Shown here in pieces: positions 1-64,000 of a stretch of DNA of 64,000 bases. The stretch comes from Gammaproteobacteria bacterium (GTDB lineage: Bacteria; Pseudomonadota; Gammaproteobacteria; SZUA-152): assembly GCA_032250735.1 (NCBI GenBank), contig JAVVEP010000004.1:1-64000 (forward strand), given 5' to 3'. A model generated the notes under the pieces. The model was not told the origin of the DNA, searched no databases, and was given only the letters and a program-made list of their open reading frames with translations. The stretch's first letter is position 1. The number at the start of each line of letters is the position of its first letter. Position numbers and translations under genes: made by a program.

Positions 1-106
1 TTCGGGGTCGCTTGCGCGGTCCCAATCCGCTCCCGGCGGATTGGTCGTTAAATAGACCCACTATTCTCCTCAAATGATCGAAAAAATGGACTCGATTTCC
101 CACCAT
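1..106 (-). CDS. Possible N-terminal fragment of an unknown protein, cut by the left edge
   Basis: An open frame on the minus strand starts with ATG at 106 and runs about 35 codons without a stop to the window edge. It begins MVGNRVHFFDH and becomes basic (GPRKRPR) at the edge. No clear ribosome binding site precedes it and I do not recognise the sequence. It lies downstream of a terminator on the same strand, so it could be an independent gene, or it could be noncoding. Confidence 0.22.
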   Translation of the reverse strand, partial: MVGNRVHFFDHLRRIVGLFNDQSAGSGLGPRKRPR

Positions 107-150
107 GCTCGCTACGATTCCCATAGTCCGACAGGCTCCTAGCCCCACAA

Positions 151-181
151 AAAAGGGCACAGCCTTTCGACTGTGCCCTTT
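151..181 (-). terminator. Rho-independent terminator of the YgaP-like gene
   Basis: A perfect 11-bp stem (152-162 with 171-181, AAAGGGCACAG) encloses an 8-nt loop. Read on the minus strand it is followed by a run of T. It lies 56 bp past the stop codon of the membrane protein gene at 237. Confidence 0.8.
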
Positions 182-236
182 GCTGACGTATCCGCCAGCC
201 CTGAGACTTTGGGTACAAAGCCCGCTACCCAGGCCA

Positions 237-599
237 TCAGCCGGCCTTTCTGAAATCATCTCCCGAGGTGGAGCGATCGTTGGCGGCCGAGGTGTTGCTG
301 CGGCGATTCAGGTTTTCAACCATCGCGCCCTCGGAGGTCCTCACGGCCTGCGGCTGCGCAGCTTGCTGCCACTGCACCCAGCGGATGACGGCATACAGCG
401 GGTCCCAGCGCAGGATGGCGGTCACGAACAGATACACCGCTGCCACCACCGGCAGGAGCTTGACCGACAGGGCCGGATCAGAAAACGGCAGCAGCACCAC
501 AAAGCCTGAGGCCAGCAGGCGCAGTACGGATTCCTGTGGGCGCATGTTTTCGGCGACAAAATTAATGGCGTCATTGGCAAGTTCGACTCTTGTGTTCAT
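237..599 (-). CDS. YgaP-like small membrane protein (DUF2892-type)
   Basis: A 120-residue protein with a hydrophobic core of two membrane segments near residues 28-62, then a charged, low-complexity tail. The pattern is that of DUF2892/YgaP transmembrane-domain proteins: an N-terminal region ending NFVAEN, followed by ESVLRLLASGFVVLL. A longer frame opens at 674, but ATG at 599 has a strong Shine-Dalgarno (AAGGAGG, just upstream) and is preferred. Family members are inner-membrane proteins of unclear role, some fused to rhodanese domains; no rhodanese is present here. Transcription ends at the hairpin at 151-181. Confidence 0.7.
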   Translation of the reverse strand: MNTRVELANDAINFVAENMRPQESVLRLLASGFVVLLPFSDPALSVKLLPVVAAVYLFVTAILRWDPLYAVIRWVQWQQAAQPQAVRTSEGAMVENLNRRSNTSAANDRSTSGDDFRKAG

Positions 600-766
600 G
601 TTTCCTCCTTTGATTATGTCCACAAATATGTCCACAAATAAGCCATATATTACTGCACATGATCGACAGGACACGTCCCTGTCGTCACTCTCAAAGACCG
701 AGCTTAATCAAAAAAAGTTCCCGGATTTTTTCACCCCCCGACGCAAAAAATTTTTCATTTTTTTCT

Positions 767-794
767 CTTGAAAACGTCACGGGCGACACTATTT
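767..794 (+). promoter_or_regulatory. Sigma32-like heat-shock promoter of the Hsp20 gene
   Basis: CTTGAAA at 767-773 matches the sigma32 -35 consensus. After a 13-bp spacer, CACTATTT at 787-794 matches 6 of 8 positions of CCCCATNT. The predicted leader is about 90 nt before the ATG at 891. Confidence 0.55.
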
Positions 795-890
795 TGTTGA
801 ACGCAATAGCCGTCATGCCGGCTCACCGATAGTTACAATATGCATGAAAACAGGACAATTACGTATCACTGATAAACCTGGAGGTATGTT

Positions 891-1358
891 ATGATCACGA
901 TCGATTTATCCCCCCTATACCGCAGCAGCATCGGCTTTGACCGCCTGGCCTCGATGCTGGATTCCACACGCAGCACCGATCCGGCCCCGGCCGCCTATCC
1001 CCCGTACAACATCGAGATGACCGAGGAAAACCGCTATAGCATCAGCCTCGCCGTGGCGGGCTTCAGCCAGCAGGAGATCGACATCCAGATAGAGAAAGGG
1101 GTGCTCACGATCAGCGGTAAAAAGGCGGCCACGCAACACAGCGACAAGCTGCTGCATCAGGGCTTTGCGCTGCGACCGTTTGAACGCAAGTTCAATCTGG
1201 CCGAACACATCGAGGTCAGCGGCGCCGAGCTGCGCAACGGCCTGCTGACCATCCGCCTGCAGCGGGAGATTCCCCCGGAGATGCAGCCACGCAAGATAGA
1301 AATAGAGACCCCGGACAAGGTCCTCGAGCACCAGCCGGAGACCGAGCAGACGGCCTAG
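891..1358 (+). CDS. Small heat-shock protein, Hsp20/IbpA family
   Basis: A 155-residue ATP-independent holdase. The alpha-crystallin domain spans about residues 35-140: PPYNIE opens it, with the family pattern ISLAVAGF, the GVLTISG strand, and the conserved C-terminal hydrophobic strand GLLTIRL. A C-terminal I-x-I-like sequence (KIEIET) follows and would dock neighbouring subunits in the oligomer. Length and domain order are those of IbpA-type proteins. The start has a good Shine-Dalgarno (GGAGGT). A sigma32-like promoter lies upstream, consistent with heat induction. The gene is monocistronic and convergent with the flavoprotein gene. Confidence 0.93.
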   Translation: MITIDLSPLYRSSIGFDRLASMLDSTRSTDPAPAAYPPYNIEMTEENRYSISLAVAGFSQQEIDIQIEKGVLTISGKKAATQHSDKLLHQGFALRPFERKFNLAEHIEVSGAELRNGLLTIRLQREIPPEMQPRKIEIETPDKVLEHQPETEQTA

Positions 1359-1374
1359 CCCCGACGCGGGCCGC

Positions 1375-1426
1375 GTCTCGCAGGATGACTGTGGGCAGCG
1401 GGATACGCCGCTGCCCATAGCGAGAC
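1375..1426. terminator. Bidirectional terminator between the Hsp20 and flavoprotein genes
   Basis: A perfect 10-bp stem TGGGCAGCGG/CCGCTGCCCA (1392-1401 with 1408-1417) is nested in a second arm GTCTCG/CGAGAC (1375-1380 with 1421-1426). A T-rich stretch follows on the plus strand. It lies between two convergent stop codons. Confidence 0.65.
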
Positions 1427-1427
1427 T

Positions 1428-3047
1428 TTATCTTTTATGATTATTTATAGTTAGGTTGCGCGCCACCGCTTCGGCCACCTTCATGCCGTCCACGGCTGCG
1501 GACAAGATGCCACCGGCGTAACCAGCGCCTTCACCGGCCGGATAGAGCCCCCGGGTATTCAGGCTTTCGAGGCTGCGCTCGTCACGCGGCATGCGAATCG
1601 GCGAGGAGGTGCGCGTCTCGACGCCGGTGAGCACCGCATCCGGCATGGCAAAGCCCTTGATGGTCTGGTCGAATTTGGGCAACGCCTCACGCAGCGCGCT
1701 GATGGCGTAGTCCGGGAGGCATGCATCCAGCGCGGTCCAGGTGACACCGGGCGTGTAGGACGGCGACACGCTGCCCGGCCCGCTGGACGGACGCGCCGCC
1801 AGAAAATCACCGACGCGCTGTGCCGGGGCATTGTAGTTGCCGCCGCCCAGCGCAAAGGCGCGCGCCTCTATCTCGCGCTGCAGGGCGATGCCGGCCAGCG
1901 GGTGATCACTGCCGAAGTCGGCCGGCGTGATGCCGACCACGATGCCGGCATTGGCGTTGTGCTCGGCGCGCGAGTAGTGGCTCATGCCGTTGGTCACCAC
2001 GCAGCCTTGCTCCGAGGTCGCCGCCACCACCTGGCCGCCCGGACACATGCAGAAGCTGTACACCGAGCGTCCGTTCTGGCAGTGATGCACCAGCTTGTAG
2101 TCGGCCGCGCCGAGTTGCGGATTACCGGCGTGGCATCCGAGCCGCGCGACGTCGATCAGGTGTTGCGGATGCTCGATGCGAAAACCGATCGAGAACGGCT
2201 TGGCGTCGATACGCACGCCCTTGTCATGCAGCATCGCGAAGGTGTCGCGCGCGCTGTGCCCGACCGCGAGCACCACATGCTCCGTGTCGATCTGTTCGCC
2301 ACTGGCCAGCACCACGCCGCGCACGGCACTATTTTCGACCACCACGTCCGCCACCTGCGCCTCGAAACGAAACTCGCCACCGGCCGCGATGATCTGCTGG
2401 CGCAGCTGCTCCACCACCTTCACCAGGCGCAGGGTCCCGATGTGCGGCTTGCTAATGTAGAGGATCTCCTCGGGCGCGCCGCAGTCCACGAAATCCTGCA
2501 GAATGCGGTGGATATGGTGGCCGCGATCCTTGATGCCGGAGTACAGCTTGCCGTCCGAAAAGGTCCCGGCCCCGCCCTCGCCAAACTGCACGTTCGACAG
2601 CGGATTGAAATGGCGTTCGCGCCAGAAACCCCAGACATCTTTGGTGCGTTGCCGCACGCTGCGGCCGCGCTCCAGAATCAGCGGCCGCAGTCCCATGCGC
2701 GCCAGCGACAGGCCGGCGAACACGCCACACGGCCCGCTGCCGATCACCACCGGGCGCGTGGCCGGCGGCGTGGCGGCATGCAGCGGATAACGATAGGTCT
2801 CGTCCGGCGCCGGATTGATATGCGTTCTGCCCTGAAACTTCTTCAGCACTGCGCCCTCGTCGCGCACCTCGACATCCAGCGTGTAGACAAAGGCGATGAT
2901 GCCCGGCTTACGCGCGTCGTGGCCGCGCCGGCGCACGCGAAATCCCAGCAGCTCCGGCGCCGGTATATCCAGGGTACGCAGGATCACCGCGCGCAGCGCG
3001 TCTGCGGCGTGATCGAGGGGCAGTTTGATTTCAGTGAGTCGCAACAT
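1428..3047 (-). CDS. FAD-dependent dehydrogenase, COG2509 family
   Basis: A 539-residue predicted flavoprotein. The N-terminal 80-90 residues form the small domain typical of COG2509 proteins (LRLTEIKLPLDH). A dinucleotide-binding motif follows (VVIGSGPCGVFAGLSLA, about residue 100), then a glycine-rich NVQFGEGGAGTFSDGKL segment and a C-terminal FAD-binding signature (GLYPAGEGAGYAGGI). The family is widespread, but its substrate is not established. The protein lacks membrane segments and is probably cytoplasmic. It is monocistronic, with no strong ribosome binding site visible before ATG 3047. Length is normal for the family. Confidence 0.85.
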   Translation of the reverse strand: MLRLTEIKLPLDHAADALRAVILRTLDIPAPELLGFRVRRRGHDARKPGIIAFVYTLDVEVRDEGAVLKKFQGRTHINPAPDETYRYPLHAATPPATRPVVIGSGPCGVFAGLSLARMGLRPLILERGRSVRQRTKDVWGFWRERHFNPLSNVQFGEGGAGTFSDGKLYSGIKDRGHHIHRILQDFVDCGAPEEILYISKPHIGTLRLVKVVEQLRQQIIAAGGEFRFEAQVADVVVENSAVRGVVLASGEQIDTEHVVLAVGHSARDTFAMLHDKGVRIDAKPFSIGFRIEHPQHLIDVARLGCHAGNPQLGAADYKLVHHCQNGRSVYSFCMCPGGQVVAATSEQGCVVTNGMSHYSRAEHNANAGIVVGITPADFGSDHPLAGIALQREIEARAFALGGGNYNAPAQRVGDFLAARPSSGPGSVSPSYTPGVTWTALDACLPDYAISALREALPKFDQTIKGFAMPDAVLTGVETRTSSPIRMPRDERSLESLNTRGLYPAGEGAGYAGGILSAAVDGMKVAEAVARNLTINNHKR

Positions 3048-3307
3048 GTCGCCAGTCCGATAGAATGGCGATTATGCCGCATGCGCGCGCAAAAGATCAG
3101 CCAGGTAGGGTACGAATTTTGTGCCCACGCGGCGCCATTCACAAGCACTTTTTGTGTTCCCGTACTGCATCCCCCGAATCCATCTGGCGCCATTATTTTG
3201 TAGCCATCCGTTCAGCCCTGCCTAAGGGGTCTGCGTTTTAGCCTTTAACAGTCTAACGGACCGGTTAGCCGAACATGAAGATGCGCGAGCTCTTACTAAA
3301 TGCCACA

Positions 3308-3997
3308 TTATGCAACAACACCAAAAATTCGACCTACTCCTGCCGTCAGTGCCATTGCGAGCGCACCCCAGAATGTAACTCTGATAGCACCGATAGTTAT
3401 TGATGCGCCACCTGCACGCGCCGCAATACTGCCAAGAAAAGCAAGAAAAACCAGCGAAAACACTGCGACAAGAAAAATAAGTAAATTACCTGGTACAGCC
3501 CATGCAACCAGCAATGGAAGTGCGGCACCAACTGTAAAAGTACCCGCTGAAGAAAGCGCGGCTTGAACAGGCCGCGCATTCCCATTCTCTAAGATGCCTA
3601 TTTCATCTCTAGCGTGCGCGCCAAGGGCGTCATGCGCCATAAGCTGTTCAGCTACTAGCTGTGCCAGCAATGGCTCAACACCTCTTCCTTCATATATTGC
3701 GGCTAGTTCATTTTTTTCATAATCACGATCTTCTTCTAATGATTTTTTCTCAAGCGCTAGATCTGCATTCTCAGCATCAGACTGGGAACTGACGGATACG
3801 TACTCGCCAGCAGCCATAGACATAGCGCCTGCGACCAAGCCAGCAACACCGGCTAAAAGAATTCCTTCATGAGCAGTGTTTGCAGCTGCAACACCAATAA
3901 TAAGACTTGCAGTTGAAACTATTCCGTCGTTTGCTCCGAGCACGGCTGCGCGCAACCATCCTACCCGATGTGATCTGTGAATTTCTTTATGACTCAT
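3308..3997 (-). CDS. VIT1/CCC1-family transporter (iron/manganese type)
   Basis: A 229-residue inner-membrane protein of the VIT/CCC1 family, which moves Fe2+ or Mn2+ across membranes. The signature is clear at the N-terminus (GWLRAAVLGANDGIVSTAS), followed by the conserved MSMAAGEYVSVSSQSD segment. The charged cytoplasmic metal-binding loop (about residues 85-130) and three C-terminal membrane segments are also present. Start ATG 3997 has a purine-rich Shine-Dalgarno (AAAGGGA). The gene is AT-richer than the left flank and borders the REP array, so it may belong to the accessory stretch. The metal cannot be deduced from the sequence. Confidence 0.9.
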   Translation of the reverse strand: MSHKEIHRSHRVGWLRAAVLGANDGIVSTASLIIGVAAANTAHEGILLAGVAGLVAGAMSMAAGEYVSVSSQSDAENADLALEKKSLEEDRDYEKNELAAIYEGRGVEPLLAQLVAEQLMAHDALGAHARDEIGILENGNARPVQAALSSAGTFTVGAALPLLVAWAVPGNLLIFLVAVFSLVFLAFLGSIAARAGGASITIGAIRVTFWGALAMALTAGVGRIFGVVA

Positions 3998-4047
3998 ATG
4001 ATTTCCCTTTGACTACAATCGAAGTTAATGACAAGCCAAGCCGCAGC

Positions 4048-4116
4048 CTTAAGGGGTCAGCAGCCTTAAGGTGTCAGCTTAAGGGGTCAGAGCTTAAGCA
4101 AAGCTTAAGGGGTCAG
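4048..4116. repeat. Cluster of 13-bp CTTAAGGGGTCAG repeats
   Basis: Four close copies of CTTAAGGGGTCAG lie at 4048-4060, 4065-4077 (one change), 4078-4090 and 4104-4116. A decayed copy fills 4091-4103, so copies three to five are in 13-bp register. The last copy is the outer part of the left hairpin of the adjacent REP-associated transposase element. A related sequence (CCTAAGGGGTCTG) occurs near 3220. Confidence 0.8.
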
Positions 4117-4888
4117 AGCCCTTTAAGCGGGCCATCTGGCCGACCTCGTCTGCTCTGACCCACCTTTGTCTTTAATTTACGTTCGATCTTTTCCCTGAAA
4201 TGATCATTCCCCAGCGGCGTACCCGTCTGCCATGCCGCGCGGATGTCCTTTAACTGGCTTTCATCAAGGTGGGCCTTAAATAACGTCTTGTAGGCTTCAC
4301 AACGACTGGCCTGAGTCTTGCCGAGGCTGGTATACAATGCATGCCGGGTTATCATGCTGTCATCCTTCCCCTGGGCATTACAGCTGTAACTGCTCCAACG
4401 GTAGTTGGCCGGCGATCTCACCATATCCGCCCGGACGGGATTTAATTCTATATAGCGCATGCAAGCAAGCAAATACTGGTCATCACTGACGAGCGAGGCC
4501 TTAAATCGTCCCTCCCAGATGCTACCGCTGGTGCCATAAGCATGATTAACATAAGGCACATAACGCCTGCCTACATACTGCATCATCCGACTTATGCCAT
4601 CCTTGTCGTTGGGTGTGGCTAGTATATGGATATGATTGCCCATTAAGACATACGCATGAATGGCGCAGTGATACCGGTCAGCCGCCTCTTTCAACCAGTT
4701 TAGGTAGGCCCGATAATCGCTATTTTCAAAAAACACCGGCTCTCGGCTATGCCCCCGCTGAACAATGTGAACGGGGATGTTGGGAAGGAAAAATCTTGGC
4801 TTGCGTGGCATCGCGCCCTCCTGCGTGAAGGAATTCAGTAGAACATACCACCAATTGCTTTTTTCTTAAAGGGCTCTGACCCCTTTAA
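4104..4888. mobile_element. REP-associated transposase element with hairpin ends
   Basis: The transposase gene is bracketed by near-identical 24-bp ends in inverted orientation, 4104-4127 and 4865-4888 (22 of 24 bases agree). Each end can fold: in the right copy TTAAAGGG pairs with CCCTTTAA across a 7-nt loop; the left copy has the same fold with one change. REP hairpins flanking a Y1/HUH transposase are the usual layout of REP/RAYT elements, where the protein recognises the hairpins. No target duplication is evident. Confidence 0.75.
4113..4811 (-). CDS. REP-associated tyrosine transposase (Y1/HUH, IS200-like)
   Basis: A 232-residue single-strand DNA transposase of the RAYT type. The N-terminus has the family opening (PRKPRFFLPN, then HIVQRGH). 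The metal-binding HUH motif is HIHIL at about residues 60-64 (GNHIHIL). The catalytic tyrosine lies in MMQYVGRRYV. The conserved ACMRYIELNPVRADMV and YRWSSY segments follow. The Shine-Dalgarno GGAGGGCG precedes ATG 4811. The last codons and the stop (4113-4115) lie inside the left-end repeat, so the repeat encodes the C-terminal residues. All catalytic motifs are present, so it may be functional. Confidence 0.92.
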   Translation of the reverse strand: MPRKPRFFLPNIPVHIVQRGHSREPVFFENSDYRAYLNWLKEAADRYHCAIHAYVLMGNHIHILATPNDKDGISRMMQYVGRRYVPYVNHAYGTSGSIWEGRFKASLVSDDQYLLACMRYIELNPVRADMVRSPANYRWSSYSCNAQGKDDSMITRHALYTSLGKTQASRCEAYKTLFKAHLDESQLKDIRAAWQTGTPLGNDHFREKIERKLKTKVGQSRRGRPDGPLKGL

Positions 4889-4950
4889 CTCTTTCTTTTA
4901 AATTAGTAACTTATGCTTAACTAAGTGCCATTCCAGTCTGTCCCCTATTA

Positions 4951-5226
4951 TTAATCTGGAGATTTTTTATGGATACCACCAACCCTCGCAACACCTGCCC
5001 AAAGATCGTCCATTTTAGATTTTTCTTTGGCCAGCAATTCCTCAAGTTCTTTAATTCTTTTGTCTTTGGCCGCAAGTTGCTTTTCCATTTTCAGTACAGC
5101 ACGCTGATACTTCGCGGATTGTTCTTGGATTTTAAGATTCTTTTTCTCAAGTTGAAGCTTCAAACGTTCCGTCTCGAAAACACAATTCCGAAGTTTTATC
5201 TCGATGTCAGAGGATGTTAAGCTCAT
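4951..5226 (-). CDS. Integron-cassette protein, short coiled coil, unknown function
   Basis: A 91-residue protein that I do not recognise. From about residue 15 to 70 it is a continuous heptad-like run of Lys, Glu, Gln and Leu (for example KQLAAKDKRIKELEELLAKE), a strong coiled-coil prediction. There is no signal peptide or membrane segment. Its start lies 19 bp after an attC-like site, as expected for a gene cassette. The expected attC after its stop is missing; REP-like sequence and the transposase element occur there instead. Confidence 0.55.
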   Translation of the reverse strand: MSLTSSDIEIKLRNCVFETERLKLQLEKKNLKIQEQSAKYQRAVLKMEKQLAAKDKRIKELEELLAKEKSKMDDLWAGVARVGGIHKKSPD

Positions 5227-5244
5227 AATTTAGTTTTCTTACAC

Positions 5245-5325
5245 ACATAACGTTATTAACAATGGGCGCGCCGCTTTTGGCGCGCCCCAATGAGCGAAGC
5301 GAATGACTTAATTATTTTGTTAGGC
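5245..5325 (-). other. attC-like recombination site 1
   Basis: On the minus strand the site begins with GCCTAAC (5319-5325, R'' core) and ends with GTTATGT (5245-5251, R'-like; many attC sites end GTTATGC). The interior contains the complementary arms GGGCGCGCC/GGCGCGCCC. The 81-bp length is usual for attC. It sits 2 bp after the stop of the gene at 5328 and just before the start at 5226. Confidence 0.65.
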
Positions 5326-5327
5326 AT

Positions 5328-5969
5328 TTATTGAAAAATATATTTTGCTAACACCGCTGCAATAGTACCGCTGCCAATTAATGGAACAAATACATACCTA
5401 ACCCACCAATGAAGTCTATCCTCACCATACTTGACTGATTCAGAATTATTACCTGTCGGTGAAACCAAGCATTTTTGATAAAATTTCTCTACCGTATGCT
5501 CACAAGTCGAATACCAATTGTAAATATCATCAACTTTACTACCGTAAAATGGCACATCAATACAATAACCAACATCTGTTTTATCTGCTGTTATTTCCAC
5601 GTTAAGTTCATTTTTTATGAAATCGACAAATCTAAATACAAAACTACTCACAGATTCTTCCAGTTCCCAGCGTGCATAATCTATATTTAGAGTTATTACT
5701 AACTTACACTGGTTGGACAGCTTGGTGATCCTTACAAAATTTACGCGTTTAAACTCACTCCCGTTGTGAGTAATCCAAAGATGTAGTCGATCAGGGAGAT
5801 CTATGCAGCTTACCCCACTAAAGTAACTTAAATTGCACCTATATTCCTTTGGTGTTCTCTGGCCTGTGGATAATTCACCATAGTATTCATAACCATCTAC
5901 TAACGGATCGTTATGCCAAACTTTAATTGGATAATTTCCGATATGAATTATTGTATGATCACTATCCAT
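5328..5969 (-). CDS. Integron-cassette protein with C-terminal membrane anchor, unknown function
   Basis: A 213-residue protein without recognisable homology. Most of it is a soluble domain rich in Tyr, Trp and Cys. The C-terminus holds one predicted membrane segment (VFVPLIGSGTIAAVLAKYIF) after a WWVRY interface, so it may be a tail-anchored inner-membrane protein. ATG 5969 is preferred over the upstream frame opening at 6014, because it directly follows the GTTAGGC core of an attC-like site and the extension would translate that site. Low GC and attC sites on both sides mark it as a mobile cassette. Confidence 0.6.
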   Translation of the reverse strand: MDSDHTIIHIGNYPIKVWHNDPLVDGYEYYGELSTGQRTPKEYRCNLSYFSGVSCIDLPDRLHLWITHNGSEFKRVNFVRITKLSNQCKLVITLNIDYARWELEESVSSFVFRFVDFIKNELNVEITADKTDVGYCIDVPFYGSKVDDIYNWYSTCEHTVEKFYQKCLVSPTGNNSESVKYGEDRLHWWVRYVFVPLIGSGTIAAVLAKYIFQ

Positions 5970-5975
5970 TGATGT

Positions 5976-6064
5976 GCCTAACGTTTTGCATAAGGGGCGA
6001 TGGATGCGTAGCACACCCGAGGTCCCAGTGAGCGAAAGCGAACGATCTGATGCATTTATTGGGC
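5976..6064 (-). other. attC-like recombination site 2
   Basis: On the minus strand the site runs from GCCCAAT (6058-6064, R''-like) to GTTAGGC (5976-5982, R'), 89 bp. The inner pair ATGCAT/TTATGCA lies next to the outer cores and could form the folded bottom-strand structure. It lies 10 bp after the stop of the gene at 6075 and 6 bp before the start at 5969. Confidence 0.65.
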
Positions 6065-6074
6065 ATGATTGGCG

Positions 6075-6908
6075 CTACCCCCTCTCCAAAGAGCTTTTAT
6101 CCTTAAGCTCAATTGGTGAGGAAAAATGTTTGACATATGGTCCAGTTCGCACATGATTCATTAAACGCCAAAACCACTGTTTAGATACCTCGCTTTCAAA
6201 GCCTTCAGGGTATTCATATTTATAGGAAATGCCATCTTCTCCTTTCCTTAAACATGAATGATATATTGGCTTTAGATATCTCTGTAACCCCCAACGTACA
6301 TTGTTTAACAGCTCGGCCATCCAAGTTCCATAATATATAAAGTAATTCTCATCTAGATGCTCTCGAAAGTCTTCCAAAGCAAGCGGAATAAGCTCAAGAG
6401 GAAAATTATAGTTGTGTTCAGATAATATTTTATGAATTCCTTTAGAAACCCCAGTTAATCTTGAAATATTATGTTTTGAGTGATTTCCCGATATTTTTAA
6501 AAACTCTATTCTCGATACTTCCAATTTGGCCTCTAAGTTCAGGGTAGGCAGCCAAAGTTTTAATGGAGTTTTTAACTCAAGCCAGCTCTGCAATTCAACT
6601 AAAGATCTTTCTAGTTCTTCTACGCTATTATCAATATTAAAACGTTTGCTACTACAAGCCTCATTTAAAACATTAATACATGAACCAGAAATGCCAGTTA
6701 ACTTACTATCTCCTGCTTCTTTAGCAAAATCTAAGAATCGAATTACGAAAAGGGAGCGGTGGATTCTATCCTTAAAATACACCATTGACACGCCAGGTGA
6801 TTGAGAACTTTCCCAAACATCGAGCAACACATGATTAACTATATCGTTTACTGCCTCAAGGCAAATGCAAAGCCCTATTGTTTCCCTTTCTAAAGAATTT
6901 AAATCCAT
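6075..6908 (-). CDS. Integron-cassette protein, 277 residues, unknown function
   Basis: A soluble, mainly helical 277-residue protein with no motif I recognise. It is rich in Leu, Glu and Trp (WLELKTPLKLWLPTLN; YYGTWMAELLNNVRWGLQRYL) and has no signal peptide or membrane segment. The repeated aromatic and charged segments suggest an intracellular helical bundle. It starts 14 bp after one attC-like core and ends 10 bp before the next, the tight packing of a single-gene cassette. Base composition is much AT-richer than the chromosomal genes on either side. Confidence 0.6.
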   Translation of the reverse strand: MDLNSLERETIGLCICLEAVNDIVNHVLLDVWESSQSPGVSMVYFKDRIHRSLFVIRFLDFAKEAGDSKLTGISGSCINVLNEACSSKRFNIDNSVEELERSLVELQSWLELKTPLKLWLPTLNLEAKLEVSRIEFLKISGNHSKHNISRLTGVSKGIHKILSEHNYNFPLELIPLALEDFREHLDENYFIYYGTWMAELLNNVRWGLQRYLKPIYHSCLRKGEDGISYKYEYPEGFESEVSKQWFWRLMNHVRTGPYVKHFSSPIELKDKSSLERG

Positions 6909-6921
6909 GTTCGTTATCTGC

Positions 6922-6992
6922 GCCTAACAACTAAGCTCAGCCGACGACAGGCCCCATCATGGCCTGTCGTCGGCTGGTGCGCCTTGATGGGC
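6922..6992 (-). other. attC-like recombination site 3
   Basis: On the minus strand the site runs from GCCCATC (6986-6992, one mismatch from the usual R'') to GTTAGGC (6922-6928, R'). The interior is a long hairpin in which CAGCCGACGACAGGCC pairs with GGCCTGTCGTCGGCTG. It lies 12 bp after the stop at 7005. Confidence 0.7.
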
Positions 6993-7004
6993 GGGTTTTC
7001 ATTA

Positions 7005-7652
7005 TTATCCCTCCCCAGGGCGATCAAGAACAAAATTATCACCCTCTAGTCTCGTTACATAGTCGTGTAACGATGGGAGAAATCCCTTCGAAACAGGACA
7101 TATAGCGTTCGGATTATGTACAACGTACATGGGCTCGCTACCACCAAACGCGGAATAGCCGTTCAAATCAACCGCCCATATCGCTGAGATTTGCTCAAAT
7201 GCGGGATCTAGGAATGTGTGAGCTGGAACATCGGCACCATTGCGATTTTTCACAAAGGGGCGATGTTGGTAACTTGTCTCGACAGCTTCAAGCGCCTCCT
7301 TATTGATGGTTATCTGAAATGGACCAAAACCGAACGCTGCCTCAGCAGCAAATGGGAACTGACTGATCCCCATAAGCGAAGGAAACGGTCCATGCCGCAA
7401 ACGACAACTATTTACAGCGATAATGTACGCATCTTCTTTGGCGACAATACCAGATGCTAAGTAACCCTCGGGGCGTTTATCGCTACCAAGAAGTCGTTCG
7501 GCCTTCACCTTGATAGCACTAGTCCAGCGAAGAAGAATTTCCTCATGTGGAAAGCTCACTACAGTATTAAGTTGAATATTCAGCCATTCGTCTGGGAGCT
7601 GCACAGGTACTGGACAAACCACCTCAATCCATACCTTTCGTTCACCATCCAT
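7005..7652 (-). CDS. C-terminal part of a probably frameshifted cassette protein
   Basis: A 215-residue frame starting at ATG 7652. Its frame stays open upstream of that ATG and encodes a sequence ending GIGPDFLVMDGERKVWIEVV, which looks like the interior of a domain, not an N-terminus. That suggests the start is artificial and that this frame is the continuation of the gene at 7642-7908 after a one-base shift near 7683. The PDF...WIEVV pattern is faintly like a PD-(D/E)xK fold, but the lysine is absent. An attC-like site follows the stop. Function unknown. Confidence 0.5.
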   Translation of the reverse strand: MDGERKVWIEVVCPVPVQLPDEWLNIQLNTVVSFPHEEILLRWTSAIKVKAERLLGSDKRPEGYLASGIVAKEDAYIIAVNSCRLRHGPFPSLMGISQFPFAAEAAFGFGPFQITINKEALEAVETSYQHRPFVKNRNGADVPAHTFLDPAFEQISAIWAVDLNGYSAFGGSEPMYVVHNPNAICPVSKGFLPSLHDYVTRLEGDNFVLDRPGEG

Positions 7653-7908
7653 AACAAGAAAGTCCGGGCCGATACCTAGATTTAGGGCGTGCTGGAAACT
7701 TCTTGTCGCTCAGCCGTTGAGCAATCAGGGCTTCGGATAAGCACGACCACAACTTGTGCTCTTCTCCAGAAACGAGTTCGCTAACAAACTTTGGATCAGC
7801 TAGCCCTGATTCAACGAATGAGGTACAGGCTCGCACAACCTCGTGACGCCACGCTACACGATTCGGATTTTCACCAGGGAACTTATTTTCGATATAGGTC
7901 TGAATCAT
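7642..7908 (-). CDS. N-terminal part of a probably frameshifted cassette protein
   Basis: An 88-residue frame starting at ATG 7908, three bases after a GTTGGGC core. A TTG six residues earlier would lie inside that core. The first ~75 residues look like a normal helical domain (YIENKFPGENPNRVAWRHEVVRAC). The C-terminal residues after KKF look like out-of-frame translation (PARPKSRYRPGLSCYGW), and the next frame continues sensibly as QHALNLGIGPDF. Together the two frames would give a protein of about 300 residues. A true two-gene cassette with overlapping ends is less likely. Confidence 0.5.
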   Translation of the reverse strand: MIQTYIENKFPGENPNRVAWRHEVVRACTSFVESGLADPKFVSELVSGEEHKLWSCLSEALIAQRLSDKKFPARPKSRYRPGLSCYGW

Positions 7909-7911
7909 GAC

Positions 7912-7918
7912 GCCCAAC
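7912..7918 (-). other. Isolated integron core site (GTTGGGC) at the head of the array
   Basis: GTTGGGC on the minus strand immediately precedes the first cassette start. Upstream sequence (to about 8040) contains a second core-like GTTAGAC (7939-7945) but no long hairpin like the attC-like sites. It could be an attI remnant or a worn attC. No integrase gene is seen within the window. Confidence 0.4.
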
Positions 7919-8151
7919 AGTTACTTATACTGATATCTGTCTAACACCTCTTTACACAGGATTCTGTCTAAATCGATTTGACTGTCCTGGCAAGCTAACA
8001 CAAAGTCTCACTTTAATTAAGGTAATTTTATATTATTTTATTTGCCATGATTGCGTAGGCTCATCCGCTGCAAACGCATCTGATCGCCCGGACGTGGGGA
8101 AAACATATTGAAAAATTGATCCCATCCATCTTATGCAGATTGCGGGGGAGA

Positions 8152-8865
8152 TTATGCCCGCTGCGCGCCCAGCGTGATGTCGTTGAAGCTTTGCACCTGC
8201 GGGTGGGCGGCGGCTTTGTCCGTGGTCTGGTCCCGCACCAGCCAGACGGTCTGCATGCCGGCGCTGCGGGCGGCGTCCAGTTCTGCGCCGATGTCTGACA
8301 GGAACAGGATCTCGTTTGCCGTGGCGCCGATGGCGGTAACGATATTTTGGTAGGAGGCGGGGTCGGTTTTGGCGCCGACCTTAGTGTCAAAGTAACCGCT
8401 AAACAAAGGTGTCAGGTCGCCATAGGGGGTGTGGGCGAACAGCAGCTTTTGCGCGTACACCGAACCCGATGAATAGACGTACAGGCGAATGCCCTGCGCC
8501 TGCCACTGTTGCAGTTGCTGTTTGGCGTCTGCATAGAGGTGTCCCTGGAAATCGCCCTGCCGGTAGCCCGTTTCCCACAGCAGTCCCTGCAGGGTTTTGA
8601 GTGCGGGGATCTTGCGGTCCTGGTCGATCCATTGTTGCAGTTGGGCGATGATGCCTTCCAGATCCAGCGCCTCGCCGACTTCCCGGCGCACGTCATCGAG
8701 TAGCGGCAGGATGGTGTCCTGTTCGGCATGGCGGCGGAGATAGTCGCCGATATGTTCGCGTGCGTAGGGAAACAGCACATCCTTGACAAACGACAGCGAC
8801 GAGGTGGTGCCTTCGATATCGGTGACCACGGCCTTGATCATGGACAGTTGCATCGGCAGCTGCAT
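8152..8865 (-). CDS. mtnC: Enolase-phosphatase E1, MtnC
   Basis: A HAD-superfamily enzyme of the methionine salvage pathway. It enolises and then dephosphorylates 2,3-diketo-5-methylthiopentyl-1-phosphate to give the acireductone used by MtnD. The HAD nucleophile motif is DIEGTT near the N-terminus (VVTDIEGTTSSLSFV). Motif II is in YVYSSGSV, and the C-terminal motif is LFLSDIGAELDAAR. The length of 237 residues is normal. ATG 8865 follows the mtnD stop by 2 bp; ATG 8841 (MIKAVV) is an alternative that fits family starts better. It is the third gene of an mtnB-mtnD-mtnC operon. Confidence 0.95.
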   Translation of the reverse strand: MQLPMQLSMIKAVVTDIEGTTSSLSFVKDVLFPYAREHIGDYLRRHAEQDTILPLLDDVRREVGEALDLEGIIAQLQQWIDQDRKIPALKTLQGLLWETGYRQGDFQGHLYADAKQQLQQWQAQGIRLYVYSSGSVYAQKLLFAHTPYGDLTPLFSGYFDTKVGAKTDPASYQNIVTAIGATANEILFLSDIGAELDAARSAGMQTVWLVRDQTTDKAAAHPQVQSFNDITLGAQRA

Positions 8866-8867
8866 GC

Positions 8868-9428
8868 TCAGGACAGGCCGGCCACAAAGCGGTCCATGTC
8901 CGGGAAGCGGCTGGCGATGTCGCTGCCGGTGAAGTCACCCAGCCAGCCGTCTTCGGTGGTAAACAGGCGGATACATTTGAAGTTAGGGTTCTGGCCCATG
9001 TCAAACCAGTGCGGGGTGTTGGCCGGTACGCTGATCAGGTCGCCCTTTTCACACAGCATCAGGTACACCCGGTCGTTGAGGTGTAAATAGAACAGGCCGC
9101 TGCCGTCGACAAAGAATCGTAGCTCGAAATCTCCATGGCGGTGCTCGGCCAGGAATTTCTGCCGGAACTCGGCCTTTTGCGGATTGTCGGGCCGTAGCGC
9201 CACCACGTCCACCGAGCGAAAGCCGTACTGCTGGTTCAGGCGGTCGATGGCGCCCTGGTAGGCGGTGAGCACTGCCTCCTGCTGGGCGTCATCGGCCAGT
9301 TTTTCCGTGGCCTGCCAGCGTTCAAACTGCACGCCGTGTTCGGCCAGCTGGGCGACGATGCTGTCCAGATCGCTGATCGGCGCCGACACCGGCTGGCCGG
9401 CCTCGTCATAAATTTGCAATACACTCAT
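8868..9428 (-). CDS. mtnD: Acireductone dioxygenase, MtnD
   Basis: A cupin-fold metalloenzyme that oxidises the MtnC product to the 2-keto acid precursor of methionine plus formate (Fe form), or to an off-pathway product with CO (Ni form). The metal-binding set is visible: HRHGDFE and the later TPHWFD. The frame extends up to ATG 9458, which would overlap the mtnB stop as ATGA. ATG 9428 has a better Shine-Dalgarno (AGGGGAT) and matches the usual family start MSVLQIYDE. It is the middle gene of the mtnBDC operon. Confidence 0.94.
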   Translation of the reverse strand: MSVLQIYDEAGQPVSAPISDLDSIVAQLAEHGVQFERWQATEKLADDAQQEAVLTAYQGAIDRLNQQYGFRSVDVVALRPDNPQKAEFRQKFLAEHRHGDFELRFFVDGSGLFYLHLNDRVYLMLCEKGDLISVPANTPHWFDMGQNPNFKCIRLFTTEDGWLGDFTGSDIASRFPDMDRFVAGLS

Positions 9429-9454
9429 CTTGCTTATCCCCTTTTGCGGATCGT

Positions 9455-10075
9455 TCATTGGCGGACGGTTGCGTGCGCGCGCAGGCGCAGCTCACAGTCA
9501 AACAGAAACTCAAAGGCCTCCACGTGGCGCAGCGCGTCCTGCATGCTGTCGCCCCAGGTGTAAAAACCGTGGCCGCGAATCAGATAGCCCGGCGCGTGCT
9601 CCAGCTCGGCGAGACGGGCATCCACTTTTTCGGCCAGGCGGGCGATGTCCTGGTCGTTATCGAACACGGGGATGCGCACCGTGCTCTGGTGGCTGTCGAT
9701 ACCGGGAAAGGCCTTGAGGATTTCATAGTCCTGCAACACCAGCTCGTGGTCACACAGGCGCGACAGCACCGTGGCATTCACCGAGTGCGGGTGCAATACC
9801 ACCTGCGCCTGGGCAAAGCGACGATAGATGTGCACATGCAGCAGGGTCTCGGCGGAGGGGCGACGCCCATCCAGCGAGCGGCCCTGCGCATCGACCTGCA
9901 TGATGTCCCCCTGGCTCAGGTGGCCCTTGTGCACCCCGGACACGGTGATCGCCAGGTTGCCGTCCGCCAGCCGCGCCGAGATGTTGCCGCTGGTGGCGGG
10001 CACCATGTGCTGCGCGTACAGCTGCCGGCCGGCCTCGATCAGCGCCTGCGCGCTGCGCTCAAAATCATTTTTCAC
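9455..10075 (-). CDS. mtnB: Methylthioribulose-1-phosphate dehydratase, MtnB
   Basis: A class II aldolase/adducin-fold zinc enzyme that dehydrates 5-methylthioribulose-1-phosphate in methionine salvage. Seen in the sequence are the N-terminal ATSGNISAR motif, the zinc-site HPHSVN and, near the C-terminus, GHGFYTWG with the third histidine. Its 206 residues are normal for the family. It is the promoter-proximal gene of mtnB-mtnD-mtnC. mtnA and mtnK are not in the window and must be elsewhere if the pathway is complete. Confidence 0.95.
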   Translation of the reverse strand: MKNDFERSAQALIEAGRQLYAQHMVPATSGNISARLADGNLAITVSGVHKGHLSQGDIMQVDAQGRSLDGRRPSAETLLHVHIYRRFAQAQVVLHPHSVNATVLSRLCDHELVLQDYEILKAFPGIDSHQSTVRIPVFDNDQDIARLAEKVDARLAELEHAPGYLIRGHGFYTWGDSMQDALRHVEAFEFLFDCELRLRAHATVRQ

Positions 10076-10193
10076 AACGGGGCTCCTGTGCCGTCACGAC
10101 GGTGTTCATTTAGTGATGATAACGGATGATAAAGAAAGCCGGCGGCAAAGAACAATCTTAGCCGCGCGCCTGAGCTTTCAGGACAAGGCGGTG

Positions 10194-11333
10194 TTATTTC
10201 GCCGTATCACGCGGGCCGCTGATCACCAGCAGGCAGCGCAGGCGCTTCTGGCCGAAGCGCGCCATGTCTCGGAACGCGAGCCGGTCGATGGGCACCTGGA
10301 TATAGTCGGTCTGGGTGGCGTACGGCTCATCGCCGACATCGGAATCATTGATGTAGACATAGTTGTCATCCGAACCGGCCACATAGACCCAGTGCGGGGC
10401 CTTGTTGCGGTTGAGTCGCCAGGTGCTGATGAGGGCGAGGATGGGCAGGCCCTTTTGCAGGATGCGGTCCAGCTCGTCGGTCTCCAGGGCGCGGATCTTG
10501 AGCTGGATGTCGGTGTGCATGATCTGTTGCAGAAAGTCCTCGTGCGCAAACTGGATCACGGACTTTTTGTTTTCGTCACGCACCCCGTCGAGAAACGGCG
10601 CGGCCGCCTGATTGGTGTACAGGGTGACATCGAAGCCACGCTGCCAGGCGCTCAGTGCCAGACCATGGGGCGAGCAGCCACCATGCCCCGAGGTCATGAA
10701 GATGGTGGTGGCCTCGCGCCAGATCTGCAACTCTTCGTGCCGCGACATGGGGTAATCCGGTTGCAGGGTTTTCATCGCCATCATCAGTGATGCCGGCCCG
10801 CAGGTGAAATCCGTGGTCTGCTGGTAATAGGGCCTGGGCAGGACGTGGCCGCGCTGCGGGTAGTTCAGATAGTGCAGGCGCTTCTCCATGCGGATGGCAT
10901 CATCGCCATTCTCGTAATAGTCGCGGATGGTGCCGATGCTGCGGTAGCCATCGGCCTTGTACAGGGAGATGGCCGGCGTATTGTGCACGTTCACCTCCAG
11001 CCGCATGAAGGCGCAGAGGCGCAGCTGGGCCGACGCCTCGCCGGCGCGCAACAGCTGTTTCGACAGGCCCTTGCCCTGTGCGTCCGGCGCGACCGCGATG
11101 GAATACAGCCGCGCCAGATTGGTGCCGGCGCGATACAGCAACAGCACATAGCCCAGCAGCTTGCGGCCATCGTCGTCGCGCTCGATCACCAGCAGCTCAT
11201 GCGGGCCGGGGCGGATGAAGTGCTGGAAGCTGCGCCTTGAAAGTCGGTCGGTGGCAAAGCAGCGCTTTTCGATGGCCAGCAGCGGCTCCAGGTCTTCCGC
11301 TGTTGCAACACGGACATGGCATTTTGCATTCAT
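10194..11333 (-). CDS. GNAT N-acetyltransferase fused to a C39-like cysteine peptidase
   Basis: A 379-residue two-domain protein. Residues 5-150 are a RimI-like GNAT domain with the acetyl-CoA loop near 82-95 (APDAQGKGLSKQLL). Residues 160-375 are a papain-fold C39-like domain with a plausible triad: Cys178 (FTCGPAS), His314 (APHWVYV) and Asp330 (YINDSD). C39 peptidases often cleave Gly-Gly leaders, but there is no ABC transporter here, so it is probably cytoplasmic. Its ATG overlaps the stop of the upstream peptidase gene (ATGA), implying coupled translation. The divergent RimK-like ligase is a likely partner. The substrate is unknown. Confidence 0.88.
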   Translation of the reverse strand: MNAKCHVRVATAEDLEPLLAIEKRCFATDRLSRRSFQHFIRPGPHELLVIERDDDGRKLLGYVLLLYRAGTNLARLYSIAVAPDAQGKGLSKQLLRAGEASAQLRLCAFMRLEVNVHNTPAISLYKADGYRSIGTIRDYYENGDDAIRMEKRLHYLNYPQRGHVLPRPYYQQTTDFTCGPASLMMAMKTLQPDYPMSRHEELQIWREATTIFMTSGHGGCSPHGLALSAWQRGFDVTLYTNQAAAPFLDGVRDENKKSVIQFAHEDFLQQIMHTDIQLKIRALETDELDRILQKGLPILALISTWRLNRNKAPHWVYVAGSDDNYVYINDSDVGDEPYATQTDYIQVPIDRLAFRDMARFGQKRLRCLLVISGPRDTAK

Positions 11334-12439
11334 CGCATCAGCCCTTGCAGCGCCAGGGAGATGACCTGTCGGCCGCGAAACAATACCTGTTGCTGCCAGG
11401 AGGTCTCGGCGGGATAAAAAAACTGCTTCAGCGCCTGCACCTGGGCATGCTCGATGTCCCGTGCGCCGTCGTGTTGCTGATTCGCGTTATGCAGCAGCTG
11501 TTCGTTGATCAGGCTGGTGAGCAGACGGCTTATCGCATAGGTACCGAACTCCAGGGTGACGAAGCAGCCGCGCTCGCCCATCACCCGATGCCAGTGATAG
11601 TCCAGCAGGCCCTGCTTGAGGCTGGACACCGAGTCGCCGAGCACGGTGGACTGGGCGTTGTCCCCATACCAGTCTTCGGCCCAGCGATACCCGGCGCTGT
11701 GCACCGGATGGTCGTTGATCACCTCGCCATAACCATAAGGCCCCAGTCCGGTATGCAGGTCGATCATGGCGATGCGCCGGGCGCTGTCAAACACCGCGTT
11801 GCGGGTGGTCTTTTCCAGCAGCCGACGCGACCAGCTCGGCCCACTGCCGCCGAAGAACAGGCCGTCACTGTGCCGGTACTGGCCGCGGGTGACGGCCTCG
11901 ATGAAGGCGGCCGGCTCCATCCCCTGCCACAGGGCGTGCAGGCTGTCGGCGCTCAGGGTATCGCCGGCCAGCAGTCGGTGGTGCAGGCGCTCATAGTCAG
12001 GGTTATCCGGCAGGGCCGCGTCGAAGTCCACGAAATTGCGGTTGAGGTCGATGCCCTCGTGGTCATAACGTCGCAGCCAGGCAAAGCCCCAGGGATTGAG
12101 TGCGTGGATGATCATCACGCCCAGCGAGGGGTTGGCGGTCAGCACCGGCTCCAACAGCGGCAGGCAGTCGCACTGGATCGCCGAGCCGGCAAAACCTTCC
12201 ACCCCATGGGTGCCGGAAATCAGCACCAGCAGCTGTTGCGGCGTCTCGCTCTGGCCGAGCAGCAGGACATCGCAACCGAGCGCCTCCTGCTGCGGGCCGC
12301 TCAACACATGAGGGTGGCTGTGCAAGGAGCGCACCAGCGCCGGCGCCAGGCGTTTATAGCGGGAAAAGAAGCCTTTGCGCGCCGCAGTGTAGCTGGCGCT
12401 AAAGCAACTCAGATCCTGTGCCGACATCAGCTTCAACAT
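11330..12439 (-). CDS. DUF2817 protein, M14-like zinc peptidase
   Basis: A 369-residue member of the DUF2817 group, related to M14 zinc carboxypeptidases. Metal-site candidates are HGVEG (about residues 96-100) and the later MIDLHTGLG, with the substrate-side DLNRNF between them. A late glutamate, in LEFGTY, is a candidate general base. There is no signal peptide, so action in the cytoplasm is likely. It is the first gene of a coupled pair with the GNAT-C39 protein. It faces the RimK-like ligase across a 140-bp shared promoter region, which suggests removal or trimming of amino acids added by the ligase (inference). Confidence 0.82.
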   Translation of the reverse strand: MLKLMSAQDLSCFSASYTAARKGFFSRYKRLAPALVRSLHSHPHVLSGPQQEALGCDVLLLGQSETPQQLLVLISGTHGVEGFAGSAIQCDCLPLLEPVLTANPSLGVMIIHALNPWGFAWLRRYDHEGIDLNRNFVDFDAALPDNPDYERLHHRLLAGDTLSADSLHALWQGMEPAAFIEAVTRGQYRHSDGLFFGGSGPSWSRRLLEKTTRNAVFDSARRIAMIDLHTGLGPYGYGEVINDHPVHSAGYRWAEDWYGDNAQSTVLGDSVSSLKQGLLDYHWHRVMGERGCFVTLEFGTYAISRLLTSLINEQLLHNANQQHDGARDIEHAQVQALKQFFYPAETSWQQQVLFRGRQVISLALQGLMR

Positions 12440-12579
12440 ATTCGGAGGGCCTTTTAAAAAAATGGATCATACTCCGCGAAAATCCGCCTACCAAGTGAAT
12501 ATTCTTATTGTGCTAAGCTAATTTTAGGACTAAAAATAGCCGCACCTGTACCCCTCTACTATTATTGTGAGCACCCTGC

Positions 12580-14043
12580 ATGACCGCATTTTATGTGGTA
12601 GTTGAAAACCTGAGCGACTGGCAGCCCTATTACCCCAGCCAGGACGTGATCACCTTCGACGATTATCTGCAAATCAGCACCGACCAGGACGACAAACGCG
12701 TCCGCGTGATCAACCTGTGTCGCAGCTATCGCTACCTGAGCGCCGGTTACTATTGCTCCCTGCTCGCCGAGGCGCGCGGCCACCACGTGTTTCCCTCGGT
12801 CGCCACCATCAGCGACCTGGGGCGCAAGGACCTCGCCTCACTGCAAATTGAATATGCGGAGGAACACCTCAGGAAACTCGAGATTGCTCCCGGCACAGAC
12901 ACGCTGAGCTTCCACTGCTGGTTTGGCCAGACCCAGGACAAGGGCCTGGCCAAACTGGCACAGTATCTGTACGAGAAGTTTCCCTGCCCGCTGATGGAAA
13001 TCACCCTGCAGTATAAAAAGGGCTGGAAGATGGATAAGGTCAAGGCCATCTCCCTCAAGTCGCTGTCCGAACCGGCGGAACAGGAGGCCTTCGCCAATGC
13101 CTTTGAAAGCTTCAGTCGCAAGATGTGGCGCAAGCAGAAGGCGCGCAAGGCCTATCGCTTTGACCTGGCGATTCTGGTGAATCCCGACGAGGCCATGCCA
13201 CCCAGTGACGCGCAGGCCCTGAAGCTCTTCGAGAAGGCCGCCAACAAGCTGGGCATTGCCACCGAACTGATTACCAAAAAGGATTACATCCGCCTGCCCG
13301 AGTACGACGGACTGTTTATCCGCGAGACGACCTCGGTGGATCATCACACCTACAAGTTCGCCAAGAAGGCCGAGGCGGAAGGGATGGTGGTGATCGACGA
13401 TTCCACCTCGATCCTGCGCTGCACCAATAAAATCTACCTGGCGGACCTGCTGCGCACGCACAAGATACCGACCCCGAAATCGGTGATCCTTAACCAGCCC
13501 GATAAGAAATCGTTGCAGAAACTGGTCGACGAAATCGGCTTTCCCGTGGTGCTCAAGATTCCGGATGGCTCATTCTCACGTGGCATCATCAAGGTAAGCA
13601 ACCTGGAGGAACTCGAGGAGGGCGCGCGCCTGCTGCTGAAGAATTCCGCCCTGCTGATTGCCCAGGAATTTCTCTATACGGAATATGACTGGCGCATCGG
13701 CGTACTCAACAACAAGCCGCTGTACGCCTGCCGCTATTATATGGTGCGCGATCACTGGCAAATCTACCAGCATGGCGCGACCACCCAGTCGGGCGGTTAT
13801 GACACCCTCCCCACCTTCGAGGCGCCCAAACAGGTGCTGGATGTGGCCGTCAAGGCGGCGCGCCTGATCGGTAATGGCTTCTACGGCGTCGACATCAAAC
13901 AGTCCGCCGATCGCGTGGTGGTGATCGAGGTGAATGACAATCCCAGCATTGAGTCCGAGGTGGAGGACAAGTACCTGGGCGATCAGCTGTACCTTGAGAT
14001 CATGGCCGAATTCCTGCGGCGCATGGAATCACGCGGCCGTTAA
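12580..14043 (+). CDS. RimK-family ATP-grasp ligase with RLAN N-terminal domain
   Basis: A 487-residue ligase. The N-terminal ~180 residues form the RLAN domain (RimK-like ATP-grasp N-terminal). After a linker, residues 280-480 are a RimK-type ATP-grasp domain: KIYLADLLRTHKIPTPKS, the nucleotide-binding VVLKIPDGSFSRGI, and the Mg-binding VVVIEVNDNPS. ATP-grasp enzymes of this class join an amino acid or peptide to a carboxylate through an acyl phosphate. It is much longer than ribosomal RimK (about 300 residues), so S6 glutamylation should not be assumed. It is followed 51 bp later by the DUF155 gene. Confidence 0.9.
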   Translation: MTAFYVVVENLSDWQPYYPSQDVITFDDYLQISTDQDDKRVRVINLCRSYRYLSAGYYCSLLAEARGHHVFPSVATISDLGRKDLASLQIEYAEEHLRKLEIAPGTDTLSFHCWFGQTQDKGLAKLAQYLYEKFPCPLMEITLQYKKGWKMDKVKAISLKSLSEPAEQEAFANAFESFSRKMWRKQKARKAYRFDLAILVNPDEAMPPSDAQALKLFEKAANKLGIATELITKKDYIRLPEYDGLFIRETTSVDHHTYKFAKKAEAEGMVVIDDSTSILRCTNKIYLADLLRTHKIPTPKSVILNQPDKKSLQKLVDEIGFPVVLKIPDGSFSRGIIKVSNLEELEEGARLLLKNSALLIAQEFLYTEYDWRIGVLNNKPLYACRYYMVRDHWQIYQHGATTQSGGYDTLPTFEAPKQVLDVAVKAARLIGNGFYGVDIKQSADRVVVIEVNDNPSIESEVEDKYLGDQLYLEIMAEFLRRMESRGR

Positions 14044-14094
14044 CCGGCTGGGCAACGACGCGTCGATTTCAGTCAGGACAGGAAGGAATTCACC

Positions 14095-14889
14095 ATGGAT
14101 ACCGAGGCAACCGTCTACACCCTCTGTTATTGCGCACGGTTCGATTTTCCGGCCTTGCGGAGCGGGTATCTTGCGGATCAGCGCTACGCCGCCTACCGCA
14201 ACGTATTCCACGTCACGCAGCAGCAGGGCGAGGTATTCATCTTTGAATACGGCGTGCTGGTGTTCTGGCGTTTCAGTCTCGAGCAGCGCAATGAATTCAT
14301 TCTGAAGCTTCGCGGCTATGCGCATGAGCCGCTGGGCATCGTGATGGATGACGAATTCAGCTACGAGACCGGCGCCGAAAAGCCGCTGATCAAAAATGAC
14401 CACATTCTTCTGAGCGACGATGCGGTTACCACGCGGCTGGCCGTCTCGCACGTGATCGCCCAGTCCACCAAGCTCGCACAATTCGAGCACCAGGTGCAGC
14501 AGACCATCAACGACACGGTCTACATCCCCAGGAACATCGCCGAAACCGGCGCCTCACACCTGTCGCGCAAGCAACTGGCGAAGTTGCGCGGTCGGCTGTT
14601 TATCGCCAAGAGCGACATCATGCTCAACTACGACCTGCTGGATGTACCGGACATTTTCTGGGAATACCCGGAGCTTGATACCTACCACAGTATGATTGCA
14701 GACTATCTTGAGGTCAGGCCGCGCGTGGAGGTGTTAAGCAAGAAACTGGAGACCATCCACGAGCTGCTGGAGATGATGGCCGATGAACAGAAACACAAAC
14801 ACTCGTCATTGCTGGAATGGATCATCATCTGGCTGATCGCCTTCGAGATCGTGGTGTTTCTGGTGCATGATGTATTTGGCTGGCTGTAG
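14095..14889 (+). CDS. RMD1/DUF155-family protein with C-terminal membrane anchor
   Basis: A 264-residue member of the RMD1/YagE (DUF155) family, whose eukaryotic members are mitochondrial organisation proteins of unknown chemistry. The N-terminal half has the family core (GEVFIFEYGVLVFW; LAVSHVIAQS). The helical middle includes LRGRLFIAKSDIMLNYDLLD, PDIFWE and an EVLSKKLETIHELLEMM coiled coil. The C-terminus is a single membrane segment (WIIIWLIAFEIVVFLV). A strong Shine-Dalgarno (AGGAAGGA) precedes ATG 14095. It is probably co-transcribed with the RimK-like ligase, so it may anchor or regulate that pathway at the membrane (inference). Confidence 0.88.
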   Translation: MDTEATVYTLCYCARFDFPALRSGYLADQRYAAYRNVFHVTQQQGEVFIFEYGVLVFWRFSLEQRNEFILKLRGYAHEPLGIVMDDEFSYETGAEKPLIKNDHILLSDDAVTTRLAVSHVIAQSTKLAQFEHQVQQTINDTVYIPRNIAETGASHLSRKQLAKLRGRLFIAKSDIMLNYDLLDVPDIFWEYPELDTYHSMIADYLEVRPRVEVLSKKLETIHELLEMMADEQKHKHSSLLEWIIIWLIAFEIVVFLVHDVFGWL

Positions 14890-14931
14890 CAGCGAGCACT
14901 TCTACTTACCGTTAGACTGGATGGCCTTTGC

Positions 14932-15933
14932 TCAACCGTACTGGATCCTGTCCACCAGCTGCTGTACCCGAAAACCGATTTTCCCGGCCAGTGACCGCTT
15001 GCGCTTATAGGTGATCTCGTAGATGTCGGCGACCTTGCTGCTCTCCAGCAGATAGTCGTCACTGGTCTTCAGCTCGTCGACCAGCCGGTGTTCCATGGCC
15101 CGCGTACCCGGCCAGCTTTCCCCGGTCGACACCTTGACGATATCGACCTCAGGCCGATGGCGGACAATAAATTCCTTAAACAGGGCATGAATGTCCTCGA
15201 TCTCCTCATGAAACTTGGCCTTCGCCTCATCGGTATTCTCACCGAACATTGTCACCGTGCGCTTGAACTCTCCCGCCGTGAACTGATCGTATTCGATGTC
15301 GTGCTTTTTCAGCACCTTGTTAAAATTGGGCACCTGGGCAATCACCCCGATGGAACCGATGATCGCAAACGGCGCGGCCAGAATCCGGTTGCCCACGCAG
15401 GCCATCATGTAGCCGCCGCTGGCGGCCACCTTGTCCACCGACACCGTAAGCGGAATGTTTTTATCCCGGATACGCATCAGCTGCGAGGCCCCCAGCCCAT
15501 AGCCATGCACCACGCCGCCACCGCTTTCGAGACGTACAAACACCTCATCATTTTCAGTCGCCACCGTCAGCACTGCGGTAATCTCCTCACGCAGCGAGGC
15601 GACGGCCGAGGCCCGGATATCACCATAAAAACTCAATACATAGATGCGCTTCTTCCGCTCGCCGTGTTTGATGTCCTTTACCAGCCCTTTCAGTTTTTCC
15701 TTTTCACATTTCAGGTATTTCTTGAAGCCGTCCTTGTGCAACATGCTGGCGTTCATCAGCATCGCCAGATCGTCATACTTGTTATTCAGCTTCCTGACTT
15801 CCATGGAATCGGTTCTGTCACCCTGCCGCCGACCGCTCAGAAACACAATAAATAACACCACCACGGCGATCGCCAGCACGATGGTGAGCGTCTTCGCCAG
15901 GAATAATCCGTAGTTAAAAAAGAAGTCTGTCAC
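14932..15933 (-). CDS. sohB: SohB-type S49 inner-membrane peptidase
   Basis: A 333-residue serine peptidase of the SppA/SohB family. One N-terminal membrane segment (residues 10-32) anchors it, with the catalytic domain facing the periplasm. A DUF (SohB N-terminal) segment precedes the S49 fold. The nucleophile is the Ser in VAASGGYMMA, and the general base is the Lys in AGEFKRTVT, giving the Ser-Lys dyad. Length and domain order match E. coli SohB, a multicopy suppressor of DegP loss. The gene is convergent with the DUF155 gene. Confidence 0.93.
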   Translation of the reverse strand: MTDFFFNYGLFLAKTLTIVLAIAVVVLFIVFLSGRRQGDRTDSMEVRKLNNKYDDLAMLMNASMLHKDGFKKYLKCEKEKLKGLVKDIKHGERKKRIYVLSFYGDIRASAVASLREEITAVLTVATENDEVFVRLESGGGVVHGYGLGASQLMRIRDKNIPLTVSVDKVAASGGYMMACVGNRILAAPFAIIGSIGVIAQVPNFNKVLKKHDIEYDQFTAGEFKRTVTMFGENTDEAKAKFHEEIEDIHALFKEFIVRHRPEVDIVKVSTGESWPGTRAMEHRLVDELKTSDDYLLESSKVADIYEITYKRKRSLAGKIGFRVQQLVDRIQYG

Positions 15934-16036
15934 TGGCTGTTGTCCGTCCTGTTGTTGAATATGGTTGAATATGGTTGATCATGATTGTCCCGATAGCAGG
16001 CGATACCGTTCCTGCCTGCTCGCACTGCATCGCGGA

Positions 16037-16333
16037 TCACAGCCATTGTTGCTCGATCCCGACGATCTCGACATCCGTCGCCTGTTCGCAGACCGCGCGT
16101 ACGCGGGCGGCATGTGATTCCAGATAGCGCCGGTCGCCGCCGACCAGGCAGACTGCCACAACACAGCGCTGCCATTTGTCCTGATACCCTACCTCGGCCA
16201 CCGAGGCATTGAATTTACTGCGGATACGATCGGTGAGGCCCCGCACCGCGCTGCGCTTGTCCTTCAAGGACTGGGCATAGGGGATCGCCAGCTCGATGGT
16301 CAGCAGCACGATAAAGACAGCGTGATCTTTCAT
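16037..16333 (-). CDS. DUF503 (YlxP-like) small protein
   Basis: A 98-residue protein of the DUF503 family, found in many bacteria, often near translation-factor genes, but of unknown function. The characteristic segment is SLKDKRSAVRGLTDRIRSKFNASVAE, followed by DKWQRCVVAVCLVGGD. The frame is open to 16456, but ATG 16333 (MKDHAVFIV) matches the family start. It is monocistronic. A long pure polypurine tract lies about 160 bp upstream. Confidence 0.85.
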   Translation of the reverse strand: MKDHAVFIVLLTIELAIPYAQSLKDKRSAVRGLTDRIRSKFNASVAEVGYQDKWQRCVVAVCLVGGDRRYLESHAARVRAVCEQATDVEIVGIEQQWL

Positions 16334-16490
16334 GAGGTATGCCCGTCCCGCTCCGATGCCGCCTTGCCGACAGCCCTGCAAACCGACCAATGCCGAGCCG
16401 CAGTGCGTGGCCGCGATGACAGCCAACACTATGCCCGCGGATTTTATGCATGGCAAGATGGGCGGCCGCCGTGAGTGGCGGCCGGATTGT

Positions 16491-16553
16491 GAGAGGAGGA
16501 GGGAAGAGAGAGGGGGGGGGAGGGAAAGGGAAGGGAGGGGGGATCCGCTTCCC
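16491..16553 (+). repeat. 63-nt uninterrupted polypurine tract with G-runs
   Basis: Every base from 16491 to 16553 is a purine. The tract includes runs of 9, 3, 3, 3 and 6 guanines separated by 1-3 adenines, so it can form an intramolecular G-quadruplex or H-DNA. It lies between a 64-residue gene and the DUF503 gene, both transcribed on the other strand. Confidence 0.85.
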
Positions 16554-16643
16554 CTTTAACAACATACAACTAACAATACGTAATTCCTTACTCTTGCTTA
16601 TGCCATTTCGGCGGCATGAACGTCCCGAGGTGCGCGATTAGCC

Positions 16644-16838
16644 CTAGGCCACATCACGATATATGTCCGAAGACGTGATGGAATCCAGGCGATAGATCAT
16701 ATTTACGCCCTGCACACTCTGCCATTGTCTGGCTACCACCTCTGCATCCTCTACGCTTGAAAACGTCCAGAGCACGGTGCCGTTTTCTGCCATCAGGGTC
16801 GCCGTTTTATTGGCCCACTCCTTGATAAAAAATCGCAT
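16644..16838 (-). CDS. Small protein of 64 residues, unknown function
   Basis: A short soluble protein starting MRFFIKEWANKTATLM, with a central GTVLWTFSSVEDAEVVARQW segment that looks like a compact alpha/beta fold. The start at 16838 is chosen because AAGGAGA lies just upstream. The longer frame up to 16973 would read into the decayed dedA remnant. I do not recognise the family. Confidence 0.5.
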   Translation of the reverse strand: MRFFIKEWANKTATLMAENGTVLWTFSSVEDAEVVARQWQSVQGVNMIYRLDSITSSDIYRDVA

Positions 16839-16847
16839 CTGCCTTCT

Positions 16848-17115
16848 CCTTTTTTCCGTTAGCCAGCCTGTACTGGCGTCCATTCTGATCCGGCAGCATG
16901 ACGGTTTGATGGCCATAACATGTCGTTTTTGTGACACGAACCCGCTTAGCGCCGACACCGCTGAAGGTAACAAACCTCACCGCACCTATGGGGCTCGTGC
17001 CGACAAGAATGACAAGGTAACCCTACTTCGCAATCAGGGTTTATTTGGCATCATCCTGCCCTTAATCATCACTGCTATATATCTTAAGCCTAGCGCAAAA
17101 TCAGGCAGGTATTGA
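16848..17115 (-). pseudogene. Decayed, internally deleted copy of the dedA locus
   Basis: Three blocks resemble the intact DedA locus in the same order. 16848-16960 resembles the dedA 3' end and flank near 18383-18460. 16975-17010 resembles 18650-18685 (shared CCTATGGGGCTCGTGCCGA). 17050-17112 resembles the dedA 5' end and upstream near 19010-19105 (TAAGCCTAGCGCAAAATC against TAAGCTTAGTACAAAATC). Most of the coding region is gone. It fills the gap upstream of the FNT gene. Confidence 0.6.
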
Positions 17116-17297
17116 CGAATCAGCAAAATAAATCCGCCGTCGCGACCAGCATGATCTCTGCTTGATCATGTCCTGTTATCAGGGACATTATTGACGCGTG
17201 GCTTAAATCCGATTCCCTGGTCGTGCATTGCAGACTGGGCGCTTTGCAATTATTGTTGTCTATCTATCTGAATCCGAAAACATATGGGCCGAATTTA

Positions 17298-18233
17298 ATG
17301 AACGACAAAAAAGACAGCCAACCAGCCAGTGATGTCGCGGCCAATCACCATCCTGGCAATCATGATCCGGAATCAATCACCACCGAGCGCAGCCTTGAAA
17401 GGGAAAGCGAGGACCAGCATTATATCCCAGTCATCGTCAAGCGCACCGACCAGTCCATCCGCCACCCGGATGACACGCTGCAACAAAGTATTAATGAAGG
17501 CCTGGAGCAGCTGCATCGACACACGGTATCACTGACGCTGTCATCGGTTGCCGCCGGCATGATTCTGGGATTTACCGCCATGGTTGTGGGTGTTGTCGCT
17601 AGCGGCATGGCGGATGTCGACCAACCCACCCTGGTTCGGTTGGCCACCGCCCTGGTTTATCCGCTGGGCTTTATTATTTGCATCATCAGCGGCACACAAC
17701 TGTTTACCGAACATACCGCCACAGCGGTCTATCCGGTACTCGATCGCAAGGCGCCCTTTCGGTCTTTGTTACGCCTGTGGATCATTGTGCTCATCGGAAA
17801 TCTTATCGGCGCAGCCTTTATTGCCGGCCTGCTCACCTTTGCCGACAATATCATTCAGGCCAAGGCCGGTTACATTATCGTGGCCCATCATCTTGTCAGC
17901 CCCGCCACCCTGGATTTGATCATCAGCGGCACACTGGCAGGCTGGCTGATGGCACTGGGCGGTTGGCTGATAATGTCAACCCAAGCGACGCTCAGCCAGA
18001 TCGTCTGCATCTATATTGTTACGTTTCTTATTGGGATGGGAGGTCTACACCATTCCATCGCCGGCTCGGTTGAGATGTTCACCGCATACTTCATATCTGA
18101 CCAGTTCAGCCTACAACAGACAGCTCGCTTTATCGGTCTTGCGGTCTTGGGCAACCTGATCGGGGGAAGCATATTTGTCGCCATCCTCAACTATGGCCAC
18201 ATTCGTAAAACGCAGGAGCTGGAAGAGCACTAA
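17298..18233 (+). CDS. Formate/nitrite transporter (FNT) family channel
   Basis: A 311-residue inner-membrane pentameric channel subunit of the FNT family (formate, nitrite, hydrosulfide or lactate channels). A hydrophilic N-terminal extension of about 85 residues precedes six membrane segments (from HTVSLTLSSVAAGMILGF onward). The GLHHSIAGS segment near the last third carries the conserved pore histidine region. ATG 17298 is preferred to the GTG at 17223; neither has a strong Shine-Dalgarno. It is closest to YfdC-like members. With nirK about 9 kb away nitrite is an attractive substrate, but the sequence does not decide this. Confidence 0.85.
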   Translation: MNDKKDSQPASDVAANHHPGNHDPESITTERSLERESEDQHYIPVIVKRTDQSIRHPDDTLQQSINEGLEQLHRHTVSLTLSSVAAGMILGFTAMVVGVVASGMADVDQPTLVRLATALVYPLGFIICIISGTQLFTEHTATAVYPVLDRKAPFRSLLRLWIIVLIGNLIGAAFIAGLLTFADNIIQAKAGYIIVAHHLVSPATLDLIISGTLAGWLMALGGWLIMSTQATLSQIVCIYIVTFLIGMGGLHHSIAGSVEMFTAYFISDQFSLQQTARFIGLAVLGNLIGGSIFVAILNYGHIRKTQELEEH

Positions 18234-18455
18234 ACGCATCACTTACTGATCCGTTGTCCGTTGGGCTTTGATCAGCCCACAGTACATCCGCGATTACAAC
18301 TTCTTTCCCGTATTGGACATCAGATCCATGATATATGCGTAGATTTTTGCGCCAACATCCTGTGGCACACTCCTTCACTCTCTTTTCCGTTAACCAACCT
18401 GGACTGGCGACCATTCCGGTCCACCAGCATGACGTTTTTTGTTACACGGCCCCGC

Positions 18456-19010
18456 TTAGCGCTGGCGCCACCCACGATACAGATAGATCAGCCACACCAG
18501 GGTGGCGATCGCGGCAATAGTACCCAGCAGCGCAAGCTCATAGCGCTTGATATCACCGATCACCAACTCGATCGCCTGGCCGAACAGATAGCCGGCGCTG
18601 GCCACGGTCAGCGTCCAGACCAGGGCGCCGGCGAGACTGAACACAATGAATTTCGCCGTGCCTATGGGGCTCGTGCCGATCACAAATGCCGCCACGGTCC
18701 GCAAGCCGTAGAGAAAGCGATAGCCCACAATCACCCATGCGCCGTAGCGCTGTAACAGGCTGAACACCCTGTCCGCGCGGCCCTGCCAGCGCGGGTAGCG
18801 TCTCAGGGCGGATTGCCCGTGGCGCCTGCCCAGGAAGAAATACAACTGATCTCCGGCCACGGTGCCGGTGAAGCCCGCTGCCATCACCCCGGCAAGCTCC
18901 AGGTAACCCAGCTGTGCGGCGACGGCGCCGAGCACTAGCACCGTCTCGCCTTCAAGGAAGGTGCCAATCAGGATGGCGAGGTAGCCGTAGTCTGCGAGCA
19001 GGTTTTCCAT
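18456..19010 (-). CDS. DedA-family membrane protein
   Basis: A 184-residue inner-membrane protein of the DedA/VTT family, linked in other bacteria to undecaprenyl-phosphate and phospholipid flipping. It shows the family features GTFLEGETVLVLGA, the re-entrant loop GYLELAGVMAAGFTG with GDQLYFFLGRRHG, and the conserved GYRFLYGLRTVAAFVIGTS arginine motif. ATGs at 19019, 19016 and 19010 are all possible starts; 19010 (MENLLADYGY) fits other members. A damaged second copy of this locus lies at 16848-17115. Confidence 0.9.
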   Translation of the reverse strand: MENLLADYGYLAILIGTFLEGETVLVLGAVAAQLGYLELAGVMAAGFTGTVAGDQLYFFLGRRHGQSALRRYPRWQGRADRVFSLLQRYGAWVIVGYRFLYGLRTVAAFVIGTSPIGTAKFIVFSLAGALVWTLTVASAGYLFGQAIELVIGDIKRYELALLGTIAAIATLVWLIYLYRGWRQR

Positions 19011-19178
19011 GGGCATCATCCCGCCCTTCTCGGCGATGTCGGAACAATGTCGGAACAATGTCGAACGAGTATTTTAAGCTTAGTACAAAATCTGGCGACC
19101 TGACGGAGTCAGACTATCAAACCGGCATGGTTGCTGGCTTCCCTAACTGCTTGAGACATTGGCCCTGCATGCGCCCAA

Positions 19179-19211
19179 CAAAAAGGCCCGTCTCGTCTGA
19201 GACCGACCTCT
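19179..19211 (-). terminator. Terminator of the two-gene envelope operon
   Basis: On the minus strand AGGTCGGTCTC and GAGACGGGCCT form a stem with few mismatches around a short loop, followed by TTTTTG. It lies about 40 bp past the stop of the gene at 19250. Confidence 0.55.
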
Positions 19212-19249
19212 GTGGTTATTACTGCTGTTACTGCTGTGACGCGCCGCGA

Positions 19250-19648
19250 TCAATCAAGCCTGATGTGCCATTCCCGCTCTTCCTGCACCTGGATCGGCGC
19301 ACGGTAGATCAGCCGCTCGCCCCAATACGCCTCTATGTAATAGGGCGCCTGCAGTGGGGGCACCGCATAGAGGATGTAGCGACCCTGACCATCGCTATAG
19401 GCCGGCGCACTGCGGCCATTGGCGGGATGAAACAACGAGACGACGATACCCGGCACCGGCTGGCCCGCGGCATCGGAGACGACGCCGTGGACACTGACCC
19501 CCTGTGCCCAGGCAGCCTGTGCCAGCAGCAACAGCGCCAGTAACAGCAACAGCAGGTGAAGCCGTGGCTTTATCAAGGTGTGCTTCGTCACGGCGTCATT
19601 CATAACACTGCTCTGCACAGCGGTATTCTTCATAATGGCGTTCTTCAT
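19250..19648 (-). CDS. Exported protein with carboxypeptidase-regulatory-like domain
   Basis: A 132-residue protein. A hydrophobic signal segment (LHLLLLLLALLLLAQAAWA, about residues 30-48) is followed by one Ig-like domain of the carboxypeptidase regulatory type (VVSDAAGQPVPGIVVSLFHPANG, then YSDGQGRYIL). Such domains act as extracellular or periplasmic binding or scaffold modules and are not enzymes by themselves. Its ATG overlaps the stop of the upstream gene (ATGA). The N-terminus is unusually long and repetitive in Met, Asn and Lys, so the true start may be internal. Confidence 0.6.
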   Translation of the reverse strand: MKNAIMKNTAVQSSVMNDAVTKHTLIKPRLHLLLLLLALLLLAQAAWAQGVSVHGVVSDAAGQPVPGIVVSLFHPANGRSAPAYSDGQGRYILYAVPPLQAPYYIEAYWGERLIYRAPIQVQEEREWHIRLD

Positions 19649-20235
19649 AATGGACCTCCGCGACCAAAGCTGCCGCCCGATGCCAGTGGCGGCGCCGCCA
19701 CCCCCGGCGGCAGCTCGGCAATGCGTGCGGCACTGGCCTCCACCCTCGGCGTGGCACGGGTCAGCTTCACACTGCCAAAATCGACACCGTGCCTTAATTC
19801 ATCGCGGGAAAAAGAGATGTAATGGGGTTTGTAACCCGGCGCACTCACCACCACCCAGAGCACATCCAGCTGCGGCCGCACCACCTGATGCACCTGTCCC
19901 TGATGCGCATCGATCGGCCACTGGGATTGCAGCCGAATCGTCACCTGCTCATCCACCCCTTCGGTCTTACCGCGCACCTCGATCGCCGTCGCCGCGACGT
20001 CCTGACCAAAATAGATGGCCAGCACCACAAAACACAGGCCGATGATAAACAATCCCAGCGCCGGGACACGGGTGGTAAACTTGAGTTCCTTCTGAAACAT
20101 CTCGACGGTCAGCGCCGGATCCTGGGCGGCCACCTCAAGCCTGATCGCGCCCTTGTACAACAACACGATGCCACCTAACACCATGATGATCCCGCACAGA
20201 ATCGCGCCGCCAATGGCGTAATCATAGGTACCCAT
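19645..20235 (-). CDS. Membrane protein with two N-terminal membrane segments, unknown function
   Basis: A 196-residue protein that I do not recognise. Two membrane segments (AIGGAILCGIIMVLGGIVLLY near residues 6-28 and LGLFIIGLCFVVLAIYFG near 55-75) are followed by a beta-rich periplasmic domain (PQLDVLWVVVSAPGYKPHYI) ending in a Gly/Pro-rich tail. ATG 20235 has a good Shine-Dalgarno (AAAGGGAG); the frame opens earlier, at 20442, without support. It is coupled to the downstream exported protein, and the two probably form one envelope complex (inference). Confidence 0.6.
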   Translation of the reverse strand: MGTYDYAIGGAILCGIIMVLGGIVLLYKGAIRLEVAAQDPALTVEMFQKELKFTTRVPALGLFIIGLCFVVLAIYFGQDVAATAIEVRGKTEGVDEQVTIRLQSQWPIDAHQGQVHQVVRPQLDVLWVVVSAPGYKPHYISFSRDELRHGVDFGSVKLTRATPRVEASAARIAELPPGVAAPPLASGGSFGRGGPL

Positions 20236-20812
20236 ACACAAGCTCCCTTTGTTGGATGTAAATCCCGTTAATACTGCCATACCAGCCAACCGAACCGATG
20301 GCCGGCAACCGTAGCCTTCTTCATTGTTGCTAAGATTAGCACAGCCGGCATTGGTGGCTAGCGGCCAATGAAATTTCGATATTTCGGCGCCTGTATTTGT
20401 TTTCTGGCGCGCATCTTCTGCAGCACGTTGCACCGTCGTCATTTATTTTCTTGCAGTAGCTTATTGAATTTTTTCACCCCACAGCCAACGGCATCTCGCC
20501 TCCTCGCCACCCTCCTTTGCTGCAATACCGCCTAACTACAATCAACCCTACTACCTGCTACTGCCTTTTATAACGATGCCTATGCTTGTAGGAATTCACT
20601 GACATTCTATTCAACCAGCCCACTCTCTCTCGGCGGCCTTTAGCGGTCCGTCCCCCACCTGCCCCTACCCCGGATCCGCAGGCGCTATGGCCACTTTCTG
20701 GTATGCTTGCCAGGCATTAATCGTCGCAGTGTCCAGGCGGGTGCCCCCGGCCTACCGGGCCCGGCCACGCCGATGACGATCCTGACCCTACAGCCAGACG
20801 AATTCCAAGACT
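20236..20812. other. 577-bp intergenic region, no gene recognised
   Basis: It lies between divergent genes (an unknown membrane protein and ubiD), so it must carry promoters for both. I found no tRNA, repeat, strong hairpin or convincing ORF in it. Confidence 0.5.
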
Positions 20813-22288
20813 ATGAAATATCAAGACCTTCGCGACTTTATTGCCAAACTGGAAAAGCGCGGTTTGCTCAAGCGCATCCGTCAGGAGGTGGATCCCGTGC
20901 TGGAGATGACGGAGATCTGCGACCGGACGCTGCGGGCGGGCGGCCCGGCGCTGCTGTTTGAAAACCCCCGGGGCTCGGATATTCCGGTGCTGGGCAATCT
21001 GTTCGGCACCCCGGAACGGGTGGCGATGGGCATGGGCGAGGAGTCGGTGGCGGCGCTGCGTGAGGTGGGCAAGCTGCTGGCCTTTCTGAAGGAACCGGAG
21101 CCGCCCAAGGGTATGAAGGATGCCTGGGAGAAGATGCCGGTGTTCCGCCAGGTGCTGAACATGGCGCCCCGGGTGGTGAAGAAGGCCCCCTGTCAGGAGG
21201 TAATAGTAGAAGGTGATGCGGTGGATCTGGCCGACCTGCCCATCCAGACCTGCTGGCCGGGGGATGCCGGGCCGCTGATCACCTGGGGTCTGGTTGTGAC
21301 CCGGGGGCCGCACAAGGAGCGGCAGAATCTCGGCATCTACCGCCAGCAGGTGATCGGCCGCAACCAGGTGATCATGCGCTGGCTGGCCCACCGGGGCGGG
21401 GCGCTGGATTTTCGGGACTGGTGCGAGCAGCGCCCCGGCGAGCGCTTCCCCCTCGCGGTGGCCCTGGGCGCCGACCCAGCGACGATTCTGGCGGCGGTGA
21501 CCCCGGTGCCCGACGCCCTCTCCGAATATGGTTTTGCCGGCCTGCTGCGCGGCTCGAAGACCGAGGTGGTGAAGTGCCTGGGCAGCGATCTACAGGTGCC
21601 GGCCTCGGCGGAGTTCGTGCTGGAGGGTTATCTGGAGCAGGGCGTGGTGGCCGAGGAGGGCCCGTTTGGCGACCACACTGGCTATTACAACGAGGTGGAT
21701 AGCTTCCCGGTGTTCACTATCGAGCGCATCACCCACCGCCACAACCCCATCTACCACAGCACCTATACCGGGCGGCCGCCGGACGAGCCGGCCATTCTGG
21801 GCGTGGCGCTGAACGAGGTGTTCGTGCCCATCCTGCAGAAGCAGTTTCCGGAGATTGTGGACTTTTACCTGCCGCCAGAGGGCTGCTCCTACCGCTGGGC
21901 CTGTGTGAGCATGAAGAAACAGTATCCCGGCCATGCCAAGCGGGTGATGCTGGGGGTGTGGTCCTTTTTGCGCCAGTTCATGTACACCAAGTTTGTGGTG
22001 GTCTGCGATGAGGATGTGAATATCCGTAACTGGGAGGACGTGATCTGGGCCATGACCACGCGCATGGACCCGGCCCGGGACACCACCATCATCGAGCACA
22101 CGCCCATCGATTACCTGGATTTCGCCTCACCGGTCAGCGGGCTGGGCTCGAAGATGGGCTTTGACGCCACCAATAAGTGGCCGGGTGAGACTCACCGGGA
22201 GTGGGGGAAACCCATTGAAATGTCTGAAGAAATTAGGCAAAAAGTCGATATGCTGTGGGAATCACTGGAAATCGACGGCCCGGGCTAG
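20813..22288 (+). CDS. ubiD: UbiD-family decarboxylase (4-hydroxy-3-polyprenylbenzoate)
   Basis: A 491-residue prenylated-FMN-dependent decarboxylase that removes the carboxylate from 4-hydroxy-3-polyprenylbenzoate in ubiquinone biosynthesis. Family features include [17 protein letters not shown] at the N-terminus, [24 protein letters not shown], and the metal/prFMN-binding [13 protein letters not shown] segment. The Arg-Glu-Glu type active site region lies around residues 170-285. Length matches UbiD. The cofactor-making enzyme UbiX is not in the window. The next gene, a ParA ATPase, starts 119 bp later and is probably separate. Confidence 0.95.
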
Positions 22289-22407
22289 GCCTGCAACCTT
22301 AGAACACGGTGCGCAGAAATATCTCCGCCAGGCCCCTATAATGGGCCTTCTGCGACACGCTGATTCGCACGACACATTCAACACGGGGCATTTCAGAAGG
22401 AGCGACC

Positions 22408-23052
22408 ATGCGCACCATTATGCTGTTAAACGCCAAGGGCGGTTGCGGGAAAAGCACCATTGCCAGCAACCTCGCCAGTTATTATGCCTGGGAGGAGGAA
22501 AAGGCGGTCGCCATCGTGGACTTTGATCCACAGCGCTCCAGCCTGGAATGGCTGGCGGCCCGCCCCGCCGATGCCCCCGAGATCATCGGCATCGACGGCA
22601 CCGCGGCCGGCGCCAAGGTGCCGCGCAATATCGATGTGGTGATCTACGACGTACCCGCCGGGCTGCGCGGCACGGAGCTCACCGCCATGGTGCGCAAGGC
22701 CGAGACCCTGATCATTCCGGTGCTGCCCTCGCCCATCGACATCCGCGCCGCGGCGCACTTTATCCACGAGTTGCTGCTGGTGGGCAAGGTTTCCCGCAAG
22801 CAGACCAAACTGGCCGTGGTGGCCAATCGGGTGCGGGAGAACACCCTCGTCTATCACAAGCTGGAAAAATTTCTCAGCAGCCTGAAGATCCCCTTTGTCG
22901 CCACCCTGCGCGATACCCAGCACTATATTCACGCGGAGGAACGCGGCCTGGGCATCTTTGAGATGGCGCCCTCCAGCGTGGCGCAGGATCGTGAGCAGTG
23001 GGAACCCCTGCTGAAATGGCTGCGCAGCAAACGCAGCCTGCCGCAGGCCTGA
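22408..23052 (+). CDS. Orphan ParA-family ATPase
   Basis: A 214-residue MinD/ParA-class P-loop ATPase. The deviant Walker A is AKGGCGKST (residues 9-17), Walker A' is VDFDPQRSSLEWL, and Walker B is VVIYDVPAG. There is no ParB, centromere-like repeat or partition partner nearby, so it is an orphan. Such proteins position chemoreceptors, carboxysomes, storage granules or other cargo by nucleoid-based gradients; the cargo here is unknown. The start has a strong Shine-Dalgarno (AGAAGGAG). The following exported protein is 69 bp away and may be co-transcribed. Confidence 0.88.
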   Translation: MRTIMLLNAKGGCGKSTIASNLASYYAWEEEKAVAIVDFDPQRSSLEWLAARPADAPEIIGIDGTAAGAKVPRNIDVVIYDVPAGLRGTELTAMVRKAETLIIPVLPSPIDIRAAAHFIHELLLVGKVSRKQTKLAVVANRVRENTLVYHKLEKFLSSLKIPFVATLRDTQHYIHAEERGLGIFEMAPSSVAQDREQWEPLLKWLRSKRSLPQA

Positions 23053-23121
23053 GAACCACGCGCCGCTGCTCTGCACTGGCACACTAACAACGTGCCATTC
23101 ACCCTCGGCGACTGAAATCGA

Positions 23122-24036
23122 TTGCGACCCTTCATCACACTGCTGCTTGGTATCTGCTGGCTCGTGCCTGCCGCGCTCCCTGCCGACAACGCCACTACAC
23201 GCCTGGATACGGGAACCCTGGCCGAAAAATACCCGCGCCTGAAATCCGATCTGACCGCCAGTGTGTTTGCATCGCCCATCCTCCTCAACAGCACCACCGG
23301 CAAAGACTTCGCCCACGGCGAGGTGTATGCCGTGCTGGACACCCCCTTTGCGACGCTGAAGCAGACACTCACCACGCCCCGACAGTGGTGCGAGCTCGCC
23401 ATCCTCCACGTCAATATCAAGACCTGCACCCATCAGCAGGAGCAGATCCGGTTTTTTGTGGGCCGCAAACACTACCAACCCCCCGAGCAGGCCCACCCCG
23501 TGCAATACACCTTTGCAACGCTGGCGAGCACCGCCGCGCACCTGCAGCTGCGCCTGAGCGCCGCGGATGGGCCGCTGGGCACCTCTGCTTATCAGATCGG
23601 TTTCGAGGCGGTGCCCATTGATGGGCAGCGCAGCTTCATACACTTTACCTACCGCTATCGCTTCGGCCTGGTGGCCAGGCTCGCTATGCAGACCTATCTC
23701 AGCACCCTGGGGCGCAGCAAGGTGGGATTTACCATTACCGGCACCGATGACAAAGGCGAGCCGATCTATATCCAGGGCCTGCAGGGGGTTATCGAGCGTA
23801 ACGTGATGCGCTACATCTTCGCGATTCAGTCGGTGGTGGAGGCGGCAAAGTCCCCGCAGGAATATCAGCCCACGGCGCAGCTGGTGCGCTGGTATGCGCA
23901 CATCTCCAGATACCCCGCGCAACTGGTGGAACTCAGCCGCGACGAATACCTGCGCAACAAGCAACATGAAATCCACAATCAACTGGCACTGCAGGCCAGC
24001 CTGGAGACCCGCCCCGCGGAAACGACCGACCCATAA
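23122..24036 (+). CDS. Exported periplasmic protein, unknown function
   Basis: A 304-residue protein starting with TTG at 23122. A signal peptide is clear (RPFITLLLGICWLVPAALPADN). The mature part is an alpha/beta domain with TYRYRFGLVARLAMQTYLSTLGRSKVGF, a pattern reminiscent of SRPBCC/START-like folds, but I cannot assign a family. A helical C-terminus follows. It sits behind the orphan ParA gene and ends before a strong hairpin. Function unknown. Confidence 0.6.
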   Translation: MRPFITLLLGICWLVPAALPADNATTRLDTGTLAEKYPRLKSDLTASVFASPILLNSTTGKDFAHGEVYAVLDTPFATLKQTLTTPRQWCELAILHVNIKTCTHQQEQIRFFVGRKHYQPPEQAHPVQYTFATLASTAAHLQLRLSAADGPLGTSAYQIGFEAVPIDGQRSFIHFTYRYRFGLVARLAMQTYLSTLGRSKVGFTITGTDDKGEPIYIQGLQGVIERNVMRYIFAIQSVVEAAKSPQEYQPTAQLVRWYAHISRYPAQLVELSRDEYLRNKQHEIHNQLALQASLETRPAETTDP

Positions 24037-24151
24037 CGGTTTCTCCCCACTGGCCACGGGCATCCCTGGCCAACCGCACTCATGCCCAGGTGTGTACCTT
24101 GCGCCCACACATTCTCAAACTAAATATAGTTATGTTATCGGCCAATAGAAA

Positions 24152-24202
24152 GGCCCCGGCCTCATGAACTGGCTGAAACAGCCAGACCATGACACCGGGG
24201 CC
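24152..24202. terminator. Bidirectional terminator hairpin
   Basis: GGCCCCGG (24152-24159) pairs with CCGGGGCC (24195-24202). An inner TGGCTG/CAGCCA arm extends the structure. It lies between convergent genes ending at 24036 and 24230. Confidence 0.75.
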
Positions 24203-24229
24203 CGGTACTATTGCTTACACCGAAGCTGC

Positions 24230-24967
24230 CTAGGGCAGAATGATGGCGTAGCCATCCTGAATAAAATCAGCGGTGGCGGCATGGGCGGCAGGCACAAAAT
24301 TGATGCCTTCGACCTTGTTGTTCATAGTGATACCCAGAGAGCGTGAGGCCTCCTGACAAAGATAGAAAATGATGCCTGCATCCATCCCTTGCTGGATTTT
24401 GCTGAGGTAAGGATTTACGGGGCTAACCGGCATCGCCTGAACCGTACCGGCGGCAATCGCCGCGGCGTTGGCCGCATTAAAGCGCATCGCGGCGCCGGCA
24501 AACACCGGGTGTGCCTTGGTGGCCAGTATCGCGCCGGTACCACTGAACACCACGCGGATATCGACATCGGTACCAATCTTCATCGCGTGGGTATTTTCGT
24601 ACTGGTTGATCATCTTATCGATATCGGAAAGATAGGTTGCCGCATTGAACCTGGCCGCACCAAAGGCATCCCGGCGGAAGGTATCATCCACGCGCACCAC
24701 CAGCTTTGCCTTTTTACGCTCTTTCAGGCACTGGGTGATGGCCTGCGCACCCGCGCCAAATTCCGCATCAATCACCATGTCGGTCGGCACATCACCCAAC
24801 ATCACCGAACCGTCCAGGGACATCTTCCCCGGATAGGCGGCGTTGACGGGACAGGGTTCGACGTTATCGACGGCAGGGCTGAATGTTTCCGCAACCGCGG
24901 TGGCTGCACCGAACACAAGCCCGGCCAGCAGGACAGACCGGGTGAATTTTTTAAGATTGATTGACAT
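24230..24967 (-). CDS. Exported DsrE-family protein
   Basis: A 245-residue protein with a signal peptide (residues 1-26, ending AVAE) and a C-terminal DsrE-like domain. The family hallmark is IIFYLCQEASRSLGI, whose Cys occupies the persulfide-carrying position in DsrE relatives, followed by GINFVPAAHAATADFIQDGYAII. Periplasmic DsrE-like proteins are common near sulfur and nitrogen respiratory genes, but their role is uncertain. The insert before the DsrE core (residues 40-150) is longer than in the simple family. A strong Shine-Dalgarno precedes ATG 24967. Confidence 0.8.
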   Translation of the reverse strand: MSINLKKFTRSVLLAGLVFGAATAVAETFSPAVDNVEPCPVNAAYPGKMSLDGSVMLGDVPTDMVIDAEFGAGAQAITQCLKERKKAKLVVRVDDTFRRDAFGAARFNAATYLSDIDKMINQYENTHAMKIGTDVDIRVVFSGTGAILATKAHPVFAGAAMRFNAANAAAIAAGTVQAMPVSPVNPYLSKIQQGMDAGIIFYLCQEASRSLGITMNNKVEGINFVPAAHAATADFIQDGYAIILP

Positions 24968-25446
24968 AACTTCCCTCTACGTTTTTTCTATTGGCTTCCA
25001 GCCACAGTCCGCTGCTGTAGTCCGAACTCCATGGGTTGATAAAGATTGGTTTAGCGCACAAAAGCCATGCCAGATAGGGCGGCCTCGGCTCGCAACACTC
25101 AGGCACCTTGCCCAGAGATCCAAACCACCGGACCCTGGTAAGGCCTTGCACAACCAAAACACTGGTTGTGCACATAAACCAGCAGGATACAGTACATATC
25201 AGAAATTAGTCTGTCAATATAATTAAGTCTTATAATGAGTCTAAACCTCCACAACCCCTCCTGCCCGTTAAATCCGCAGCAGTGATCCCACCTGGTCCGC
25301 GGAACCGGCCCGAATCTGGCGATGCAGTCTCCTGGCCGCCATTTATATCGATATCCTCGATATTAACCACCAATAAATGTCGTTTTACATCGATCAAAAA
25401 CGGGCGCTATAGTAGTAGCAACTACTTATATAGAGGAGATCATGCC
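24968..25446. other. 479-bp divergent intergenic region
   Basis: It carries the promoters of the DsrE-like gene (minus) and the DsrC-like gene (plus). On the minus strand a perfect TTGACA -35 occurs at 25212-25217, with a weak TACTGT -10 after 17 bp. Near the plus-strand gene, TTTACATCGATCAA at 25384-25397 keeps only the right half of an FNR-like site. No gene seen. Confidence 0.4.
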
Positions 25447-25779
25447 ATGCAAACCGATATCCAGGCCGCACGTGATAACGAAGGCTATATCGTCAATCCC
25501 GATGACTGGAACGAAAACCTGGCCCGCAAACTGGCCGCCGAGGAGCAGCTGGAACTGACAGACGAGTACTGGCCCATCCTCTGCTTCATGCGCAACTACT
25601 GGCAGGAACACACCGTCGCGCCCGATGTGCGGCATGTGATCAAACACCTGGTTGAGATCCACGGCTTTGACAAAAAGGCCGCCAAGCAACACCTCTTCCA
25701 GCTGTTCCCCTACGGCTATGTCAAACAGTCCTGCAAGATTGCCGGCATGCAGCGGCCGCGCGGCTGGAGCACTGGCTGA
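25447..25779 (+). CDS. DsrC/TusE/RspA-family protein with only the upstream cysteine
   Basis: A 110-residue member of the DsrC superfamily of sulfur-carrier proteins. The fold markers are clear: LARKLAAEEQLELTDEYWPIL, FMRNYW and the C-terminal FPYGYVKQSCKIAGMQRPRGW. DsrC carries two C-terminal cysteines 11 residues apart; TusE keeps only the last, and RspA has neither. Here Cys96 (the upstream one) is present, while the last, position 107, is Trp. That matches none of the three classes, so sulfur transfer by the standard mechanism is doubtful. ATG 25447 follows GAGGAG by a suitable distance. It lies between the DsrE-like and nirK genes. Confidence 0.88.
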   Translation: MQTDIQAARDNEGYIVNPDDWNENLARKLAAEEQLELTDEYWPILCFMRNYWQEHTVAPDVRHVIKHLVEIHGFDKKAAKQHLFQLFPYGYVKQSCKIAGMQRPRGWSTG

Positions 25780-25827
25780 GGCCGTTTGCCGCATCACAGG
25801 ACATATAGCAGGGCCTATAGCAGGTCA

Positions 25828-25856
25828 CAAAAAAGGGGCACCACGATGGATGCCCC
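25828..25856 (-). terminator. Terminator of the ncgABC-nirK operon
   Basis: On the minus strand GGGGCA and TGCCCC (25835-25840 with 25851-25856) form a stem, followed by TTTTTT at 25829-25834. It lies about 35 bp past the nirK stop codon. Confidence 0.7.
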
Positions 25857-25890
25857 AGGGACCATAATATTTAAAGCGCTACTTACCGCA

Positions 25891-26853
25891 CTAACGAATC
25901 AGGATATTGTCGCCCTTACCGGCGTCAGCATCGGCATCGGGCTTATTCATTAACACCGTGATGGCACCGCGCAGGGCCGCCTTCATGGTGTGATCCACAA
26001 TCGCGTTGTTGGTGGGCTTGTCTGCGGGCGACACAATGTCAAAGGTGCTCGCCTCGGATACCGCGACATTGTAGGTAGCGATGTCCTTCAGCGTATTGTC
26101 GGGATTGCCGTTGATATAAACCCGATCCCAGATACCGGCGATAGGATGGAACGCCACCGGCTCATTGATATTGGCATTAACAAAATAGACCCGCACCCGT
26201 TCACCCGGCTTGGACTGCAACACCTTGGATGCATCTGGATCGTGCACCGGATCGTAATGGAACATCTTGCCATTGATCAGTGAGCCGGCCCAGCCTTCAT
26301 TGTTAATCATCGCCTTGTAGTTATCCGCATCGGGAAAATACTGGCCCTGCACCAGCACGTACTCGCGATCCGGTTTGGGAAATTTATCGCTATACCCTTC
26401 TTTTGGATCGACGATGATCACACCATACATACCGCGCGCGATATGCTGCGCCATCACACTGGCGCCGCAGTGATACATCCATACACCGGCACGCTTGGCG
26501 GTGAATGTAAAATGCTTCGTTTCACCCGGCTTTACCGGTGCAAACTCACCCAGCACATCAACCTCGGCCGCATGAAAATCCATGGAGTGGGATTCTTTAT
26601 TGCTTTTCGGGTTAACCAGCTCGAAGTCAACAACGTCGCCTTCCGTCACGCGCACCAGTTTTCCCGGAATGGCGCCATCGAAGGTCCAGGCAGGATATTT
26701 GGTGCCCTTGTTATCGATCTCGACCGTGGTTTCCTTCGCCACCATTTTTACCTTAACGGTCTTGGCCAGCGCCACCTGGGTGTTTATCATCATAGCAGCA
26801 GCTACGGCGATCACACTTCCGGTCATTACTTTATCAACTAATGTTCTGTTCAT
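25891..26853 (-). CDS. nirK: Copper-containing nitrite reductase, NirK
   Basis: A 320-residue periplasmic trimeric-type enzyme reducing nitrite to NO. A signal peptide (residues 1-30) precedes two cupredoxin domains. Type 1 copper ligands are His89, Cys129, His137 and Met142 (HSMDFH; YHCGASVMAQHIARGM). Type 2 ligands are His94, His128 and His288 (VDHTM). Asp92 and His236 (FHPIAG) are the catalytic pair. The motif style resembles NirK of ammonia oxidisers. ATG 26853 has a GGAGG Shine-Dalgarno. It is the last gene of an ncgA-ncgB-ncgC-nirK operon. Confidence 0.94.
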   Translation of the reverse strand: MNRTLVDKVMTGSVIAVAAAMMINTQVALAKTVKVKMVAKETTVEIDNKGTKYPAWTFDGAIPGKLVRVTEGDVVDFELVNPKSNKESHSMDFHAAEVDVLGEFAPVKPGETKHFTFTAKRAGVWMYHCGASVMAQHIARGMYGVIIVDPKEGYSDKFPKPDREYVLVQGQYFPDADNYKAMINNEGWAGSLINGKMFHYDPVHDPDASKVLQSKPGERVRVYFVNANINEPVAFHPIAGIWDRVYINGNPDNTLKDIATYNVAVSEASTFDIVSPADKPTNNAIVDHTMKAALRGAITVLMNKPDADADAGKGDNILIR

Positions 26854-26941
26854 TACTAATCCTCCAGTTAATATCAACAACTGATCCCCCTCTAAGGAAT
26901 CTCCACTAGCGCCCGCCCAACAAAGACTGCAAAATGTTTCT

Positions 26942-27307
26942 TTAGCATTTGCACAGCTCTCTGAGATAACGCACTAATTCATGAATCTCATCATCACTTA
27001 ACACACCCTCCCAGGCCGGCATCAGCAAGGATTTACCGATGGAACGCCCGCCTTCTTTGATGGCCTTAAACAGTTCCTCATCTGAACGGGCAGACATTTC
27101 TTTACTGTCCGTATGGTCCCGCGGCTGTACCGACATATCCGGGACATTGATTCCCATACCGTCGCCCTGCATACCATGACATTGCCAGCAATAGGTCTTG
27201 TAGATATCCTCTCCGCGCTCCGCGGCCTGCGTTACCGACACCGACAGCAACAAGCCACACAGCAGGGCTGCTGTTATTTTTATCCCCCGATGAATACAGT
27301 CGGTCAT
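26942..27307 (-). CDS. ncgC: Monoheme cytochrome c, NcgC-like
   Basis: A 121-residue exported cytochrome with a signal peptide (ending VTQA) and one heme site CWQCH near residue 40. The distal Met candidate is in SLLMPAWEGVLSDDEI. It is a class I small cytochrome c, expected to pass electrons to NirK or to the multicopper oxidase. ATG 27307 has a GGGGAG Shine-Dalgarno and overlaps the upstream stop as ATGA; the frame to 27406 is not used. The C-terminus has an extra Cys pair (LCKC). The ncg name follows the Nitrosomonas europaea nirK cluster, matched here by gene order and content. Confidence 0.85.
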   Translation of the reverse strand: MTDCIHRGIKITAALLCGLLLSVSVTQAAERGEDIYKTYCWQCHGMQGDGMGINVPDMSVQPRDHTDSKEMSARSDEELFKAIKEGGRSIGKSLLMPAWEGVLSDDEIHELVRYLRELCKC

Positions 27308-28014
27308 TGTTTTTTCTCCCCGGCCAGCGCACGAAAATAGTGCACAAACTTCTGCAGGTCTTTTTCCTTCAGGTGAAATTGGGGCATAAAGGTTAATGGC
27401 GACCATGCCTGGGGGTCTTTCAGAAAGCTGATCATGTAGTCTTCCTGCAGGCGCAGGGCGGCGGTATACACCTCCGGCCCGCTGACGCCACCATAGCCTG
27501 GCTCGATCCTATGGCAACTTGAACAGCCGCGGAATTTAATGAACATCATGTCGCCCATGCTCAGCGAAATCGTGCCCGGCTTATAGGCGCCCGCTTCGAT
27601 AAGTTCAGCTTTCGCCGTGTATTTCATCAGGGCCTCCGCCACCGCTTTGGCCTCGTCCGCGCCAAGTGACACATGATCGACCAGGGTAGTGGTATCAATC
27701 TGATCCCGTTCCGATCCCGGCTTGATGTGGTTGCCGTAAAACATTCCTGCAGGGCGTATGCGCACCGGCGCCGTTAACCACTGTTCCATCCACGCCTGCT
27801 TGTATTTATTACCGGCATAGGAAAGATTCGGCCCCTTCTGGGCCCACAATGCCTGTAGATTTTCCGGACCCCCCTCATCAAGCGCGTGACACTGTATACA
27901 ACGGTCGCGCAGTATCGCTTCACCATTCGCCGCCAGCACCGTAGAGCTGAACGCTGCCATCAGCGATATCCCAAGCATATAAATAATGTGCGGCGCCTTT
28001 ATTCTTCTCATCAT
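27304..28014 (-). CDS. ncgB: Diheme cytochrome c, NcgB-like
   Basis: A 236-residue exported diheme cytochrome. A signal peptide (ending VLAAN) precedes heme motifs CIQCH (about residue 39) and CSSCH (about residue 165), each in its own cytochrome-c fold. Candidate axial methionines are in RPAGMFYG and LTFMPQF. It lies between the multicopper oxidase gene (2 bp gap) and the monoheme cytochrome (ATGA overlap), so all four proteins are made from one coupled message. Likely role: electron carrier for the copper enzymes in the periplasm. Confidence 0.87.
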   Translation of the reverse strand: MMRRIKAPHIIYMLGISLMAAFSSTVLAANGEAILRDRCIQCHALDEGGPENLQALWAQKGPNLSYAGNKYKQAWMEQWLTAPVRIRPAGMFYGNHIKPGSERDQIDTTTLVDHVSLGADEAKAVAEALMKYTAKAELIEAGAYKPGTISLSMGDMMFIKFRGCSSCHRIEPGYGGVSGPEVYTAALRLQEDYMISFLKDPQAWSPLTFMPQFHLKEKDLQKFVHYFRALAGEKKQ

Positions 28015-28016
28015 TT

Positions 28017-29093
28017 CTACCTCCCACGCAACCCGCGTGAAGCGGCCTTTCCCTTGAAACCGGAATGATCAAACATGCCGTAACCTTTTTTCAGCGACTC
28101 GCTGTAGAAAAAATTCGGGTCGTACTGTTTGTCTTTCCAGACATACCAGTCATCCATTTCCACCCCGTCATATTCGATAATGGTGATGGGTCCACCAGGG
28201 TGCTTGCCGCCCGCGGTCACATGGGCATCAACATGATCATGAAAGATGAAGCGGCCCGGATTGTCGGCCTCTATGATGACGTCATACCGCTCACCCGGCC
28301 CCAGCAAAACCGTGTCGGCATAGTAAGGATTATCAAGGGGCAGGCCGTCCTTATGAGTGACCAGCATGTCATGACCATGACTGTGCATTGAATGGACCGC
28401 ACCGCCGGCACCGAAGAAGCGTATTCTTACTACGTCGCCTTTCTTGATGCGTAGCGGTTGCGTCAAGGGAAATGATTTTCCATTGACGGAAAAATAATCC
28501 GCCACATCCATGGGCGTACCACCCTCACCATACTTGTCAGCGACCGATGATTCCCAGGTACTCATCATCATGATCACATCCTTGGTCACCCGCTTCTCAA
28601 TGGGCAGTGGATTTTTGGGATCCACGATCAACGGACCCCACATGCCACGCACGCCCACGTGTTCGTTGACGTTGACATGGCAGTGATACCAAAGCGTCCC
28701 TATACGCTCGGCCTTGAAGCGATAGACATAACTCTCACCCGCCTCGATCTGCTTTTGTGTCACACCGGGAACCCCATCACTGCGCCAGCTACCCTTCTGA
28801 TGAATGCCATGCCAATGGATGGTGTGCGGCATCGAGGTGTTGTTCATGACATTGACGATCACATCGTCACCCTCCTGGACATGAATCAGCGGACCCGGAA
28901 CCTGCCCGTTAAAACCGAATACCTTGTAATCCAGACTGGGAGCCACCTTCACCGTGACCTCCTCGATGGTCATATCGAATTCCCGCTCAGTCGCCAGGGC
29001 ATGGCCGGCCAGCAGAGTCAGGGCCACCAACAGCCCGCCCCCAAAAAGGGCGCTAGACCATCGAGGTTCAGTGTTCTTGTGGTTACAACTCAT
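28017..29093 (-). CDS. ncgA: Two-domain multicopper oxidase, NcgA-like
   Basis: A 358-residue exported cupredoxin protein. A signal peptide ends near ALATE. Copper ligands are visible in HTIHWHG (His93, His95), in WYHCHVN with a following NEHVGVRGM (His137, Cys138, His145, Met151; one type 1 site), in MHSHGH (237-241) and in FHDHVDAH (285-287). Two-domain laccases of this type assemble as trimers with trinuclear sites between subunits. ATG 29093 has a GGGGAGG Shine-Dalgarno; the longer frame to 29216 would cross the operators. It is the first gene of the ncgABC-nirK operon, which in Nitrosomonas aids nitrite/NO tolerance. Confidence 0.87.
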   Translation of the reverse strand: MSCNHKNTEPRWSSALFGGGLLVALTLLAGHALATEREFDMTIEEVTVKVAPSLDYKVFGFNGQVPGPLIHVQEGDDVIVNVMNNTSMPHTIHWHGIHQKGSWRSDGVPGVTQKQIEAGESYVYRFKAERIGTLWYHCHVNVNEHVGVRGMWGPLIVDPKNPLPIEKRVTKDVIMMMSTWESSVADKYGEGGTPMDVADYFSVNGKSFPLTQPLRIKKGDVVRIRFFGAGGAVHSMHSHGHDMLVTHKDGLPLDNPYYADTVLLGPGERYDVIIEADNPGRFIFHDHVDAHVTAGGKHPGGPITIIEYDGVEMDDWYVWKDKQYDPNFFYSESLKKGYGMFDHSGFKGKAASRGLRGR

Positions 29094-29159
29094 TGCCTGT
29101 CTCCCCTCCCCTGTTGATTTCTGCTTATTGCTTATCGCCGGAACGCACGACCGAATTAG

Positions 29160-29182
29160 TAGGTGTATAACAAATACATCTT
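29160..29182. promoter_or_regulatory. NsrR-like operator overlapping the ncgA promoter
   Basis: A 23-bp site with 11-1-11 symmetry. Its right half AAATACATCTT is a perfect NsrR half-site (AAGATGTATTT on the other strand), and 7 of 11 arm positions are symmetric. On the minus strand it overlaps a promoter: TTGGAC (29187-29192), 17-bp spacer, TATACA (29164-29169). Confidence 0.55.
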
Positions 29183-29196
29183 TATGGTCCAAAAAA

Positions 29197-29219
29197 AAGA
29201 CGTATTCACCATACATCTT
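29197..29219. promoter_or_regulatory. Second NsrR-like operator upstream of ncgA
   Basis: A 23-bp site, AAGACGTATTC-A-CCATACATCTT, with 8 of 11 arm positions symmetric and the 11-1-11 spacing of NsrR sites. Its centre is 37 bp from the first site, and it lies just upstream of the predicted -35 box. The NO-sensing repressor gene itself is not in the window. Confidence 0.6.
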
Positions 29220-29324
29220 CTAAACCTGTGGTAATTGCGTGTAGATAACTATAGGATCGCGATATACAACGGTCAAACGAAATTATTTGCTACTTGCTAT
29301 CGGAATTGTCGATACTAAAAACCC

Positions 29325-30167
29325 ATGGACATCGAACAGGCCCGCACCTTTCTGGCGATCACTGCCCACGGCAGCTTCCTCGAGGCCGCCAAACAGTTGT
29401 ATCTCACCCAGTCCACCATCAGCGCGCGCATCCGCCGACTGGAGGAGGAGCTCGGTGCGCGCCTGTTTACGCGCAACCGCAACGGCGCCAGCCTGACCCC
29501 CGCCGGCCGTCGTTTTCTTGGCCATGCCAAGCGCCTGGTGCTCACCGCTGACCAGGCCCGTGATGAGGTGGGGCTGCCCGATCGCTACCGTGCCAGCATT
29601 CGCATCGGCGGACGCATCGCCCTATGGGAAGGTATCCTGCCCCAATGGGTGGGCTGGATGCGGCAACGGGCCACCGATGTAGTGATCCGTAGCGAGATCG
29701 GATTTGAAGAAGACCTGATGCGCCGACTGATTGAAGGCACGCTGGATATTGGCCTGATGTACACCCCCAGCCACAGCCCCGGACTGATCGTCGAACACAT
29801 CTTCGATGAGACCCTGATCTTCGTCAGCACCCGCCCCGACGATACTGAACCGGGTGACGACTATGTGTATGTCGAATGGGGGCCCGATTTTTATGCCCGG
29901 CATGCACAGAGCTACCCGGACTTTGAACGCCCCCCGCAGATCGCCAACATCGGCTGGCTCGGCATTCAGCTGATCCTCGCCAACGGCGGCAGCTGTTTCC
30001 TGCCCGCCCGCATGGCCACGCCCTTTATCGCCAGCGGCCAGCTCTACCGTGTCAACCACGCCCCTGAATATATCCAGCCCGCCTACATGGTCTATCCACG
30101 CGACAGCGAAAGCCCGGTTATCGAACAGGCGCTGGAAGGACTTCGGGAACAGGCCAAACGGGTGTAG
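29325..30167 (+). CDS. LysR-family transcriptional regulator
   Basis: A 280-residue regulator. The N-terminal winged helix-turn-helix (residues 1-60) shows LysR features: EQARTFLAITAHGSFLEAAKQLY, TQSTISARIRRLEEELG and LFTRNR. The remainder is a substrate-binding-like effector domain (GLMYTPSHSPGL). It is transcribed away from ncgA across a 231-bp region, the usual geometry for a LysR regulator and its target, so it probably controls the ncg-nirK operon together with an NsrR-type repressor. No strong Shine-Dalgarno is seen. The effector is unknown. Confidence 0.9.
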   Translation: MDIEQARTFLAITAHGSFLEAAKQLYLTQSTISARIRRLEEELGARLFTRNRNGASLTPAGRRFLGHAKRLVLTADQARDEVGLPDRYRASIRIGGRIALWEGILPQWVGWMRQRATDVVIRSEIGFEEDLMRRLIEGTLDIGLMYTPSHSPGLIVEHIFDETLIFVSTRPDDTEPGDDYVYVEWGPDFYARHAQSYPDFERPPQIANIGWLGIQLILANGGSCFLPARMATPFIASGQLYRVNHAPEYIQPAYMVYPRDSESPVIEQALEGLREQAKRV

Positions 30168-30415
30168 GCAAACATGGCCGATGACGTCTGCCGATGCTGT
30201 GATGGGCGACCCAGGAAAGCCGAACCAAAACATGATTGATTCATCGCTGGCTCAGCTATTGTCGAAAAATAACCACGGTGAATAACACCAAACAATAAAC
30301 ATGCCCAATCGTGGTGAACCAGTCTTCTTTGGGATCAGAGGTATACCTTCTTAATGTACAATTTGGAGTTCTGTCAATAACTGTACAACAGAAAAACAAA
30401 CGTCTAATCAGCGCC

Positions 30416-30982
30416 CTAATGCGCGCGTAATAAATGAGCCGTAAGCTTTGCTAATAAAAAATAGAAACCAGAATCGCTTAAAGATGCCAAGCGCTTAATA
30501 TCACCTGATTCTATTGAGGCATGAAGCCAATCAGATCCAATACTCCCAATCATATTAAGATCGACAACATGCGAGGAATCAAGGCCAGGTATAGAAATTA
30601 AACAAATTTTATGCGTTATAAAATTCTTTTTAATCGCATCAGAATGTAAATATTTTTCTACCATCTCAAGCGGAAATAAAGGGGCAAACACATAATTCTT
30701 ATTTCTTAGCGCTTCACCATCCACTGACATATCGCATGTATGCTGCAGCAAAATAAATGGGCAGGGTGGACTTTTACGAACATCGCCGTCACTAAAGAAG
30801 AAAGCAGGCACAGCGTAACAAACATCTCCCTGACTGGGGACATCACGAAGATTCGCAGAATACATCCATTTATGGTCTAAAGCATCTGATGCTAAAAAGG
30901 AGCTAAACTTTGCACGAAGCGAGGGGCTAACACTTGGAAATGCTTCTTGATAGAGTTCTTTGAAAAGCCCATCTTCTGGCAT
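30416..30982 (-). CDS. Unknown protein, third gene of an AT-rich unit
   Basis: A 188-residue soluble protein without signal peptide. The segment PCPFILLQHTCDMSVDG resembles a motif (SQTCDI-like) recurring in uncharacterised accessory-genome proteins, but I cannot assign a fold. It has several conserved-looking Cys and His residues that could bind metal. It follows the 99-residue gene by 16 bp; an 8-bp palindrome (ATAATTAA/TTAATTAT) sits in that gap. Low GC suggests acquisition. Function unknown. Confidence 0.6.
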   Translation of the reverse strand: MPEDGLFKELYQEAFPSVSPSLRAKFSSFLASDALDHKWMYSANLRDVPSQGDVCYAVPAFFFSDGDVRKSPPCPFILLQHTCDMSVDGEALRNKNYVFAPLFPLEMVEKYLHSDAIKKNFITHKICLISIPGLDSSHVVDLNMIGSIGSDWLHASIESGDIKRLASLSDSGFYFLLAKLTAHLLRAH

Positions 30983-30998
30983 AATTAATAACCGTTAA

Positions 30999-31298
30999 TT
31001 ATGAGAAAAACTGTTCCACAAATTTGCCATAACCTTCCGATTCTTCCACTGAAAAATCACGACTTACGCCCAAAATATCTTTCGCAAGATCAAAGACGGT
31101 TGTTTGAACGTAAATATAGTTATTTTCTCGACCACTATATGAATAGGCTTTAGATCCTGTGCTTGCCCCGTTCATCTCAACATGCCGTTGCGCATTAACT
31201 TTAGTTGGGGACTTTGCGTAATAAGAATTATCCAAACCTGTTAGTGACGCTAACGCAGTACCTACACCTGCAACTACAATTAATCCATTTTTTATCAT
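30999..31298 (-). CDS. Small unknown protein, second gene of an AT-rich unit
   Basis: A 99-residue protein. The N-terminus is hydrophobic (IKNGLIVVAGVGTALASLTGL), either a membrane anchor or a weak signal peptide. The rest is polar, with NNYIYVQTTVFDLAKDILG. A GGAGCCC Shine-Dalgarno is present, and its ATG overlaps the stop of the preceding gene (TAATG), so translation is coupled. Not recognised. Confidence 0.55.
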   Translation of the reverse strand: MIKNGLIVVAGVGTALASLTGLDNSYYAKSPTKVNAQRHVEMNGASTGSKAYSYSGRENNYIYVQTTVFDLAKDILGVSRDFSVEESEGYGKFVEQFFS

Positions 31299-32050
31299 TA
31301 TTTGGGCTCCTTTACATTAAGGCATGGCGGTGAAGAAATCCTATCGGCTAAGAAGTCTACAAAACGATCTAACTGAACAAGCCCTTTACTTCTAGCCGCA
31401 GTTAAATTAAATGTTCGCTTATCGTTAATCTCAAGTTCCATCTCAAGACCATGCTCTTTCAACTCTAAATTAGCCAAGGAGGGATGCGGAGTCTCTATAG
31501 GAGTACTAGCGGCAAACACCCGATAATTATTAACCGTTGTTAGCAGGAAATAATCATTTCTCACCCAAGTTGTTTTATTAATCCGAAAATCTTCAAGATC
31601 ATCCACACTCATGCAGTCGGTTAAAAACATCCCCTTCATGCTTTTTATAGATTCATTAACATCATCTTTAGCAGGCCAGCGAACGGTTATCGAAAGTGCA
31701 GTAACGGCTACATCTGGCTGAAAAACATTTATCGCACCTGACAAAAGAGAACCCTTCTCTTTTATGTAGGAAAAGCAAGCGTGATGATCGGCATTAAAAT
31801 TACCATCATATTGAGTAGTTAAATCCGCCCGAATTTGTGAAAATTGCATCATGGAATGACCATTTTTTGAACGCAACTCGATTCTTGGAATTTCTCCCGG
31901 AGCATCATCTGGTACGGGTATAAGGTTCGGAGCTAGAAATTGATTATTTAATGATTCTTCAATGGCAAAAATATTCTTTCGTATCCCCTGTACTGGTTCA
32001 AAAAGTACTGAGACTCTACTTTGAACAACAATTGCGCTACCTAAATTCAT
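31298..32050 (-). CDS. Unknown protein, first gene of an AT-rich unit
   Basis: A 250-residue soluble protein. Residues 45-75 (IPRIELRSKNGHSMMQFSQI) vaguely recall the TIGR04255 group of sporadically distributed accessory proteins, but the match is too weak to name it. A beta-rich N-terminal half is followed by an alpha/beta C-terminal half. ATG 32050 has AGGGTGA upstream; two residues earlier is only a TTG. It heads a tight three-gene unit with low GC next to a tRNA gene. Confidence 0.6.
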   Translation of the reverse strand: MNLGSAIVVQSRVSVLFEPVQGIRKNIFAIEESLNNQFLAPNLIPVPDDAPGEIPRIELRSKNGHSMMQFSQIRADLTTQYDGNFNADHHACFSYIKEKGSLLSGAINVFQPDVAVTALSITVRWPAKDDVNESIKSMKGMFLTDCMSVDDLEDFRINKTTWVRNDYFLLTTVNNYRVFAASTPIETPHPSLANLELKEHGLEMELEINDKRTFNLTAARSKGLVQLDRFVDFLADRISSPPCLNVKEPK

Positions 32051-32403
32051 ACCCAAGTCACCCTAAATAAAGCGTATAAAGATGTATTCGCGCAAATAAG
32101 GAGGGGCGATACATTACTATTTCGCCACTCATGAATTTCACAACTACAGCAAATGACACCCACATTGACGCCATTTCATTAGCCGTAAACTCCCCTTTTC
32201 CAACATGGATATACACATGAAAATTCCTATGCTGAAATAGAATTGACAGAATGAGAACTTTTAGCCTACTGAAGCTATGAAGCTAATAAGAAAGTCAAAC
32301 CTTAATCTATTTTATGTAAATTATCCACGCAGGCTACAGCGCCTACATAGTGTCTACACTTATATATTTGGCCAACGAAATAATTATAAGCCATTGATTT
32401 ATA
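32051..32403. other. AT-rich intergenic region between the unknown unit and tRNA-Ile2
   Basis: About 350 bp. It must contain the promoter of the three-gene unit. I saw no integrase remnant and no copy of the tRNA 3' end at the far side of the unit, so integration at the tRNA is not shown. Confidence 0.45.
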
Positions 32404-32480
<77 letters not shown>

Positions 32481-32586
32481 AAACGGGTAACATTTTAGCA
32501 CCATTCCCGAATTCAGGAACATAACCCAGGGGGTTTGTGTTTCGCCACCCCTGATAAAGAAACCCAGAGGTGGCGAAGCAGGCTGT

Positions 32587-34509
32587 TTAGGAAGAGCTTG
32601 ACGAGGAAGACGAGGGCTCGGGTATCTCCGAATCGATAAAGCTACGCAGATTATCCGACCGACTGGGATGGCGAAGTTTGCGTAGGGCCTTGGCTTCGAT
32701 CTGACGAATACGCTCACGCGTTACATCAAACTGTTTGCCCACTTCCTCGAGGGTGTGGTCGGTGTTCATGTCGATACCAAAGCGCATGCGCAGCACCTTG
32801 GCTTCGCGTGCGGTGAGGCTGTCCAACACATCCAGAGTGGCCTCGCGCAGGCCTTCAAAGGTGGCCGCATTCACTGGCGAACTCAGGTTGGCATCTTCGA
32901 TAAAGTCACCCAGGCGCGAGTCTTCGTCGTCACCGATGGGGGTTTCCATCGAGATAGGTTCCTTGGCGATCTTCAACACCTTGCGCACCTTGTCTTCCGG
33001 CATTTCCATGCGGATCGACAATTCTTCGGGAGTGGGTTCACGACCCATTTCCTGCAGCATCTGCCGGGCGATACGATTGAGCTTGTTGATGGTTTCAATC
33101 ATGTGCACGGGGATACGGATGGTGCGCGCCTGATCGGCAATGGAACGCGTGATGGCCTGACGAATCCACCATGTGGCGTAGGTGGAGAATTTATAACCCC
33201 GGCGATACTCGAACTTGTCGACCGCCTTCATCAAACCGATGTTGCCTTCCTGAATCAGATCGAGGAATTGCAGACCACGGTTGGTGTATTTTTTGGCGAT
33301 GGAGATCACCAGGCGCAGGTTGGCCTCCACCATTTCCTTCTTGGCGCGGCGGGCCTTGGCCTCACCGATGGACATCTTGCGGTTGATCTCTTTGATCTCG
33401 CCGATGCTGATACCGGACTCATTCTGAATCGCGATCAATTTGTTTTGGGCGCGCAGAATCTCATCGGCAGACTCTTCCAGCACGGCCGAATAACTGGCCT
33501 TGCTGGCAATCTGGCGGGGTAGCCAATCCAGATCCGTTTCATTATCCGGGAAGGAGGTAATGAAATCCTTACGCGGCATGAGCGCCTTGCCGACACAGAT
33601 ATCCATGATCACGCGCTCATTGGCGCGCACATTCTGCACTACCTCGCGTATGTTGGAGATCAGCACATCCGAAATCTTGTTAACCAGTTTTAACTGCGCA
33701 ATTTCGTCCACCAGCTGGGCATAGATCTTTACGCAGCGCTCGTCGTCACGGCCATGTTTCTCGGCCGTTTTCCAGTAACGACTAAACAGTTTTCTGATGG
33801 AGTCAAAGCGCTCCTTCGCCTCTTCAGGATCCGGGCCGGTATCGACAACTTCTGCCTCAGCTTCTGTCTCTGTGTCGTCTTCGTCCGTATCGGCATCCGC
33901 ATCGACGTCTTTTTTCTCGTCTTTGTCGTCAACCACAACCGGGATTGCCTCAGGGCTTCTTGGCCCTGGCGGGGGGACAGGGATGTCATCGCCTTCCGTC
34001 ACAAAACCGGAAACCAGATCCGTGAGGCGCGATGTACCATCTTCAACGGCCTGGTAGGCGTCCAGCACCGTACGCACCGTACCTGGGTAATGTGACAAGG
34101 CAATCATTACCTGGTTGATGCCGTCTTCAATGCGTTTGGCGATCACAATCTCGCCTTCGCGGGTCAGCAGTTCAACGGTTCCCATCTCGCGCATATACAT
34201 GCGCACGGGATCCGTGGTGCGACCAAAATCGCTATCGACCGTGGCCAGCGCGGCGGCGGCCTCTTCGGCGGCATCTTCATCGGTGGAGACATTGTCTTCC
34301 GACAGGACAATGCTGTCCTTGTCCGGGGCGACCTCGTGTACCACGATACCCATGTCGTTAATCATGCTGACGATATCTTCGATCTGGTCTGCCTCGACGA
34401 TACCGCTGGGCAGGTGATCGTTCACCTCCCGATAGGTCAGGAAGCCCTGTTCTTTACCCTTGGCGATCAGCAGTTTTAGCTGCGATTGTTGCTCTGCATT
34501 CATAGACAT
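32587..34509 (-). CDS. rpoD: Primary sigma factor RpoD (sigma70)
   Basis: A 640-residue housekeeping sigma factor. Region 1.1 opens the protein, and region 1.2 begins near [16 protein letters not shown]. The non-conserved region holds a strongly acidic insert ([18 protein letters not shown]). Regions 2.3-2.4 include [17 protein letters not shown], and region 4.2 includes [19 protein letters not shown]. The C-terminus carries an unusual run of eight serines after SEIPEP, encoded by mixed codons. ATG 34509 has AGGTG upstream. It is the last gene of the rpsU-yqeY-dnaG-rpoD operon. Confidence 0.97.
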
Positions 34510-34666
34510 GTAACACCTGCCCTCAAACCCGACCGAAAAATAGCCGGGTAGTATATCAAAACCCACCAGGGGTTGGCGACCGATTTAGGCCGCCAATATC
34601 AGGGAATCTGTGTGGCTGGCGCGGGCAATCGGAACGCTCCGATCACCCAACCGCGCATGCAGGCCT

Positions 34667-36430
34667 TTATGCCTTGCGACTGCCCCTGGAACTCAACTCA
34701 GAATATTCATCTTTCTCGGCGTCCGTTGCCGTACCCATCTGCAGCCGGGATAACAGATACTCCCACCGCTGCTCGTCACGCAACACTGCCAGTTTATCCA
34801 CCACCGCCCGGAACTCGGTCTCCAGACCCTCGTCCGGCACCATCATGGGTTGCGCGGCGAGTCTGGCGAGCTGTCCCGCCTCTTCATGCTGGCCCTGTGC
34901 ACGCCAGTGTTCGACAATTCCCCCACAGCTTAGTTGTGGGTTCTGCCGCAACAATTCAACCAGCTGGCGTAATATTGGCAGACCGGGCTGATCCAGGCCC
35001 TCGAGCGCCGACCAGTCGTCGATCTGTACCGCCAGGCCCGGCCGATGCAGCAGGTATTGGATCGCCTGTCGCAACGTCGACGGTGAACTGCCCCGGGCCG
35101 ACACTACCCGCGACCGGGGGCGCGCCGGTGTGCGCACCGCCACCGTCAGACCGACCAGGGCGGAGGGGTCGATTTTGGCGATCTCCGCCAAACGTGTCGC
35201 CATCATGTGCCGAAACATGCCTTCCGGTAGCTTTTCCAGCAAGGGCCGGGCCAGCGTGACCAGCTGTGCCCGGCCATCAATGGTGGATATATCGACCGCT
35301 TCGACCAATTCGCCAAAAAAATAATCCGAGAAACTCGTGGCGCTGGCGACACGCGCCTCAAACCCCGCCCGCTGCTCTTTGCGCACCAGGGTGTCCGGGT
35401 CTTCACCGTCGGGCAAAAACATGAAACTGACCTGCCGGCCCTCGCTCAGCACCGGCAGGGCATTTTCCAGTGCGCGCCACGCGGCCTGTCGTCCGGCGCG
35501 GTCGCCATCAAAACAGAACACAATCCTGGACACCACCCGAAACAGCCGTTCCAGATGATCCCGCGTTGTCGCCGTGCCCAGGGTGGCCACGGCATTGAGC
35601 ACGCCAAACTGCCCCAGCGCGACCACGTCCATATAACCTTCCACCACCACCACATGGGTCAGCTGGCGCTCGGCCTTGCGCGCCTGATACAGCCCGTAAA
35701 GCTCGCGCCCCTTGTGAAAGATCGGTGACTCTGCCGAGTTGAGGTATTTGGGGCCCTCTTCGTTGCCCAGCTGGCGTCCGCCGAAGGCGATCACGCGGCC
35801 CCGCCGGTCGCGGATCGGGAACATGATGCGATCACGAAAGCGGTCGTAGTGCCCGCCGCGATCCTTTTTCACCACCAGACCGGATTGCAACAGCTGCGCC
35901 TCCGTCACCCCCTTGCCGAGCAGGTACGCGCCCAGATTGTCCCAACCCGGCGGCGCAAATCCCAGCTCAAAGGCGGCGGCCACCTCGCCGGTCAGACCGC
36001 GCCCTTTCAGATAATCCGTGGCGCGTGCCGCCTCGGCATGCTGCTTGAGTTGCTGGCAATAATAGCCCGCCGCCTGTTCCATCACGCCGTAAAGGTCCTG
36101 ATGGCCACGCTCTTCACTGACCTGGCCGGCCTCACGCGGCACCTGCATACCCGCCCCGGCAGCCAGCTCTTCGATGGCCTCCACGAATCCCATGTGTTCG
36201 TATTCCATGAGAAAACCCAGGGCCGAGCCATGCGCGCCGCAGCCAAAACAGTGATAAAACTGCTTGTCGGGACTGACGGTAAAGGAGGGGGTTTTTTCGT
36301 TATGAAACGGACAGCAGGCCTGGTATTCGCGGCCGGTCTTTTTGAGCTGCACCCGGCTGTCGATGACGTCGACGATATCGACGCGCACCAGAAGTTCGTC
36401 AATAAAAGAAGTGGGGATACGGCCGGCCAT
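34667..36430 (-). CDS. dnaG: DNA primase DnaG
   Basis: A 587-residue primase that lays RNA primers at the replication fork. The N-terminal CHC2 zinc finger (CPFHNEKTPSF then FYHCFGCG, residues 40-66) binds template. The central TOPRIM domain holds VVVEGYMDVVAL and FCFDGDRAGR, and the C-terminal helicase-interacting domain follows. Length is normal. It lies 158 bp upstream of rpoD and 122 bp downstream of yqeY in the macromolecular synthesis operon. Confidence 0.97.
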   Translation of the reverse strand: MAGRIPTSFIDELLVRVDIVDVIDSRVQLKKTGREYQACCPFHNEKTPSFTVSPDKQFYHCFGCGAHGSALGFLMEYEHMGFVEAIEELAAGAGMQVPREAGQVSEERGHQDLYGVMEQAAGYYCQQLKQHAEAARATDYLKGRGLTGEVAAAFELGFAPPGWDNLGAYLLGKGVTEAQLLQSGLVVKKDRGGHYDRFRDRIMFPIRDRRGRVIAFGGRQLGNEEGPKYLNSAESPIFHKGRELYGLYQARKAERQLTHVVVVEGYMDVVALGQFGVLNAVATLGTATTRDHLERLFRVVSRIVFCFDGDRAGRQAAWRALENALPVLSEGRQVSFMFLPDGEDPDTLVRKEQRAGFEARVASATSFSDYFFGELVEAVDISTIDGRAQLVTLARPLLEKLPEGMFRHMMATRLAEIAKIDPSALVGLTVAVRTPARPRSRVVSARGSSPSTLRQAIQYLLHRPGLAVQIDDWSALEGLDQPGLPILRQLVELLRQNPQLSCGGIVEHWRAQGQHEEAGQLARLAAQPMMVPDEGLETEFRAVVDKLAVLRDEQRWEYLLSRLQMGTATDAEKDEYSELSSRGSRKA

Positions 36431-36552
36431 GGGCTCAACGATACAAGAAATCGGGCGCTGGAGAAAAGATCAACGCCGAAAGCATAGTCGTGAAATTGGG
36501 ATGCAGATTAGGGGCCTGCCGGGCAGAATTCAGACGGAGCGTGTCGGCGCGT

Positions 36553-37008
36553 TTAGCCAGCCAACAGAGATTTGATGCGCTGACTGACCTCGGCCATATC
36601 GGCACGGCCCTGCACCTGTGGCCGCAGTACGCCCATCACCTTGCCCATCTCGTTCATGGCTGCGGCACCGGTCGTTTCGATGGCGGCGGTGATCAGCGCG
36701 TCGAGTTCAGCTGCGCTCAGCGCGGTCGGCAGATAGCCCTGCAACACACCGATCTCGAAGGTTTCCTGATCCGCCAGCTCCTGGCGGCCGGCATCTTCGA
36801 ACTGCCTGACCGAGTCTCGACGCTGCTTGACCATTTTGTCGAGCACCGCCAGCACCTGCGCGTCATCCAGTTCGATGCGCTCATCCACCTCGCGCTGCTT
36901 GATCGCCGCCAGCGCCAGACGGATAACGCCGAGGCGAGGCTTATCTTTCGCGCGCATCGCCGTCTTCATGTCGTCGGTCAATTGTTGCTTGAGCATTGAA
37001 TCAGCCAT
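36553..37008 (-). CDS. yqeY: YqeY / GatB-YqeY domain protein
   Basis: A 151-residue helical protein of the YqeY family, which shares its fold with the tail of the amidotransferase subunit GatB. Family features are LKQQLTDDMKTAMRAKDKPRLGVIRLALAAIKQ and the C-terminal MGKVMGVLRPQVQGRADM. ATG 37008 fits the family start. An association with tRNA metabolism is suggested for the family but not proven. It sits between rpsU and dnaG, a usual place in gammaproteobacteria outside the enterics. Confidence 0.92.
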   Translation of the reverse strand: MADSMLKQQLTDDMKTAMRAKDKPRLGVIRLALAAIKQREVDERIELDDAQVLAVLDKMVKQRRDSVRQFEDAGRQELADQETFEIGVLQGYLPTALSAAELDALITAAIETTGAAAMNEMGKVMGVLRPQVQGRADMAEVSQRIKSLLAG

Positions 37009-37122
37009 GCACATACCTACGCAGTCGATAAACCGACGGCCGGGAAGCCGCGGATGAAACACTAAGGAAAGGATGCTGGAGCCCGGCGCGATACCCGACC
37101 GCGCGGGGGCAACAAGGAGATC

Positions 37123-37338
37123 TTAGTAGAGGCGTTTGCGACGCTGGATATCGCGCGATGTCTTTTTCAACTGGCGCTTGACGGCTGCAGCCATCTTACG
37201 CTGGCGTGCCTGGGTAGGCTTTTCGTAAAATTCACGACGACGCACTTCGGTGAGTACACCGGCCTTCTCGCAGGAACGCTTGAACCGGCGCAGAGCGATA
37301 TCAAAAGGCTCATTTTCTCTTACACGAACATTCGGCAT
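37123..37338 (-). CDS. rpsU: Ribosomal protein bS21
   Basis: A 71-residue basic protein of the small ribosomal subunit, required for efficient initiation. It shows the family sequence throughout: [36 protein letters not shown] and the basic C-terminus. It is the first gene of the rpsU-yqeY-dnaG-rpoD operon, which couples translation, replication and transcription functions. It is divergent from tsaD, and the 162-bp gap holds both promoters. Confidence 0.97.
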
Positions 37339-37500
37339 TGGTCTTCCAATCCTCTAACTTTTAGGTAGTGATACACTATGCGCATCACCCGATTTCATAC
37401 AACAACACTTCCCCGCCACGGCCACGCCAGGACAGGGAGCCGGGAATTCTAGTCATTCACGCCCGAAAATGCAAAATATCGGGACAAAAATTTTCACTAA

Positions 37501-38556
37501 ATGAGCGATAAAGTGGCAAATCGACCTTCACGCCTCACCCTGGGCATCGAAACCTCCTGCGACGAGACCGGCGTCGCCCTCTATGATGACGAGGCCGGCC
37601 TGCTCGCCGACGCGCTCTACAGCCAGATCGAACTGCACGCCGATTACGGCGGCGTGGTCCCGGAACTGGCCTCGCGCGATCACGTTCGCAAGACCCTGCC
37701 GCTCATCCAGCAGGTGCTGGACGAGGCCAATTGCGACAAAAAGGCCATCACCGGAGTCGCCTACACCGCCGGTCCCGGCTTGGTGGGCGCACTGCTGGTT
37801 GGCGCCGCCATCGGTCGCAGCCTCGCCTGGGCCTGGAATGTCCCGGCCGTGGCCGTCCATCACATGGAGGGGCACCTGCTGGCGCCGCTGCTGGAAGACC
37901 ATCCTCCGGCATTCCCCTTTGTTGCCTTGCTGGTATCCGGCGGCCACACCCTATTAGTAGAGGTTAACGGCATCGGCCGTTACAGAATTATCGGTGAAAC
38001 CCTCGACGATGCCGCGGGCGAGGCCTTCGACAAGACCGCCAAGCTGCTCGGCCTGGACTATCCCGGCGGCCCGGCGCTGGCAAAGCTGGCCCAACAGGGC
38101 AACCCTGAACGCTTCCAGTTCCCTCGCCCCATGACCAATCGGCCCGGTCTCGACTTCAGTTTCAGCGGACTAAAGACTTTTGCCATCACCACTCTGCGCG
38201 ACCACAGCGAACCAGCGACGGATCTGCCGCAGACCCGTGCCGACATCGCCCGCGCCTTCGAGGACGCCGTGGCCGATACCATGGCGATCAAATGCAAGCG
38301 CGCCCTGCAACACACCGGGCTTACCCGACTGGTAATGGCGGGTGGGGTCAGCGCCAACCAGACATTACGCGCGCGCCTATCGACACTGTCACAACAGGAA
38401 GGCTTCGAGATCTACTATCCGCGCCCCGCCTTTTGCACCGACAACGGTGCCATGATCGCCTTCGCAGGCTCTCTGCGTCTGGCGGCAGGGCAGGCCCAGG
38501 GCAACCACTTTGGCGCCAGGCCACGCTGGCCTATCGATGAACTGATGCCGGTTTAG
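37501..38556 (+). CDS. tsaD: tRNA N6-threonylcarbamoyladenosine transferase TsaD
   Basis: A 351-residue ASKHA-fold enzyme that, with TsaB and TsaE, transfers the threonylcarbamoyl group to A37 of ANN-decoding tRNAs. Metal-binding histidines lie in [10 protein letters not shown]. Other family signatures are [28 protein letters not shown] and the C-terminal ARPRWPI. Its divergent placement opposite rpsU is conserved in proteobacteria. Length normal. Confidence 0.97.
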
Positions 38557-38646
38557 CGCCCCAAATCGCCTCTCTACACCCCATCTTAATCCTGCCCTTC
38601 ACCCGCTGGCAGCGCCGCCGATCGCAAAACATCGCGCGCATAAAAA

Positions 38647-38669
38647 AGCGGAGGCCAATGACCCCCGCT
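38647..38669. terminator. Terminator between tsaD and the HU-like gene
   Basis: AGCGGAGG pairs with CCCCCGCT (one mismatch) around a short loop. It is preceded by six A and followed by CTCTTT, so it could work on both strands between the convergent genes. Confidence 0.5.
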
Positions 38670-38725
38670 CTTTCCGATCTAACGCCGTTGCAAACCGGCC
38701 GGCTAAATCTGCCGGCCCGGCACCA

Positions 38726-39121
38726 CTAGGCGGTCATATCTTTCATCTTCTTCAGCGGCAACACCTTGACCACGGTGCGGGCAGGCTTGGCCTGGAAGAT
38801 GGTGTCTTCACCGGTAAAGGGGTTCACACCCTTGCGCTTCTTGGTTGCCGGCTTGCGCACGGTTTTCACCTTCATCAAGCCCGGCAGGGTGAAGGTGCCA
38901 GCTGCGCCCTTCTTGATGTGGCCATTAATAATGTCGGCCAAGGCATCAAACACATTGGCAACATCCTTTTTGGAGAGCGTGGTTGTTTCCGCAATACTGG
39001 CGAACAATGCGGTCTTCGTCATTGGCTCTTTCACCACCTTGATGGTTTTAACCGGCGCAGCCTTTTTTACAGCCACTTTCTTCTTTGCGGTTTTCTTTTT
39101 TACTGCCTTCTTCAATGCCAT
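38726..39121 (-). CDS. HU-family DNA-binding protein with Lys/Ala-rich N-terminal tail
   Basis: A 131-residue protein. Residues 36-128 are an HU/IHF-like domain (MTKTALFASIAETTTLSKKDVANVFDAL then GTFTLPGLMKV and a KKRKGVNPFTGED arm). The first ~34 residues are a histone H1-like tail (KKAVKKKTAKKKVAVKKAAP) that should bind DNA nonspecifically and may be a target of modification. HU itself is about 90 residues, so the tail is an addition. Probably a nucleoid-associated protein distinct from the main HU. Confidence 0.88.
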   Translation of the reverse strand: MALKKAVKKKTAKKKVAVKKAAPVKTIKVVKEPMTKTALFASIAETTTLSKKDVANVFDALADIINGHIKKGAAGTFTLPGLMKVKTVRKPATKKRKGVNPFTGEDTIFQAKPARTVVKVLPLKKMKDMTA

Positions 39122-39489
39122 GTGGCGTTCTCCCGTTGATGTATGTTTTGTTGCCAGCCCTTAGTTACTGCAGACAGCCTGCAAACAGCAAAACTGAAAC
39201 TATAAATGCGTTTTTAAACGCTGTTTTATCACCTAAATCCAAAGCCAACTCACCACCGATTTGCAGCAGCTGCACGACATGTCGCACCCACTCAATCGGT
39301 TCGCGCCGATTTGCCTTGTTTTATAGACTCTTTTGAAAGCTTTCGCAATATCGCAGAACCCATAGAATGGACTTTTTTCGTGCTATCGCATTATCAACAC
39401 GCTACTATATAGGTGTATTTCAGCCTGAAACCTCATCCGATGGATTTGTTTTTTGCGCCGTCTAGAAAAAACAAAGGATCAATGTCGCC
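39122..39489. other. 368-bp divergent intergenic region
   Basis: It separates the HU-like gene from nudE. A TATATA-type -10 lies near 39405-39413 on the plus strand. No gene, tRNA or repeat seen. Confidence 0.45.
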
Positions 39490-40074
39490 ATGGGCAAAGA
39501 CCCAACGCCGAAATCTCCCCATCAGTCACTGCCAGAAATCCTGCATTCCGAGATTGTTGCGCGCACCGATATGTTCCGCATCGAACGCCGCGAGCTGCGC
39601 TTCAGCAATGGCACCGAGGTCCGCCACGAGCGCCTGATCGGCTCCGAAAATGGCGCGGTGCTGATCGTGCCACTGCTTGACCAGAACACCGTCTTGCTAA
39701 TCCGCGAATACGCCACCGGCGTCCACCGTTATGAACTGGCCCTGCCGAAAGGCCGTATTGAAGCCAACGAGACCTTGCTGGACGCCGCGAACCGCGAGAT
39801 CATGGAAGAAATCGGGCACGGCGCGAACAAACTGCATCATCTCACCAGCCTGACGGTGGCTCCGGGGTATCTCAGCCATGCAACCCATATCGTGCTGGCA
39901 GAAGACCTCTACGCCGAGAGACATGCCGGGGACGAACCCGAGGCCATCGAAGTGGTACCCTGGCGGATGGACAGACTGACCGAGCTGTTTGCCCACGAAG
40001 AGTGTACGGAAGCGCGCAGTATTGCCGCCTTGTTTATGGTACGTGAACACCTGGCGCAACGCGCCGGGGCCTGA
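39490..40074 (+). CDS. nudE: ADP compounds hydrolase NudE
   Basis: A 194-residue Nudix hydrolase that cleaves ADP-ribose, NADH, Ap3A and similar compounds. The Nudix box is complete: GRIEANE then LLDAANREIMEEIG (G-x5-E-x7-REUxEExGU). The sequence after the box (YLSHATHIVLAEDLY) is typical of the ADP-ribose group. It lies 61 bp upstream of cysQ, a pairing common in gammaproteobacteria, and the two are probably one operon. Confidence 0.92.
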   Translation: MGKDPTPKSPHQSLPEILHSEIVARTDMFRIERRELRFSNGTEVRHERLIGSENGAVLIVPLLDQNTVLLIREYATGVHRYELALPKGRIEANETLLDAANREIMEEIGHGANKLHHLTSLTVAPGYLSHATHIVLAEDLYAERHAGDEPEAIEVVPWRMDRLTELFAHEECTEARSIAALFMVREHLAQRAGA

Positions 40075-40135
40075 CCCGCCGTCACCAGCAATGCCTAACC
40101 CGTAACGATCAATTTGGAATATAAAGGAAGTACCT

Positions 40136-40957
40136 GTGCCCAGTACCGCAGACCAAACACTCATCAAACCTGTTATCGATTTGGCGGTACAGGCCGGGCA
40201 CCGCATCATGGAAGTTTACGACACCGAATTCGATGTCGAGCACAAATCCGATGCATCACCACTGACGGCGGCCGACATGGCCGCACATCACACCATCGTG
40301 GAAGGCCTGAGCAAGCTGACGCCGGAGATACCCATTCTCTCCGAAGAGTCCGCCCACATCCCCTTTGCCGAACGCGCCCAATGGCAACGCTATTGGCTGG
40401 TCGATCCCCTGGATGGCACCCGTGAATTCGTCAAACGTAATGGCGAGTTCACCGTTAACATCGCACTTATCGACAAACATGAATCGGTGCTCGGCGTCAT
40501 CTATACGCCGGTGACGGGCGCTACCTATTATGCCGCTCGCGGTGCCGGCGTCTTCAAAATGGTGCTGGGTCATGCCACGCACAGCGTGGACACCCCTGCC
40601 ACCGCCATCCATACGCGGCCCAAGACACCAGCCAGCACCATCATTGCCGGCAGTCGCTCGCATCGCGGCGATTCACTGGAGGCCTTTCTGCAACGGCTCG
40701 GCGACTATGAGATCATCAGCATGGGCAGCTCGCTGAAGTCCTGTCTGGTCGCCGAAGGCAGTGCCGACCTCTACCCCCGCCTCGGCCCGACGTCCGAATG
40801 GGATACCGCTGCGGCACAGTGCATCGTCGAAGAGGCAGGCGGTTGCATCATCAAAACCGATGGCGAGCCCTTACGCTACAATACCAAGGACTCACTGCTG
40901 AACCCGCACTTTCTGGTCATTGGTGACCCCGAATACGACTGGCGGCGCTTTCTTTAA
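40136..40957 (+). CDS. cysQ: 3'(2'),5'-bisphosphate nucleotidase CysQ
   Basis: A 273-residue Mg-dependent, lithium-sensitive phosphatase that removes the 3'-phosphate of PAP, the by-product of sulfate activation. Metal-site motifs are SEES (about residue 68), DPLDGTREF, and the C-terminal EWDTAAAQCIVEEAGG. It starts with GTG after AAAGGAAG. Downstream of nudE in the same direction. Confidence 0.95.
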   Translation: MPSTADQTLIKPVIDLAVQAGHRIMEVYDTEFDVEHKSDASPLTAADMAAHHTIVEGLSKLTPEIPILSEESAHIPFAERAQWQRYWLVDPLDGTREFVKRNGEFTVNIALIDKHESVLGVIYTPVTGATYYAARGAGVFKMVLGHATHSVDTPATAIHTRPKTPASTIIAGSRSHRGDSLEAFLQRLGDYEIISMGSSLKSCLVAEGSADLYPRLGPTSEWDTAAAQCIVEEAGGCIIKTDGEPLRYNTKDSLLNPHFLVIGDPEYDWRRFL

Positions 40958-41124
40958 AGGTGCCCTGCTTTGCATGCTGTGCTGAGGCGGATCCAGCCGG
41001 CCCGCCGGGGAACTTCTCTCTGCTGACAGAGACAGATACACTTGACGCCAGATTCAACGTTTTCATCTGAACCATTCACTCGATCCACTTACTCAACCCA
41101 CTTACTCAACCCAAGGAAACCATC

Positions 41125-41805
41125 GTGAAAAAACTACTCATGCTTAGCGGCCTTGCTGCCGTTTTCGCCCTGCAGGCCGGCGCCGCTATCGCCGCAAAAC
41201 CCAGCACCGATAAGGAAAAGTTCAGCTATGCCATCGGCTTCCAGGTCGGTCAGGGCTTTAAACGCGACAATCTGGAAATAGATACCAAAATGATGGCCGA
41301 CGCCATCAACGATGTATTGGCCGACAAGGAGCCACAACTCAGCCTGGACGAAATGCGCACCGCCATGGAATCCGCCCAGCAAGAACTGCTGGCCGAACGC
41401 GCCAGCAAGGGTGAAAAGGCCAAATCCGATGGCCAGGCCTTTCTCGCCGCCAACAAACAGAAGGAAGGCGTGATTACCCGTGACAGCGGCCTGCAATACA
41501 AGGTCCTGCTTTCCGGCAAGGGCAAACAGCCCGGCGCCGAAACCTCCATCACCGCCCATTATCGCGGCACACTCATCGATGGCACCGAGTTCGACAGCTC
41601 CTATCGTCGCAATAGCCCAGCCACCTTCAACGTCAACCAGGTGATTCCCGGCTGGAAAGAGGTGTTGCCGCTGATGCATGAGGGTGACAAATGGCAGGTC
41701 TTTATCCCCGCAGAACTGGCCTACGGTGAGCGCGGTTCCGGCAGCGCCATCGGCCCCAACGAGACCCTGATCTTCGAGATCGAACTGATCAGCGTCAACA
41801 ATTAA
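41125..41805 (+). CDS. FKBP-type peptidyl-prolyl isomerase, FkpA/Mip type
   Basis: A 226-residue exported prolyl isomerase. A signal peptide (residues 1-23, ending AIAA) precedes the helical dimerisation domain (residues 30-110). The FKBP domain (115-226) carries VLLSGKGKQPG, HYRGTLIDGTEFDSSY, VIPGWKEVLPLM and LAYGERGSG. It starts with GTG after AAGGAAACC. A direct repeat of CACTTACTCAACC lies just upstream. Role: folding of envelope proteins. Confidence 0.94.
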   Translation: MKKLLMLSGLAAVFALQAGAAIAAKPSTDKEKFSYAIGFQVGQGFKRDNLEIDTKMMADAINDVLADKEPQLSLDEMRTAMESAQQELLAERASKGEKAKSDGQAFLAANKQKEGVITRDSGLQYKVLLSGKGKQPGAETSITAHYRGTLIDGTEFDSSYRRNSPATFNVNQVIPGWKEVLPLMHEGDKWQVFIPAELAYGERGSGSAIGPNETLIFEIELISVNN

Positions 41806-41864
41806 ACAACGCTTATTGGTGCATGACTGCGCAGCTGCCGTCTTGATAGTGCCTGTCTGACGAT

Positions 41865-42440
41865 TTGCAAAAACGACTCGACCTATTACACCGGCTGCTG
41901 CGCGCTCATCCCGCCGGGCTCAGCGAATATGAGCTGATCATGGCCCTTGAGGCCGAGCACGGGGCGGACTTTAGCCGCGACCAGCTGCGCGATCCCCTCT
42001 CCCTGTTTCAGACCCATTTTCTGTTATTCCACGCCCTCTACCGTTTGCGCGACCAGCTATGGGAATCACGGATAGCGCGGCTCGATATCCACACGCTTGG
42101 CATCCGGCTGCTTCCCTTTAAGACCGCAGGCGCGGCCCAGCTTGCCGAACACGATCCCCTGCGCGACTACTATCTGGATCTGAACCATCTGAACATCACA
42201 CAGGCCGGCGATGTAGAAAAATTACTCACGCAATTCTGGGCGCGCTTCGTCGGCGACGACGATCGCCGTCAGGCCCTCGCCACCCTTGAGCTGGAAGACC
42301 CGGTGGACTGGCCGGCCATCAAGACCCAGCACCGACGCCTGGCCATGCAACACCACCCCGATCGCGGTGGTGACGAGGCGCGCCTGCAGGCCATCAATGT
42401 CGCCATGGATATCCTGGCGCGGGATGCACGTTCGCGATAA
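41865..42440 (+). CDS. DnaJ-related protein with C-terminal J domain
   Basis: A 191-residue protein. The N-terminal 120 residues match the DnaJ-related helical domain (LSEYELIMALE, FLLFHALYRL, LRDYYLDL). The C-terminal ~55 residues are a truncated J domain with the HPD motif (AMQHHPDRGGDEAR) that stimulates DnaK. It lacks G/F and zinc domains, so it is a specialised co-chaperone. It starts at TTG 41865 without a clear Shine-Dalgarno, and the true start could be elsewhere in the first residues. Confidence 0.87.
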   Translation: MQKRLDLLHRLLRAHPAGLSEYELIMALEAEHGADFSRDQLRDPLSLFQTHFLLFHALYRLRDQLWESRIARLDIHTLGIRLLPFKTAGAAQLAEHDPLRDYYLDLNHLNITQAGDVEKLLTQFWARFVGDDDRRQALATLELEDPVDWPAIKTQHRRLAMQHHPDRGGDEARLQAINVAMDILARDARSR

Positions 42441-42476
42441 GTGCTGCAATACGTGGCGTAAAAAGCGCCGCAAAAC

Positions 42477-42516
42477 AAAACGGGGAGCCACTGTTCAGGT
42501 GGCTCCCCGTTTTTTT
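42477..42516. terminator. Strong bidirectional terminator
   Basis: A 12-bp perfect stem ACGGGGAGCCAC/GTGGCTCCCCGT (42480-42491 with 42499-42510) with a 7-nt loop, followed by TTTTTT and preceded by A-rich sequence. It lies between the convergent DnaJ-related and MBL genes. Confidence 0.93.
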
Positions 42517-42532
42517 ACCTTGCTGTCGCGGT

Positions 42533-43540
42533 TCAATCGTGACCGAGATTAAACACCCTCAGATCGCTGGCGACCTTGATCTCTCCCTGATAACCCTGGG
42601 CACGCACCAGCCTCTTCACTTCCTGCAGGCTGTTTTCCGTATTGGGCGTGATGTGCGACAACACCAGTTTTTTGGCCATGGCCTCGGCGGCGACCTGGCC
42701 CATGCGTGACGGGGTGGTGTGCAGCTGCAACATCGCCGGGTTCGGGTGGCTATCCATGATAGCCGTATCATAGATCAGCAGGTCCGCATTGCTGGCGATG
42801 GCCGCCATATTGCCGGACTCTGAATTGGTGTCGCCCGAATACACAATGCTCTTGCCCTTGTATTCAATGCGGTAGGCCACCGCAGGCACCGTGGCGTGTT
42901 TTACCGGCATCGCGGTCACGGTCAGGCCGCCCTCATCCAGCACCAGCTCCGACACACCGCTCGCCCAGTCGGAGCCCAGATCGTGGCCCATATAACTGAA
43001 CGTACCCGCGTTGATGACACCGGTGAAACCATTCAGGTAACGCTCGGTGCCATTGGGCAGGGCGTAATGGCCATCCACATAGGCTGTGGTATCGGGGAAG
43101 CCGCCGTTGCTGCTGGCAGGGCCCCAGATGTGAATCGGTGCATCCCGGGTAGCGCCTGCGCCGGCGGTATGAAAGTAGACGGTCTTGATCACCGATGAGA
43201 GATCCCCGGTATGATCAATGTGCAGATGCGTCAGCAGCACCCGATCGAGATCCTTCACATTGACGCCGCTCTCCGCAAGGCTCTTGAATGCGCCGCCACC
43301 CACGTCCATCAATATGCGCGGTCGGCCGTCGGTAAAGATCAGATAACTCGCGGCAGCCCGACCGGCGGAGGCGAACGGGCCACCGGAACCCAACACCATC
43401 ACCGACAGATCCCCCTTCACCCTGTCCACCGCCAGACGTTTGTGGTCCTTTTTATCCGCAAACGCCGGACTGGCCAACACGGCGACCAGTAAACCCGTGC
43501 CCACGACCTGCGCCTTCAGCATCCTTTTAATCTGCTGCAT
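42533..43540 (-). CDS. Exported metallo-beta-lactamase-fold hydrolase
   Basis: A 335-residue MBL-fold protein with a signal peptide (ending SPAFA). The metal site is in LLTHLHIDHTGD (about residues 92-103), with later ligands in MPVKHATVP, YSGDTNS and LVLSHITPN. The layout is that of RNase Z/arylsulfatase-like hydrolases, but export argues for a small-molecule ester or phosphodiester substrate, which is unknown. ATG 43540 has AAAAGGAG upstream; the frame extends far upstream (to 44041) over galT and is a shadow there. Confidence 0.88.
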   Translation of the reverse strand: MQQIKRMLKAQVVGTGLLVAVLASPAFADKKDHKRLAVDRVKGDLSVMVLGSGGPFASAGRAAASYLIFTDGRPRILMDVGGGAFKSLAESGVNVKDLDRVLLTHLHIDHTGDLSSVIKTVYFHTAGAGATRDAPIHIWGPASSNGGFPDTTAYVDGHYALPNGTERYLNGFTGVINAGTFSYMGHDLGSDWASGVSELVLDEGGLTVTAMPVKHATVPAVAYRIEYKGKSIVYSGDTNSESGNMAAIASNADLLIYDTAIMDSHPNPAMLQLHTTPSRMGQVAAEAMAKKLVLSHITPNTENSLQEVKRLVRAQGYQGEIKVASDLRVFNLGHD

Positions 43541-43722
43541 TTTTATCTCCTTTTCCCTGTAATAGTTACCTGTCGCACGAATGTCCGACAGTCGCACCCA
43601 TTCAAACATGTTGCGATCAATTACACGATGGTTTTGCGTTGTTTCATGTGCGCCGCAACAATCGCGCTGGTCGTACAGTGTCGATCCGGCGGGAAATGTT
43701 ACGGATGGAGAAGATATTTCCG

Positions 43723-44823
43723 CTAGAGTTTTACATCGCGCAGCTGGCTGGCCGCCACTTCCGGGCTCACCGTGTTGACGCACAGACCGGCGCCCAGCTC
43801 GAAGCCGGTGGGGATGCTGGTGCGCGGACAGATTTCCAGATGCCAGTGATAACTGTTGTTCACCGAGTCTGGCGCATGATGCGGCCGGGTGTGCAGAAAA
43901 TAATTGTACTGCGCGCCGCCCAGCACGGCGTCCAGACGCGCCATGGTGCGGCGCATGATGCCACCCAGCTCCAGCAGGTCGGTCTCGCTGATCGCCTGGA
44001 AATCGGCCTGATGATGGATGGGCAGAATATGCACCTCCCATTCATAACGGCTGGCAAAGGGCTTGATGGCGATAAAACGTTCACCCCGCTCAATCACATA
44101 CTGACCCACATCCAGCCGACGGCGCACCTTGCCGGACTCGCGATCATAAATGGTCGCTTCGAAGGTCAGCGCCTCATCGATCAATGAGCAGAAGATGCAG
44201 CGGTGATGCTTTTGATAATACTGTTCGCTGCCCAGCACCTCGGCCTGCACATTCTCCGGCACCACCGGCATGGCAATGATCTGGCTGTGGGTGTGAGGGA
44301 TGCTGCCGCCGGCGGCCGGGCCGAAATTCTTGAACACCAGCACATAACGCAGTCGCTCATCGGCGGCATATAACTGCGCCATGCGGTCGCGATAGGCGCC
44401 GAACAACATCGCCAGATGCTGCTCGCTCATCTCGTGCAGACTGATGCCGTGATTGTGGTGGTCGATAATCACCTCATGCCGCCCATAACCATCAATAGTC
44501 TGCTGCAGGCCAAACGAGAAATCCGCGCTCGGCCGGTCGTCTCCCAGCACCGGATAGAGGTTCTCCACGATGCGCACCTGCCAGTCCCCGTGCTGCGGGT
44601 AGGTGGCGATCTGCGGTGGCGTCATGTGCTCATTGCCCGAACAGAAGGGGCAGGTTTCCACGTGGGCGCGGGTATCGCGCGGCGCCCGCTGCTCCGCCTG
44701 TTTGGGACGCAGGCCGCGGGCGGTGGCCACCAGCACGGATTCGCTGGGTACCACCGGATTGATGCGGATCTCCCGGAGGACCTGTTCCGGCTCTGTTGCT
44801 GCACTGGATGGTGACTGTGACAC
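43723..44823 (-). CDS. galT: Galactose-1-phosphate uridylyltransferase GalT
   Basis: A 366-residue HIT-superfamily enzyme. The nucleophile region is GGSIPHTHSQIIAMP (HxHxQ), the second HIT-like half ends with YHWHLEI, and the zinc-site CPFC is near the N-terminus. It transfers UMP between UDP-glucose and galactose-1-phosphate. No galK or galE is adjacent, so an alternative sugar-phosphate or adenylyl substrate is possible. It starts with GTG after CAGGAG. Confidence 0.87.
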   Translation of the reverse strand: MSQSPSSAATEPEQVLREIRINPVVPSESVLVATARGLRPKQAEQRAPRDTRAHVETCPFCSGNEHMTPPQIATYPQHGDWQVRIVENLYPVLGDDRPSADFSFGLQQTIDGYGRHEVIIDHHNHGISLHEMSEQHLAMLFGAYRDRMAQLYAADERLRYVLVFKNFGPAAGGSIPHTHSQIIAMPVVPENVQAEVLGSEQYYQKHHRCIFCSLIDEALTFEATIYDRESGKVRRRLDVGQYVIERGERFIAIKPFASRYEWEVHILPIHHQADFQAISETDLLELGGIMRRTMARLDAVLGGAQYNYFLHTRPHHAPDSVNNSYHWHLEICPRTSIPTGFELGAGLCVNTVSPEVAASQLRDVKL

Positions 44824-44944
44824 GTGGCGACTCCTGTGATTTTCCCAACTTACCTTTGCAAACTTACACCAGTCGCGGCGGTGAGCGGCTAAAACATTTT
44901 GATTCCGGCATAAATCGACAGACGATCAAAACGACCTGCAACGG

Positions 44945-45376
44945 CTACAGCACCCAGTCGGTGAGATGCTGCTGCAGGTCCTCGACCTCGGTTTCGCTCA
45001 CCACCTGCCCCCGTACCGAGATGCCCGCCGCGTGCACCGACTGCGGATCGTGACTGATCAGCGGGTGCCAATCAAACAGGGGCTGGCCCTCCGCCAGCAG
45101 GCGATAGGCGCAGGTCTCCGGCAGCCATTGAAATTCCGCGATACGCTCCGGCGTGAGCACGGTGCAGGCCGGCACCCGTCGCTGGCGGGCGGCATAGTCA
45201 CTACAACGGCACGCCTCGATATCCAGCAAGCGGCAGGCGACATTGCACACATACACCTCGCCGCTGTCTTCATCTTCCAGCTTGTGCAGACAGCACTTTC
45301 CACAGCCGTCACACAGCGACTCCCACTGCGCCGCATCCATCTCCGCCAGCGGAGTCTGTTCCCAGAATCGCGACAT
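44945..45376 (-). CDS. ycgN: YcgN-family cysteine cluster protein
   Basis: A 143-residue protein of the UPF0260/YcgN group. The signature is CDGCGKCCLHKLEDED near residue 22, followed by more cysteines (VCNVACRLLD, CRCSDY, ACTVLT), likely a metal or iron-sulfur binding cluster. Function unknown. ATG 45376 overlaps the stop of the preceding fusion gene (TGATG), so the two are translated together. Confidence 0.92.
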   Translation of the reverse strand: MSRFWEQTPLAEMDAAQWESLCDGCGKCCLHKLEDEDSGEVYVCNVACRLLDIEACRCSDYAARQRRVPACTVLTPERIAEFQWLPETCAYRLLAEGQPLFDWHPLISHDPQSVHAAGISVRGQVVSETEVEDLQQHLTDWVL

Positions 45377-47523
45377 CAGTCGCCGCGCCGCCAGGCATGA
45401 AACCGCGCCACCCAGCGCAACAGGGCCTGCGGCTGGTGCTGCCGCCGCCAGACGCCGGCGACATATTTGTTCGCCTCCGCCAGAGTGGGATAGATATGGA
45501 TGGTGCCGAGGATCTTGTTCAGGCCCAGGCCGTGTTTCATCGCCATCACGAATTCGGCGATCAGCTCGCCGGCATGGCTGCCCACAATGGTCACCCCCAG
45601 GATCCGGTCCTTGCCCGGCACGGTCAGCACCTTCACCAGCCCCTGCGCCTCGCCGTCGGCGATGGCCCGATCCAGATCATCGATACCGTAGGTGCTCACC
45701 TCATAGGCGATGCCCCTCTCCCGCGCCTCCAGCTCGTTCAGCCCCACCCGCGCCACCTCGGGGTCGGTAAAGGTGGCCCAGGGAATCACCGAATAGTCCA
45801 CCCGAAAACGCCTCAGCGGCTGGAACAGGGCATTCACCGCGGCATACCAGGCCTGATGCGCCGCGGTATGGGTGAACTGATAGGGGCCGGTCACATCGCC
45901 ACACACAAAGATGTTCGGATAATTGGTGCGCAGAAATTCATCCGCCTCGATGGTACCACCGGGGGCCAGCCTTATCCCCAGCGCCTCCAGCCCGAAACCC
46001 TGCACATTGGCCTTGCGCCCCAGGGCGATCAGCAGCTGATCAAACTCGATGCGCACCTCGACGCCCTGATGCTCGCACACCAGCACCCGCTGGCCCGCCA
46101 CCATCTCCGCACGCCGGGCGGCATGGCCGGTGAGCACCTGCACGCCGTCTTGCCGAAAACACTCCTCCACCAGTTGCGCCACCTCACTATCCTCCCGGGG
46201 CAGCAGCTGGTCACCGCGCTGCACCAGCACCACCTCACTGCCCAGCCGCTGAAAGCTCTGCGCCAGCTCGCAGCCGATGGGGCCGCCGCCCAGCACCAGC
46301 AGGCGCCGCGGCCGTTGGCGCAGGCCCCACACCGTGTCCGAGGTGAGATAACCGACCGTCTCCAGTCCCTCGATGGGTGGCACCGTCGGACGCGCCCCGG
46401 TGGCGATAATGATATTTTTTGCGGTCACGGTCCTGCCGTCGACCTCCACCGCGTAGGGCGACACAATCTTTGCCTCGGCCTGGATCACCTCCACACCGAG
46501 CCCCTGGTAGCGGGCCACCGAGTCATGCGGTTCGATCTGCCGGATGACCCGCTGCACCCGTTCCATCACCTCGGCGAAATCGAATTCCACCGTGGCCTGC
46601 TGAAAGCCATAGTCCCGGGCCCGTTTGGCATAGTGCAGCATCCTGGCGGAGCGGATCAGCGCCTTGCTGGGTACACAGCCGGTGTTCAGGCAATCACCCC
46701 CCATGTGCTGTTTCTCGATCAGCACCACCCTGGCCTTCACCGCTGCCGCAATATAGGCCGACACCAGCCCCGCCGAGCCGCCGCCGATCACCGCGATGTT
46801 GTAGTCAAACCGCCGGGGTTTGGGATAGGCCCTGAGCGCGCGCCGCGACGTGATAAAGGCCACCCCCTTTTTGGCCAGCAGGGGGAAGAGGCCCAGCAGG
46901 GCAAAGGACAGGATCAGCCCCGGCGACAGGATGTCCGCCGGCGATGCCAGCGCACCCAGCTGACTGCCCGCGTTCACATAGACAATGGTGCCCGGCAACA
47001 TGCCGAGCTGGCTGATGAGATAAAACCGCCATGCCTTCATCGGCGTCAGGCCCATCACCAGGTTGATCATAAAAAAGGGAAACAGGGGGATGAGGCGCAG
47101 GGTGAACAGGTAAAAGCCCCCTTCGCGCTGCACCCCGGCATTGATCGCCTTCAGTTTGTCGCCAAACCGCTGCTGCACAAAATCGCGCAACACAAAGCGT
47201 GACACCAGAAAGGCCAGGGTGGCGCCGATGGTGCTGGCAAAGGAGATGACCACCAGCCCGGTGGCCAGCCCGAACACCGCGCCACCGGCCAGGGTCATCA
47301 CCGTGGCGCCCGGCAGCGACAGGGCGGTCACCGCCACATAGATAAGAAAGTAGGCGAGCAGGGTCATCAGCCGGTTGTCGGCATAGAAGTCCAGCAAGGA
47401 CTGATGCCGGGATTGGAGATAGTCCAGGCTCAGGTACTGATCGAGACCCAGGCCGAAAAAGGCCCCGGCCAGGATCAGCACCAGCAGGATCAGCCACAGG
47501 CGGGGGCTCAACAACGACTTCAT
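45376..47523 (-). CDS. TVP38/DedA-like membrane domain fused to a FAD disulfide oxidoreductase
   Basis: A 715-residue fusion. Residues 1-235 are a TVP38/TMEM64 (VTT) membrane domain (LSLPGATVMTLAGGAVFG; FTLRLIPLFPFFMINLVMG). Residues 245-715 are a mercuric reductase/dihydrolipoamide dehydrogenase-type enzyme: NIAVIGGGSAGLVSA, the redox pair in GGDCLNTGCVPSKA (near residue 285), GPIGCELAQ and the C-terminal dimer domain with HIYPTLAEA. No mercury-binding terminal cysteines are seen. ATG 47523 is preferred; 47565 is possible. The substrate of the flavin domain is unknown. Confidence 0.9.
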   Translation of the reverse strand: MKSLLSPRLWLILLVLILAGAFFGLGLDQYLSLDYLQSRHQSLLDFYADNRLMTLLAYFLIYVAVTALSLPGATVMTLAGGAVFGLATGLVVISFASTIGATLAFLVSRFVLRDFVQQRFGDKLKAINAGVQREGGFYLFTLRLIPLFPFFMINLVMGLTPMKAWRFYLISQLGMLPGTIVYVNAGSQLGALASPADILSPGLILSFALLGLFPLLAKKGVAFITSRRALRAYPKPRRFDYNIAVIGGGSAGLVSAYIAAAVKARVVLIEKQHMGGDCLNTGCVPSKALIRSARMLHYAKRARDYGFQQATVEFDFAEVMERVQRVIRQIEPHDSVARYQGLGVEVIQAEAKIVSPYAVEVDGRTVTAKNIIIATGARPTVPPIEGLETVGYLTSDTVWGLRQRPRRLLVLGGGPIGCELAQSFQRLGSEVVLVQRGDQLLPREDSEVAQLVEECFRQDGVQVLTGHAARRAEMVAGQRVLVCEHQGVEVRIEFDQLLIALGRKANVQGFGLEALGIRLAPGGTIEADEFLRTNYPNIFVCGDVTGPYQFTHTAAHQAWYAAVNALFQPLRRFRVDYSVIPWATFTDPEVARVGLNELEARERGIAYEVSTYGIDDLDRAIADGEAQGLVKVLTVPGKDRILGVTIVGSHAGELIAEFVMAMKHGLGLNKILGTIHIYPTLAEANKYVAGVWRRQHQPQALLRWVARFHAWRRGD

Positions 47524-47817
47524 GGGGATTCCTTGATTGACATCATTTATTTGTTCTTCCGCCATGCAGTCTCGGCACACTTGCCCGCGTTACACCTGGC
47601 AGGGGTGTGGACCTATTCGCGCAGCGGATGGCGTACAATCGAAACCTCATCTATTTGTCTATTGTCTATCGCCACACGCTGTTGCAATACTCTTGCATTA
47701 CTATGACACACCCTTAACCGCGCGGCAGTATTGCGCCAGCGTACGGCGCATACGCTTCGCCACAGTGATTTGCCACAGCGATTTTCCACAACAACCTGAC
47801 GACCCCCCGAGGCAGCC

Positions 47818-48102
47818 ATGAACCAACCCGACCACAGCACCGAATCCCGCATCCTCTCGATGGTGAAGAAGGTGCTCACCAATATCGCCAAGGATACCCA
47901 CACCGCCCCCGGCATGCGCCACCCCCTGTCCGACAGCACCATCAACGACATGCGCGCCTGTCTGGACCTCATTGTCTCCCGCGAGGCCGAGCTCAATGCC
48001 CAGGGCGGCAATGTCACCCCCCAAAAGCCCCGCTTCATCGACGAGCCCAGCGACCGCGTTGTGGTCCAGTTCGATCCCCGCAAGCCCGCCGACAAGTCCT
48101 GA
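47818..48102 (+). CDS. Small conserved-looking protein, unknown function
   Basis: A 94-residue soluble protein (ESRILSMVKKVLTNIAKDTHT, then LSDSTINDMRACLDLIVSREAE). The N-terminal half is helical, and the tail is Pro-rich with FDPRKPADKS. No export signal. It stands alone between divergent neighbours. The start lacks an ideal Shine-Dalgarno (GAGGCAGCC). Not recognised. Confidence 0.6.
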   Translation: MNQPDHSTESRILSMVKKVLTNIAKDTHTAPGMRHPLSDSTINDMRACLDLIVSREAELNAQGGNVTPQKPRFIDEPSDRVVVQFDPRKPADKS

Positions 48103-48322
48103 GAGCCACCCGTTCACCCACCCCTTTTCGCACACTCCCGGGGCCAGCAGCCCCTTCCAGGTCCGCCAGGCTCCGGGCGGGCCTAACCACTGCTGACGTT
48201 CACGAAAACGATAACCTTACCGGTACTTTGGCCTGGCGAATGATACATCGCTGCGGCATAGACTATATTGAATAGGTAGGCAGATGGCTCACCGCCGGTG
48301 CCGTAAAAGGGAGTTGACGGAC

Positions 48323-50968
48323 ATGCGATTTTTCAGATGCCACAGTTTACAGTCACTGGCGATAATGCTTGTGCTACTACTCGCCGCCTGTAGTGGCGGT
48401 GGCGGCGGCGGTGACGGTGGTTCCAGCTCCCCGACATCGCTCCCCTCCAGCCTCACCCGCATTGACATCACCCCCAGCCAACCCTCCCTCGCCAAGGGTA
48501 CCGCGCTCTCACTTACCGCTACCGGCATCTACAGCGACAACACTACCCGGGTGTTGAATGGGGAGGTCAGCTGGCAGTCCAGCGACACTACTATCGCCAC
48601 CATCGACGACAGCGGGAAGATCGCCGCCGTCGATGCCGGCACGGTGACTATTGATGCCAGCCTGGGCAGTGTCAGCGCCCAGATAGAGCTCGACGTCAAG
48701 GCGGCGGAACTGATTCAGCTGCTCATCACCCCCGAGGCCCCGGTGCTGCCCCAGGGCACCACCCTCGACCTGTCCGCGCGGGGACTGTACAGCGACGGCA
48801 GCAATCAGGTGCTCACCCAGCAGGTCAGCTGGGAGAGTGACGACAGCAGTATTGTGGTGATCGATGTCGCGGGGCGGGCACAGCCGCAAGCCATCGGCAG
48901 CACCACGGTCCGCGCCACGCTGGCGGGCATTACCGGCAGCCAGACCCTCACCGTGAGCGATGCCGTATTGGAAAGCATCGAGGTCAGCGCCGCGTCCGGC
49001 AGCCTGCCTCTGGCCCACTCACAGCCGCTGCTCGCCCTGGGCCATTTCAGCGATAACCGGCTGCAGGATATTACCGAACAGGTGGACTGGACGAGCAGCG
49101 CACCCAATATCCTGGCCATCAGCACTGCCAGCGGCAGTCGCGGCCTGGCCACCGCCCTGGCCATCGGCGAGGTGACCATAACGGCCAGCCTGGTGACGAC
49201 CGGCGGTACAGTCAGCGGCACCCTGGATCAGCGCGTCACCGCCGCCACCCTGGTCAGCATCGAGATCTCCCCGCCCAGTGCGTATCTGGCCGTCGGCACC
49301 CGGCAGGATTTTCGGGCTACCGGTCGCTACTCCGACGACAGCATTCGGGATATCACCAGCGCGGCCAGCTGGGTTAGCGCCGACGCCGGTGTGGCCCTGG
49401 CCAGCAATGTGGTCGACGAGCAGGGCCAGACCCTCGCCCTGGCGGCGGGTAACACCACCATCACCGCCAGCCTGGACGGCGTCAGCGGCGAGGCCAGTCT
49501 GGTGGTCAGTTCGGCAAAGCTGCTCTCCATCACGGTGCTGCCAGCGGAGCTGTCGCTGCCGCTGAGCATCCAACAGACCCTGCGTGCCGAGGGCAATTTT
49601 TCCGATGGCTCGGTGCAGGACCTCGATGGCCAGGTGAGCTGGGAGTCCGAGCGGCCCACCATCGCCGCCATCGATGCGGGGACACTCAGCACCCTGCAGC
49701 CGGGCAGCGCCCGCATCAGCGCCCGGCTGGGAGCGGTGACCGGATACAGCCTGGTGACCGTCAACGCTGCCACCCTGGACAGTCTGCGGATCGATCCCCC
49801 CAGCTCGACCCTGGCCATCGGCACCCAAACCCAGCTGCAGGCCTTCGCCCTCGATACCGACGATAAGGAATGGGATGTCACCCAGCAGGTCAGCTGGGAC
49901 ACGGCGATCCCGGCGGACAGCACCCGGCTGCGCGCCGACAACAGTGCGGGCCAGCAGGGGCAGTTGACGGCTCTGGGCGGCAGCGGCGATGTCCTGGTGA
50001 CCGCCAACCTGTATGAGATGCAGGCACAGAGCACCATCAGCATCAGCAATGCCAGCCTCAGCGGGCTGCGCATCACTGCCGCCAGCGACAGTCTGGACAG
50101 CGCCGAGGCCCAGCAGCTCACCGCCTGGGCCGATTTTGATGACAGCAGCAGCCAGGCGCTCGACGCGCAGGTGATCTGGAGCTCCGATCGACCGGGCCTG
50201 GCCACGGTCAGCAACCAGGCCGCCGATCGCGGCCGGGTGCTAGCCGGCATCGGGGTCAGCGGCGACGCTGTCATCAGCGCCCATTTCGGCGGCCTCAGCG
50301 CCGCGTTTGACCTGACCATCAGTGACACCCCCCAACGACCGGTGTCCCTGGTGGTGCTCGCCACGCCCAACGCCCTGCTCAATAACGACATCGATCCCAG
50401 CGCCATCGAGGTGCGGGTACGGGCCGCCGACCCCACCAGCAGTGTTGCCGACGGCACCGAGGTCACGCTACAGGTCAGTCAGACGGGCAGCCCCCTGGGC
50501 AGCCCGGTGGTCCTGGGCACCACCGACGGCATCGCCAGCACCCGCCTCACCGCCACGGAGACCGGCCTGCTACAGATCGAGGCCAGTATTGACCCCGCCC
50601 TGCGCAACACCACCACCCTCTACAGCACCGCGAATCTGTTCGAGGTCATTGCCGGCGCCGCCTTTGACGATGCCCCGGCCGGTAGCGGCCCGCTGCTGCC
50701 GAAGGACACCCGTTTCGGGTTTTTCATGTTCAACCTGTCCAATCGGGATTTTCGACTGGACAAATTTGAGCTGTTTAACGACGGCGCCGTCCTCTTCACC
50801 ACCACCAAGGCCTCTGACCTCAGCGGCAACCAGCTCAGCGGCGGACTGAAAATGGGCATCATCTATACCCTGACCACCGACATCACCGCTAATGGTATAG
50901 AAGGACACTACTCTCTCACCGACCTGGTCACCGGGATCCAATTCAAGCTCAAGTTTATCCGCCCCTGA
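48323..50968 (+). CDS. Large lipoprotein with tandem Big2-type Ig-like repeats
   Basis: An 881-residue surface or outer-membrane protein. A lipobox (LLLAAC) is followed by a Gly-rich spacer. About seven Ig-like domains of 85-100 residues follow, each with the Big2 pattern (sxLAKGTxxxLxAxGxYSD, then VSWxSxDxxIAxID, then AxxxGxxTIxAxLxxVSG). The last ~200 residues are a different C-terminal domain (GFFMFNLSNRDFRLDKFELF). Such stalks serve in adhesion or as spacers. ATG 48323 is chosen for the lipoprotein signal and GGGAG upstream. Monocistronic. Confidence 0.87.
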   Translation: MRFFRCHSLQSLAIMLVLLLAACSGGGGGGDGGSSSPTSLPSSLTRIDITPSQPSLAKGTALSLTATGIYSDNTTRVLNGEVSWQSSDTTIATIDDSGKIAAVDAGTVTIDASLGSVSAQIELDVKAAELIQLLITPEAPVLPQGTTLDLSARGLYSDGSNQVLTQQVSWESDDSSIVVIDVAGRAQPQAIGSTTVRATLAGITGSQTLTVSDAVLESIEVSAASGSLPLAHSQPLLALGHFSDNRLQDITEQVDWTSSAPNILAISTASGSRGLATALAIGEVTITASLVTTGGTVSGTLDQRVTAATLVSIEISPPSAYLAVGTRQDFRATGRYSDDSIRDITSAASWVSADAGVALASNVVDEQGQTLALAAGNTTITASLDGVSGEASLVVSSAKLLSITVLPAELSLPLSIQQTLRAEGNFSDGSVQDLDGQVSWESERPTIAAIDAGTLSTLQPGSARISARLGAVTGYSLVTVNAATLDSLRIDPPSSTLAIGTQTQLQAFALDTDDKEWDVTQQVSWDTAIPADSTRLRADNSAGQQGQLTALGGSGDVLVTANLYEMQAQSTISISNASLSGLRITAASDSLDSAEAQQLTAWADFDDSSSQALDAQVIWSSDRPGLATVSNQAADRGRVLAGIGVSGDAVISAHFGGLSAAFDLTISDTPQRPVSLVVLATPNALLNNDIDPSAIEVRVRAADPTSSVADGTEVTLQVSQTGSPLGSPVVLGTTDGIASTRLTATETGLLQIEASIDPALRNTTTLYSTANLFEVIAGAAFDDAPAGSGPLLPKDTRFGFFMFNLSNRDFRLDKFELFNDGAVLFTTTKASDLSGNQLSGGLKMGIIYTLTTDITANGIEGHYSLTDLVTGIQFKLKFIRP

Positions 50969-51070
50969 TCCTGCACCTATAATCCTGCACCCCTAGTCCC
51001 GCACACAGTCGCCCGCCACGGGCGGCCTAGCGGGTGGATGAGTGGGTGGTGAGGATCGTGAAAAAATAAA

Positions 51071-51146
<76 letters not shown>

Positions 51147-51240
51147 GTGGTATGGCGTGGGATTAAGACGAAGCGCTGGATCGCCAGGCTGGCGCGAGTA
51201 TAAAGAGGGGTGCGGCTAAGGACAACTGTGCCGCGCGGCT

Positions 51241-51651
51241 TTATGGGGTTAAACGCACCCGCACGATGATATCGACCCCCTCCAGGACGGTCCCCGCAGG
51301 CGGGGGCGGCAGCGCCTGCAGCATCAGGTGCTGGGCATCGATGTCTTCCAGCTGACCGGTATCGACATTGAAAAAGTGGTGATGCACGCTGGGATTGGAA
51401 TCATAAAACACCCGGCTGGGGTCGACGATCACCTCGCGAATCAGCCCCTTGCGGGCGAACAGGCCCAGGGTGTTGTACACCGTCGCCTTGGAGGCCACGC
51501 TGCCGGACTGATTCACCCGCTCCAGCACCTGCTCGGCAGAGACGTGTTGCGGCCGGTCAAACAGGATTTCTGCAATCTGGCGACGCTGCTGGGTGGGTGC
51601 GATGCCACACTGCTGAAATAGGTCGTCGACGGAGGGGACTGTCTGATTCAT
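51241..51651 (-). CDS. Fur-family regulator, Irr/PerR-like
   Basis: A 136-residue metal- or heme-responsive repressor. The winged helix covers residues 10-85 (TQQRRQIAEILF, SKATVYNTLGLFARKGLI). The dimerisation domain has the metal-site cluster VHHHFFNVDTG. The structural CxxC zinc pairs of true Fur and PerR are absent, as in Irr-like members. Probably controls peroxide, iron or heme genes; the target is unknown. Just upstream, and on the same strand, is thiO. Confidence 0.88.
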   Translation of the reverse strand: MNQTVPSVDDLFQQCGIAPTQQRRQIAEILFDRPQHVSAEQVLERVNQSGSVASKATVYNTLGLFARKGLIREVIVDPSRVFYDSNPSVHHHFFNVDTGQLEDIDAQHLMLQALPPPPAGTVLEGVDIIVRVRLTP

Positions 51652-51735
51652 TGGTTCGTGCCCAGGCTGTTTCTACCACGCGGCCAGTATATCGCCGCAA
51701 ATACACAGTGTGCAATGTCGCGCCGGCGGCCCGGC

Positions 51736-52833
51736 CTATACCGTGCTGGCGCAGGCGGCCAGCTGATAGGGTGTCGGATCCAGGATCGGCGTGCGCTCCA
51801 GCACAATGTCCGCCAGCAGTTCGGCCGAGGCCAGCCCCATGACCACCCCATTGCGAAAATGCCCGGCATTGATGTAGAGGCCGTCTACCTTCGGGTGGGC
51901 GCTGATAAACGGGATGCCGCTGGGGGAGCCCGGGCGCAGGCCGGCCCAATGGCGCTCCACCGGTACCTCCGCCAGCTCAGGCACCAGGGCGCAGGCCACC
52001 GCAATCAGGTCATTGCGCGCCTCGACGGTGACGGTCTTGTCGAAGCCCACCTCTTCCATCGTGCTGCCGGCCAGTATGCGGCCATCACGGCGCGGGATCA
52101 GGTAGTGTCCCTGATGCAGGACCACATGGTTGAGCAGGCCCGGCGACCCGCGAAACAGGATCATCTGCCCGCGCACCGGCATCACCGGCACCTCCTGCCC
52201 CAGATCCTTGAGCAGGGTGGCGCTCCAGGCGCCGCAGGCGATGATGACGCGGTCCGCCAGCACTTCGTTATATTCGGTGCGCACGCCGTTGATGCGCCCC
52301 TTTTTGGTCAGCAGGTGCGTGACCTCGGTGTCTTCCGCCACCCGCACCCCACGCTTGAGGAGATCCTGACGCAGGGCCTGGACCAGGAAGGGATTGCGTA
52401 TCTGCGCCACCTCGGGCATCCACAGGCCGGCGGCGTGCCCTGCTCGCAGCGCCGGCTCCAGCCCCCGGATCTGCGGCCCATCGACCGCCTGCGCCGTGAC
52501 CTGTTGCGCCGCCGCCCAGGCCATCCCCGGTTCGCGCTGATCCTCGTCCAGCACCAGCAGGCCGCTCCGGGTCCACTCCGTATCGATCCCCGTATCGCGC
52601 TCAAGCTCATTCGCCAGGGCCGGATAACGGGCCTGACTCCATGTCGCCAGCTCGTTCACCGGCCGGGCGTAGCGCCAGGGATACAGGGGCGAAAGGATGC
52701 CGCCGCCCGCCCACGAGGATTCCTTGCCCAGCTGGGCCCGCTCGATGAGCGTCACCTTCGCCCCCGTCCGACTGAGCGCGCGTGCGCTGAGCAGGCCGAT
52801 GAGGCCACCGCCGACAATTAAAAAGTCCGTCAT
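51736..52833 (-). CDS. thiO: Glycine oxidase ThiO
   Basis: A 365-residue FAD-dependent amine oxidase that makes the imine of glycine for the thiazole part of thiamine. Seen are the FAD-binding VGGGLIGLLSARALS, the ESSWAGGGILSPLYPW signature, and the C-terminal HFRNGVVMGLASAELLA. No thiS or thiG is adjacent, although these often co-occur. Length normal. Confidence 0.92.
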   Translation of the reverse strand: MTDFLIVGGGLIGLLSARALSRTGAKVTLIERAQLGKESSWAGGGILSPLYPWRYARPVNELATWSQARYPALANELERDTGIDTEWTRSGLLVLDEDQREPGMAWAAAQQVTAQAVDGPQIRGLEPALRAGHAAGLWMPEVAQIRNPFLVQALRQDLLKRGVRVAEDTEVTHLLTKKGRINGVRTEYNEVLADRVIIACGAWSATLLKDLGQEVPVMPVRGQMILFRGSPGLLNHVVLHQGHYLIPRRDGRILAGSTMEEVGFDKTVTVEARNDLIAVACALVPELAEVPVERHWAGLRPGSPSGIPFISAHPKVDGLYINAGHFRNGVVMGLASAELLADIVLERTPILDPTPYQLAACASTV

Positions 52834-52920
52834 GATCTTCTGCTCAGCGCCTGCATTTTTGCTTCCGGGTTGATGGGTCTTGTTGCGTTCGGGTTTACGC
52901 GCCAGGCCACTCGGCGACGA

Positions 52921-53841
52921 TCACTGCGAACTGCCGCCCAGGCGCAGTCCATGCAGGCCCTGCCGGGCACACTTCTCAGCCGCCAGCTGGCAGGCCTCGG
53001 CCAGTGCCTGCGACAGTCCCCCGCCGCTCAGCCTGCCGTGAATCATGCCCGCGTTAAAGGTATCGCCCGCCCCCAGGGTGTCCACAACACTCGACAATTG
53101 CGGGGCCGGGCTGTGCGTGATTCCGCCATGGCGATCAATCCCCCAGGCACCATCCGCACCCCAGGTACAGGTGTGCTCGCTGCCCGGCCAGCGCCGATGC
53201 TGCTCGCGCAGAAAGGCCACCGGATCGGTTAGAGCCTCCGCACCCTGCTGCGTCCTGCCTTGCTGCACCCTGCTTTTCTGCACATAGCCACGAGAATAGA
53301 GTAGCAGGTCTGCACCGGCGCACAGGCTCTCGATCTCCGGCCGCGGCTTTTCGAATTCGACCGAGATGGGCAGCGTCGGCCGCTGCTGTCGGGCGTGGTC
53401 GAGCATGACGCGCGTCTCCGGCACATTACGCCCCTCAAAATGCAGCCAGTCAAAATTGTGCAGGTCGATGCGGGCGAAGTCCGCGAAGCGGTATTCGGGC
53501 AGCTCGCGATAGTGCACGATGGTGCGCGAGCCATTTTGCTGATTGAGTGTCACGTACGAGACGGGCACCCTCCCGCCCGCCACGGTCGCCACCGCGCCCA
53601 TATCAATCCGGTAGGCCTTCAGCTCGGCGCGGATCACCTCGCTGCTGGCATCATCCGCCAGGCTACCGGCGAAGGCGCACTCATGTCCCAGCTGGGACAG
53701 GACCACCGCCGTATTGCTGGCATTTCCACCCCGGCGCATCTCCTGTGCCGTGGCCCGGACCTCGGCATCCTCTGGCGGAAAACCATCGACCGCGTTGATG
53801 ATATCGAGTGTTGCGATACCAACCGTCAGGATCCGCGCCAT
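52921..53841 (-). CDS. PfkB-family sugar kinase, ketohexokinase-like
   Basis: A 306-residue ribokinase-fold kinase. The N-terminal substrate signature is GGNASNTAVVLSQLG, and the C-terminal catalytic signature is VDTLGAGDTFNAGMIHG (anion hole and catalytic Asp). The layout is nearest to ketohexokinase-like members, but the sugar cannot be assigned. Its start lies 4 bp after the stop of the zinc-ribbon membrane protein, so they are one operon. Confidence 0.88.
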   Translation of the reverse strand: MARILTVGIATLDIINAVDGFPPEDAEVRATAQEMRRGGNASNTAVVLSQLGHECAFAGSLADDASSEVIRAELKAYRIDMGAVATVAGGRVPVSYVTLNQQNGSRTIVHYRELPEYRFADFARIDLHNFDWLHFEGRNVPETRVMLDHARQQRPTLPISVEFEKPRPEIESLCAGADLLLYSRGYVQKSRVQQGRTQQGAEALTDPVAFLREQHRRWPGSEHTCTWGADGAWGIDRHGGITHSPAPQLSSVVDTLGAGDTFNAGMIHGRLSGGGLSQALAEACQLAAEKCARQGLHGLRLGGSSQ

Positions 53842-53845
53842 GCTC

Positions 53846-54220
53846 TCAGGCGTCTTTACTCGCGGGATCGATACCCTGCTGATCGGTCTGGGTGTCGACT
53901 GCAGCAGCCGGGGCGCCGGGCTCGCGTCTCACCCGCCCCGCCCGCAGGGCGGAAAACGGCACGTAGACCGAGAAATAGTCCAGAATCAGCCAGCCCACCA
54001 GCATCACCAACAGATACCAGAGTGAATCCAGGTAGGCGAGATAACCGAACAGCACCACATCCCAGACATATAAAAAATATAGTACCGCCAGCACAACCGG
54101 CTGGGCACAGACGCGGCCATCACAGTTTGCACACCGCAATACGGCCCATTTCCCGGTGAGATATCGATCCCACCAGCTGAACGTGTTTTCACCACAATGT
54201 GGACATGCAATCGAAGCCAT
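53846..54220 (-). CDS. Zinc-ribbon membrane protein, unknown function
   Basis: A 124-residue protein. An N-terminal zinc ribbon with two CxxC pairs (CPHCGENTFSWW and CANCDGRVC) is followed by two membrane segments (VVLAVLYFLYVWDVVLFGYLA and LLVMLVGWLILDYF). A charged, disordered tail follows. A common small-protein architecture with no known role. First gene of a pair with the PfkB kinase. Confidence 0.72.
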   Translation of the reverse strand: MASIACPHCGENTFSWWDRYLTGKWAVLRCANCDGRVCAQPVVLAVLYFLYVWDVVLFGYLAYLDSLWYLLVMLVGWLILDYFSVYVPFSALRAGRVRREPGAPAAAVDTQTDQQGIDPASKDA

Positions 54221-54395
54221 ACGCCTTTATATCCTGCCGCTCATTTAAAGGCGCATAGTAACCGAGCGATGGGGTCTTGCCTATTCACGGCCTTCCAGCC
54301 TATGCCCACGGCAAGCGACTTGATACACTTTTAGCGTTCCCAGGGGAGTAGACTTGGGCCATCTCCCTGACGGACAACGACGTATCACTGCCGCA

Positions 54396-54965
54396 ATGAT
54401 CAAGACACGCACACACCATAGATATTCAGCGCTCGGACGGCTCCTGCTGCTGTGCGCTAGCTTCGGTCTGTTCGCCGCCTGTGACGGCAACACCGAGCTC
54501 ATGCAACACACCCTTGCCAACGACCCCGTCGCGGTGGAAACGGCACTGGCCGAGGGTGCCGCGGTGGATGAGCGCAACAAGTATGGCTGGACGGCGCTGA
54601 TGCATGCCGCCAGGCAGAACCAGACCGCCACCCTGGCCCTGTTGCTGGATGCCGGCGCCGACATCAACGCCCGCGATAATGACGGCTGGACGGCGCTGAT
54701 GCGCGCCGCGTCAAAGGGCCAGGATGAGTCCACCGAACTGCTTCTGGCCCGCAAGGCCGATCCTGAACTCGCCGACAACAACGGCTGGACCGCACTGATG
54801 TGGGCCGCCAACCGTGGCCACCTCAACAGCATAAAAACATTGATTGCCGCAGGGGCTGACGTCAACGCCAAGGCAAAGGATGGCCGCACCGCCATCGTCA
54901 TCGCCCGCAACGAAGGCTATAACGAGGTCCTGGATGTACTAAAGGCCGCCGGCGCGAAACAATAG
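54396..54965 (+). CDS. Ankyrin-repeat lipoprotein
   Basis: A 189-residue protein. A lipoprotein signal (LLLLCASFGLFAAC, cysteine near residue 29) precedes four or five ankyrin repeats with the standard GWTALMHAAR/LLLDAGADINARD pattern. Exported ankyrin proteins mediate binding in the periplasm; AnkB-type relatives affect catalase and heme proteins. ATG 54396 is the best start for the signal. It is followed 49 bp later by the triheme cytochrome gene, with which it may form an operon. Confidence 0.85.
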   Translation: MIKTRTHHRYSALGRLLLLCASFGLFAACDGNTELMQHTLANDPVAVETALAEGAAVDERNKYGWTALMHAARQNQTATLALLLDAGADINARDNDGWTALMRAASKGQDESTELLLARKADPELADNNGWTALMWAANRGHLNSIKTLIAAGADVNAKAKDGRTAIVIARNEGYNEVLDVLKAAGAKQ

Positions 54966-55014
54966 CGACGTCGCCATCACTGGACGCTGACGATATATGA
55001 GTAAGGGAGGACGA

Positions 55015-55707
55015 ATGCCTAAAGGCTTTAACCTGAATTCGTGGTTGAAACGCGGATTTGGATTTTACACTGCGCTGCTCGTCTCACTGGTCACGGTGCA
55101 GTGGCTGAGCGCCTGCACACCCGCGCCGGCCACCTCCACCCGCAGCGCCACGTATGTGGTGGAAGGCGGGGTGGGCGAGGGTAAGCGCTGGCGTGACAAC
55201 CGCTTTTTTGCCAATGAGGTCAAAACCGAGGCCCTCGCCACGGACGGTATCCACGACCCGGAAAATGCCGCCATCAGCGCCTTACAAGAGCCGGCAGAGG
55301 CGCTGAGCGCCTTCCCGCTGGATCGTCGCGGCGGTGTTGACTGGGTCAAGGCAATGGATCTCGGCATCATTGAACCCCGCGCCGATCTCAGGGGAGAGAG
55401 TCAGATGGCCGTGCTGGACATGGATATCATGTTCAAGGACACCGGCCAGATGCCGTGGGTCAAATTCCCCCACCTCGCGCATACAAAATGGCTGGCCTGT
55501 TCAAACTGTCATCCCGACATCTTCATTCAACAGAAGGGGGCCAATGACATCTCCATGGATGGCGTCCTGGCCGGTGAATATTGCGGCCGCTGCCACGACA
55601 AGGTGGCCTTCGCGCTCTGGACCTGTGAGCGTTGCCACAGCGTACCCCATGAAGGCACGCCGGCACGCTGGAACGAATTTATGGGCGTCCGTCCCCCGGC
55701 ACCCTGA
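55015..55707 (+). CDS. Triheme cytochrome c7-type lipoprotein
   Basis: A 230-residue exported cytochrome. An N-terminal hydrophobic segment ends in a lipobox-like LSAC. The C-terminal ~90 residues hold three heme motifs (CSNCH, CGRCH, CERCH) with histidine partners in FPHLAHTKW and VPHEG, the c7/nanowire-3-heme pattern. It should be an outer-membrane-attached or periplasmic electron carrier. ATG 55015 has an excellent Shine-Dalgarno (AAGGGAGGA); the frame also opens at 54997. It is flanked by two ankyrin lipoprotein genes. Confidence 0.87.
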   Translation: MPKGFNLNSWLKRGFGFYTALLVSLVTVQWLSACTPAPATSTRSATYVVEGGVGEGKRWRDNRFFANEVKTEALATDGIHDPENAAISALQEPAEALSAFPLDRRGGVDWVKAMDLGIIEPRADLRGESQMAVLDMDIMFKDTGQMPWVKFPHLAHTKWLACSNCHPDIFIQQKGANDISMDGVLAGEYCGRCHDKVAFALWTCERCHSVPHEGTPARWNEFMGVRPPAP

Positions 55708-55778
55708 TGCCAGGTCTCGGTTTCGCCATTGGGAACATGGGCCAGGACATGCTGGGCCCTCTATCTGAAGGGCGCTAG

Positions 55779-55874
55779 GAGGCTGTCGGGTTTAGGTGGA
55801 TTGAAGCGAGGGAGTGGGAAATTTGGGCCGCTCTCCCACTTCCGCAGCCAATTCATCCTGAATCCGACAGCCTC
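55779..55874. repeat. 96-bp imperfect palindrome between convergent genes
   Basis: The arms 55779-55818 and 55835-55874 can pair over about 40 nt. The outer 11 bp (GAGGCTGTCGG) is perfect, the rest has scattered changes, and a short loop is left. The right arm abuts the ankyrin gene stop at 55875. It could be a transcription terminator or a small nonautonomous mobile element. Confidence 0.75.
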
Positions 55875-56633
55875 TTAGCGGGACGCCGCCAGCAAGGCCG
55901 TTACCTTGGCGCTGCCTTTGTCCCGCGCAACCATCAGGGCCGTATTGCCATCGTCATCTTGCGCCTGAGGATCGGCGCCCTGCGCCAACAGGATTCTGGC
56001 GACCTCCGCACGATCGAATGCGGCAGCGGCCATCAGCGGCGTGCGCCGCTTAAGCCCCCGACCATTGGCATCAATACCCGCCGCCACCATCAGCCGAACA
56101 ATCTCCACATGGCCCAGACCTGAGGCCAGCATCAACAGTTCTTCACCATCACGCTTGTCCAGCGGCGGGGTTTCGTTTCGGCTCAGGGCGTCTAACAGCA
56201 ATTGCACTGTTTCGGTGTGGCCGAAATAAACGGCATTCACCAGCGCCGCGCCGCCGCTGTCGTCACGCACATGGATATTCGCACCGTGCTCCAGCAACAG
56301 TTTCACTACCGCGTGATGACCCGCCGTGGCGGCCACGATCAGCGCCGTGGTGCCGTAATTGTCGGCCACATTGACATCCGCGCCCTGCTCGACCAACCAT
56401 TGCGCTACATCCAGATGGCCTTCAGAGGCAGCAAACATCAGCGCACGTTTGCCCTTGTTGCTACGTTCACCAACATCGGCGCCTCGCTGTACAACATCCT
56501 GCACCGCCTTCAGATTACCGTCTTTCGCGGCATTCATCAGCTCCGTGGGGTATTCGCGCGAACAGGCACCAAGCAATACGACGCCGCATGCCAGGACGCA
56601 CATTGCTGCGCGCTTTAGCCACCGCTTATTCAT
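55875..56633 (-). CDS. Second ankyrin-repeat lipoprotein
   Basis: A 252-residue protein. A lipoprotein signal (VLACGVVLLGAC, Cys near residue 24) precedes about six ankyrin repeats (KRALMFAASEGHLDVAQWLVEQGADVN; GTTALIVAATAGH; RTPLMAAAAFDRAEVARILLAQGADPQ). It has the same architecture as the ankyrin protein at 54396 but is longer and on the opposite strand, converging on the triheme cytochrome. Its 3' end borders a long hairpin. Confidence 0.87.
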   Translation of the reverse strand: MNKRWLKRAAMCVLACGVVLLGACSREYPTELMNAAKDGNLKAVQDVVQRGADVGERSNKGKRALMFAASEGHLDVAQWLVEQGADVNVADNYGTTALIVAATAGHHAVVKLLLEHGANIHVRDDSGGAALVNAVYFGHTETVQLLLDALSRNETPPLDKRDGEELLMLASGLGHVEIVRLMVAAGIDANGRGLKRRTPLMAAAAFDRAEVARILLAQGADPQAQDDDGNTALMVARDKGSAKVTALLAASR

Positions 56634-56690
56634 GGTCTGCCTTTACAAACATTGGGGGAAAAACAGGGAATAAAATCAATCCAGCACGGG

Positions 56691-57947
56691 TTAGCGTTTC
56701 ATTGAGTCGTAGAATTCGGCGTTGACCTTGGTGTCCTTTAGTCGGTCTAACAGGAATTCGATCGCCGCTATTTCATCCATGGGATGCAACAGCTTGCGCA
56801 AAATCCAGATCTTTTGCAGTTCTTCCGGATTGGTGAGGCGCTCCTCACGACGAGTCCCGGAGCGATTGATATCAATCGCGGGATAGATGCGTTTTTCGGC
56901 GATACGGCGGTCCAGATGCGCCTCCATGTTGCCGGTACCCTTGAATTCCTCATAGATGACATCGTCCATGCGCGACCCCGTATCCACCAGAGCGGTCGCC
57001 AGAATAGTCAGGCTACCGCCTTCTTCGATGTTTCGCGCGGCACCGAAGAAACGTTTCGGGCGATGCAGGGCATTGGCATCCACACCCCCCGTCAGCACCT
57101 TGCCTGAAGAGGGAATCACGGTGTTGTAGGCGCGCGCCAGGCGAGTGATCGAATCCAGCAGAATCACCACATCCTTCTTGTGTTCCACCAGACGCTTGGC
57201 CTTTTCGATCACCATTTCCGCAACCTGTACATGGCGGCTCGCCGGCTCATCAAAGGTACTGGACACCACTTCACCGCGCACCGAACGCGCCATCTCCGTC
57301 ACTTCTTCCGGGCGTTCGTCGATCAGCAACACAATCAGGATACATTCAGGGTGATTGGCGGCAATGCTCTGGGCGATGTATTGCAGCATCATGGTTTTGC
57401 CCGATTTGGGCGGGGAGACGATCAGCCCACGCTGGCCTTTACCCACCGGAGAAACCATATCGATAACCCGTGCCGTCAGATCTTCCGTACTGCCATTGCC
57501 CAGCTCCAGGGTCAGGCGCTCGTTGGCAAACAGCGGCGTCAGATTTTCAAACGGCACCTTGTTTTTCGCATTCTCGGGGCGGTCAAAATTGATCTCGCTG
57601 ACCTTGAGCAAGGCAAAATAACGCTCGCCTTCCTTGGGGGGACGAATCTTGCCGGAGATCGTATCGCCGGTGCGCAGGCTAAAACGTCGAATCTGGCTCG
57701 GCGACACATAGATGTCATCCGGCCCGGCAAGATAGGAACTGTCCGACGATCTCAGGAAACCAAAACCATCCTGCAGGATCTCCAGCACGCCATCGCCGTA
57801 TATGTCTTCACCGCCTTTCGCATGCGCCTTGAGCAGGGCGAAGATGATGTCCTGTTTACGCGCCCGGGCCATGCCCTCTACGCCAGTGGTGTGGGCGAGC
57901 TCGGTCAGCTCGGATGCGGATTTTTGTTTCAGTTCTGTTAGGTTCAT
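56691..57947 (-). CDS. rho: Transcription termination factor Rho
   Basis: A 418-residue hexameric RNA helicase. The N-terminal RNA-binding domain (residues 1-130) includes [22 protein letters not shown]. Walker A is [10 protein letters not shown], Walker B is [16 protein letters not shown], and the Q/R loops lie near [17 protein letters not shown]. Essentially identical in layout to gammaproteobacterial Rho. It follows trxA, the classic order. A C-rich leader consistent with Rho autoregulation precedes it. Confidence 0.98.
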
Positions 57948-58445
57948 AGGCTCTGCGATCAGTTGAAATTATGGGGGGTTATCGGGAAAAAGTTGGGGGG
58001 TTGTTCAGGCCGGCCAGGAACCGACCTGTCATGTTCGGGTATGATTATTCTGTAAAAAACTGGGTAGTCTAAAAGGGTGCTCTTAGGGTGCTATTAGGGT
58101 AAGAATAGGGCGCAAATTTAGGGCAATGGATGCAGCTGGCGAGAGCGATCTAAGGCCACAGATATTCGATTGTTTTGAATCGCTGCCTGAATCTTTTGTG
58201 AAATTTGTCTTGAAATAAACCGTTTAAATGGGCTTAAAGCAGACGACTGAATATAGAAGACAGCCGGACAGCGGCTCAAATGCAATTCTTATTGGCGGTA
58301 AAGCTAGCACGAAGTATCGGCGCCGTCCAGCCCATCGCCAAAAATGCGGGGGCTATGGAGATCGGCACCAACCATCACTTCACGAACCAGCTACCCCAGT
58401 TCTCCCGTTATTGATCTGTCACACGCGACAGCATCAACAACTGGC
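57948..58445. promoter_or_regulatory. rho leader with rut-like C-rich region
   Basis: About 500 bp between trxA and rho (minus strand). Around 58074-58125 the plus strand carries AGGGT-type units at 11-bp steps (AGGGTGCTCTT, AGGGTGCTATT, AGGGTAAGAAT, then two AGGGC). The rho transcript is therefore C-rich and G-poor with CCC every ~11 nt, as expected of a rut site for Rho binding. The short frame at 58228-58479 overlaps trxA and looks noncoding. Confidence 0.55.
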
Positions 58446-58772
58446 TTATATATTACTATCAATGAAAGCCGTTAGCTGAGACTTGGATACGGCACCCACC
58501 TTGGTCGCCTCAACATTTCCACCCTTGAACAACATCAACGTCGGAATACCGCGAATGCCAAATTTGGGTGGCGTACCGGGATTTTCATCGATATTGAGCT
58601 TGGCGACCTTTATCTTGCCCTTATATTCTTCGGCAATCTCATCAAGGATGGGCGCGATCATTTTGCACGGGCCACACCAGTCAGCCCAATAATCGACCAA
58701 CACCGGGCCTTCTGCTTTCACGACTTCATCTTCAAAAGAATCGTCTGTGAGGTAAACGATGTCTCCACTCAC
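58446..58772 (-). CDS. trxA: Thioredoxin 1
   Basis: A 108-residue thioredoxin with the active site WCGPC in [16 protein letters not shown], the cis-proline RGIPTL and the C-terminal helix. Cytoplasmic dithiol reductant for ribonucleotide reductase and other targets. It starts with GTG after GGAGGT. It lies directly upstream of rho and divergent from rhlB, as in E. coli. Confidence 0.97.
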
Positions 58773-58944
58773 TGATAGACCTCCATGGGGTAATAAATCG
58801 GGGGAAATTTAGCATCTGCGTTACAGACCTGCCGGGACACGCTTTGCTCGTCCGAACATCTGGGACGGCATGTTGCTCATTTCAGCCTAATCGACCATAG
58901 AATTCAAGCACAATATCGTCACATTCCTGTTATTCTTTTGCATC

Positions 58945-60258
58945 ATGACCAATACTCACACATCCGATGTTGCCTTTTCTGACCTGAAGCTCGCCGAACC
59001 CCTGTTACAGGGCATTGCCTCCGCCGGCTTTTCCCACTGCACCCCCATACAAGCACAAACCCTGCCGCTGGCACTAGAGGGCAAGGATATCCTCGGTCAG
59101 GCACAGACCGGCACCGGCAAGACCGCCGCATTTCTGCTCGCCATCCTGCATCGTTTACAGACCCTGCCCGCTGATCCGCAGCGCAAAAAAAATCAACCGC
59201 GCGCCATCATCATCGCCCCCACCCGCGAGCTCGCAGTGCAAATCCACAAGGACGCCCTGCCGCTGGCCGAGGGTTGCGGGCTGCAGATACAGGCCGTCTA
59301 TGGTGGTACGGGTTATGAGCAGCAACGCAGCAGTATCGAAGAGGGTGTCGATATCCTGATTGGCACACCCGGCCGTCTTATCGACTATTTCAAGCAGGGT
59401 GTCTATGACCTCAAGGCCATCCAGGCCATGGTGCTGGACGAGGCAGACCGCATGTTCGACCTCGGCTTCATCAAGGACATCCGTTATATGCTACGCCGTA
59501 TGCCGCCACCCACCGAGCGGCTCAATATGTGCTTCTCCGCCACCCTGCCATTGCGCGTCACCGAGCTGGCCTACGAGCATATGAATAACCCGATTACGGT
59601 GCGGGTCGAAACCGACAAGGTCACGGCCGACCGGGTCGAGGAGGTCGTCTACGGTCCGTCCAATGACGAAAAGATCCCCCTGCTCATCGGCCTGCTGCGA
59701 CACATGGATCCCACCCGCACCATCATCTTCGTCAACACCAAGCGCGCGGCGGAAAAGGTCTGGGGTTTTCTGGAAAGTAACGGTTTCAAGGCCGCCCTGC
59801 TCTCCGGTGATGTGCCGCAGAACAAACGCCTGCGCCTGCTCGATGAGTTTCAGAAGGGCGAACTGGCGATCATGGTGGCCACCGACGTGGCCGCCCGCGG
59901 ACTGCACATTCCGGCCGTCAGCCACGTCATCAACTACGACCTGCCGCAGGACAGCGAAGATTACGTGCACCGTATCGGCCGCACCGCACGGGCCGGCGCC
60001 AGCGGTGACGCCATCAGTTTTGCCTGCGAGGATTATGCCTTTTCACTGTCCGACATCCAGGACTACCTTGGGTACGAGATCCCCCGCGGCAAGATCACCA
60101 CCGAGCTGCTGGCCACCGAGCTGAAGCCGCCGGTGCGTGTCGAGCGCAAGCCCGGCCATCACGGCGCATCCGGCCAACGGGGCGGACATCGCGGGGGCTC
60201 AGGCAACAAGTCCCCGGGACATCGAGGCTCGGGCAACAAGCCGCGCCGCCCCGGCTGA
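58945..60258 (+). CDS. rhlB: ATP-dependent RNA helicase RhlB
   Basis: A 437-residue DEAD-box helicase. Motifs in order: Q motif (GFSHCTPIQAQ), I (AQTGTGKTAA), Ia (PTRELAVQ), II (VLDEADRMF), III (SATLP), V and VI (ATDVAARG, HRIGRTARAG). A basic Gly-rich tail follows (HHGASGQRGGHRGG). In E. coli RhlB works in the RNA degradosome with RNase E. The position opposite trxA-rho supports the assignment to RhlB over other DEAD proteins. Confidence 0.93.
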   Translation: MTNTHTSDVAFSDLKLAEPLLQGIASAGFSHCTPIQAQTLPLALEGKDILGQAQTGTGKTAAFLLAILHRLQTLPADPQRKKNQPRAIIIAPTRELAVQIHKDALPLAEGCGLQIQAVYGGTGYEQQRSSIEEGVDILIGTPGRLIDYFKQGVYDLKAIQAMVLDEADRMFDLGFIKDIRYMLRRMPPPTERLNMCFSATLPLRVTELAYEHMNNPITVRVETDKVTADRVEEVVYGPSNDEKIPLLIGLLRHMDPTRTIIFVNTKRAAEKVWGFLESNGFKAALLSGDVPQNKRLRLLDEFQKGELAIMVATDVAARGLHIPAVSHVINYDLPQDSEDYVHRIGRTARAGASGDAISFACEDYAFSLSDIQDYLGYEIPRGKITTELLATELKPPVRVERKPGHHGASGQRGGHRGGSGNKSPGHRGSGNKPRRPG

Positions 60259-60270
60259 AAGCCGAGACTC

Positions 60271-61365
60271 TCAACTCAACAACACCACCTGATTACGCCC
60301 CTGGTGCTTGGCGGCGTATACCCCCTGGTCGGCACGGTCCACCAGATCGTTGGCCAGCACGGCCAGCGAGGCCTCCTGGCCCCTGTCCAGCAGGGTGGCG
60401 ACACCGATCGAGATGGTCGCCGCCAGCGATTTTCCGTCCACGGTTGTAAAGGCGTGCCCCGCAATCACGGCACGAATGCGTTCGGCAATCTCCATCGCCG
60501 CCTCGCCGCTGGCATTGACCAGCAGGGCGGCAAATTCCTCACCGCCGTACCGGCCCAGCACATCGCTGCCACGCAGCTGTTCGCGTATCAGTCCCGCCAC
60601 CACGCGCAGCACCTGATCCCCGGTCTGATGGCCGTGCTCGTCATTGACCCGTTTGAAGTGATCCACATCCATGAACAGACAGGTCAGCGGCTCCTGTGCG
60701 CGTCGCGCCCGTCCGACCTCTTCCAGTAATCGTTGATCGAAGAAACGGCGGTTGTTGACCCCGGTCAGGGAGTCGCTCAGTCCGACGCGCTTGAGGCGCT
60801 CATGATTGGTGGCGTTTTCCAGGCAGATCGCCACCACAGTCGCCAGGCGTTGCAGGAAATCCGTCGCCGCACCCTCGACATAACGCGTCTCCTGCTCACT
60901 GCCGAGGTTGAGGCTGCCAATCAGATTGCCGTAACGCACCAGGGGCAACAGGGCGACGCTGCGCACCGTCGTCGTTCCCCCGGCAAACAGAAAGCCGTGC
61001 TCGCGCGACACAAATCTGCCCAGTCGGGGTTCTGCCGAAATGCCAAACAGGGTGTCCAGCGCGTCCAGATCGTGCTGGAAGAGCAGCTGCTCCACCTCGC
61101 CCAGGCGCACGCCGTCGTCTTCAAAGATACGCTGGATCTCATATTCGGGGTCGTGCAGCACCAGGCTCACCACATCCAGCCCGAAGGCGGTGCGATAATT
61201 AAACAGCACCCGCTGCACCAGCTCGGTCAGCGAGGGCGTGCTGATCAGGCGTAATTCCTGTTCGTGGAAGCGGCGCTGTTTTTGCTCGTTTTCGCGGGCC
61301 TGGCTGAGAAAGGCCCGTAGTCTGCGGCGGAGGATTTGATTTTCGTGATACAGATCGTCAGTCAT
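60271..61365 (-). CDS. DUF484-sensor diguanylate cyclase
   Basis: A 364-residue protein. An N-terminal coiled coil (residues 5-40) and a GAF-like DUF484 domain (40-190) precede a GGDEF domain with the intact active site RYGGEEF (near residue 280) and an upstream inhibitory RxxD site (RGSD). It should make cyclic di-GMP from two GTP, with product inhibition. No EAL domain. It lies between rhlB (convergent) and the HDOD protein. Confidence 0.9.
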   Translation of the reverse strand: MTDDLYHENQILRRRLRAFLSQARENEQKQRRFHEQELRLISTPSLTELVQRVLFNYRTAFGLDVVSLVLHDPEYEIQRIFEDDGVRLGEVEQLLFQHDLDALDTLFGISAEPRLGRFVSREHGFLFAGGTTTVRSVALLPLVRYGNLIGSLNLGSEQETRYVEGAATDFLQRLATVVAICLENATNHERLKRVGLSDSLTGVNNRRFFDQRLLEEVGRARRAQEPLTCLFMDVDHFKRVNDEHGHQTGDQVLRVVAGLIREQLRGSDVLGRYGGEEFAALLVNASGEAAMEIAERIRAVIAGHAFTTVDGKSLAATISIGVATLLDRGQEASLAVLANDLVDRADQGVYAAKHQGRNQVVLLS

Positions 61366-61428
61366 GACAAGCTGGCATTAACCTCTGGTTGGCCGCGCGA
61401 TGGTCGGCGGCAGGCGCGGCGGTATAGA

Positions 61429-62865
61429 TCAGGCGACCAGCTGGCGCGCCATGCTGTCGAGTTCCTCGCGACCCTCCACCACGCGCTCCATTACCCTGGC
61501 CACCTGTCCCGCATCGATCCCTACCGCGGCCAGCAGGTCGTCCGGCAGTTCATCGCTTGCGGCATCCCCCATGTCCAGCCCCTTCAGCAGCCGGTCGGCC
61601 AGCGCCACCAGCTGCACATACTGGGCATGCGGTCCGACATAGTCCGGGTTGTGATGTTCCCGCTGTACCACCAGGATCTCCTGCGGCATGTTCCAGGCCT
61701 CCATCAACCAGACGGCCATCTCCATGTGGGTGGTGCCGATCAGGCGCTGCTCCAGCTCGAACACCGGCGCCTGGGGCTCATCGATGACCGCCTTTTGCAG
61801 CCGCGCAAACTCTTCAGGAAACAGGTGGCCCAGCAGCAGAAAACCAAAATTGTGCAACAGCCCGGCGAGGTAGGCCGTGCCCGGACGCAGGCGCTGCGCG
61901 CGCGGCATCACATTGCACAGCGCCTGAGTCAGCGCGGCGCTGTAGGTCGCGTTGCGCCAAAAGGCATTCAGGCCTAGCGGGCCCTCCGGGGCGATCTTGA
62001 ACGGCCGTGCCGCCGCCACGCCCAGGGAGATATTCATCACCATGTCATATCCCAGCACCCGGGAGATGGCCTGGCGTACCGAGGCCACCTGACCCTGATA
62101 GGCGTAAAACGGCGACTGCGCATAACGGACGATCTGCGCTGTCAGGCTCGGATCCTTTTCCACCAGCTTGGCCAGGTCCTCGGCATGGGCGTAGGGGTTG
62201 GAATTGAGCTGAATGATCTTTTGCGCCAGGGAGGGCATCGCCGGCAGTTCGGTAATTCGTTCGACACGTTGACGCATGGTGGCAATCGGCATTTTCGCTA
62301 CCTCCGGTTGAATTGCGGACACCCGCTCAGGCTGCGAGCGGGGCGCCGGTGTCGCGGCCAGGGTGTCCGCTGGCGACGGCGCTACCCGCTGCTCCGAGAT
62401 CTGGGAAAAGGTGTTGCCGTACCAGGCATTGCTGTGCAGCAGCTGAAAGTCCTCGCCGCTGATCCGTACCAGCTCACCGGTGTTGCCCGAGGCAATATAG
62501 ACATAGTCCTGGTTCAGCAGGGAATCATCGATGATCGTCTCAAAACTGTAGGCCTCGCCCAGTGCCGGCAGGATGCCCGGCGAGCAGTCGGCAAACACAC
62601 CGCGATAATCGGCCTCATCGGCGGGGCGCAGCTTGCGGTGCAGCTGTTGGTTCAGGGCGTCCAGCTTCAGGCGGTGGGTCACCGGCAACACGGCCATCAC
62701 CAGGCCGCTGATATCCTTCAGGATCATCGCCCGGGCGACGGCGGAGGGCGATACCTTACCAATGTCCCCCTTCCATCGTCCCTGCTCGTCAACCGGGCAG
62801 TTGATGATGGAATAGCGCACGTCCTGCGCATCGAGATAACGGCGTACGGTGATGGAGGTCGACAT
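61429..62865 (-). CDS. YbaK/ProX-like domain fused to an HDOD domain
   Basis: A 478-residue two-domain protein. Residues 1-155 resemble aminoacyl-tRNA deacylase (YbaK/ProRS-editing) domains (VARAMILKD, VLPVTHRLKLDALNQQL, GNTGELVRISGEDF). After a linker, residues 195-475 form an HDOD domain (LPAMPSLAQKIIQLNSNPYAH, LGYDMVMNISLG, AYLAGLLHNFGFLLLG). HDOD proteins are signal-transduction relatives of HD phosphodiesterases that usually lack catalysis. Adjacent to a GGDEF cyclase on the same strand, suggesting a shared signalling role. Confidence 0.87.
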   Translation of the reverse strand: MSTSITVRRYLDAQDVRYSIINCPVDEQGRWKGDIGKVSPSAVARAMILKDISGLVMAVLPVTHRLKLDALNQQLHRKLRPADEADYRGVFADCSPGILPALGEAYSFETIIDDSLLNQDYVYIASGNTGELVRISGEDFQLLHSNAWYGNTFSQISEQRVAPSPADTLAATPAPRSQPERVSAIQPEVAKMPIATMRQRVERITELPAMPSLAQKIIQLNSNPYAHAEDLAKLVEKDPSLTAQIVRYAQSPFYAYQGQVASVRQAISRVLGYDMVMNISLGVAAARPFKIAPEGPLGLNAFWRNATYSAALTQALCNVMPRAQRLRPGTAYLAGLLHNFGFLLLGHLFPEEFARLQKAVIDEPQAPVFELEQRLIGTTHMEMAVWLMEAWNMPQEILVVQREHHNPDYVGPHAQYVQLVALADRLLKGLDMGDAASDELPDDLLAAVGIDAGQVARVMERVVEGREELDSMARQLVA

Positions 62866-63125
62866 ATCTATCCTCTTGAAACAGTGGCCAAAATTACCGG
62901 CATTACGCCATTAGCGACAGATGTTCAAAAAAGTATAACCATGAATACCAGAAAAACCTCTAGCCGCCTGTCAGCCGACCACCGGCACATTTCATTAAGC
63001 CACTGATTAGATTGGGATAATCGTCACTATCCTAGCCCCTGACAGGTGATTGGCACAACCGAAAAATCCGAAAATGGGACGCGCTTCGCAAAATCCGCGG
63101 CCAGCTTCAGCGGCCGGGCCGGCCT

Positions 63126-64000
63126 TCAGCGTTCGGCGGGGATATCGGTGGTCGCCTCGACGGGCGGCTTGAGGGGGGATGTCATGAGCTGTCGATAGGT
63201 ATCCAGCGAGAAACGGCGCCGGCCGGGGGCGGTAAAACCGACCTCAATCGCCTTCGGCCGCAGCTGGTGCCGACCGTCCGGCCCGACCGACAACAGGTGG
63301 TAGGCCCCCAGCGGCAGATCGTCAGGCAGCTGTACTTCCAGCCCGCCCCCGGCCGCAGCGCCGACCGCCAGCGCCGGCAGCAGGCTGACCGAGGCGAGCC
63401 TGGCCTCACCGGCCAGAAATGCCGCGCCGCGGGCGATGCTCACCTGGGTATGGTTGCCGGTGGGGGGATAGACCGCGATCAGGCGCGGCGCCTGCGGCTG
63501 GCGGATGTCTACCACGCTGAGGCCGGTCTCACGCCCCACCACATACAGCCGATCGGTGTCCAGCCACAGGCCGGTGATGACATCGGCGCTGTCATACTGC
63601 CCCAGCGCCACCAGGACATCCGGCCGGTCTTCGGCCGGGCGCCGCCACAGGCTGATCCGGCCCGAGGCGTGGCTTGCCGCCACCAGCCCAGCCTGCGCCC
63701 GCACCCCGACAAACGCCCCCGGCACCACCGCGCCCGGCATGAGTCGACCATCCGCCGCCAGCCGGTGCTGCGCCAGACCCTGCTCGGTCACCAGCCACAG
63801 ATCCTCTCCGTCCAGCCACAGATCGTGCACCGACAGCTCATAACGCGCCACCTCCCGCGGCCGTTGCGGATCGCGTACATCCACCACCAGCAGGCCGGCC
63901 AGGCTGTCGACGATATACGCATACTCGTTACCGGCCCGCACCCGAGTGGCCTCGCCAGGGGTCTCGATGTGGCCAATCTGCCGACTGTAGAAGGGGTCGA
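63126..64000 (-). CDS. C-terminal part of an LVIVD-repeat beta-propeller protein (partial)
   Basis: The frame runs off the right edge without a start; at least 291 residues are visible. Repeated segments such as GLLVVDVRDPQRPREVARY and GLSVVDIRQPQAPRLIAVY are LVIVD-type propeller blades, expected in a surface or periplasmic protein. The C-terminal ~80 residues (LPDDLPLGAYHLLSVGPDG) form a different domain. GTG 63941 is not taken as the start because the reading frame and the repeat pattern continue upstream of it. Confidence 0.8.
   Translation of the reverse strand, partial: DPFYSRQIGHIETPGEATRVRAGNEYAYIVDSLAGLLVVDVRDPQRPREVARYELSVHDLWLDGEDLWLVTEQGLAQHRLAADGRLMPGAVVPGAFVGVRAQAGLVAASHASGRISLWRRPAEDRPDVLVALGQYDSADVITGLWLDTDRLYVVGRETGLSVVDIRQPQAPRLIAVYPPTGNHTQVSIARGAAFLAGEARLASVSLLPALAVGAAAGGGLEVQLPDDLPLGAYHLLSVGPDGRHQLRPKAIEVGFTAPGRRRFSLDTYRQLMTSPLKPPVEATTDIPAER

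Follow-up and report, generated by a model that had tools for sequence, protein, structure and literature searches.

A short integron gene-cassette array without a local integrase, in a gammaproteobacterial genome with an intact integron integrase elsewhere

In IntegronFinder, a cluster of attC sites that lacks an integron integrase is called a CALIN. CALINs are common, with 2,961 counted in that survey (PMC9024848). In Xanthomonas, about half of the genomes have CALINs that lie away from intI (PMC12444791). Insertion of cassettes at attG sites by the integron integrase (IntI) has been described, as has its action in trans on CALINs (PMC12901181, PMC12444791). Both papers cite Loot et al. 2024 for the attG insertions. 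Recent work also regards integrons as libraries for defence (Darracq 2025, Getz 2025 and Kieffer 2025, all cited in PMC12444791).

The DNA analysed here is a 64,000-nucleotide stretch of a SZUA-152 genome, and “the window” means all of it. It corresponds to C4:1-64000, where contig C4 measures 173,654 bases. The array of interest lies on the minus strand at 4951-7918, 5 kb from the contig end. We read it as a short integron gene-cassette array without a local platform, or in other words a CALIN, in a genome that has an intact IntI elsewhere. We put the probability of this at roughly 93%, based among other things on three attC sites in one orientation, two genes that are cassettes elsewhere, no integrase nearby, and an intact intI gene on the same contig.

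A CALIN should have at least two clustered attC sites in one orientation. There are three here, all on the minus strand, as found with our own covariance models and not those of IntegronFinder. There should also be no integron integrase within or next to the cluster, and the sole gene of the genome above the TIGR02249 cut-off sits at C4:170670-171608. This is about 163 kb from the array, where a complete integron would have its intI adjacent. An earlier sequence-only reading had proposed an attC array without a visible integrase, and this is borne out.

Reading from 7917 down to 4951, the order is a frameshifted gene 1, attC site 3, a 277-aa gene, site 2, a 213-aa gene, site 1 and a 91-aa ORF. 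The next gene in this direction encodes a Y1 transposase (4811-4113). The GC content of the array is 41.4%, versus 57.4% for the window; the cassettes of the main array next to intI are at 39.0%. The genes of the array are patchily distributed, with relatives in few of 274 genomes of the class.

It is not straightforward to recognise attC sites. A regular expression for cores plus a fold is unspecific, yielding 249 candidate pairs in the window, and a hand-made score for arm pairing put only site 3 above its threshold. Since neither discriminated, covariance models were used, as the sequence-only reading had also suggested. Model R1 is an alignment of 14 attC sites from integrase-adjacent arrays in this genome and its relatives, and contains no sequence from the window. 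Model R2 is based on 33 sites, all from outside the window, including the plasmid sites of aadA5 and dfrA17 and sites from G177. Both strands of the 64-kb window were scanned with filters off. The E-values of both models are rough.

Site 1 (5245-5325, minus; R'' GCCTAAC, R' GTTATGT) is the best match in the window, at 26.6 bits with R1 (E=3.5e-4) and 23.6 with R2; by score it is also terminator-like. Site 2 (5976-6064, minus; R'' GCCCAAT, R' GTTAGGC) comes second with 17.1 (E=0.078) and 18.9 bits, respectively, and shares 42 bp at 90% identity with an attC on contig C25. These two are the top matches of R1, which missed site 3 (6922-6992, minus; R' GTTAGGC and a degenerate R'', GCCCATC). R2 does find it, as the third match in the window at 15.1 bits, versus 2.6 bits on the plus strand. 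R2 thus ranks sites 1, 2 and 3 in that order with exact ends and all on the minus strand, so the coordinates given by the sequence-only reading need no adjustment.

The E-value of site 3 is 0.31 over the whole window and 9.7e-4 for the 201 bases around it. By itself it is therefore not significant over the window, and it is accepted because the three best R2 matches coincide with three consecutive intergenic gaps. The R1 miss had raised the idea that site 3 is no attC, or one in reverse orientation. This was rejected after the R2 result and an alignment with the aadA5 attC and one from G177. On a positive control plasmid, R1 gives the class 1 attC sites of aadA5 and dfrA17 27.7 and 21.7 bits, and the sites in the window score similarly. 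The main array of the genome, at 54-62 bits, far outscores sites 1 and 2. As read from the sequence, and in array order (sites 3, 2 and 1), the distances from stop codon to attC are 12, 10 and 2 nt, and from attC to the next start 13, 6 and 18 nt.

The earlier reading also held that the wider chromosome may carry intI, and suggested a search, which was run. The gene it found scores 491.5 bits, contains no stops, and lies beside recG. Its product shares 52-54% identity with integrases of plasmid integrons, among them IntI1 and IntI3. On the upstream side of intI comes a GTTAGAT core, then the first cassette gene, and after that at least two attC sites, which score 62 and 54 bits. Contig C4 ends there, in what appears to be the end of an insertion sequence. 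The same end is present on contig C24, and the bases directly following it match those directly preceding it on C4 (AAAATCAA). A target duplication would leave this pattern, and C24 is therefore probably a continuation of the main array. Another attC-like site, of 23.1 bits, is found on C24 at 2507-2572.

At the 5' edge of the small array, an R'-type core GTTGGGC abuts the first gene at 7918-7912 (minus strand), as had been noted before. Judging from the sequence, this is likely the junction of host DNA and the first cassette, G/TTGGGC. The edge has no similarity to the attI region of this genome, although attI sites do differ between lineages. The 234 bp of non-coding DNA between the array and mtnC contain no intI remnant and nothing like an attI, and no promoter-like sites stood out above chance. 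At the other end, no attC follows the 91-aa ORF (4951-5226, minus), which encodes a coiled-coil-like protein with no relatives in 368 other genomes of the class. The ORF may be a final cassette whose attC has been lost, or else belong to the host DNA that flanks the array. Of the 11 genus-mates searched, several of which are incomplete, none has the neighbouring mtnC and GNAT/C39 genes. An Rfam scan delivered two tRNAs and nothing else.

The 277-aa gene is at 6075-6908 (minus), and site 2 begins 10 nt behind its stop codon. A search of 274 genomes of the class located relatives in 2 besides its own genome, which are 54% and 50% identical. When 84,980 genomes were scanned, 60 relatives came up, in Marinobacter, Halomonas, Reinekea, Marinomonas, Nitrosomonas, Planctomycetota, Acidobacteria, Nitrospira and others. 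According to R2, an attC adjoins the relative in 11 of these 60 foreign loci, and in 4 there is one on both sides. The gaps between gene and attC are 2-41 nt, apart from one of 101 nt. The 25 attC matches in the loci are without exception on the strand of the gene. At several further loci, R' and R'' cores are visible by eye. The attC sites beside the relatives in 11 foreign loci, all on the gene's strand, make this a travelling integron cassette that has moved between bacterial phyla. The earlier reading had said that finding the same genes in fixed order in distant relatives without attC would count against it; instead, relatives of the 277-aa gene do have adjoining attC sites.

The 277-aa protein has no match in Pfam, NCBIfam or PADLOC. 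Among 30 relatives there is one match to SAVED, and there was also one to Rpb5; both were judged to be chance. AlphaFold2, given 30 sequences, produced a model with a pLDDT of 90.3 and a pTM of 0.89. Foldseek found nothing for this model below E=0.61 in PDB or 0.11 among viral models, and a sequence profile against PDB turned up nothing credible. With PDB and viral models as the only comparison, a possible new fold is a lead and not a result. The gene is nevertheless a good candidate for a new family of accessory, perhaps phage-defence, proteins.

Gene 1 (7005-7917, minus) has a frameshift near 7690 that divides it into ORFs 7917-7642 and 7652-7005, in overlapping frames. The frameshift does not feature in the sequence-only reading. 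The gene was searched as its two pieces. A full-length relative of 298 aa is a cassette in G177: it sits between attC sites at 7329-7388 and 8292-8360 of L068 and is followed by a SIR2-like cassette. The 298-aa protein matches the phage-defence protein PD-T7-5 of PADLOC at E=1.9e-15 over 187 residues, whereas from the frameshifted copy in the window the C-terminal piece alone matches weakly (E=0.02). The family is PD-T7-5-like, and its members are probably nuclease-type defence proteins. All cassette proteins had earlier been called unrecognised, and that stands for Pfam and NCBIfam, but not for the gene 1 family, given what its full-length relative resembles. Gene 3 (5328-5969, minus) encodes 213 aa with a hydrophobic C-terminus. 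It has no relatives in the genomes searched, and its predicted structure, with a pLDDT of 34, is useless.

The genome contains at least three other stray cassette loci. On contig C32, a DRT8-type reverse transcriptase gene (PADLOC Drt8, E=1.6e-164) lies between two minus-strand attC sites, one at 5573-5518 (29.6 bits) and the other at 3919-3867 (18.9 bits). Contig C5 has an attC of 34 bits at 30564-30649; of the two small genes that it separates, the first matches the defence candidate PDC-S67 (E=1.6e-13). On C25 there is one at 4939-5019 (21.2 bits), with a Y1 gene nearby. The full model was run on part of the genome. In addition, the first pass of the genome-collection search was insensitive: in it, R1 missed all sites of the window and R2 found site 2 alone. 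The number of stray loci is therefore a lower bound. Both the DRT8 cassette and the PD-T7-5-like gene agree with the recent picture of integrons as libraries for defence. The cargo of the small array is accessory, and some of it is probably phage defence.

The Y1 transposase gene that borders the array (4113-4811, minus; Pfam Y1_Tnp 9.4e-13) is of the REP-associated (RAYT) type. It matches NCBIfam REP_Tyr_transpos at 7.3e-21, which is below the cut-off of that model. Between this gene and the array lies a REP-type palindrome, AAAGGGCTCTGACCCCTTT, at 4868-4886, and a second copy is on the far side of the gene at 4106-4124. Allowing for up to two mismatches, AAAGGGSTCWGASCCCTTT occurs in 15 places in the genome, and read backwards in none. 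Nine of the 15 are at four loci that bear attC sites (window 2, C32 4, C5 2 and C24 1); some of these loci were fetched because they had the palindrome. In 604 kb fetched regardless of it, the palindrome is at three loci, two of which have attC.

A paper on REP transposases compares how these and IntI recognise hairpins, and reports no link between REPs and cassettes (PMC8266576). The association is preliminary: it may be a real link, or both may gather in dispensable DNA. If true, it would be new. Because both the REP/Y1 and the attC systems act on folded single-stranded hairpins, one could imagine that the RAYT system helps to move, trap or insert cassettes, that the scattered loci preferentially adjoin one REP family, and that this is a second spreading route independent of the integrase. 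We consider this a long shot.

The bottom strand of an attC site folds into a hairpin, which IntI cuts at G/TTRRRY in the R' box. In this array, too, each attC would fold on its bottom strand and be cut there by the distant IntI. In principle, this enzyme could then act in trans to excise, shuffle or add cassettes. Neither an attI nor a promoter is recognisable at the 5' edge, so that expression would be weak, or would come from read-through of the upstream minus-strand mtn genes or from promoters inside the cassettes.

Could this be something other than an integron array? It might be an ordinary AT-rich genomic island, in which intergenic hairpins such as terminators and REP-type palindromes merely look like attC. 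The many pairs from the regular expression and the terminator-like score of site 1 go some way in that direction, but models trained elsewhere pick exactly these three places out of 64 kb. The idea is refuted by the attC-flanked relatives of the 277-aa gene and of gene 1 in other genomes, and we give it next to no weight. Just as improbable is an artefact of assembly or binning that joined a foreign piece of integron to the contig. The host genome (3.43 Mb) is indeed a draft of 61 contigs with 2% contamination. The array however lies inside a contig that also carries intI, and its flanks run on continuously into ordinary genes on both sides.

How the array arrived here is less clear. The likeliest route, if somewhat short of an even chance, is that IntI inserted the cassettes at a genomic site that is not an attI, of the attG type, with GTTGGGC as the junction. 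We lean this way because the 5' edge has neither attI likeness nor intI remnants, and because there are several stray loci. Ranked second, and rather doubtful, is a relic of a complete integron that once stood here but no longer has intI or attI. Such decay would suit the frameshifted gene 1 and the last ORF without attC, but the gap up to mtnC has no intI remnant and no likeness to the attI of this genome, and the sole IntI to exceed the cut-off sits in another place, next to recG. A little less probable again is that a REP/RAYT or IS element carried or trapped the cassettes and IntI did not place them. In its favour are the palindromes at four cassette loci, the RAYT-like gene between palindromes next to the array, and the Y1 gene near the C25 locus. 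Yet the right edge of the array lacks a palindrome, and REP elements and cassettes may both simply collect in non-essential DNA.

CALINs are a well-known kind of element, and the cargo and the scatter are less ordinary than the array itself. The array cleanly illustrates the scattering of cassettes over a chromosome with an intact IntI, and it could be used to test if IntI places cassettes outside attI in nature. From the CALINs of IntegronFinder it differs in nothing essential: it is small, its first gene is frameshifted and its last ORF has no attC. As in the attG insertions of Loot et al. 2024, the first cassette starts at a G/TTRRRY junction that does not resemble attI, which here would mark a possible insertion. 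The CALINs of Xanthomonas are likewise stray groups of cassettes, in genomes where intI has a fixed place. They belong to another lineage, however: in the genome described here intI lies beside recG and not ilvD, and several of the stray loci adjoin REP palindromes.

The genome has an integron of its own, with an intact intI and cassettes, on the same contig as the window (C4:170658-173576; L015 10659-13577). The intI gene adjoins recG, the cassettes on C4 contain two strong attC sites, and beyond them C4 terminates in an apparent insertion sequence. Because AAAATCAA matches on both sides of the insertion-sequence end (C4 versus C24), the sequence suggests that another contig, C24 (L204 1-2572), continues this integron.

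There are also stray cassette loci in this genome. On contig C32 (L108 3137-5573) a second integrase-less pair of attC sites encloses a DRT8-type anti-phage reverse transcriptase gene (PADLOC Drt8, E=1.6e-164), and REP palindromes bracket this cassette. On contig C5 (L202 834-2262, about 29.8-31.3 kb) an attC scoring 34 bits separates two genes, one of 182 aa that matches the defence candidate PDC-S67 and one of 189 aa. On each side of the stretch lies a copy of a REP-like repeat about 100 bp long. The locus on contig C25 (L016 2789-5019) consists of an unknown 272-aa gene and then an attC, adjoined by a RAYT-like Y1 transposase gene. This attC and the second site of the window array (5976-6064) have 42 bp in common at 90%.

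The REP palindrome AAAGGGGTCAGAGCCCTTT, present in the window at 4106-4124 and 4868-4886, occurs in 15 places genome-wide, and nine of these copies are at four cassette-bearing loci. This may be more than expected if palindromes and cassettes were unrelated.

Between this palindrome and the last ORF of the window array, positions 4890-4944 include a 44-bp segment that contig C22 carries without a mismatch at its left end, and also a second repeated motif, GTGCCATTCCAGTCTGTCCCC, found again on several contigs. At the other edge, between array and mtnC, 7935-8000 looks like the end of an insertion sequence when judged by eye; in the own-genome stretches examined it had no second copy.

Within the array, the 277-aa protein of the second cassette gene (6075-6908) has an invariant Lys-His-Asn motif at residues 145-147. 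Its predicted fold is confident, and has no match in PDB or viral models. The first cassette gene, whose family resembles PD-T7-5 through a full-length relative, contains a frameshift at 7642-7700, which is either real decay or a sequencing error; its relatives are intact and in one frame. A small array in the distant relative G177 (L068 7329-9504) holds two cassettes, PD-T7-5-like and then SIR2-like, each closed by an attC.
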